Shown one piece after another: positions 1-33,496 of a stretch of 33,496 bases of DNA. Origin of the DNA: Ignavibacteriota bacterium (GTDB lineage: Bacteria; Bacteroidota; Ignavibacteria; UBA10030; SZUA-254). Numbering within the stretch: the stretch's first letter is position 1; each line of letters begins with the position of its first letter. The notes under the pieces were generated by a model. It was not told the origin of the DNA and did no database searches. It was given only the letters and a program-made list of their open reading frames with translations. Made by a program: the position numbers and the translations under genes. Location of the stretch: positions 1 through 33,496 of the forward strand of contig JACREZ010000031.1 in NCBI GenBank assembly GCA_016212665.1. Reading direction: 5' to 3'.

Positions 1-1
1 G

Positions 2-37
2 GAAGAAGTTGTAATTGATTGGGAGAATACGGTTTGA
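2..37 (+). CDS. Possible C-terminal tail of an upstream gene (partial)
   Basis: Reading from base 2 gives eleven codons (EEVVIDWENTV) and a TGA stop at 35-37. A terminator-like hairpin follows at 115-148, which is the expected arrangement for the end of a + strand gene entering from the left. The other two forward frames stop even sooner. The stretch is too short for any product call and could be chance; confidence rests only on the position relative to the terminator. Confidence 0.3.
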   Translation, partial: EEVVIDWENTV

Positions 38-114
38 AAATTGCTGTTGGCATACCACCAATAACGATTCTGGTTCGATCTTGTTGCACTATCAATCACA
101 ATAAACAAAACAAA

Positions 115-148
115 GGGGCTGCCCTTTTGAGACAGCCCCATTTTTTTT
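115..148 (+). terminator. Rho-independent terminator (possible IS-end resemblance)
   Basis: GGGGCTG (115-121) pairs with CAGCCCC (133-139) around an 11-nt loop, followed by A and eight T (141-148). This is a standard intrinsic terminator for transcription entering from the left. The inner part read on the - strand (GGGGCTGTCTCAAAA) also resembles the tips of some insertion sequences, so a remnant IS end is an alternative. No transposase or partner inverted repeat was seen. Confidence 0.7.
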
Positions 149-192
149 GATGAACGAAAATCGATTCGTATTCCTGAAGGAGGAACTGAGAA

Positions 193-210
193 GCGCCTGT
201 CCCGCCAACC
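193..210 (+). repeat. Direct repeat A, copy 1
   Basis: GCGCCTGTCCCGCCAAC here matches GTGCCTGTTCCGCCAAC at 405-421 with two differences in 17. The core resembles the CTGTCCCGC-ACxGT segment of cobalamin riboswitches, but neither the upstream GGTG..AATCC segment nor the downstream B12 box (AGCCAGGAGACCTGCC-like) is present, so it is not called as one. Confidence 0.5.
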
Positions 211-225
211 GTGGAAATGCAAATA

Positions 226-262
226 CAATGTCCGATAGAATACTGTCGGACATTGTTGTTTA
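226..262 (+). terminator. Strong 13-bp hairpin with weak T-rich tail
   Basis: CAATGTCCGATAG (226-238) pairs with CTGTCGGACATTG (243-255) with a single G-T wobble and an AATA loop. The sequence after it is T-rich but interrupted (TTGTTT). It may act as a terminator or as a stable end of a small RNA. Its GTCCGATAG arm matches the GTCTGATAA arm of the hairpin at 470-494. Confidence 0.45.
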
Positions 263-404
263 ATGCAGTTTCAAAACTTCTATCTAAAAATTCACCGCAA
301 CGTATACAGAGAAAAACACAACGTGACGCAAAAAAAAATAGAGTTTTTGGAACTTCTCCTGATGTAATCAATCATTCATTTGATGCTTTAATGGAGAAAG
401 TAAT

Positions 405-421
405 GTGCCTGTTCCGCCAAC
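405..421 (+). repeat. Direct repeat A, copy 2
   Basis: GTGCCTGTTCCGCCAAC is the second copy of the motif at 193-209. Here the GCCAACG end (416-422) can also pair with CGTTGGC (433-439) around a 10-nt loop; copy 1 does not preserve that helix. Confidence 0.5.
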
Positions 422-469
422 GACGGGAAAGCCGTTGGCTCGGTGCATGTCGGTACTGGAAAGAAAATT

Positions 470-499
470 GTCTGATAATGTTTTTTTATCGGGCTTTTT
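470..499 (+). terminator. Terminator-like hairpin of copy 2
   Basis: GTCTGATAA (470-478) pairs with TTATCGGGC (486-494), including two G-T wobbles, around a T-rich 7-nt loop; five T follow directly (495-499). The arrangement is that of an intrinsic terminator or attenuator downstream of the conserved motif at 405. Confidence 0.45.
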
Positions 500-586
500 C
501 CATTTATTCCGTTTTTCCTCCCTCTCGAAATCCTTCTGAATAGAGTATTTGACGCAAAAAATAGAATTCAAAAAAAAATGTAAATA

Positions 587-630
587 TTTTTGCAAAAACA
601 CTTGACACTTTGCAAAAGTTTTCTTAAAAT
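587..630 (+). promoter_or_regulatory. Sigma-70-like promoter with two TTTGCAAA palindromes
   Basis: A perfect -35 box TTGACA (602-607), a 17-nt spacer and a -10 box TAAAAT (625-630) predict a start near 637. TTTTTGCAAAAA (587-598) is a perfect palindrome just before the -35 box, and a second TTTGCAAA (609-616) lies inside the spacer. The two centres are 20 bp apart, close to two helical turns, so a repressor operator is plausible. A long leader of about 320 nt then precedes the giant gene at 960. Confidence 0.65.
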
Positions 631-636
631 ACGGCA

Positions 637-959
637 GAATAAAACATCGAAGTGTTAAGATTCTCTCAGCGAATTGCTTCCACACCTTTTTAAGTTCAAT
701 ACGCTGAGCGAACGCATGCAGACATAAGGTGGGTTATTCACCAAGACAAATACTCAAGTTACTATTGAAAGTTGAATACTGATTATTCGTGTGAAATTAT
801 TTTTCTTTTACCGGACACAGAATGAATCATGCTGTTGAACAACCACGGTGTTGTTTCACGCGAGTCGTCATGTTCATACATATACAAAAAAAGAATTTGA
901 AATTTTTGAAATCCAAATTAACTAATCCACTAACAATCAATTAACAAACAGGAGCAGGT
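637..959 (+). promoter_or_regulatory. Long structured 5' leader of the first adhesin-like gene
   Basis: No gene is visible between the predicted transcription start and ATG 960. Two long-range helices can form: CTCAGCG (665-671) with CGCTGAG (702-708), and CGTGTGAAA (788-796) with TTTCACGCG (854-862, one wobble), the latter enclosing a smaller AACAAC/GTTGTT hairpin. The leader ends with CTAATCCACTA (922-932) and a good AGGAG ribosome binding site. No known riboswitch consensus was recognised. Confidence 0.4.
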
Positions 960-3900
960 ATGAAATACCTAAAACTATTTGTAACGTTGGTGCTCATAAC
1001 GTCCTTCGTTGCAACCTTAACTTTCGCAGGTAAAGAGTCTAGCTTTAACCAGACTACCAGCAAAGGTAAAGTTGAATGGAAACGTTTGTCATCAGCGAAA
1101 CCTAATGTACAGCTTAAAGATTCGGATGTTCCCGAATCAGAATTAAGCAAAGCAAAAAGTACTTCACCCAAAAGTACCAATGCTAATTATATGCAATACT
1201 CAAAAGTGGTCCCGCAGAAAGATGTTACTGCTACGACACCACTTGCCGGTACCTACCAGATTCCGGGAGACTTCGCGTCTATCGGAGCGGCAGTTGCCGT
1301 GTTGAATTATGTCGGTGTATCTGATGATGTCACGTTTGAATTGAACGCATCAAGCTACAACGAATTCATGGTTGCAATCGGTTCGTATGCTGGTAACAGT
1401 GATTATACTGTTACAGTGCAACCTGCCGCAGCAACTGCAGTCACAATTAATTTCTTTTCAACAGCAACCAATGGTAAAGGGTTTGCGTTTACTGGCGCGA
1501 AGAACTTTACCATTGACGGTTTGAACACTGGCGGTGCAAGTCTCTCATTACAATGGGATGCGGCACAGCCATTCCCGACTTCAGACGGTTTTGGTTCAAC
1601 GGTATACATTACCGGTGGAAGTGAAAACATTGCTGTGAAAAATGCTGACATCAAAGGACGTGTAAACAATGCAGTCTGGGCGAGTCAAACAGAAGGTCGT
1701 TCAGCTATATTTGCTTTCAGTCCCGATGGAGATCCATACGAAAATTATGGACTTACTTTTGATGGCTTGACAATTTCAGGTGCAAGTTTTGGTATGAAGT
1801 TCTTAGGTCAAGATGCCCTCGTTGGTGGTGGTGGAATCTCTATCACCAATTGTAATATCGGTGGCGCCTTTGGTGACCCGGTTCTCATTGGTATTTTAGG
1901 TGTATATACCTATAATGTTAATTTTTCAAATAACGTTATTGACGGAACAAAATACCTTGTTTATTACAAAACCAATGCAACAACTGAGTATGAAGATGAA
2001 TATGCGTTCAATGGTGGTTCATTCTTAACACTCTTAGGTCAGTCAACTGCTATGCACTGGATTGCAGTAGATAATGGCGTGTTTGATAACAACGTTCTTC
2101 AGAATGTTGGAATTGATGCGTTTGGTTCAGGTATCATATCTTATGGTACAAGAATCTACTTCCTCAATCTTGGACTAAACATTGCTTCTACGGTAAAAAA
2201 TAATAAAATTACAAACATTACAGTAGATGCTACATCTACATCAATTACTGGTATCCGTGGTCCGGCAGGAAATGTTTACCACAATTCAATTCGCTTAGTT
2301 GGTGATAACACCGGTGGAACGAGTACTTGCTTAAACGGTGTAACAACTGCGTATAACAATGCTCTGTCAAACGAAATGACAGGAAGCGGCGCTTCCAGCC
2401 GACGTGGTTATACCATAGGCGGCACAGTAGATTATAATGCTGTCTATGCAAGCGGTGGTTATTTCGTTGCCGGTTTAAATGGTGTGAACGCTGCTCTCGC
2501 AGGTGGACACAACATCAATGGCGTGTTTGGCGCAGTCAATTTCAATGCGGACTTAACACTCAACACTGCAGGTCCATCATCAGCAGAAAATATTGGTAAG
2601 TCACGTGTCAACGTTTTAGATGACTTTGATGGAACGGCACGTGATACCTCGGCCGCAGGAAAGCGTGATGCAGGCGCATACGAATATAGCGCAGACTTCA
2701 CAACAGCCTACGGACCGGATGTCGTTGCTTCCGGATTTGCCGCTCCGCCAGCAGGTGTGCCGGTGGGTCCGCCGCAACCAGTGAAAGTAACAATAAAGAA
2801 CAACTCTGCGACAGCAACTTCAGCGTTTGATGTTTCTGTCAGTATTCCTGATGCAGTTCCTTTCAATGCAACTCTCAATGGAGTTACATTGAATCCGATG
2901 GAAAGCAAAACAATCACGGTCGGCACGTGGAATCCATCTGCCCCGGGAACCTATACTGCTTCCGCTTCTCACAACCTCGCCGGTGATATTGCAACCGGTA
3001 ACGATGCAACTTCAAAGAGCATCACGGTCAGCGCACCGACAGCTCTCACAACTGCGAAAACATTTACATTTGATACTGGTTTAGAAGGTTGGACAACATC
3101 GCCAATCGCAACCAATCCGGCATTGGGTGAATGGCAACGAAGTAATTCGTTTACAAAACTAGCCGGACCATATTCCGGTTATTCTTTAGTAACCACCAGG
3201 CCCACGGATGCAACAAAGTACACAGAGGGAGCCTATGCAAGTTCACAGGGATATTCCACGACCTATCCCGGAGCCAACATTGTTTTATCGGAATGGCTTG
3301 ACATTGATAATATCGGTGCTGGAACCGACCTTTACCTTTCCTTCTTCCATTCAATCAGAACTGAATGGGATTGGGATCGTAGTTGGTGGGAATATACACT
3401 TGATGGTTCAACGTGGAATCATATCGGTGTATTAAATGATCCAAATGGTCTCAATTGGTACAATGAAGATTTATATGAAGAAGCACAGATTGATCCTGAT
3501 GCATTCGATTATTCAACAGCACAACAATATGGTTTGATGACCGGCGAGCCGACTGATTGGCCTTCATGGGTATCAAACAGTGATGAAGTTTCACCTTCAG
3601 GATGGGTGTATTCAGCTATAAAGATGACAGCGGCGAATTATCCCGGTGCAACACGCGCTTCGGCAATCCGCTTCCGTTTTGTTGCTTTCTCTGATGCAGT
3701 CTATGGTCCCGCGAATGGTGGTTGGGCAATTGATAATATTAGTATTGGACCTGACCCAACGGCATTTAGTGGTTCATCAATCATCGGTCAATTATTCCAT
3801 GATATTGATGGAAATGGAGTGATGGATGGAGCCGATTCAGCGATGACGAACAGAACGGTAAAATTAAATCGTTTTGGAAGCAACATCGCAACCACCACGA

Positions 3901-6326
3901 CTGATGGAAGCGGTATGTATTCATTTGATCAAACAAAGGTTAATTTACCCGCAGCATACGAAGTTGAAGTTGTGTTACCCGGTTACGGATTCACAATTCC
4001 TGCAGATGCAGCAACGACCGGTAAATCAACAGTAAGTAACACCGGAGACAACGATGATGATGTTGTCAACTTCGGTGCATTCTTCGGTTCAGTCAGCGGT
4101 AAAAAATTCAATGATGTGAACAATAACGGCTCTGACGATAGCGAACCCGGATATTCCGGCTGGACTATCCAGGCACGTACAACTTCTTGCACCGGTACCG
4201 TTGTTGGAACAGCAACGACCGATGCAAACGGTGCATACTCAATTGCATTGCCTCCCGGAACGTACTACATCCGTGAAGTAAAGCAAAGCGGTTACAGAGC
4301 AACAACAGATACTTGTGTTACCATCACAATCAGCGGTGCAGAGCCGACAGCAACGGTCAACTTCGGTAACTTCAAACTTGGTATCATCAAGTTTGAGGCA
4401 CTGAACGACCTCGATGGCGACGGAATCAAAGATGCCGGCGACGTAACAGCACTGCCTTCAGGCGCATTTGTTAATTTCGACGTAACGAAAGATGGCGACC
4501 CGTTTGCTTCTTCCGTTATCGGAAGCCAAACAGCATCCGAAACATTCTCCGACCTTGATGTTGGCGTGTATGTATTCACACAAACCAGCACACCGAGCGG
4601 TTGGGAAGTTACCAACCCCGCAGCGTCAACGACCGTAACAGTCGCGACAAGCGGTGTCAACTCAACAATTACCAGACTCCATTTCAAACAACCGAAAGTC
4701 AACGGATATGTATTTGATGATACAGACGGAGACGGAACATGGGACGGTGGCGAACCGGCTCTTGAAGGTTGGGATGTAGTCATCAGCGGTAACGGCGGCG
4801 GTACATTCGCCACCGATGCAGATGGTTTCTATGAAACATATGTAGGAACCGGAAACCACACGATTAGTGTAGCAAACCAAACCGGATGGTCACAAACAAC
4901 TCCGGTTGCAAACGCAGGAACATTTGTATTCTCAGCAGTGAGCGGTACAGTCCCCGGCGCAGACCAGTTGAACAAAAACTTTGGTAAATTCGAAAACATC
5001 ACCGTCAGTGGAACAGTATATCGTGACTATAACGGTGACGGCGCAGTCAACGGTGCAGATGCTCCGATGAGTGCAACCGTTAGTTTGACCGGTTCTTCCG
5101 ACCAAACCGGCGGTACGTTCTCCTTCACCGGTGTTGGTGGTGGTGCAAAGACCTTGTCGGTAACAGTTCCTTCAGGATTTACAGCAACCACAGCAGCAAG
5201 CATTGCAATTTCACCTGCAAGCGGTGTAAATTCAACCGGTAATGTATTCCTCCTCTTCCAGGATTCAGACGGCGAAAATACATATCGTACGTTCACACTT
5301 GATACCATGCAATCACATGCAGCGCGTAAAGCAATTGCACGTAAAGCAGGAAACTTCCCGAACCTTGTCAACATGCTTGCAGAAATCTTCAAGCAGGCAA
5401 AAGATTCAAGTCTCGCGACCGGAATCGAAGTCGGTGAAGCAGGTAATCTCTTATCCAATGGTAAGACAGTAAAAGGCTATGTAAAACCGGCGAAAGAAGG
5501 AGACGTTCAGGCATCCTTGTACAAAAAAGGAAAACTTGGACCTCTCTATCAGGACGGTACAGCAAGTGGACTTGACTTCTTCACAGGCGGTGAAAAGAGA
5601 ATCACCAAATTGAACAAGAACCTTGGACCCGACAAACACGATAACGTGTTGTTCGGTAATTTGATGGTGTTGGCAGTGAACATCGCCGCCAGCGACTTCG
5701 AAAAGACCCCGACCGGCTTCGGTGATTTGAAGTACGTCGGTTCGTATGAAGCATGGGACGGAATGACCGTTCGTCAAATCCTTGCAGATGCAAACGATAA
5801 GATGACCAACTGGGAATTCGTCACTGCTTCCACATTCAGTGATATGAATGCGGCAGTAGCATCAATCAACGCAGAATTTGCTTCTACGTCGCTTGATACT
5901 GCTTCGTTCTTTGCAGGTGGAAAATTGTCATGGACTGGCGTAATGCCGGTGAGCCAGAGCGATATTCTCATCGCGAATCCGAATGCACAACCGTATCAGA
6001 TTCCGACTGAGCAACATCCTCCGGTTCCGACAGCATTTGCTTTGAACCAGAACTATCCAAATCCATTCAACCCGACAACAACCATTAGCTTTGAACTTGC
6101 TGAACCGGCAATTGTTACCGTAAAGGTATTCAATATGTTAGGTCAGGAAGTTGCGACGGTTCTCGATCGTGAAGAATTCTTTGATGGCGTGTATAGCGAA
6201 ACATTTGATGCGTCAGGCTTGACCTCAGGTGTGTACTTCTATCAGATCCTCACAGATGTAACGAACGAAGAAACAGGTGCAACACAGCACTTTACGCAGA
6301 CAAAGAAAATGTTGTTAGCGAAGTAA
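960..6326 (+). CDS. Giant T9SS-secreted adhesin-like protein with beta-helix and SdrD-B-like repeats
   Basis: This 1788-residue protein starts at an ATG with an AGGAG site 6-10 bases upstream and begins with a Sec signal peptide ending near TLTFA. Regions in order: low-complexity linker; a probable right-handed parallel beta-helix (about 95-577); a CARDB-like Ig domain (about 581-694); a jelly-roll/MAM-like domain with WDWDRSWWEYTLDGSTW (about 700-930); five SdrD-B/Cna-B-like repeats (starting near 937, 1045, 1140, 1246, 1348), each opening with a Dx(D/N)x(D/N)G loop likely to bind calcium; an unnamed module (about 1450-1664) shared with the protein at 30951; and a T9SS type A sorting domain (about 1690-1788, NYPNPFNPTTTISF ... 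KKMLLAK). The family knowledge says such proteins are exported by T9SS and attached at the cell surface. A role in adhesion or surface-layer structure is inference. Confidence 0.85.
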   Translation: MKYLKLFVTLVLITSFVATLTFAGKESSFNQTTSKGKVEWKRLSSAKPNVQLKDSDVPESELSKAKSTSPKSTNANYMQYSKVVPQKDVTATTPLAGTYQIPGDFASIGAAVAVLNYVGVSDDVTFELNASSYNEFMVAIGSYAGNSDYTVTVQPAAATAVTINFFSTATNGKGFAFTGAKNFTIDGLNTGGASLSLQWDAAQPFPTSDGFGSTVYITGGSENIAVKNADIKGRVNNAVWASQTEGRSAIFAFSPDGDPYENYGLTFDGLTISGASFGMKFLGQDALVGGGGISITNCNIGGAFGDPVLIGILGVYTYNVNFSNNVIDGTKYLVYYKTNATTEYEDEYAFNGGSFLTLLGQSTAMHWIAVDNGVFDNNVLQNVGIDAFGSGIISYGTRIYFLNLGLNIASTVKNNKITNITVDATSTSITGIRGPAGNVYHNSIRLVGDNTGGTSTCLNGVTTAYNNALSNEMTGSGASSRRGYTIGGTVDYNAVYASGGYFVAGLNGVNAALAGGHNINGVFGAVNFNADLTLNTAGPSSAENIGKSRVNVLDDFDGTARDTSAAGKRDAGAYEYSADFTTAYGPDVVASGFAAPPAGVPVGPPQPVKVTIKNNSATATSAFDVSVSIPDAVPFNATLNGVTLNPMESKTITVGTWNPSAPGTYTASASHNLAGDIATGNDATSKSITVSAPTALTTAKTFTFDTGLEGWTTSPIATNPALGEWQRSNSFTKLAGPYSGYSLVTTRPTDATKYTEGAYASSQGYSTTYPGANIVLSEWLDIDNIGAGTDLYLSFFHSIRTEWDWDRSWWEYTLDGSTWNHIGVLNDPNGLNWYNEDLYEEAQIDPDAFDYSTAQQYGLMTGEPTDWPSWVSNSDEVSPSGWVYSAIKMTAANYPGATRASAIRFRFVAFSDAVYGPANGGWAIDNISIGPDPTAFSGSSIIGQLFHDIDGNGVMDGADSAMTNRTVKLNRFGSNIATTTTDGSGMYSFDQTKVNLPAAYEVEVVLPGYGFTIPADAATTGKSTVSNTGDNDDDVVNFGAFFGSVSGKKFNDVNNNGSDDSEPGYSGWTIQARTTSCTGTVVGTATTDANGAYSIALPPGTYYIREVKQSGYRATTDTCVTITISGAEPTATVNFGNFKLGIIKFEALNDLDGDGIKDAGDVTALPSGAFVNFDVTKDGDPFASSVIGSQTASETFSDLDVGVYVFTQTSTPSGWEVTNPAASTTVTVATSGVNSTITRLHFKQPKVNGYVFDDTDGDGTWDGGEPALEGWDVVISGNGGGTFATDADGFYETYVGTGNHTISVANQTGWSQTTPVANAGTFVFSAVSGTVPGADQLNKNFGKFENITVSGTVYRDYNGDGAVNGADAPMSATVSLTGSSDQTGGTFSFTGVGGGAKTLSVTVPSGFTATTAASIAISPASGVNSTGNVFLLFQDSDGENTYRTFTLDTMQSHAARKAIARKAGNFPNLVNMLAEIFKQAKDSSLATGIEVGEAGNLLSNGKTVKGYVKPAKEGDVQASLYKKGKLGPLYQDGTASGLDFFTGGEKRITKLNKNLGPDKHDNVLFGNLMVLAVNIAASDFEKTPTGFGDLKYVGSYEAWDGMTVRQILADANDKMTNWEFVTASTFSDMNAAVASINAEFASTSLDTASFFAGGKLSWTGVMPVSQSDILIANPNAQPYQIPTEQHPPVPTAFALNQNYPNPFNPTTTISFELAEPAIVTVKVFNMLGQEVATVLDREEFFDGVYSETFDASGLTSGVYFYQILTDVTNEETGATQHFTQTKKMLLAK

Positions 6327-6337
6327 GTGTGGTATTT

Positions 6338-6367
6338 TCTCCCGTCCTGCGAGAGCAGGGCGGGAGA
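6338..6367 (+). other. Intercistronic 13-bp hairpin without a T-tract
   Basis: TCTCCCGTCCTGC (6338-6350) pairs with GCAGGGCGGGAGA (6355-6367), with one T-G wobble, around a GAGA (GNRA) loop. No T-run follows on either strand, so it is not a classical terminator. It may slow or partly stop transcription or protect the upstream transcript from 3' decay between the giant gene and the small T9SS gene. Confidence 0.6.
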
Positions 6368-6413
6368 GCTAATTATAATTTAATTCACAAATATTCAGAC
6401 ACATAAATTAATA

Positions 6414-6426
6414 AGGGAGAATCCCT
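6414..6426 (+). promoter_or_regulatory. Ribosome binding site inside a mini-hairpin
   Basis: AGGGA (6414-6418) is the Shine-Dalgarno sequence for ATG 6430 and can pair with TCCCT (6422-6426) around a GAA loop. Five base pairs are weak, but the arrangement could tune initiation. Confidence 0.35.
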
Positions 6427-6429
6427 AAT

Positions 6430-7362
6430 ATGCGATTACGTACTATTTTTTCGATAACTGTAATTTTGATTGCAGTTATTGCTCTATCAACAACAAGTTA
6501 TTCACAGGCACGAGTTGGCGCGTACGGCTTACAACTGATTGTGAAGGATGATGCAACCGGCGGAGATACACTCTATGCTGGTTTTTCCAATGCCACTTCA
6601 GTTTCAGAATTTTGCATTGATGCAGACACGTTTGAAGTAGCTCCGTTCGGAGTTTCTGTCAACGAGTTTGAAAATCCTCCGCTTCCCCCGGATGGAGTTT
6701 TTGATGCACGATTTATTAATAACAGGACAAGCGCGGTTGCCTGCCTTGGTCAAGGGTTACCGAATAATTTTCATTTAGCCAAGAATTTTTCATCTTCATT
6801 CAGAGATACCTTCCGTGTCCAATTTCAAGGAAGTGCGGCGTCCGGTGGCGCTTACCCATTTCATTTTTCATGGAATTTATCAGGTACTACTTATGCCAAC
6901 GGTTCATGGACAATGCGATATACTGTTCCAGATGAACCCACTACTGTCGTTGACATGGTTGCAAATTCATCCCACGATATCACTTCTGCGGAAGTTAATA
7001 GAGTACTTATAATTTTTGATGGTACTGTTGGAGTCCGTGAGGTAGGTGAGGTTATTCCCCAAACGTTCGGACTCAATCAGAACTATCCGAATCCGTTCAA
7101 CCCGGCAACAACAATTCGGTTTGATATAAAAAACACATCGGAAACAACGATTGCGGTGTATGATGTCCTCGGAAGAAAAATTGCATCATTAGTGAATGAA
7201 CAACTTTCTCCGAAACAATATGAAGTAACATGGAACGGAATGACGGATAACGGCATCGTTGCATCAAGCGGAACCTATTATATCCGTATGAATGCAAAGT
7301 ACACGGAAAACGGTGTTGATGATGAGTTCAGTTCTGTTCGTAAAATTGTTTTAATGAAGTAA
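6430..7362 (+). CDS. Small T9SS-secreted protein with a GxFDxRF module
   Basis: The 310-residue product has a Sec signal peptide (cleavage near SYSQA), one copy of a module also found in four other proteins of this window (about 33-195, key motif PPLPPDGVFDARF followed by LGQG and ending in a HFSWNLS strand), and a T9SS type A sorting domain (about 211-310, NYPNPFNPATTIRFD ... RKIVLMK). It is little more than one module plus an export signal, which makes it the simplest bearer of that module. The gene lies 103 bp after the giant gene and 107 bp before the fibronectin-like gene, all in one direction with only hairpins between, so co-transcription is likely. The function is unknown; a surface-exposed structural or ligand-binding role is inference. 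Confidence 0.8.
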   Translation: MRLRTIFSITVILIAVIALSTTSYSQARVGAYGLQLIVKDDATGGDTLYAGFSNATSVSEFCIDADTFEVAPFGVSVNEFENPPLPPDGVFDARFINNRTSAVACLGQGLPNNFHLAKNFSSSFRDTFRVQFQGSAASGGAYPFHFSWNLSGTTYANGSWTMRYTVPDEPTTVVDMVANSSHDITSAEVNRVLIIFDGTVGVREVGEVIPQTFGLNQNYPNPFNPATTIRFDIKNTSETTIAVYDVLGRKIASLVNEQLSPKQYEVTWNGMTDNGIVASSGTYYIRMNAKYTENGVDDEFSSVRKIVLMK

Positions 7363-7416
7363 TTCGTTTCCTCTATAGATTTTTTGGTACAAGCAACAGT
7401 TTGATAGGAAATAACC

Positions 7417-7451
7417 GAATGCGGAATTCGCTTCTGGCGAACTCCGCATTC
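7417..7451 (+). other. Intercistronic hairpin, 15-bp stem with one mismatch
   Basis: GAATGCGGAATTCGC (7417-7431) faces GCGAACTCCGCATTC (7437-7451) with one A-C mismatch and a TTCTG loop. Only a short T-poor stretch follows, so termination would be weak. Its presence argues that the next gene starts at ATG 7470 rather than at the upstream TTG 7401, because coding through such a hairpin would be odd. Confidence 0.55.
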
Positions 7452-7469
7452 TCATTTGGGGCTTCTGTT

Positions 7470-10400
7470 ATGACACAACACATTCGAAATATTACCATTA
7501 TATGTCTCATATTACTCTGCGTATTATTTCCTGAAATATCGTCGAGTCAGGTTAAAATAAAATTACCGCTTATCATTGCTGATGGTGGAGGGAGTTCAAC
7601 CGGCAAACGGGATACGCTTTGGTTCGGGTATCATCCCGATGCAACTTTTTGTATTGATGCACCATTGACATTTGGTCCTTGTGATGTTATTAAAGAGTAT
7701 GAAGCGCCTCCAGCACCACCTGAAGGAGTCTTTGATGTTCGTTTTACGAAATCGCGTTCATCGGAAGGGACTTGTTTGGGTCAAGGAGTGTATGATAATA
7801 TTCATTCGTTTGTGAGTTCAGATCCGGACACCTTCCGACTGAGGTTGCAACCCAGTACCGCTGGTGGATTTCCTTTCAGATTATTTTGGGTTTCAAATCT
7901 TTCATTGTACTTTGACAGTGCGCGAATTCAGTATTCCAGTTCAACCGGCACAATCAGAGTGAATATGTTAACAACTTCATCACATGATATTACTGATGCA
8001 GAATTTTCTAATTTGCGGATGATTGTAAAAGGAATGAAAGGTTCTCAAATTGCACCAACAGCACCTATACTTCAACAGCCGCCGAATGGGGCGACAAAGC
8101 AGTCTCCATCGTTAACTCTTTCCTGGGGTACTGTTGCGAATACAGTACTGTATGAAGTAGAGGTAGCAACTGATTCCTTATTCACAAATATTGTTTTCAC
8201 TGATACGGCACACTCAACATCTAAGGCAGTCAGCGGTTTACCTGAAAGTCAAAAATTGTTCTGGCATGTTCGTGCGATGAGCGAAGTGCTGTCGGGTTGT
8301 TATCAAGATGTTCCGTTTTCGTTTATTACACGATTAGGTCCTCCTCAACTCTCATCACCGAGTGAAGGTGATAACACTGTTCCGACAGAACCAATGTTAC
8401 GATGGAGAAGGAACATTGCCGCCACCGTATACAATGTTCAGGTATCGCGCAATAATACCTTCACAGATATTGTTACAACGCAAGCAACAGCCGATACATT
8501 TTTTCAGGTCGGGACACTTTCGCATTGCAATCCTTATTATTGGAGAGTGAATGCACTAAACGCAACCGACACGAGCGCTTTTTCTTCTGCGAGAAGTTTT
8601 ACCGTTATTGATACTGACCCGGGACAGCCATCGTTAGTTAATCCCCTCGACAGTACAATTGTTGTTGGAGACCGACCCACACTTTCATGGACAGGTGATA
8701 TTTGTTCACGAACCTATCTTGTAGAGATCGCGGCTGATACAGGATTTACACAGATTTTACTTTCCCAAAGTCTTACTCAAACATCATATCAAACACCGAA
8801 TTTAGAGGGAGAAGAAAATTATTTTTGGAGAGTGACTGCGAAAAACGGTTTAAATGTTTTTGGTCCACGTTCTGTTACACGAATGTTTACGACCCCGGTG
8901 GTCATTCCAAGCCCTCCTGCGCTTGCTCAACCACCGAATGCCGGACCGCCGGTTCCCGATACAACAATTATTTTTGTGTGGAATCGTGCGAGGAATAAAC
9001 CGCTTTCATATGTACTTGAACTTTCAAAAAACTCTAATTTTACAGCGATAGTAAAACGTGATACTGTTGCAGATACAACGACAACAATCAGTTCGCTTGA
9101 TTATTGTACACGGTATTACTGGAGAGTGAATGCACGCAACTCTGCAGGGACGGGACAGTTCTCTCCTGTTTTTGTATTTGATGTGAGAAGAAATATCCCG
9201 CGACTACCTCTGATTGTGTCCCCTGTTGCGCCCAGTGATACCGGCGTAACAGATGAGCCAACACTACGATGGAGAGGCGATGCGTGTACTCAGGGGTATG
9301 TATTTCAGGTCTCCTTAGATTCCATGTTTACAACCCTCTTGTATGATGAAGCGCTTGCCGATACACAGAAGAAAATTTTAGCCACCGAACCGTATACATG
9401 GTATTACTGGCGTGTGAAAGCCACGAACGACCTGGGAGATGGAGCATTTCAGGAGACAAAGTTCAGAACTGTAAGGTTGACCCGACCGAAAGCGCCGTTA
9501 CTTTTTTCACCTGATTCTACAACGCTTGGTGTGTTACAGTATCCGGTCATGTGTTGGGATTCATCCCGGCGAACTGAATCGTATCGTTTACAAGTAGCAT
9601 TGGATACAAATTTTACCATTCTCGTTTTCAATGACTCGACACTCACAACGCTGTGCAAACAAGTCGGTCCGCTTCTGTTCAGCAAAACATATTACTGGAG
9701 AGTGAACGCAAAGAATGAAGCCGGTACGAGCGAGTATTCAACGGTGTGGTGGTTCAAAACCTTGTTTCCACCCGAACAATCGAATTTAATTCATCCGGAA
9801 AACGGCGTTACCGGTGTGTCTGTCACTCCTGAATTACAGTGGAGTATTCCCGACAGAGCCGATAGTTATCATTTACAAGTTGCTAAAGATGCCGCCTTTA
9901 CAACAATTGTTTATAACGACACCTCGATTCAGACACAGAGTTGGCAGTTATATAATTTAGATAATCGAACGTGGTATTATTGGCGTGTGAGAGCGAAGAA
10001 TACTGCAGGTTATGGTCCCTTTTCAAGTGTCAATAGTTTCAAGACCACCATTGTTGGAGTCGCTGATTGGGTTACTACGTTATCTGTGAGTGAAACCGGG
10101 TTTGGAAAAGATACGGTATATTTTGGGTTACACCCGAATGCAACTCACGGAATAGACCCGCGTATCGGTGAATTTGAATTACCGCAAGTTTCAACCGGTC
10201 AGTTTGACCTTCGCTTTGTAGATATTCCCAGTCGTCCGAACCAGATTCGACAAGGCTTACGGTTGAACCGGCTTCCATTCAAAACATATGGACAAGTTGA
10301 TTCGTTTAAAGTTGCATTTCAATTAGGCACCGGAGAGTATCCGATACATATTTCATGGAACTCTTCGTTCATTCGAGGAATTTGTGACAGCATGATTATC

Positions 10401-10856
10401 ATGGATATGTTCGGCGGTTTGACATTACGCGAACGCATGGACTTGGTTTCTACTGCTGTTCTTACAAACATCAGCACAAAATCACTGCTGATTATTTCGT
10501 ACGGCGCGTATCCTACGCCGACAGATGTTGAACCGGAGCCGGAAATAATTCCGGAAGGATTTGTTCTCTCAAAGAATTATCCGAATCCTTTTAATCCGTC
10601 AACACAAATTAATTTTTCAAACGAAGAAGCGGCATTGATATACATCGGCGTTTTTGATGTTTTAGGCAGAGAGGTGAGCCGTTTACTGTATTCAGAAATT
10701 GAACCGGGAAATCATAGTATTTCCTGGAATGGGGAAAATACTCAGGGGGCAGTCATGCCGAGCGGAATTTATTATGTTCGCATGATTGCTACAGCACAGG
10801 GAACTAGGGCAGAAAAGCCATTTGTCTCATCACAAAAAATGGTACTGTTAAAATAG
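7470..10856 (+). CDS. T9SS-secreted protein with seven fibronectin-III-like repeats
   Basis: The frame is open from TTG 7401, but ATG 7470 is chosen: it begins directly with a good signal peptide (MTQHIRNITIICLILLC, cleavage near SSSQ) and avoids translating the hairpin at 7417-7451. The product is then 1128 residues. Order: signal peptide; GxFDxRF module (about 34-190, with PPAPPEGVFDVRF and LGQG); seven fibronectin-III-like repeats of about 95 residues (about 193-862), each ending in a YYWRVNAxN-type strand; a second GxFDxRF module (about 867-1013, variant QFDLRF); and a T9SS type A sorting domain (about 1028-1128, NYPNPFNPSTQINF ... KMVLLK). Fibronectin-III repeats usually serve as spacers or ligand-binding units on the cell surface. 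It is the last gene before the terminator at 10895. Confidence 0.83.
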   Translation: MTQHIRNITIICLILLCVLFPEISSSQVKIKLPLIIADGGGSSTGKRDTLWFGYHPDATFCIDAPLTFGPCDVIKEYEAPPAPPEGVFDVRFTKSRSSEGTCLGQGVYDNIHSFVSSDPDTFRLRLQPSTAGGFPFRLFWVSNLSLYFDSARIQYSSSTGTIRVNMLTTSSHDITDAEFSNLRMIVKGMKGSQIAPTAPILQQPPNGATKQSPSLTLSWGTVANTVLYEVEVATDSLFTNIVFTDTAHSTSKAVSGLPESQKLFWHVRAMSEVLSGCYQDVPFSFITRLGPPQLSSPSEGDNTVPTEPMLRWRRNIAATVYNVQVSRNNTFTDIVTTQATADTFFQVGTLSHCNPYYWRVNALNATDTSAFSSARSFTVIDTDPGQPSLVNPLDSTIVVGDRPTLSWTGDICSRTYLVEIAADTGFTQILLSQSLTQTSYQTPNLEGEENYFWRVTAKNGLNVFGPRSVTRMFTTPVVIPSPPALAQPPNAGPPVPDTTIIFVWNRARNKPLSYVLELSKNSNFTAIVKRDTVADTTTTISSLDYCTRYYWRVNARNSAGTGQFSPVFVFDVRRNIPRLPLIVSPVAPSDTGVTDEPTLRWRGDACTQGYVFQVSLDSMFTTLLYDEALADTQKKILATEPYTWYYWRVKATNDLGDGAFQETKFRTVRLTRPKAPLLFSPDSTTLGVLQYPVMCWDSSRRTESYRLQVALDTNFTILVFNDSTLTTLCKQVGPLLFSKTYYWRVNAKNEAGTSEYSTVWWFKTLFPPEQSNLIHPENGVTGVSVTPELQWSIPDRADSYHLQVAKDAAFTTIVYNDTSIQTQSWQLYNLDNRTWYYWRVRAKNTAGYGPFSSVNSFKTTIVGVADWVTTLSVSETGFGKDTVYFGLHPNATHGIDPRIGEFELPQVSTGQFDLRFVDIPSRPNQIRQGLRLNRLPFKTYGQVDSFKVAFQLGTGEYPIHISWNSSFIRGICDSMIIMDMFGGLTLRERMDLVSTAVLTNISTKSLLIISYGAYPTPTDVEPEPEIIPEGFVLSKNYPNPFNPSTQINFSNEEAALIYIGVFDVLGREVSRLLYSEIEPGNHSISWNGENTQGAVMPSGIYYVRMIATAQGTRAEKPFVSSQKMVLLK

Positions 10857-10894
10857 AATTCTATAATCATTTGTATTTTCATTATTGTTTATCC

Positions 10895-10936
10895 CTCCTT
10901 AATTTTTCATAAAAATTAAGGAGAAAAGTTTTTTTT
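10895..10936 (+). terminator. Rho-independent terminator closing the first unit
   Basis: CTCCTTAATTTTT (10895-10907) pairs perfectly with AAAAATTAAGGAG (10911-10923) around CAT, and eight T follow at 10929-10936 after AAAAG. It separates the three T9SS genes upstream from the lipoprotein-receptor unit downstream. Confidence 0.8.
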
Positions 10937-11022
10937 ATTCCGTTTTTATTATCAATGACGGAACAGTTCTTACTATTGAATTCATAGTCGTAAGACTTTT
11001 TTTTACATAATTTAACATAAGT

Positions 11023-12267
11023 ATGCCAATGAGAATTATTCTCGGTGTTGCGGTAGTTCTTTCACTTCTTCTTTGGAGTTGTGTTGATATACCGGAAACC
11101 GGTCCGCAACTTCCTGATCCGCAAACAGTCACGCGTTACATTCATCTTATGACCGGCACTGATACGGTCAGTTATTTCCTTTCACGAGATGTTTCCCAGC
11201 AAGCCCTTGGTACGCGTCAAACCTATTCAAGTGTAGATACTCAGGTAACCCGTGTCGTTACCATTTCCATTGTTGATACGACGATTACACGAGATACAAT
11301 TGCAACTTCGATTGAACAAATCACGTGTCACTCTTCTACTCATACCTGCGATACAACGTTTGTTGATTTTGATAGTATCGCCGTTCACCTGAACATCAGG
11401 CGCGATACGCTTGTTCGGTTTGATACGACGGTTAATACCTATTCTATTACATTAGCCGATACCAATAAAATAAAAACGACAAAATCGTACTATATGCGCT
11501 ATGCTGTTAAGTATGATTCAACGTTGCAAATGTTCATTGACGGAGCCGCATACGCAACGCTTCAGTTTGGTGAATCTACACCTTACCGGGAAATTCCCTC
11601 CGGCGATAGAAAAATTCAATTAGTAACAAGCGGCATTCGTCTCGATACGCTTGAATATATTGTCATTGATACAACCCATGCCGTAAAACGTGACACGTTA
11701 GGGAGAGGAAAGTTTACATTTGAAGAAACGGTAACGAAGAAAACGACGAATAAGTATCCCATCATTCCCCATGATATTGATTTGGTTGTCGCTGATTCAA
11801 CCACGCCTTCCAAAGAACACTCTTCATTTCATAAGGCGACAATCTTTTTCCTCCGAAATGCGGCGCCGTTATTTACAGATGCTAATGGAGAGGTTCGATA
11901 TGGAGTTGTCAATTATGCTTTTGGATCTGAACGGAGGTTGTTTACCCCGGCGCCGAGTGATTCGATTGGAATACGATTCGTCAATGTTTCTAAAGGACCT
12001 GTTGCAAAAAGTCTTACGATAAAAGGAATACCTGCTAACGATTCTCTGCTCGTGATAAAGTCGGTTGATAGTTTAGCAACCAATGATTTCAGCACGTACG
12101 TAAAACTACGACAAGGAACGTATAGCTTTTTTGCTTCACCAAAAGGTTCTCCTTCATCCATCGGTGACTCGGTTTCCCAGTTGACATTGTATGGAGGTAA
12201 TCGGTTGACGTTTGCAATCGTTGATAGCGGCTCAACATACCGGTTAAAAAAATATAATGATGATTAA
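11023..12267 (+). CDS. Outer-membrane lipoprotein, DUF4397-like
   Basis: This 414-residue protein begins with a lipoprotein signal peptide: a short basic start, hydrophobic stretch and lipobox LLWSC with the acylated cysteine at residue 20. The segments from about 25, 165 (YMRYAVKYDSTLQMFIDGAAY) and 320 (IRFVNVSKGPVAKSLTIKG) look like DUF4397-type beta-sandwich pieces, with the typical small-domain 'uniform, y..v..G.y' spacing; this is by eye and moderate. The middle is very rich in Thr and Asp (DTT/RDT repeats). An in-frame ATG at 11029 is an alternative start. The gene lies 39 bp before the TonB-dependent receptor, so a surface lipoprotein working next to that receptor is a reasonable inference. 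It lacks a T9SS sorting domain. The ligand is unknown. Confidence 0.7.
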   Translation: MPMRIILGVAVVLSLLLWSCVDIPETGPQLPDPQTVTRYIHLMTGTDTVSYFLSRDVSQQALGTRQTYSSVDTQVTRVVTISIVDTTITRDTIATSIEQITCHSSTHTCDTTFVDFDSIAVHLNIRRDTLVRFDTTVNTYSITLADTNKIKTTKSYYMRYAVKYDSTLQMFIDGAAYATLQFGESTPYREIPSGDRKIQLVTSGIRLDTLEYIVIDTTHAVKRDTLGRGKFTFEETVTKKTTNKYPIIPHDIDLVVADSTTPSKEHSSFHKATIFFLRNAAPLFTDANGEVRYGVVNYAFGSERRLFTPAPSDSIGIRFVNVSKGPVAKSLTIKGIPANDSLLVIKSVDSLATNDFSTYVKLRQGTYSFFASPKGSPSSIGDSVSQLTLYGGNRLTFAIVDSGSTYRLKKYNDD

Positions 12268-12306
12268 TACCTCGCAACGTAAAGTACAATTATCAGGAAT
12301 TAAATC

Positions 12307-15300
12307 ATGAATCGAATTTGGTACTCCCTCTTTTTCATTCTCGTTGTTTCACTTTCCTCATTTGCCGGTAACGGAAAAATTGTCGGGAAGGTAACGGACA
12401 ATCAAACAAAAGAAGCCTTGATTGGTGCAACCGTTCAAATTGTCGGAACGAGTTTCGGAAGTTCTACAGACATCAATGGACAGTTTATTATTTTAAGCGT
12501 TCCTTCCGGGGAATACAGCCTGAAGGCAAGTTATATTGGCTACCAGGAAGTAATAAAAAGCGGCATCCGCGTGAGTTCCGATTTAACAACGGAAATCAAT
12601 TTCGTTCTCACATCTTCCAGTGTTGAATTAAAGCCGATGGAAATTGTCGCAGAACGTCCTATGTTTAATAAAAGCGCGACGAATATCGTCCGGATTGCGA
12701 CAAAAGAAGAATTGGAAAATTTACCGGTGCGCGGTGTTGTCAGTGCAGTAGCATTACAACCGGGTATCGTTATGCAGGAAGAGAGAGGAAACCAACGACT
12801 GTATATCCGCGGCGGTCGCGCCGATGAGGTTGGTTATTATGTTGAAGGCGTTTCGACAAGAAATATTCTAACGGGTGAGAATGTCACCAATATTATTCCC
12901 GAAGCATTGGAAGAATTCCAGGTTCATGCAGGCGGTTATACGGCAGAATATGGCGGCTCGAATGCCGGAATCATCCGACAGCAACTCCGCTCAGGGACAA
13001 GTAATTTCAAAACGACACTTCAGATGGAGACTGATAATTTCAATCTGGGCGAAGGATTTTTTGAACATACACCCAACAAGAAATTTTTAGGAACATACTC
13101 ATACGGCTATAGTGACTATGTGATGACATTGAGTGGTCCCATCGTTACGGATAAAATAAAACTTTTCATCGCAGGGCAGAACCAGTTTCAACGGGATACG
13201 TATGTACGATTCATCGAGCCATTCCGCTTTGAAAATCTCATTGATGAAAATAGTCCGGTCGCAAACCCGGATACCGTAAAAGTTCTGGAATTAGGTCCCG
13301 GAAATATTCCCGGAACGATGAAGAATAAATATTCTTTAAACGGAACACTGACGTTTGATTACAATCCGTATCTGCTTCGTATCGGGACAACCTACACGTG
13401 GCAACTCGACAATGTGTTTGACCAACGGTCCGATATTCATGATTCTCCGATTACACATTTATTTAACGGCGCGAGAATTCCGAGTCGTGAAATCGGTGAC
13501 GGATTATTTAATGTCAAGTTTACACATTTCCTCAGTACAACGACGTTTTATGAAGCGAATCTGAATTATTTCGACCAACGGGCAAAGACATATGACCCGT
13601 TGTTTGAAGATAATTATCTGAAATATAAAGATAGCGTAGCGTTAGCCGCGTTAGGGTATCATGCAAATTCCAATTTAGCGGAACAACTTGAAGATTATTC
13701 GTTGAATGATTTCCAGTTCGACCATCTTGGAAAATCTGTTGCGATGTACTCAAAAGCAAAGCAAAATTATCTCGGCGGAACATTCGATTTAACTTCCCAG
13801 GTTTCATCGCACGAATTTAAGATTGGCGGTTCCTACCAATATTATACTGTTCGCGGGTACTATGTCGGGCGTCGCCCCGGTAGAGAAAATTTGTTGACAG
13901 ACATTATCAACTTCCCAGATTTGTACAGAAGTCCCAGCGCCTACGATCCGCTCACCGGCAGTTACGAGCGTGATGTTCTTTTTCAAAAAGCAGGCGATTA
14001 CATTAGCGCGTACGGGTATGATGTTTATGGAAATGAAATTGACGATGGTTTCGATGGACCGAAACATCCGGAGTTTGCAGCGTTATATTTTCAGGATAAA
14101 TTGGAATTATCCGACCTTGTCGTGAAGGCGGGTTTCCGATTGGATATTATTGATAGTGATGACAAGCAATTCAGAGATTTCATTGATTATGAAGGGAAGT
14201 ACGGTGAAGCCGGAAGACACTATGGGGCTGGAAATCCACTCATCAGTCAATTGAATGACCAGATTATCCCCGATGGAATGGAGAAGAAGCCGGCGTTCAA
14301 GCAGGTGAGCCCGCGTCTGGGTCTTTCTTTCCCGGTTTCCGACAGAACAACATTTCATCTCCAGTACGGAAAATTTTTGCAGGCTCCTCAATTAAGCACA
14401 CTCTATGCAGGACGAGGAATTTCTGCGGTGATGTTCGGTGGTTCTTATTTTGTTCCGACACCAATCGGGTATGGTTTAGATCCGGAACGCACAACGCAGT
14501 ATGAGGTAGGATTTACTCAACAAATCTCCGACTATGCCGTGTTCGATATTACCGGATTTTACAAAGACATTCAAGGGCAGATTCAAATTACCAAAATCGT
14601 GGCTGAACCTAATGCAAGTATCGTTGGCTATAACACACTTCAAAACGGTGATTACGCAACAACAAAAGGTTTGGAATTTAAAATGACGTTGAGACGGACT
14701 AATCGTATTCAGGCACAAATTAATTACACAATGTCCGATGCTCAGGGAACTGGTTCCAATCCGTATTCCGCAGTAGGAGCGACGGAAACAGGAACGATTC
14801 GTCCAACTGTAATTTCTCCGCTCGATTTTAATCAGGCGCATCGCGGAACGATGAACTTTGATTATCGTTTCGGAGAAAATGATGGTGGTCCGATTCTTTC
14901 CCGGTTAGGAGCGAATCTGTTATTGACGTTCAACAGCGGGCACAGTTTTACACGTGCGAAAGGTGAAGGAGGTCAGAGACCGGCATCGCAAGGAGCCATT
15001 CTTGCTGATGATGACCCGAGAAACAGAACACCGATTGAACCTATTGGTGCATCCACAACGCCGTGGTTTTTCAACTTCGATTTGCGAGTTGATAAATCTA
15101 TTGACTTCGGTCCGATTGACATGAACATTTATGTTTATGTCCAGAATTTACTCAATACACAAAATGTAGTAAACGTCTATTCGAGAACAGGGAATGCGTA
15201 TGATGATGGGTATCTGAGCAATCCGGATTTAAGTGGAACGGCAATACGAACTCGCGGGCAACAATTCGTTGATATGTATCGTGCCATCAATATCGGTAAC

Positions 15301-15384
15301 AGACAGCACTATGCACTAACTCAAGGAGGAGATTTGTTCGGTCCTCCGCGTCAAATTCGGCTCGGCGTTCGTCTCGAATATTAA
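12307..15384 (+). CDS. TonB-dependent outer-membrane receptor with carboxypeptidase-regulatory-like domain
   Basis: The 1025-residue product starts at an ATG preceded by AGGAA and has a Sec signal peptide ending near SSFA. Residues about 22-110 form a CarboxypepD-reg-like domain (IVGKVTDNQTKEALIGATVQ, then GYQEV), residues about 120-230 the TonB plug (LPVRGVVSAVALQPGI, LYIRGGRADEVGYYVEG), and the rest a 22-stranded-type barrel ending in GPPRQIRLGVRLEY. Such receptors import ligands across the outer membrane with energy from TonB-ExbB-ExbD, or act as outer-membrane assembly partners for surface proteins. No clear TonB box was seen. It sits between the lipoprotein and the large secreted protein, 16 bp before the latter, so it is probably co-transcribed with them. 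The substrate cannot be told from sequence; the usual SusD partner is absent, which argues against a standard glycan-uptake locus. Confidence 0.88.
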   Translation: MNRIWYSLFFILVVSLSSFAGNGKIVGKVTDNQTKEALIGATVQIVGTSFGSSTDINGQFIILSVPSGEYSLKASYIGYQEVIKSGIRVSSDLTTEINFVLTSSSVELKPMEIVAERPMFNKSATNIVRIATKEELENLPVRGVVSAVALQPGIVMQEERGNQRLYIRGGRADEVGYYVEGVSTRNILTGENVTNIIPEALEEFQVHAGGYTAEYGGSNAGIIRQQLRSGTSNFKTTLQMETDNFNLGEGFFEHTPNKKFLGTYSYGYSDYVMTLSGPIVTDKIKLFIAGQNQFQRDTYVRFIEPFRFENLIDENSPVANPDTVKVLELGPGNIPGTMKNKYSLNGTLTFDYNPYLLRIGTTYTWQLDNVFDQRSDIHDSPITHLFNGARIPSREIGDGLFNVKFTHFLSTTTFYEANLNYFDQRAKTYDPLFEDNYLKYKDSVALAALGYHANSNLAEQLEDYSLNDFQFDHLGKSVAMYSKAKQNYLGGTFDLTSQVSSHEFKIGGSYQYYTVRGYYVGRRPGRENLLTDIINFPDLYRSPSAYDPLTGSYERDVLFQKAGDYISAYGYDVYGNEIDDGFDGPKHPEFAALYFQDKLELSDLVVKAGFRLDIIDSDDKQFRDFIDYEGKYGEAGRHYGAGNPLISQLNDQIIPDGMEKKPAFKQVSPRLGLSFPVSDRTTFHLQYGKFLQAPQLSTLYAGRGISAVMFGGSYFVPTPIGYGLDPERTTQYEVGFTQQISDYAVFDITGFYKDIQGQIQITKIVAEPNASIVGYNTLQNGDYATTKGLEFKMTLRRTNRIQAQINYTMSDAQGTGSNPYSAVGATETGTIRPTVISPLDFNQAHRGTMNFDYRFGENDGGPILSRLGANLLLTFNSGHSFTRAKGEGGQRPASQGAILADDDPRNRTPIEPIGASTTPWFFNFDLRVDKSIDFGPIDMNIYVYVQNLLNTQNVVNVYSRTGNAYDDGYLSNPDLSGTAIRTRGQQFVDMYRAINIGNRQHYALTQGGDLFGPPRQIRLGVRLEY

Positions 15385-15400
15385 GTTCAAAGGAATTTTT

Positions 15401-18400
15401 ATGATGAAGAAAGCAATACTCTACTATCTTTTCACAGCGACTTCCGTTTTTCTGTTCGCCGGAATTCTGTTCTCTGCGGAAGGGCAAAAATCTCAGAAGA
15501 ATAAAAGTGAACGTGAAGTAACCGAAGTTACCGGGGTTCCGAGAACCACCGTGATGAACATTAATAATTTGTTAATGTGGGCAGGTGATGACGGGAGAAT
15601 GGAACGCCGACCAATGGATGATAATTCCGGTGTAACATTTCCCCGTGGAACTGCGGCGTGTGTGTATGCTGGCGGATTGGTCTGGGCAGGGTATGTCAAA
15701 GATGGCAGTTCGCCGGACCTCCGCGTTGGAGGACAGACATATAATTACGGAACCGTTCCCGGCAGAATTACGAGCAAAGGAGTAGCAGAAAGTCCGAGCG
15801 CTCCGAGTGTGCGCATGTATCGTATTCGCCGCGATTGGAAAACAGCCGACCTTGCACGCGATGCCGCGGAGATAAACGATGTTGCTCTTGCGACGGTTTC
15901 TCAAGGTCAGATTGATGCCGTTCGTGCGCAATACAAGAAAGATTGGATTGAGTGGCCCTGGCAAAAAGGCGCTCCGTATTACGACAGAAACAATAACGGA
16001 ATTTATGACCCCGACCCGACCGGCAATTACGACCCGGCATTAGATGAGCCGGGGCTTGGTGGCGCTGACCAGGTACTTTGGTATGTTGCCAATGACCTCA
16101 AAGCAACGGCAACAAGCGGGTTGTATGGTTCTCCTCCAATCGGAATCGAAATGCAGGTAACATGTTGGGCGTATGCACGAACTGATGAACTTGGAAACGT
16201 TATCTTCCAACGTTATCGAATTATCTATAAAGGAACATCAACAACTCCGCCTGATGCGAGGATTGACTCAATGTATATTGCAAAATGGGTTGACCCGGAT
16301 TTGGGAAATTATGGCGACGACTACGCCGGATGTGTGAAAGATAAGAGTTTAGGATTTGTCTATAACTCACAGCCGGAAGATGCAGAGTACAAAAAGTACA
16401 ATCTCAATCCTCCTTTTGTCGGATATGATTTCTTTCAAGGACCGCGTGTGAAGAAAGATGGCGCAACGGCGAGATGGGACTTACAAACCATCACCGGTTA
16501 TGAAAACAAAGAAATGACCACGTTTGCTTACTTTGCCGCCGGAGGTTTTGATAGTGACCCGACATTAGCACAGTATTCAGGCACACTTCAGTGGTGGAAC
16601 CTGATACGGGGATACCGTCCGCGACCAATAACACCGGCAGAGCCATTCATTGACCCTGCGACGGGAATTGCTACAAAATTTGAACTCGACGGAGACCCGA
16701 CAACATTGCGAGGGTGGATTGACGGAAGAAGAGATTCTCCCAGTGACCGAAGAATAGTTCTTTCTTCCGGTCCGATAACAATGGCGCTGGGTGATACTCA
16801 GGAAGTTGTGGTCGGTTTAATGGGCGCCATAGCAGGCCGGGATAAAGATTATATGGAAGGATATAATCTTCTCAAGAAGATTGATGACGAAGCACAAAAT
16901 GCATTCAACTTTAATTTTGATTTGCCCAAGAACGTCCCGGCGCCAAATCTCAATATTGTAGAATTAGAGAACAAAATTATTCTCGAATGGGAATCTGACA
17001 CAGCAAAAATCAGGGAGTGTGAATCATATAATTCGAAAGGATATCGTTTCGAAGGTTATACACTGTGGCAATTTCCCAACTCAAGAGCGACGACAGATAT
17101 TGCGCGACAACTTGCGCCGTTTGATATTACCGGTCCTCGTTCGCGCGTTATAGAAATTGATAAATTCAAAAATCGTCCGTTAGTAAACGGGCAACCCTAT
17201 TATTTTGGAATTCAAACCATTGTCTTTAATCCTGACCCATCGGTCAAGAGCCGTTTGGAATCAGCGCCGATTGTTAAAACAGCGATACCTCACAGTCCGA
17301 ATCCGGGAACAGTCTATCCTTATGAATTAAGCGAACCACAATCTATCGCGGCAAATGTTGTTGGAAAAAATGATGCAACGGTATTGGTTAGTTACAACGA
17401 CCCGACGAAAGCGGACGGACATACTTACAAAGTCTTGTTTCATTCTGCTGAAAACGAAACATGGGATTTTGTTGACCAGACAGAACATGATACGCTGATA
17501 AAAGGTGTTTCATTTTCATCAGGTACTTCTTCGTACAGGTCGGTCACGAGAGGGTTTACAGTTACTGTCAATATTCCGAAAGTGGGAATTAAGGGGGTAT
17601 ATCTTGTCAAATCAGATAATCAAACAATGAGAGAACCTGTATTTGTTACTCCGGATCCTAAGAATGAGTTCTTTGTTATCAGTCATATTGTTAATGACAG
17701 GGGTACTTCTACATTAGATACGATGGCTGGTGGAAATCGAAGTGACAGAGATATAGAATGGCGATTCGGCGATTCGAGTTGGGCGATTATGTCGATAGGC
17801 GCATCTTCTTTCTGGCTGAGAGTGCCATATCAAATGTGGCAACTGGGGAATGGTTCGACTATTCCAGACCGTCAGTTGTACACGGTAATAATCCCGCCTG
17901 AAAAAGATTCAATATGGCGAGCAACAAAGTTGCTCTCACGTTCCTACAACAATAAAGCGTTGAAAACTTTTTATCCTGTAGCAGTCTATGCAGATAGCTA
18001 CAAAGTCGGTTCTACTTTTTATGGCGGTAGGTATTACGATGATATTCTCAGTAAACCATTTGCTAACCTGATTAAAGGTGTTATTCTTACAAATATTTCT
18101 ATACCTAAAGATCCGGTTTGGGCTATAGCGAGAGCGTACTTGGCTGATTTAGACGATGATGGAAAACTGCCGCCAGCAGGAACGTTTATTCGTTTCGAGA
18201 AATATAAAGCCATTGTGGATGGTGATGAAAAAGAATTCACCACAACACCAACCGTTTATGATAATGCCGAAGCCGCTAAAACAGAAATAGCAAAGATAAA
18301 TGTCTTCCCGAATCCATACTACGGAGTGAATACACAGATGGGGTCACGTCAGGCGCCGTTTGTCAAATTCAATCATTTACCGGCGAATGCGAAAATCAGA

Positions 18401-18628
18401 ATCTTCAATTTGGCAGGACATCTCGTCCGAACGTTAGAGAAAAATTATGAAGCATCTGCCCCAAGTCAATTCCTCACATGGGATTTACAAAATGAAAACC
18501 AGTTACCTGTTGCAAGCGGAATCTATCTCGCATATCTTGAATTGAAAGATGCGAACGGAGTTGATTTGGGAACGAAGACACTAAAAATCATGATAATCCA
18601 GGAACAACAATATCTGGATAATTTTTAA
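15401..18628 (+). CDS. Large secreted protein with atypical T9SS-like C-terminal domain (cassette copy 1)
   Basis: This 1075-residue protein begins at ATG 15401 behind AAAGGA and has a signal peptide ending near LFSAEG. The N-terminal part (about 50-500) is an unrecognised domain with motifs NINNLLMW, SGVTFPRG, PGRIT, WPWQKGAPYY, DSMYIAKW and LQWWNLIRG, and a calcium-type loop DRNNNGIYDPD (near 198). A fibronectin-III-like stretch follows (about 515-660), then a beta-rich part with DLDDDG near 915. The C-terminal 110 residues look like a T9SS sorting domain (INVFPNPYYG, KIRIFNLAGHLVRTL, LPVASGIYLAYLELKD) but use PNPYYG instead of NYPNPFNP and run past the usual last strand with QEQQYLDNF. It is paralogous along its full length to the protein at 23061. 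The PorV-like gene follows within 32 bp, suggesting a secretion partner. The function is unknown. Confidence 0.8.
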   Translation: MMKKAILYYLFTATSVFLFAGILFSAEGQKSQKNKSEREVTEVTGVPRTTVMNINNLLMWAGDDGRMERRPMDDNSGVTFPRGTAACVYAGGLVWAGYVKDGSSPDLRVGGQTYNYGTVPGRITSKGVAESPSAPSVRMYRIRRDWKTADLARDAAEINDVALATVSQGQIDAVRAQYKKDWIEWPWQKGAPYYDRNNNGIYDPDPTGNYDPALDEPGLGGADQVLWYVANDLKATATSGLYGSPPIGIEMQVTCWAYARTDELGNVIFQRYRIIYKGTSTTPPDARIDSMYIAKWVDPDLGNYGDDYAGCVKDKSLGFVYNSQPEDAEYKKYNLNPPFVGYDFFQGPRVKKDGATARWDLQTITGYENKEMTTFAYFAAGGFDSDPTLAQYSGTLQWWNLIRGYRPRPITPAEPFIDPATGIATKFELDGDPTTLRGWIDGRRDSPSDRRIVLSSGPITMALGDTQEVVVGLMGAIAGRDKDYMEGYNLLKKIDDEAQNAFNFNFDLPKNVPAPNLNIVELENKIILEWESDTAKIRECESYNSKGYRFEGYTLWQFPNSRATTDIARQLAPFDITGPRSRVIEIDKFKNRPLVNGQPYYFGIQTIVFNPDPSVKSRLESAPIVKTAIPHSPNPGTVYPYELSEPQSIAANVVGKNDATVLVSYNDPTKADGHTYKVLFHSAENETWDFVDQTEHDTLIKGVSFSSGTSSYRSVTRGFTVTVNIPKVGIKGVYLVKSDNQTMREPVFVTPDPKNEFFVISHIVNDRGTSTLDTMAGGNRSDRDIEWRFGDSSWAIMSIGASSFWLRVPYQMWQLGNGSTIPDRQLYTVIIPPEKDSIWRATKLLSRSYNNKALKTFYPVAVYADSYKVGSTFYGGRYYDDILSKPFANLIKGVILTNISIPKDPVWAIARAYLADLDDDGKLPPAGTFIRFEKYKAIVDGDEKEFTTTPTVYDNAEAAKTEIAKINVFPNPYYGVNTQMGSRQAPFVKFNHLPANAKIRIFNLAGHLVRTLEKNYEASAPSQFLTWDLQNENQLPVASGIYLAYLELKDANGVDLGTKTLKIMIIQEQQYLDNF

Positions 18629-18660
18629 TTGGTATCATGAACAAGCGTAAGGAACACACA

Positions 18661-19695
18661 ATGAATACACGTACGACGACTTTGTTACTTCTATTTTGCA
18701 TTGCTCTGCTACTTTCGGGTGAACGGAGTTTTGCAGGCAGAGCAGATAAATCCGGAACCGCCGCCGCACCGCAATTATTAATTCCTGTCGGTCCACGAAT
18801 GATTGCTTTGGGTGGAACATCAATTGCGACGGTCAACGGTATTGAAGCGCTCTTTTGGAATCCTGCCGGTGTCGCAAAATCAAACCATGAATCGAATGCA
18901 ACATTTTCACATGTTAACTACCTTGCCGATATCGGCGTTGAGTATGTGGCCATCAGCAGTCAATTTGAAGGGCTCGGGACATTAGGGCTCAGTGTCAAAT
19001 CACTTTCATTCGGAGATATCGCAATCACCACGGAAGACCAGCCCGATGGTACAGGCGCAATAACTTCACCGACCTTTTTTACTTTGGGTGTGACGTATGC
19101 GAAGCAACTTGCAGACAGGGTGTCAGTTGGTTTAACGTTGAGTCACATTACGGAAAAAATTGAACGTGCAAGCGCCGCGGGTATTGCTTTCAATGTCGGG
19201 GTTCAATACTCTGGAGTAGGCGGAGTTCCCGGATTGAATCTCGGAGTTGTAGTGAAAAACATCGGACCTCAGATGCAATACGAAGGAACAGGATTGCTTC
19301 GTGAAGGTTCATTAGAAGATTTAAGTTATGGTTCGTTGGTACAACTTCGAGCCGCATCTGCCGAACTTCCGTCAGTTATGGAAATCGGTTTTGGTTATAT
19401 AAAATCATTTGATGAAGTAAACGCATTAAATATTTCCGGTTTATTTCAGAATAATAATTTCTCTGATGATGAATATAAATTCGGTCTGGAATATTCATAC
19501 TCAGATTTACTCTTCTTGCGGGGAGGGTATGTCCAGACAGCAAAGACAACCGAACTGGAAAGTATCTTTGGCGGTACATACGGTATCGGTTTCCATCAAA
19601 ATCTAGGCGACGTTGATTTATCTATTGATTATGCATTTCGAACAGCAGAATATTTTGGCGGGAACCATGTTTTTGGAATTATTTTAGGCTTTTAA
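18661..19695 (+). CDS. PorV/PorQ-family outer-membrane barrel (cassette copy 1)
   Basis: The frame is open from ATG 18637, but ATG 18661 is preferred because AAGGA lies 8 bases upstream and the signal peptide then starts cleanly (MNTRTTTLLLLFCIALLL, cleavage near SFAG). The 344-residue product carries the family signature AAPQLLIPVGPRMIALGGTS followed by ALFWNPAGVA, then amphipathic beta-strands and a C-terminal aromatic-ended strand (HVFGIILGF). In T9SS, PorV is the outer-membrane shuttle that takes substrates from the SprA translocon to the attachment complex, and PorQ is a related accessory protein. This copy lies between two secreted proteins rather than with core T9SS genes, so it is more likely a substrate-dedicated paralogue. 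It is paralogous to the protein at 26287. Confidence 0.85.
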   Translation: MNTRTTTLLLLFCIALLLSGERSFAGRADKSGTAAAPQLLIPVGPRMIALGGTSIATVNGIEALFWNPAGVAKSNHESNATFSHVNYLADIGVEYVAISSQFEGLGTLGLSVKSLSFGDIAITTEDQPDGTGAITSPTFFTLGVTYAKQLADRVSVGLTLSHITEKIERASAAGIAFNVGVQYSGVGGVPGLNLGVVVKNIGPQMQYEGTGLLREGSLEDLSYGSLVQLRAASAELPSVMEIGFGYIKSFDEVNALNISGLFQNNNFSDDEYKFGLEYSYSDLLFLRGGYVQTAKTTELESIFGGTYGIGFHQNLGDVDLSIDYAFRTAEYFGGNHVFGIILGF

Positions 19696-19757
19696 CCGAA
19701 TTCAACTTACACTGTAATTACATAATTCAATTCATTTAATCCATTATTTTTTGTTAG

Positions 19758-19771
19758 AAAGGAAGACCTTT
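19758..19771 (+). promoter_or_regulatory. Ribosome binding site inside a mini-hairpin
   Basis: AAAGG (19758-19762), the Shine-Dalgarno sequence, can pair with CCTTT (19767-19771) immediately before ATG 19772, around an AAGA loop. This repeats the arrangement at 6414-6426 and could lower or tune initiation. Confidence 0.35.
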
Positions 19772-22700
19772 ATGAGATTCGTTACAACAGTATTAGCGTT
19801 GTTGCTGATGTCTTCATTACTTGTTGCACAGAAAAAAATTGTTGTTACATCCAGCGGTGATGTAATTCCGATTAAGCAAGGGCAGCAAGTGGAAAGTGCT
19901 ATGATAGACCATGAAGCACGAAAAACCAATGCCGCATGTACGGGAGAAACCGTGTTCGGATATAAAAAAGCAGAGTATCCCTGTAATAATAATTTTGTCG
20001 GATACCATCGCGATGTTTGGGGACAGTGGTTTCTTGCCCCATCGTCCGGCACGATTGATTCATTCTATTTTTACTTGGCAGACCAAAATAATCTGCAAGA
20101 CTCAAGTGTAAAAGTCGCTATGTGGAAATCGAATATTTTCCCCGGAAGCGGACCGGGATACGGACCGTATAATCCGCCTCGTCATGGTTGGGGATATTAT
20201 CTCGCCAATCAAGCGCTGGAAGAGGCTTTGGATATCACACCGTTCAAAGCTCGTGCATCGCTTTCCGACACTGCATGGAAACCGACTAATCGTCAACCGG
20301 ATGGAAGCGGCGGAACTGGTGAACCTGATCCAGTAAATTCATTCGACCCGTTAGGCGATGAATTATGGGGATTCGGTGGCTATCCGGTGAAAGCAAAGAG
20401 CGGTAGCAACGATGGTGTAAAAAATGTCGTTGCTATGGATGATTTATTCTTCCGACCGGTTGTTGCAAAAGGCGACCCAATCTTTGTCACCATTGAGCAT
20501 TTAGGAACACACATTTCCTCTGATAATGATTTCCCGGCAACATGGTGTATGACTCGTACGGGATTACCAACGCCCAATCGTAACTGGAAGTTTTATAATC
20601 ATCCGGCAGCAGGCAGTTCTGGCTGGCATGCTCGTGCAGAAGCTACGTGGGTATGGTCATTTGTCATGACGGTGAATGGAAATATCGCCCCGGAATTTCT
20701 TGATTATTCAAAATTATCCCATACTCTCTCGACATCTTCACGAACGATTACTGCAAGTTTACAAGATTGTAATCCCGGAAATCCGACTCAAACAGGTATT
20801 GCATCAATTACAATGACCTACTGGGCAAACTACGACGCACCGACAACTATTAGTATGAGTTCATTAGGCGGCGATATGTATCAAGCGACCTTACCCGGTG
20901 TAAATTCGGGCGGTTTTTTGAATTACTATATGACTGCAGTTGACGTCACGGGTGATACAACAGTGACTGCAACAAATCAATACAAAATTATTAAGTTGGC
21001 AGACGAGCATTATATCGTTGATACAAATGCAACGTTCAACTACCAGGAAATAAGAGCGACCGGAACACAAATTTCCGATGGTGATTATTTTACTCAATCA
21101 ACTTCTGGTGCGGCAACTGACGACGGTACTGCCGGACCAATTGATATGGGTGCGGACTTTATCCTTCATGGTGATACAATTCGTTATGCGTGGATTGGTG
21201 TCAACGGTGGTGCAGCGTTTTCACGTACCGCTACTGATACGCAACATGTACAAGGCGCTGGCGGAAGTTACGCCGCGAGTTGGGTGTTCCCCGGAAAGCC
21301 CCCGCTTGTTCCTCAATCAACTGCAAATGAAATTCCCGATAATCTTGTTTGCGTTTATTACAACGACATGATTGTAAACCCTGTCATTATTCCGGATTAC
21401 GAGGAAGCGCATGGTTACATTTATTATCAAACAATCGGTTCGAAGTTTATTGTAGAGTGGGATTCGCTTGGTAATTTAAATACAGAAGCAGATTCGACTA
21501 TCCGTTTCCAATTGATTATGGATAACGCTGATAACACGGTGACATTCAATTATTTGGATGTTGGCGTTGGCGGATTAGAAAATGATGGACTCATTGGAAT
21601 CCAGTCAGATACGATTTCAAAATGGAGTTTTGTCGTTAAAGAAGGATTTCCGTCAGAGTTGGTTCCGAGAAATAATCACTCCTATAAATTCCTTCCATCA
21701 TCGTCGGCTATTGCAGCATCTGATGGTTGGAATATGTTGTCCGTTCCTGTCAATGTTTCCGACAATGAAAAATCAGCAGTTTATCCCGGTGCAACTTCTC
21801 CTGCGTTCAGATACCAGGCAGGGTATGCGCAGGATGATTCGCTCGATAACGGAGTTGGCTACTGGTTGAAGTTTAACGGCGCTCAAACGTTGTATGTGCC
21901 GAAACTTTCAGACATTACTGCCGCCACTATTCCGGTGAATGCTTTGTGGAATATGGTCGGTTCAATTTCAACACCGGTACCGGTTGCAAACCTTGGATAC
22001 CTACCCGATTCGGCTTCTGTTGTTGGTTCACAATTCTTTGGATATAACAACGGTTATTTCACAGCAACCGATATTAATCCGGGAAAAGGTTACTGGTTCA
22101 AAGCAAAACAATCCGGCAGTATTTTAATCAGTTCAACGCTTGCATCAGCAAAATCAAGTGCAAAAGCAGACCCGCTTGCGGCGCTCAACTTGTTAAAGAT
22201 TCGTGATTCACGAAATGGCGAGCAATCGCTCTTCGTCGGTTCGACGAAAGATTTTGCAGGTTCGGTCGAGATGTATGATATGCCGCCGGTTCCGCCGACC
22301 GGTTCATTCGATGCTCGTTTCGGTTCGAACAGAATGGTTGAAACACATTCATCATCGCTTAACAGCGCTGTTGAATATCCGTTACATATTCAATCCGGTA
22401 ACTATCCTGTAACAATCAGTTGGAACATGAAGAGTTCATCGGGTGTCCGGTATGAATTAATTGATAAAACGAGTGGAAAGAGTGGCAATCTCATGCTTGG
22501 TATGGGTTCTGCGAAAGTTGAAGCGCCGAGTGAAAACTTGGTCATTCGTGTAACAACATCGGCAGTTGAATTACCACAGGTTTATGCATTAGAACAGAAC
22601 TATCCTAATCCATTCAATCCTGCAACGACAATGAAATATTCATTGCCGAAAGATTCCTATGTGAAACTCAGTGTTTACAATTTACTGGGTCAGGAAATCT

Positions 22701-22876
22701 CGACGGTGTTTGAAGGAGTACAATCAGCAGGGTTCTATAATTACTCATGGAGTCCGAAGAACAGCGCTGAAGTTCAAGCCGGCTCGGGTGTTTATTTCTA
22801 TCGTCTCGATGCGACAAACGTGAACGATAGCAAAGAAACATTCAATCAGGTTCGCAAGATGATGTTCGTGAAGTAA
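19772..22876 (+). CDS. T9SS-secreted protein with nidogen-like and WNM-repeat domains (cassette copy 1)
   Basis: An in-frame TTG at 19751 exists, but ATG 19772 has AAAGGA upstream and a compact signal peptide (MRFVTTVLALLLMSSLLVAQ). The 1034-residue product shows: an unrecognised N-terminal domain (about 57-306, NNNFVGYHRDVWGQWF, GPYNPPRHGWGYY, DELWGFGGYPV); an Ig-like segment (about 306-410, with LQDCNPGNPTQTGIAS); a nidogen-like domain (about 423-643, RYAWIGVNGGAAFSR, IVEWDSLGN, TVTFNYLDVG); two WNM..GYW repeats (about 650-786); a GxFDxRF module (about 806-930, PPVPPTGSFDARF); and a T9SS type A sorting domain (about 935-1034, NYPNPFNPATTMKYS ... RKMMFVK). It ends the unit before a strong terminator. 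The protein at 27701 is a full-length paralogue. A structural or adhesive surface role is inference. Confidence 0.83.
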   Translation: MRFVTTVLALLLMSSLLVAQKKIVVTSSGDVIPIKQGQQVESAMIDHEARKTNAACTGETVFGYKKAEYPCNNNFVGYHRDVWGQWFLAPSSGTIDSFYFYLADQNNLQDSSVKVAMWKSNIFPGSGPGYGPYNPPRHGWGYYLANQALEEALDITPFKARASLSDTAWKPTNRQPDGSGGTGEPDPVNSFDPLGDELWGFGGYPVKAKSGSNDGVKNVVAMDDLFFRPVVAKGDPIFVTIEHLGTHISSDNDFPATWCMTRTGLPTPNRNWKFYNHPAAGSSGWHARAEATWVWSFVMTVNGNIAPEFLDYSKLSHTLSTSSRTITASLQDCNPGNPTQTGIASITMTYWANYDAPTTISMSSLGGDMYQATLPGVNSGGFLNYYMTAVDVTGDTTVTATNQYKIIKLADEHYIVDTNATFNYQEIRATGTQISDGDYFTQSTSGAATDDGTAGPIDMGADFILHGDTIRYAWIGVNGGAAFSRTATDTQHVQGAGGSYAASWVFPGKPPLVPQSTANEIPDNLVCVYYNDMIVNPVIIPDYEEAHGYIYYQTIGSKFIVEWDSLGNLNTEADSTIRFQLIMDNADNTVTFNYLDVGVGGLENDGLIGIQSDTISKWSFVVKEGFPSELVPRNNHSYKFLPSSSAIAASDGWNMLSVPVNVSDNEKSAVYPGATSPAFRYQAGYAQDDSLDNGVGYWLKFNGAQTLYVPKLSDITAATIPVNALWNMVGSISTPVPVANLGYLPDSASVVGSQFFGYNNGYFTATDINPGKGYWFKAKQSGSILISSTLASAKSSAKADPLAALNLLKIRDSRNGEQSLFVGSTKDFAGSVEMYDMPPVPPTGSFDARFGSNRMVETHSSSLNSAVEYPLHIQSGNYPVTISWNMKSSSGVRYELIDKTSGKSGNLMLGMGSAKVEAPSENLVIRVTTSAVELPQVYALEQNYPNPFNPATTMKYSLPKDSYVKLSVYNLLGQEISTVFEGVQSAGFYNYSWSPKNSAEVQAGSGVYFYRLDATNVNDSKETFNQVRKMMFVK

Positions 22877-22904
22877 AGAAACTTCCGGCAAATTCGTATT
22901 CAAG

Positions 22905-22934
22905 TGGCGGTGAGAAATCACCGCCATTTTTTTT
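22905..22934 (+). terminator. Rho-independent terminator closing the second unit
   Basis: TGGCGGTGA (22905-22913) pairs perfectly with TCACCGCCA (22918-22926) around a GAAA tetraloop and is followed by eight T (22927-22934). It is the strongest terminator in the window and separates the two cassette copies. Confidence 0.92.
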
Positions 22935-23060
22935 GTTCAAACAGCAATCAGGTTCGGAAGCTATTGTTGTACTCTCCTTATCTTTTTCTTACATTTTACC
23001 CCGCTTCCCGAATCCCGGGAAGTTGATGTTTTATCTTCACTCACGAGTAACATTTTCATA
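22935..23060 (+). promoter_or_regulatory. Intergenic leader before the second cassette, with a small hairpin
   Basis: A new promoter is expected here, because a strong terminator lies just upstream and the next gene has no other source of transcription, but no convincing -35/-10 pair was found. CTTCCCG (23004-23010) pairs with CGGGAAG (23016-23022) around AATCC. No good ribosome binding site precedes the GTG start at 23061. Confidence 0.3.
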
Positions 23061-26000
23061 GTGCGATTTCATATTTTTCATTTGAGCATTATCTCCCCGA
23101 AGAATGTGTTCAAACATATCGTTGTTTCTTTGTTATTGATTTTCTCTTTGGCTGTTTCAGTATCAGCGCAAACTTATATAAAAGGAGAAAGTCAATTTCC
23201 CGTTTTGCAAGATACTGCAACAAGCGCTCTCCTGAACATCAACAATGTTTCTATGTGGGTGAATGATAATGGATTATTAGAAAAAAATTCAGTACGACAA
23301 TCAGCCGGTGTAACATTTCCGCGAGGAACATCAACATTAGTGTATGATGGAGGACTGTTGTGGGGTGGTATTGTCCGTGACGGAATCACACCGGAAATCC
23401 GGGTGGGGGGACAGGCGCGCGTTGCAGGAACCATTCCCGGAAGAATTACTTCTTCTCATCTACCGGAGAATAGATTTGCAAATGCCGTTCGGGTTTTCCG
23501 AATTCGTCCCGATTGGAAAACAGGAGATTTGAGACAAGATGCGGCAGAAACATTCGGTATTTCCATTTATGATGTGACTGAAAACGAATTACAGGAATTA
23601 CGACGGCGATATGCGGTAGATTGGTATAGCTGGCCCTGGCAAAAAGGTGCGCCATACTACGAACGAAACGGGATGCCCGGCTATCAGCCGGATACAGGTA
23701 GCTTTGCCGATTCGACTGACGATGAACCGGGGTTGTTAAACGCAGACCAGGTGATTTGGCTTGTGTGTAACGATTTAAACCAAACGACGACGAGAAATTT
23801 AGCAGGTTCATCGCCTATAGGGATTGAACATCAAATTACATGTTGGGCATATAAAGCAGAAGGGGAACTTGGGAATGTAATTTTTCAACAGCATAAAATT
23901 ATTTACAAAGGGATGCCAACGACACCGCCCTCTTCAAGAATTGATTCAATGTATATTGCAAAGTGGGCAGACACAGATGTCGGAGAAGTGAAGGACGATT
24001 ATTCCGGTTGTTTGATTAACAATAATCTTGGCTTTACTTACAACTCTTCCGAACTTGATTATGAGTATAACAAGTACGGATTAAAACCTCCCGTTATCGG
24101 TTATGATTTATTGCAGGGACCGAGAGTTCCAAAGCCCGGAGGTTCGGCACACTGGAATTTTTCAATCATCCCCGGGTATGAAAATCTCTCTATGACTTCG
24201 TTCGCCGCATTAGTTGACAGTGTTCATAGAGACCAACCATCACAAAATAATTATAACGGCACACTTCAATGGTGGAATTTGATGCGAGGATTTCAATCGC
24301 GTTTAGCCAATCCACCGGAATGTTTCAGAGACCCTTTTACTAATAGATGTACGACGTATCCTTACTCCGGAGACCCGAGGACATTTCAAGGTTGGGTTGA
24401 TGGTAGAACAAATCCTCCGGGGGATAGACGAATACTGCTTTCTTCGGGACCGTTTCAAATGGAGTTAGGTGATACTCAATCGGTTGTTGTTGCGTTGATA
24501 GCCGCACAAGGCGACGATAGGGTTGAAGCGCTCAATAATCTTGAATCAACGGATAATACAGTTCAGGATTTATTTAATAGAGATTTTATCTTTGAGCAGT
24601 CAGTTCCGATTCCAACACTCAGAATCGTCGAGTTGAATAATAAATTTATTCTTGATTGGGAGTCTGACACAACTCAAATGGGGAAAATTGAACGTTACAA
24701 TTCATATGGCTATCAATTTGAAGGATATAAAATTTACCAGTTCAAAAGTCCCACACTCGATAGTGATTATAAATTATTTCCTGCTTTTGACCCATCTTCT
24801 CCTCGTTATCTTCACTTAACGAACGATATCATCAGGAATAAGCCGTTAGTGAATGGGCAGAAATATTATTACGCTGTTACTGCGGTAATGCTTAATCCTA
24901 ACCCTCTGGCTGGAAGTCCTCGTATTGAATCGCCCATCAAAATTCTGACAGCTGTTCCTCATTCGCCCAATCCCGGTGTGGTGTATCCATATGATATTGG
25001 AGATACGGTTACATCGGTGGTGAACAAAAAGGGATACAATGATGCACCGGTAACTGTTACGTACTTCGACCCATCCAAAGCAAAAGGTGATAGTTTGAAA
25101 ATACTATTTCACTATCCGGATTTTTATTTTCTCCCAACATGGGACTTAGTCAATATGCGTACAGGGGATATGTTGGTTCAACAGAAGGGAATTAATAATT
25201 CTCCGTATCGGGTAATAAGTGAAGGTTTGGCGATACAGGTGCGCATGCCGCTTTTTGGTGTAAAAGGAGTTTACCAAACATTCTCGAATGGAATATCAAC
25301 GAATGATTTTGTATTCAATCAACCGAATCCTCAAGGGAATTATATGGTCGTTGCAGGAGGTGCATCGCAGTTAGATTCTATTAACGGGGGAACAGCAAGC
25401 GACAGAGATATCGAATTTCGATTTTTAGGTGATTCAAGTTGGGCATTGTTGAGACGTGCTTCTGCGGGTGTCTCAAGGTGGGTTCGGGTTCCTTACACGG
25501 TATGGCAAATGGAACGTGATCCTGCTAACCCGATAGGAAGACAAGTTTATTCAGTAATCACTCAACAAGGGAATGATAGTATGTGGAGAGCAACTACGTT
25601 ATTGGACAGGATGTATAATGGAAAACCATTGCAAACATTTTATCCGATAACAGTAATTGTTGATAGCCTTCAAACCGGTTTTCCTCCAAAATATTATGGC
25701 GGAACATACATTGATGATTTGAGTCATCCCACAATTCCGATTGTTCAGGCATACCTTTGGGTAAATTCTTACACGAAGCAGAAACCAACAGGTTTATATA
25801 GATTATATTTTGCTGATGTTGATGAAGACGGGATAGCAGTTCCGGCAAATACTGTAATTCGTTTTAAACGTTACAAAGATATTTTTGATGGAGATGAAAA
25901 GTTAGTTCTTCCCTCAGGAATTCAATATGATGATAATGCTGCATTGCAAAATGAAATTTCAAAAATAAATGTATTCCCGAATCCATATTATGCAGTAAAC

Positions 26001-26285
26001 AGAGCGGAAACAGGTAAATATGAAAGATTTGTTACGTTTAATCATTTACCCTATCACGCTACGATAAGATTGTTCAATTTAGGCGGAGTGTTAGTGAGAA
26101 CTATTACGAAGAACGATGAGACACAGTTTTTCACTTGGGACCTCAATAACGAAAATTCTTTACCTGTAGCAAGCGGTTTATATGTTGCACATCTTGAATT
26201 GAAAGATCGAAATATGATTGATCTGGGGACGAAGACGTTGAAACTTATGATAGTACAAGAACAACGATTTAAACAGGGAAGGTAG
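23061..26285 (+). CDS. Large secreted protein with atypical T9SS-like C-terminal domain (cassette copy 2)
   Basis: The 1074-residue product is a diverged full-length paralogue of the protein at 15401: NINNVSMW, AGVTFPRGT, PGRIT, WPWQKGAPYY, DSMYIAKW and LQWWNLMRG recur in the same order. The GTG at 23061 is uncertain, since no Shine-Dalgarno is visible; TTG 23082 and GTG 23106 are alternatives, and all lie before the hydrophobic signal segment ending SVSAQ. The calcium-type loop of copy 1 (DRNNNGIYDPD) is replaced by ERNGMPGYQPD, while DVDEDG near 918 is kept. The C-terminal domain (about 967-1074: INVFPNPYYAVN, TIRLFNLGGVLVRTI, LPVASGLYVAHLELKD) again uses PNPYY and ends in a short tail, QEQRFKQGR. 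The PorV-like gene starts one base after its stop, so the two are almost certainly translated together. The function is unknown. Confidence 0.8.
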   Translation: MRFHIFHLSIISPKNVFKHIVVSLLLIFSLAVSVSAQTYIKGESQFPVLQDTATSALLNINNVSMWVNDNGLLEKNSVRQSAGVTFPRGTSTLVYDGGLLWGGIVRDGITPEIRVGGQARVAGTIPGRITSSHLPENRFANAVRVFRIRPDWKTGDLRQDAAETFGISIYDVTENELQELRRRYAVDWYSWPWQKGAPYYERNGMPGYQPDTGSFADSTDDEPGLLNADQVIWLVCNDLNQTTTRNLAGSSPIGIEHQITCWAYKAEGELGNVIFQQHKIIYKGMPTTPPSSRIDSMYIAKWADTDVGEVKDDYSGCLINNNLGFTYNSSELDYEYNKYGLKPPVIGYDLLQGPRVPKPGGSAHWNFSIIPGYENLSMTSFAALVDSVHRDQPSQNNYNGTLQWWNLMRGFQSRLANPPECFRDPFTNRCTTYPYSGDPRTFQGWVDGRTNPPGDRRILLSSGPFQMELGDTQSVVVALIAAQGDDRVEALNNLESTDNTVQDLFNRDFIFEQSVPIPTLRIVELNNKFILDWESDTTQMGKIERYNSYGYQFEGYKIYQFKSPTLDSDYKLFPAFDPSSPRYLHLTNDIIRNKPLVNGQKYYYAVTAVMLNPNPLAGSPRIESPIKILTAVPHSPNPGVVYPYDIGDTVTSVVNKKGYNDAPVTVTYFDPSKAKGDSLKILFHYPDFYFLPTWDLVNMRTGDMLVQQKGINNSPYRVISEGLAIQVRMPLFGVKGVYQTFSNGISTNDFVFNQPNPQGNYMVVAGGASQLDSINGGTASDRDIEFRFLGDSSWALLRRASAGVSRWVRVPYTVWQMERDPANPIGRQVYSVITQQGNDSMWRATTLLDRMYNGKPLQTFYPITVIVDSLQTGFPPKYYGGTYIDDLSHPTIPIVQAYLWVNSYTKQKPTGLYRLYFADVDEDGIAVPANTVIRFKRYKDIFDGDEKLVLPSGIQYDDNAALQNEISKINVFPNPYYAVNRAETGKYERFVTFNHLPYHATIRLFNLGGVLVRTITKNDETQFFTWDLNNENSLPVASGLYVAHLELKDRNMIDLGTKTLKLMIVQEQRFKQGR

Positions 26286-26286
26286 C

Positions 26287-27363
26287 ATGGGATTGTTCAA
26301 ATTGTATCAACGACGTAATCAAGTGATGTTGAAAATAATAAAAAATACTGTTCCGTTTTTTCTGCTGGTATTAATTTTCTGCGGTGAAATTTTTGCCGGA
26401 CGGACGGACAAAGCCGGCGGGGCGGCGGCCTCCGAACTATTAATTCCTGTTGGTTCTTCATCTATTGGGAACGGGAGTTCTGATATTGCATTTGTTACAG
26501 GAGCCAATGCGTTGTATTGGAATCCTGCCGGATTAGCACGCACTGAAAAACAACACGAGTTACTGTTTTCTCACATGGGGTATTTTGCTGACATCGGAGT
26601 AGAATATTTTGCAGGAATGATACACATAGAAAATATGGGTACGCTGGGGTTGGGCGCGAAGATATTATCTGTTGGTGATATTCCTGTCACGACTGCAGAC
26701 CAACCTGATGGCACAGGAGAAACTGCCTCTCCGACGTTTACTGTTTTATCGGGTGCGTATTCGAGAATGATTACTGATAAAATTTCATTCGGAGTTTCTG
26801 CAAATTATATTATTGAAAAAATGGAACAAGTATCCGCTACAGGGTTGGCGTTTACGGCAGGATTACAATACGAAGCGCTTGGCGGAGTAAAGGGATTATG
26901 TATGGGGGTTGCGATAAAAAATATTGGACCGAAGCTTCAGTATGATGGAGATGGTTTATTGTACTCCGGTGAATTAGACGACATGTTACGTCCGTCGTCA
27001 TTAACAAAAATTCCATCCTCTGCAGATGACTTACCTTCAACAATAGAAATTGGTTTAGGGTATCGGAATCAATTAACAGAAGAATTATCATCGACGTGGA
27101 CTGTGATGTTTCAGAATAACAATTATTCAGCAGACGAGTATCGCACCGGAATTGAAGTAGAAGTGAACCGTAGTTTTTATATTCGCGGTGGATATGTTTA
27201 CTCTGTAGTTGAAGACAATCAAAAATATATTTTTGGTCCCACGTTAGGTCTTGGTACAAAATCTGTGATAGAAGACATTGAGTTTCAATTTGATTATGCG
27301 TATCGTTCATTAGATTTTTTTTCAGCCAATCATTCAATCACTCTAACGCTGAGCAAAAAGTAA
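26287..27363 (+). CDS. PorV/PorQ-family outer-membrane barrel (cassette copy 2)
   Basis: The start at ATG 26287 has a good AGGGAAGG site inside the end of the preceding gene, and the two genes are separated by one base; ATG 26326 would give a shorter n-region but lacks a ribosome binding site. The 358-residue product has a signal peptide ending near EIFAG, the family signature AASELLIPVGSSSIGNGSSD and ALYWNPAGLA, and alternating beta-strands. By family knowledge it should be a barrel that shuttles or anchors T9SS substrates. It is clearly paralogous to the protein at 18661 (shared ITEKIE/IIEKME, LGVVVKNIGPQMQYEG/MGVAIKNIGPKLQYDG, FQNNNFSDDEYKFG/FQNNNYSADEYRTG). No terminator follows; a 337-bp A/T-rich gap comes next. 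Confidence 0.85.
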   Translation: MGLFKLYQRRNQVMLKIIKNTVPFFLLVLIFCGEIFAGRTDKAGGAAASELLIPVGSSSIGNGSSDIAFVTGANALYWNPAGLARTEKQHELLFSHMGYFADIGVEYFAGMIHIENMGTLGLGAKILSVGDIPVTTADQPDGTGETASPTFTVLSGAYSRMITDKISFGVSANYIIEKMEQVSATGLAFTAGLQYEALGGVKGLCMGVAIKNIGPKLQYDGDGLLYSGELDDMLRPSSLTKIPSSADDLPSTIEIGLGYRNQLTEELSSTWTVMFQNNNYSADEYRTGIEVEVNRSFYIRGGYVYSVVEDNQKYIFGPTLGLGTKSVIEDIEFQFDYAYRSLDFFSANHSITLTLSKK

Positions 27364-27513
27364 TTTTTTATTTGTACAAAAATATTTTTTTGACAAAAAA
27401 TGAAAAAAAGTGTTCAAAAAATATTTCTTTTGTACCCAAAAAACTGACAATATGAGATGTTTTCGCAATATTATTGATTATGTGAAAATTGTAAAAAAAA
27501 AACTCAAAAATGC
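27364..27513. promoter_or_regulatory. A-tract-rich upstream region with TTTGTAC boxes
   Basis: Within the 337-bp gene-free gap 27364-27700 this part is very A/T-rich. A-tracts lie at 27378-27382, 27395-27400, 27403-27409, 27416-27421 and 27438-27443, several about one helical turn apart, which suggests bent DNA or an UP element. TTTGTACAAA (27371-27380) is a perfect palindrome and TTTGTAC recurs at 27429-27435, so a regulator site is possible. No open reading frame of interest was seen. Confidence 0.4.
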
Positions 27514-27542
27514 TTGACAAATTTTTAGAAAACGATTATATT
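27514..27542 (+). promoter_or_regulatory. Sigma-70-like promoter for the T9SS gene at 27701
   Basis: TTGACA (27514-27519), a 17-nt spacer and TATATT (27537-27542) match the sigma-70 consensus closely. The predicted start near 27549 leaves a leader of about 150 nt, with no recognised riboswitch, before the AGGAG site and ATG 27701. Confidence 0.7.
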
Positions 27543-27700
27543 CACTCAAGTCTACTATATTCCACCAAGAACAAAAATCTCAAATTACGTTTGACATTAG
27601 TCTGAATAATTACAAGAGTGTAATCGGTATTAGTATTCTAATTTTAAATCATGAAATTAACTATCTTCCCTAACCACAATTAATCAGGAGATTATTTTAT

Positions 27701-30700
27701 ATGAGACTACGTTACATTATTCTCTTTCTGATTGCGGCAAGTTGCTTAACGTTTGCACAAAAGAAACGTTATCTGGTCTCGCCGTATCAGGAAGTAATTC
27801 CACTAGATAAAGACCAAAGCGCGCGGATGGTCATGGATGCGCGTCAGCGTGAAGCAGAACGTGCGCGGAATGCTGAATGTTCGAATTCGGTCCTTGATGG
27901 GTTTACACCAACGGCATTCCCGGGAAACAACAACTTCGGAGCTCGTCACAAAGACGTTATGGGTGAGTGGTTTCAAGTTCGTTTCAATGGACGTATTGAT
28001 ACTATTTTCTGGGCAACATTTACGGGTTCAGAGGTAGGGGCGCTTGATTCGACTCTCTATGTTCGAATTCATCGTTCAAATATTGGACCAAATGCTGGTC
28101 CTGGTGTTCGACCGGGTCCATACAATCCACCATGCCAAAACTGGGGTTACTGGAGAAATACGGCAGACCTAGATCAGGGTGTTGCCGCATTTCCGGAAGA
28201 TGCAACAGACACAGCATGGGTTTCAACAATTGCAGGTACTACCCCATCATTTCCACCTTTCGCAGAAGAGTTATGGGGTTTAGGAGGTTTCCCGGTTATT
28301 CATCACCCCGGGGTAACTAATTATCTTGCTATGTCTGATCTACCAACACCGGTTGATGTTGAAAAAGGAGATCTGTTCTTTCTTTCAATGAGAGTAAATG
28401 GTCCCCCACAACATGTTGACGACGGGCGTACAGAATTTTTAGCGGCAGATTTTGACAGTCGTCTGCCGGAGTATCGAGAATATTATCCGTCACGTAATTG
28501 GAAATTTTACGAACATGATTCCGGTCCTAGCCCGGTTTGCGCCGGTATTCCGACAAACCAGGTAAAGCGTGGATGGGTTGCTCGTGGTAATGCAAGCTCG
28601 GATGATACATTGCTTGTCTATGGATATAATTTTTGGTATTCAATTTCTACATTAGATAATACACCACCACAGCTATTATCATCAAACACATTGAGAACTA
28701 CATTGTCAACAGAACCGCGAACGGTTATTGCAGAATTGCAAGATTGCGATCCGTCAAATCCTGATGAAGCAGGTATTGCAAGCGCTGTTATTTCGTACAG
28801 TGTCAATGGTGTGTTTGTTGAAACGGTTACCATGGATAACTTAGGTGGAAATACTTTTGTAGGCGAAATTCCCGGTCAAGAGGCATGGAAAACTGTTAGT
28901 TATTCTATTATTGCAACTGACACAAAGGGATTGATGTCTAATTTCCCGCAGGGTTCATACCGTGTAGTAGGTCTGAAGAACGAATATTTCACTACGGTTG
29001 TATCGAGCGGTTGTTCAACTAATGATATTAAAAATACAGGAACTGAAATTCCTCCTTCAGCATTATTTAAACATCCGAATAATGATGAAGACACAAATGT
29101 AAAAGATGATGGTTCCGCGGGTCCGTTTGCTCTTGGAACACCGTTTAATTTGTTTGGTCAACAATTAAATTATGCATGGGTGAGTGTCAATGGCGCTATT
29201 GCATTGAGTACCGCCGCTACTGAAACGCTTGATGTAAGTAGCACGGGTTTTTATTCATCTTTTGATTTCCCCGGTTCTGTAAGAAAGCACTCTGATCCTC
29301 GTGATACAGCAGTGTTAGGACGAAAGCCTTATAATTTTATTTCAGGTTACTGGGCTGACTTGATTTACGGTGATACGACCGCAGGTTCACAGTACGGTAG
29401 AATTTTGTATGAAGATTTAGGCACGAAGTTCGTCGTACAGTGGGATTCTTTGGCGATATTTGACCAAAATGGTGACCATTATCCTGATGAAATGATTTTC
29501 CGAATTGTGCTTGATAAGTCAAGTGGAAATATTTCATTTGAATATGATAATGTTGGTACCGGTGGTTCCGATACCTTATGCAGAATAGGTGTTCAAGTTG
29601 ATACAATTGCCGCGTTAGGTGATAAATCTCCTTGGATCTATGTTAATGTTAATAACACACCTACCGAAACTACTCCAATAAATGGTAGATGTATTACCTT
29701 GCTACAAGGTAGTGGTTTTTCAGTTGCAAACGGATGGAATATGGTTTCAGTACCGGTTGTTCCATCAAGTTTTGTTAAATCTACATTATTCCCAACTGCT
29801 ACGTCAGATGCTTTTAGATTTGAAGGCGGTTATTTAGCAACAGATCCTTTGGTGAATGGAGATGGTTATTGGCTGAAGTTTAATGGTGCTCAATCTGTAG
29901 CTATCCCCGGTGTAATACTGGAATCTCAAACAATTTCATTATCTCAAGATTGGAATTTAGTAGGTTCTGTGTCTGGTGCGGTTACTGCACCTGGTATGGA
30001 TGCATGTATATTAAGTCAATTTTATGGATTTAGCAGCGGTTATGTTCCGGTTACATTTTTAGAGCCCGGAAGAGCATACTGGGTTAAATCGGCAGGCAGT
30101 TGTGACTTGGTGTTAAATTCTGGTTCTGCAGCGTTACCTAAATCAAACGCAGGAATCGGACAACTTAATGGTTTTAGCAAAATCACTGTTCGTGATAACA
30201 GCGGTGGTCAGCAAGCAATGTATCTCGCAGATGGAAATTCTCTGAAAGTACCCGTCGAAGTATTCGAGCTTCCTCCGGTTCCACCGGTTGGTGCATTCGA
30301 TGCGCGTTTTGCTTCGAATCGAACAGTCGAAACATATTCCAGTGAAGCCGGAAAGGTCGGTGAATATGTTATCAATATTCAATCCACTTCTTATCCGGTT
30401 GTATTGCAATGGAATGTTGCCGCAAAGGGCAAATCAGTAGTAATATCGGAAAACGGTGAAGGAAAGAATCTCGGTACAACGATTCTCAATGGAAACGGTA
30501 CGGTTCGTATTACGAATCCTGCGGTTTCAAGCATTAAGGTAAAAGTTGTTGACGACCTTGGTTTACCGAAAGAATTTGCATTAGGTCAAAATTATCCCAA
30601 TCCATTCAACCCTGTCACAAGATTTAATGTGGCAATTCCGCAAACCGGAGATGTTGATATTTCCGTGTTTGATATTCTCGGTAGAAAAGTCTCCACCATT

Positions 30701-30847
30701 ATCAGTGGTGAATTGCAAGCCGGGTATAAGACGATTGAATGGGATGGACGTGATTTTGGTGGAAACGCATCCCCGACAGGTATGTACTTTGTACGTATGA
30801 CTGCAGGAGATTTCTCTGAAGTCCAAAAAATAATGTTGTTAAAGTAA
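27701..30847 (+). CDS. T9SS-secreted protein with nidogen-like and WNM-repeat domains (cassette copy 2)
   Basis: The 1048-residue product starts at an ATG behind AGGAG and has a signal peptide ending near CLTFAQ. It repeats the architecture of the protein at 19772: N-terminal unrecognised domain (about 60-313, NNNFGARHKDVMGEWF, GPYNPPCQNWGYW, EELWGLGGFPV), Ig-like segment (about 316-420, LQDCDPSNPDEAGIAS), nidogen-like domain (about 436-663, NYAWVSVNGAIALS, VVQWDSLAI, ISFEYDNVG), two WNM repeats (about 671-808, GWNMVSVPV ... GYWLKFNGAQ and WNLVGSVSG ... GRAYWVKSAG), GxFDxRF module (about 823-946, PPVPPVGAFDARF) and a T9SS type A sorting domain (about 953-1048, NYPNPFNPVTRFNV ... QKIMLLK). Unlike copy 1, it has its own promoter, so it may be expressed apart from its PorV-like neighbour. 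Confidence 0.83.
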   Translation: MRLRYIILFLIAASCLTFAQKKRYLVSPYQEVIPLDKDQSARMVMDARQREAERARNAECSNSVLDGFTPTAFPGNNNFGARHKDVMGEWFQVRFNGRIDTIFWATFTGSEVGALDSTLYVRIHRSNIGPNAGPGVRPGPYNPPCQNWGYWRNTADLDQGVAAFPEDATDTAWVSTIAGTTPSFPPFAEELWGLGGFPVIHHPGVTNYLAMSDLPTPVDVEKGDLFFLSMRVNGPPQHVDDGRTEFLAADFDSRLPEYREYYPSRNWKFYEHDSGPSPVCAGIPTNQVKRGWVARGNASSDDTLLVYGYNFWYSISTLDNTPPQLLSSNTLRTTLSTEPRTVIAELQDCDPSNPDEAGIASAVISYSVNGVFVETVTMDNLGGNTFVGEIPGQEAWKTVSYSIIATDTKGLMSNFPQGSYRVVGLKNEYFTTVVSSGCSTNDIKNTGTEIPPSALFKHPNNDEDTNVKDDGSAGPFALGTPFNLFGQQLNYAWVSVNGAIALSTAATETLDVSSTGFYSSFDFPGSVRKHSDPRDTAVLGRKPYNFISGYWADLIYGDTTAGSQYGRILYEDLGTKFVVQWDSLAIFDQNGDHYPDEMIFRIVLDKSSGNISFEYDNVGTGGSDTLCRIGVQVDTIAALGDKSPWIYVNVNNTPTETTPINGRCITLLQGSGFSVANGWNMVSVPVVPSSFVKSTLFPTATSDAFRFEGGYLATDPLVNGDGYWLKFNGAQSVAIPGVILESQTISLSQDWNLVGSVSGAVTAPGMDACILSQFYGFSSGYVPVTFLEPGRAYWVKSAGSCDLVLNSGSAALPKSNAGIGQLNGFSKITVRDNSGGQQAMYLADGNSLKVPVEVFELPPVPPVGAFDARFASNRTVETYSSEAGKVGEYVINIQSTSYPVVLQWNVAAKGKSVVISENGEGKNLGTTILNGNGTVRITNPAVSSIKVKVVDDLGLPKEFALGQNYPNPFNPVTRFNVAIPQTGDVDISVFDILGRKVSTIISGELQAGYKTIEWDGRDFGGNASPTGMYFVRMTAGDFSEVQKIMLLK

Positions 30848-30858
30848 AATTTTATCTC

Positions 30859-30884
30859 GCTGGGTACTTGCAAAAGTACCCAGC
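30859..30884 (+). other. Intercistronic 11-bp hairpin with GCAA tetraloop, no T-tract
   Basis: GCTGGGTACTT (30859-30869) pairs perfectly with AAGTACCCAGC (30874-30884) around GCAA. The following bases (AAATTAATCC) are not a T-run, so it is not a standard terminator. It may partly stop transcription or stabilise the 3' end of the upstream message before the gene at 30951. Confidence 0.6.
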
Positions 30885-30950
30885 AAATTAATCCACGAAA
30901 GTAATCCTTAACTATTTATTATCTCTCAATTATTAACAGTGAGGTTTGTC

Positions 30951-32888
30951 ATGAAAAAAACTTTAGTACTTCTCTTCGCGGTCGTGTTGTGTTCGTTAGG
31001 AATGCAATCCGTATCGTGGGGACAAAACTCGTTTGTAGTTCCGGTTGTTGTTTCAAACGGCGCTGACAGCGATACAATTTATATCGGGGTAAATTCCACC
31101 GCCACCTACGGTATTGATGCCGCATTAGGTGAACAGGAGTTACCTCCGGCACCGCCCTCTGGCGTGTTTGATGCTCGTTCATCCGATATCCCGGGCCGTA
31201 CAGGTTTGGGACAAGGAGTGAGCAAGGACCTTCGCGCGTTAGCAGACGACTGCCAAGCAGATACATTTAAAATAAAATTTCAACCCAGTGATGAAGGTGG
31301 TTCCGATATCACGATTACATGGCCGGCTCTTGACAGTTACGGTTGCGGACGATGGCGCTTGACTGACAATTTGGGTGCAAGCCCGAATATTGATGTTGAT
31401 ATGTTATCGCAAAACAGCGTTACTGTAAATTTCGATGATTATGGATTCGTCTATATTCGTAAAGTGGACGGAGCTGAATTCCGTACGTTTGGTCTCGAAG
31501 CAATTGCTTTAGATGGAACGGTTGATTCCAAGGGTGTAAAAAAATATGGAAAAAACCATATCAAGCCAAAAAGCACTGGTTCTGATTTCTCCGTTACTTT
31601 TACAAATAATGAAACTGGTACCGTGAATGGTCTCTATGTCGATTTCAAAGAACCAATTGACACGACAGAAGACCATACGTATGGTCCATTCACTGTTGCC
31701 GCAGAAGCACCGAAAGGTAAAAGCGCAAAGTGGAATTATTCCGGTGCTACAATCAGTAATGGTGGTCAAGTAACCGTTACGGGTTGGTCCAAAAAAGATG
31801 GTAGCAAAGGACAATCTATTGCAACATTCTACTGGACAAACAACGGAACCATTGTAGGAACAAAGAAAAAGGGTGCAGAAGCTAACTTCACGAAGAATGT
31901 AGTTCGCTTGCCAATGCCTAACGCTTTGACCGGCTTGGAACAGGCTTTAGCGCAAAAGTATCCACTAAAGACAGACTATATGTACGTTGGTGTTTATAAC
32001 ACAGTGAAAGGTGGTCCTCCCTTCCTTTCTATGAAAAAGTATGGTGATGTTCTTAAGACATTGGTTGCTAATGCCGGTAAAGTAGGCAAACAAATATTAC
32101 AGGATTCAGCAGCAAGTTGCTTTGACAAATTTGATAAAGCAAAAGGCACGGCCGATCGTCTTGGTAAAGCAACGACGGGTAATCTGAAAACTATGGGACC
32201 GGATAAGCAGAGAAATAGACTTGCAGGTTCTGCGGTTATGCTTTCTGTCAATTTAGCAATGAGTGAAACAGAGAAAATACCTGCTGGCTTAGGTCAGTTG
32301 CAAATTAACAAACCAACAAGTCCTTTCCACTCGTTAACAGTTGATAGTTTGCTTGCCAAGGCAAACCAATTCTTATCGTATTGCCCGACTGGTGGTGCTT
32401 ATACTGCTGATGAATTAGCAGATGAAATTGATGCATTTAATGCCGCATTCGAAGGCGATCTTGATACAGCGTCTTGGAGTGGTGGTAAAGTGATTTACAC
32501 TGGGGTAAAAGCAGTAGGTGATTTGGGTGGAGTATATGTTCGTGACGCAGGAATTACCCCGAAAGTGCTTCCCGGTGTAGCGAATTATTCAGAAACCCCC
32601 TATACTTTCTCATTAGGTCAAAATTACCCGAATCCATTCAATCCGAACACAACTATACAGTTCACTTTACCGACTGATGGTTTGGTAACGATTAAAGTAT
32701 TCAATCTTCTTGGACAAGAAGTTGCAACTTTAGTAAATAATGAAGAATATACTGAAGGCATTCAGGAATTAAACTTTGATGCCACCAATTTATCTTCAGG
32801 TATTTACTTCTATCGTATTAATGTCAATGACATCAATACCGGTGAAGTTGCTTTTGAAGAACTTAAGAAAATGGTATTAATGAAGTAA
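30951..32888 (+). CDS. T9SS-secreted protein with GxFDxRF and GPDK/EKxPxG modules
   Basis: A GTG at 30939 is in frame, but ATG 30951 is chosen: GTGAGG lies 7 bases before it and the signal peptide then starts with MKK. The 645-residue product contains a signal peptide (cleavage near SVSWG), a GxFDxRF module (about 30-186, ELPPAPPSGVFDARS and LGQG), a lysine- and glycine-rich beta region (about 188-313, unrecognised), the same unnamed module as in the giant protein at 960 (about 317-530: MGPDKQRNRL, VNLAMSETEKIPAGLG, DTASWSGGKVIYTGV), and a T9SS type A sorting domain (about 550-645, NYPNPFNPNTTIQFT ... KKMVLMK). It is probably transcribed with the gene at 27701. It links the two recurrent modules of this locus in one polypeptide. 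The function is unknown. Confidence 0.82.
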   Translation: MKKTLVLLFAVVLCSLGMQSVSWGQNSFVVPVVVSNGADSDTIYIGVNSTATYGIDAALGEQELPPAPPSGVFDARSSDIPGRTGLGQGVSKDLRALADDCQADTFKIKFQPSDEGGSDITITWPALDSYGCGRWRLTDNLGASPNIDVDMLSQNSVTVNFDDYGFVYIRKVDGAEFRTFGLEAIALDGTVDSKGVKKYGKNHIKPKSTGSDFSVTFTNNETGTVNGLYVDFKEPIDTTEDHTYGPFTVAAEAPKGKSAKWNYSGATISNGGQVTVTGWSKKDGSKGQSIATFYWTNNGTIVGTKKKGAEANFTKNVVRLPMPNALTGLEQALAQKYPLKTDYMYVGVYNTVKGGPPFLSMKKYGDVLKTLVANAGKVGKQILQDSAASCFDKFDKAKGTADRLGKATTGNLKTMGPDKQRNRLAGSAVMLSVNLAMSETEKIPAGLGQLQINKPTSPFHSLTVDSLLAKANQFLSYCPTGGAYTADELADEIDAFNAAFEGDLDTASWSGGKVIYTGVKAVGDLGGVYVRDAGITPKVLPGVANYSETPYTFSLGQNYPNPFNPNTTIQFTLPTDGLVTIKVFNLLGQEVATLVNNEEYTEGIQELNFDATNLSSGIYFYRINVNDINTGEVAFEELKKMVLMK

Positions 32889-32895
32889 GTTTTGT

Positions 32896-32935
32896 ATATT
32901 CGGCTGGTCAAAAAAAGACCAGCCGAATATTTTTT
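32896..32935 (+). terminator. Rho-independent terminator after the last complete T9SS gene
   Basis: ATATTCGGCTGGTC (32896-32909) pairs perfectly with GACCAGCCGAATAT (32917-32930) around seven A, followed directly by five T (32931-32935). The A/T flanks make it plausible in both directions, but no gene converges from the right. Confidence 0.9.
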
Positions 32936-33013
32936 ATGATTTTTGTAATTTAAGTTATAAATAATTTATTCTAATCCACTATATATTCAATAACTAATTA
33001 AAGGAAAAATAAC
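32936..33013 (+). promoter_or_regulatory. Short A/T-rich leader with CTAATCCACTA motif
   Basis: A promoter is expected here because a strong terminator lies upstream, but no clean -35/-10 pair was found. CTAATCCACTA (32971-32981) is identical to 922-932 upstream of the giant gene. AAAGGA precedes the start codon at 33014. Confidence 0.35.
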
Positions 33014-33496
33014 ATGAAAAAACTCATGTTAATTGCATTAGCTCTCGTGTTAGTATCAAGCATGGCATTGGCACAGAGTTCAGCAGTAACCACAATCACA
33101 ATCAACGCAGCAGCAACGGCATTAACGTTAGCAGCTTCCGATGGTGGTGTTGATGGAGTTCTTCGTGGCGTAACTTACACAGTCGTATTCGATGCATATG
33201 CTGGCGCAAGCACAGTAGCACCGAACAACAACGGTGAAGCACCGAACGGAGACGTTGGTGTCGATATCAGCGGCGACGTTACTTCAAACGTAGTCGTTGA
33301 AATGGATCTTCCGGATCATCTGCTCGGAACCGGTGGTACCTCAATGGCTATCACATTCCCTTCAAGCGGTCCTGGTTCAGGCGTCCGTGTTGAAACCGGC
33401 GGATTCTTCAATCCGAACGTAACCAACACCTTCAACCTCGGTGGTGGTGGTACCTGCAATCTTCGCCTCGGTTATGTGTTCACAGTTCCTGCGAAC
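33014..33496 (+). CDS. Secreted protein, possibly DUF4402-like (3' end outside window)
   Basis: An ATG behind AAAGGA opens a frame that stays open for 161 codons to the end of the window. It begins with a textbook signal peptide (MKKLMLIALALVLVSSMALA, then QSSAV). The mature part starts ITINAAATALTLAASDGGVDG, cut here as ITINAAATALTLA, and is rich in Gly, Val, Thr and Asn with short beta-strand patterns: VGVDISGDVTSNVVVEMDLP, then MAITFPSSG, then LRLGYVFTVPAN. This layout resembles DUF4402 secreted beta-sandwich proteins, though the match is by eye and weak. Whether it ends in a T9SS sorting domain cannot be seen. It has its own terminator-bounded position, so it is likely a separate transcription unit. 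Confidence 0.75.
   Translation, partial: MKKLMLIALALVLVSSMALAQSSAVTTITINAAATALTLAASDGGVDGVLRGVTYTVVFDAYAGASTVAPNNNGEAPNGDVGVDISGDVTSNVVVEMDLPDHLLGTGGTSMAITFPSSGPGSGVRVETGGFFNPNVTNTFNLGGGGTCNLRLGYVFTVPAN

Follow-up and report, generated by a model that had tools for sequence, protein, structure and literature searches.

The window, the whole 33,496-nucleotide stretch of Ignavibacteriota DNA analysed here, encodes two large proteins that end in a C-terminal sorting domain (CTD) of one class, each followed directly by a barrel of the PorV/PorQ family. The pairs P0006/P0007 and P0009/P0010 are read here, with a probability of roughly 65%, as a cognate T9SS substrate and its own PorV-family carrier barrel, the substrate then being held at the surface by its uncleaved CTD. 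The genomic coupling proposed in the original prediction is borne out: class CTDs are matched nearly one to one with PorV-family barrels of a separate clade in 11 related genomes and in 20 of 20 loci from outside the window's taxonomic class. This genomic part of the earlier interpretation holds, and the interpretation as a whole is partly supported. The arrangement suggests a third kind of T9SS tag-and-carrier pair, beyond type A with PorV and type B with PorP/SprF.

The genes concerned are collected in Table 1. Both copies have the layout that had been described, a large CTD protein and then a PorV/PorQ-family barrel, and the gaps of 32 bp (P0006 to P0007) and 1 bp (P0009 to P0010) are confirmed, the former for a P0007 start at its second ATG (18661, preceded by AAGGA); the first ATG (18637) leaves 8 bp.

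Table 1. Features of the two cassettes and their neighbours in the window
Feature	Coordinates	Strand	Remarks
TonB-dependent receptor (TBDR) P0005	12307..15384	+	1025 aa; heads the trio TBDR-substrate-barrel
Substrate 1, P0006	15401..18628	+	1075 aa; signal peptide by eye; no Pfam family above cut-off
CTD of substrate 1	18269..18601	+	class profile 158.9 bits (own row included in profile)
Barrel 1, P0007, PorV/PorQ family	18637..19695	+	likely start 18661; NF033709 175.2 bits
P0008, type A (NYPNPF) protein after barrel 1	19751..22876	+	TIGR04183 31.8 bits
Substrate 2, P0009	23061..26285	+	1074 aa from GTG; 49% identity to P0006
CTD of substrate 2	25938..26258	+	class profile 146.5 bits (own row included in profile)
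Barrel 2, P0010, PorV/PorQ family	26287..27363	+	NF033709 149.6 bits; 44% identity to P0007
P0011, type A protein after barrel 2	27701..30847	+	TIGR04183 38.4 bits

The receptor P0005 has CarboxypepD_reg_2, plug and barrel domains (Pfam PF13715, PF07715 and PF00593, all above cut-off) and scores 56.2 bits against the SusC/RagA model TIGR04056, short of the cut-off of 368. P0009 and eight further substrates of the class share with P0006 the lack of any Pfam family above cut-off, and a full-length structure model of P0006, built from four sequences, was set aside at a pLDDT of 37. P0008, which is 34% identical to P0011, is a possible companion of the cassette. The true start of P0009 may be internal to this GTG start.

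The CTD of P0006 carries the motifs PNPYY, FNHLP, IRIF.LAG..V, ASGIY and GTKTLK, followed by an eight-residue tail. Of 80 class members, 35 have NPYY as the first NP motif within the CTD stretch and 74 have NPY with any residue behind it, so that the label 'PNPYY-type' used in the original prediction is too narrow and unsuitable as a class name. Against the type A model TIGR04183 (cut-off 23) the two substrates fall slightly short, with 21.2 bits for P0006 and 20.8 for P0009. The type B model TIGR04131 has no match to the substrates at E ≤ 1e-3, and against the type B family CHU_C (PF13585, cut-off 27) P0006 reaches 14.2 bits and P0009 has no match at E ≤ 0.1. The predicted fold is type A-like: an AlphaFold2 model of P0006 residues 955-1075 (pLDDT 79) is a C-terminal Ig-like beta sandwich of seven strands, which aligns with the RemA CTD (8gl6_D) at a Z of 8.2 over 75 residues (rmsd 2.2), and key positions are common to type A CTDs.

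The class is nevertheless separable by profile, its members scoring 81-136 bits (on a profile built from them) and 34 type A CTDs 11-34 bits, with nine PorU CTDs at 35-44 bits. Profile-profile comparison gives E-values of 3e-15 for PorU, 3e-12 for a PorZ-like set (n=14, two of which, L237 and L249, are in fact type A proteins) and 2e-11 for type A, so that PorU alone stands out. A profile search of the PDB at E ≤ 10 returns only PorU (6za2, 0.043) and PorZ (5m11, 0.14), both with weak E-values. In the VIA structural ranking of the CTD model, PorU and PorZ take the top two places (Z 9.8 and 9.5), ahead of the unrelated peptidase Vpr (8jmw, 9.2) and the CTDs of other T9SS substrates (8.3-7.6), where rows less than 1 Z apart count as tied and the greater length of the PorU and PorZ chains may raise their Z; the Foldseek ranking places FlgD between PorZ and PorU. 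By these sequence and model comparisons the class CTD appears closest to the PorU CTD and, with less clarity, to the PorZ CTD, the similarity being modest. The domain is not an alien one, having the predicted seven-strand type A fold and these apparent relatives.

Both barrels score well above the cut-off of 90 for the PorV/PorQ family model NF033709 and far below those of the PorV equivalog NF033710 (83.6 bits for P0007 and 65.5 for P0010, cut-off 250) and the PorQ equivalog NF033711 (85.2 and 65.5, cut-off 220); P0007 also matches the PorV structure 6h3i in the PDB (E 1.4e-9). In a tree of 132 rows, all 66 CTD-linked barrels, P0007 and P0010 among them, lie inside one clade of 68 with a local support of 98, apart from canonical PorV. 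Excluded from the trees were barrels that scored under 100 bits with the local model, barrels shorter than 180 aa, identical copies and those dropped by the overlap filter. A mixture-model tree of 93 rows, which omits 39 further divergent or near-duplicate rows, places the linked barrels together with the barrel L275 on one side of a branch with an SH-aLRT of 93.

The coupling of this clade to the CTD class is seen across 11 related genomes, where 50 of 70 class CTDs have a barrel less than 600 bp downstream. At roughly 12 barrels to a 3.2 Mb genome, chance would give about 0.1% of CTDs a same-strand barrel within 600 bp, a rate that the observed pairing greatly exceeds. A further 12 of the 70 have a same-strand barrel at 2.2-7.1 kb, and in total 62 of the 70 substrates have a barrel gene next to theirs or within one operon with it, an arrangement kept in relatives. 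The remaining eight are L197, which lies just downstream of the clade barrel L275, L215, at a contig start, and six orphans. CTD proteins commonly standing without an adjacent barrel, which the original prediction named as evidence against itself, are therefore not the rule, since orphans make up 6 of 70. Three labels were corrected where the barrel had been masked by a longer open reading frame on the opposite strand (L166, L283 and L292), as was the 'solo' label of L275_1198, the barrel just upstream of L197. The loci from outside the window's taxonomic class are the best match each from 20 of 55 such genomes.

The eight class CTDs of the window's own genome comprise four that are barrel-adjacent, one in the same operon as a barrel and three orphans; alignment A1 was made from six of the eight, so that scores in this genome are not blind, while those of the relatives are. 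For the type A control in the same genome, for which 150 of 191 candidates were scored, just one of the 150 listed CTDs has a barrel less than 600 bp downstream, and that one is PorU, with the canonical PorV gene of the genome behind it. Three more of the 150 have a barrel within 10 kb, two of them merely by preceding the two pairs of the window. Within genomes, identity between CTDs and identity between barrels correlate at r 0.79 (rank 0.50, 144 comparisons), a value as high as which arises in none of 1000 within-genome permutations. For barrels less than 40% identical the correlation drops to r 0.46 (the second correlation leaves out two L209 substrates, to which one barrel is common). Much of the correlation is owed to vertical inheritance of whole cassettes.

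The orphans, lacking a barrel at hand (6 of 70 in the relatives, 3 of 8 in the window's genome), would depend on the common PorV or on a barrel supplied in trans. For the six and the three alike, the nearest linked CTD of the own genome is of one pair type. Two orphans, L147 and L169, are contig-start fragments; L169 shares 98% identity with L162 from its own genome and may be a duplicate or left over from the assembly.

The genome also encodes the secretion machinery itself, with SprA at 998 bits (cut-off 200), PorU at 937 (420) and canonical PorV at 254.8 (250). A search of the genome for PorP/SprF (TIGR03519) gave no match, but absence is not established because the search controls were equally silent. 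According to two earlier studies, the uncut, type A-like CTDs of PorU and PorZ are held 1:1 by PorV/PorQ-family barrels (PMC5562754, PMC10202324). The present pairs would resemble PorU-PorV and PorZ-PorQ in placing a surface protein on a barrel of this family, with a CTD nearest PorU by profile and with PorU and PorZ leading the structural list, though tied. They differ in that PorU-PorV and PorZ-PorQ belong to the machinery, whereas the present pairs, several to a genome, have other large passengers, for the most part beside TBDRs, and barrels that form a separate clade. With type B substrates and PorP/SprF (SprB-SprF, PG1035-PorP and Fjoh_3952-Fjoh_3951) they share a dedicated barrel gene directly after the substrate gene, but the present CTD is type A-like and the barrel of the PorV/PorQ family. 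For type B, earlier work describes one barrel common to some orphan substrates (PMC12618676) and a barrel that anchors the substrate (PMC9143113). Type A substrates with a shared PorV are alike in the seven-strand CTD, the conserved positions in common and the barrel family, and unlike in that the present CTDs lie under the TIGR04183 cut-off and have a barrel of their own rather than a common one.

From gene context and these likenesses we infer the following sequence of events. The substrate would be exported by Sec, and its CTD, of the PNPY class, would be recognised at the lateral opening of SprA by the cognate barrel and not by the shared PorV. A 1:1 complex of substrate and barrel would then be released into the outer membrane, where the substrate may stay attached via its CTD, with the barrel shielding the CTD against the sortase PorU. 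The surface protein would thereby, in most cassettes, be set beside the TBDR of the same operon. A further step, put forward tentatively and judged unlikely, is that receptor, substrate and barrel form one standing surface complex, in which the substrate would be a lid or binding protein of the TBDR held with its CTD uncut by a PorV-type clamp instead of a lipid, and in which orphans would compete for the barrel and so exchange the binding protein. Such a complex would resemble SusC-SusD in that a surface partner serves a TBDR and would differ from it in that SusD is a lipoprotein, here replaced by a CTD in a barrel.

Anchoring is the point at which the favoured reading parts from another, in which the dedicated barrel takes the substrate from SprA to PorU, the CTD is cut and the barrel is recycled. 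The type A-like predicted fold and key positions and the presence of PorU in the genome are consistent with this, as is the view, stated in PMC12618676, that PorV works as a recycled or abundant shuttle. A shuttle acting catalytically, however, would be less in keeping with the near one-to-one pairing of genes than a partnership that lasts, and the window's genome has one canonical PorV for at least 150 type A matches. A carrier without anchoring is considered a minority possibility, with odds clearly against it.

The neighbourhood of the pairs bears on two other explanations. Of 54 adjacent pairs, 40 have a TBDR immediately upstream, as do 17 of the 20 loci from other taxonomic classes. This would fit a nutrient-uptake operon whose barrel serves as a FadL-like solute channel or as a subunit of the receptor, tied to the TBDR and not to the CTD, with the substrates using the common PorV. 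Yet nine of the 54 adjacent pairs, including the second copy in the window, have a type A gene upstream in place of the TBDR, and around other barrels the TBDR model matches in none of 51 stretches (reaching 3 kb upstream and 1.2 kb downstream, contig permitting). Passenger swaps point the same way: C26 (L040) is 67% identical to P0006 residues 24-516 and L067 62% identical over residues 53-478, both end in a type A CTD (by eye in L067), and neither has a barrel, none being found in the 18 kb stretch of L040. An uptake role of this kind is accordingly thought improbable. Plain operon linkage without function, by old gene order and block inheritance, could draw on the inheritance of cassettes as units, but the paired passengers vary in size, the genes stand in any of three orders (directly adjacent, as substrate-X-TBDR-barrel or, in L291, as TBDR-barrel-substrate), and the pairing extends outside the window's taxonomic class, which leaves this explanation very little room.

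Of 198 sampled genomes, 103 contain one or more matches to the CTD class (E ≤ 1e-12). Should the carrier-and-anchor reading be true, T9SS sorting would gain at least one carrier branch, widespread in parts of the phylum, and PorU-PorV and PorZ-PorQ would become cases of a general rule instead of special machinery. The proposal, made in PMC10202324, that cognate PorV-like barrels shield the CTD from cleavage would become open to direct test. In the open-licence literature searched by listing, no paper was found to describe dedicated barrels of the PorV family for this class of CTD. Routine annotation would miss the export signal of P0006 and P0009 because their scores lie slightly under the type A model. 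Among the four loci returned by a scan of named genomes (L065-L068), L068 is cut off by the contig end, the barrel of L066 contains one N and a broken frame, and the pair is kept in L065 and L066.

The window is the complete contig C31 of a genome of 3.9 Mb (completeness 99.65%). It carries a substrate, P0006, and an outer-membrane barrel of the PorV/PorQ family, P0007, where the original prediction placed them, and a second such pair, P0009 and P0010. The substrates are 49% identical and the barrels 44%. Each barrel is followed by a protein with a type A C-terminal sorting domain (CTD), the T9SS CTD type that uses a shared PorV (P0008 after P0007 and P0011 after P0010, 34% identical). The first cassette copy is preceded by a TonB-dependent receptor (TBDR), P0005, and the second has no TBDR in front. 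Ahead of this receptor lies P0004, which has a DUF4397 domain and begins like a lipoprotein.

Coordinates of features in the window
Feature	Start	End	Type
P0004, DUF4397 protein	11023	12267	
Substrate 1, P0006	15401	18628	ORF
Extension past the CTD of substrate 1	18602	18625	
Barrel 1, P0007		19695	ORF
Substrate 2, P0009	23061	26285	ORF
Barrel 2, P0010	26287	27363	ORF

The PNPY-type CTDs of P0006, P0009 and their relatives form a class whose genomic neighbourhood was read from full lists for 11 related genomes, with 70 CTDs of the class at E <= 1e-12 and 134 barrels of the PorV family at E <= 1e-15. On the same strand, a barrel gene follows at less than 600 bp for 50 of the 70 CTDs. For another 12 the barrel is found at 2.2-7.1 kb, and the 62 linked CTDs are served by 61 different barrels. 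One further CTD (L197) lies directly downstream of a barrel of the paired clade (L275) with a 144-aa ORF in between, another (L215) sits at a contig start, and six (L147, L148, L169, L181, L185 and L186) are orphans with no barrel gene at hand. The median gap between substrate and barrel is 12 bp in 54 adjacent pairs read gene by gene using the longest ORFs. The window's own genome has eight class CTDs, of which four adjoin a barrel, one shares an operon with a barrel and three are orphans. As a control, 1 of the 150 type A CTDs listed for this genome, that of PorU, has a barrel less than 600 bp downstream, and three more have one within 10 kb. Outside the window's taxonomic class, the best-scoring loci of 20 of the 55 matching genomes, a favourable choice, have the barrel directly downstream in 17 cases, further along the operon in two and directly upstream in one.

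The gene directly upstream of the 54 adjacent pairs is a TBDR in 40, a type A gene in nine, an opposite-strand gene in three and another gene in two, so the barrel is tied more closely to the CTD than the receptor is. Where the genes follow the second order, substrate and receptor are separated by an 874-aa protein that has YCF48-like repeats (L032:11503-14127 and homologues), and at four loci of relatives (L160, L167, L172 and L182) by a type A protein as well.

All 66 CTD-linked barrels fall into a single clade of 68 in a 132-row tree (local support 98). The two further members are L275 and L259, which begins at a contig end, and outside the clade lie canonical PorV (12 rows), PorZ-like tandem barrels (23) and others (29). 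A 93-row mixture-model tree agrees on this clade (SH-aLRT 93). CTD identity correlates with barrel identity (r 0.92, 2145 comparisons). Within genomes, r is 0.79 and the rank correlation 0.50 (144 comparisons); the permuted mean of r is 0.03, none of 1000 permutations reaches the observed value, and r is 0.46 for barrels less than 40% identical. Joint inheritance accounts for much of the correlation, which nevertheless shows that substrates do not exchange barrels freely.

Two natural swaps bear on what the barrel follows. A protein on contig C26 (L040:7676-11074) is 67% identical to P0006 residues 24-516, yet its CTD is type A (42.6 bits), with no barrel in the 18 kb stretch around it. At locus L067, P0006 residues 53-478 are matched at 62%, the CTD is type A by eye and the 6 kb contig holds no barrel. 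Because the passenger is kept and the barrel is absent in both, the barrel seems to track the CTD class. Three orphan class substrates stand in tandem on contig C16 (L041:5770-12568), with CTDs mutually 81-95% identical and neither barrel nor receptor in a 19 kb stretch. For these three and all six orphans of the relatives, the closest CTD with a linked barrel within their own genome is that of an L031-type pair, at an identity of 0.48-0.98. The orphans may resemble the F. johnsoniae substrates that use one common carrier (PMC12618676).

With the type A model, the CTDs of P0006 and P0009 score slightly below the cut-off of 23 bits (21.2 and 20.8). Both are matched better by the C-terminal part of the PorZ model (33.1 and 28.0 bits), and P0006 also by that of the PorU model (22.7 bits). 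A six-row profile made from six of the genome's eight class CTDs scores the eight at 136-159 bits, followed by PorU's own CTD at 36 bits; in the PDB it has no more than two hits, PorU (E 0.043) and PorZ (E 0.14), and each is weak. An 80-member profile gives 81-136 bits for its own members, 35-44 for nine PorU CTDs, 15-38 for 14 PorZ-like CTDs (two of which are in fact type A) and 11-34 for 34 type A CTDs, and profile-profile E values from the class are 3e-15 for PorU, 3e-12 for PorZ-like and 2e-11 for type A CTDs. The class consensus is VVPNPY...R.I.F.HLP..TIRIFTLAG.LV...HD...W.L...ASG.Y...VE..G.K.GKF.II. The original label of PNPYY-type proves too narrow, with NPYY present in 35 of the 80 members, and holds in the looser form of NPY plus any residue (74 of 80). 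An extension of at least seven residues past the CTD occurs in 30 of the 80 proteins, all longer than 1000 aa except one 259-aa fragment.

An AlphaFold2 model of the CTD, built from four sequences, has seven predicted strands (pLDDT 79). Its top Foldseek match is PorZ; FlgD takes the next two ranks, and PorU is fourth. In VIA-align comparisons, where rows differing by less than 1 Z are tied, the model matches PorU (Z 9.8, rmsd 3.9, 103 aligned), PorZ (9.5, 4.2, 95), the unrelated peptidase Vpr (9.2, 3.5, 98), the mirolase CTD (8.3, 1.8, 69), the RemA CTD (8.2, 2.2, 75), RemZ (7.7, 2.2, 71) and the NucA CTD (7.6, 2.4, 70). On these profile scores and structural comparisons, the class CTD is a T9SS CTD of predicted type A fold that leans to the PorU side.

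The genome itself carries SprA, PorU and a canonical PorV. In published work, PorU:PorV and PorZ:PorQ form 1:1 subcomplexes (PMC5562754), the PorU and PorZ CTDs of P. gingivalis stay on (PMC11285876), and cognate PorV-like barrels are proposed to shield the CTD from cleavage (PMC10202324). The class pairs could be a general form of this arrangement, in which the barrel would bind its substrate, carry it and protect its CTD, possibly in connection with the receptor. The pairing on which the original prediction was built is confirmed and extended. Its dedicated carrier has the support that genomic data can give, and as a mechanism it is a proposal.

The class is present in 39 of 40 genomes comprising the window's genome and near relatives. 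In a phylum sample, 103 of 198 genomes carry one or more matches at E <= 1e-12, some with a single weaker match; 48 belong to the window's taxonomic class (window genome included) and 55 lie outside it. Among the genomes listed, which leave out 75 match-less ones of the sample, at least one of that taxonomic class has no match. Matches in named records are labelled Bacteroidetes, Deferribacteres and Ignavibacteriae.

A separate locus on contig C2 (L034:8608-12041) encodes a protein with a PNPY/PNPF CTD followed by two tandem PorV-family barrels. The arrangement recurs at L230, L232 (where a longer ORF masks that of the first barrel), L236, L245, L246, L252, L256, L260, L266, L274 and L278, so that the window's genome and all 11 relatives have such a protein, of 510-561 aa, with two tandem barrels. 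The window genome's own such protein weakly matches a glycosylhydrolase model, and the locus is perhaps a PorZ-PorQ counterpart with two barrels rather than one.
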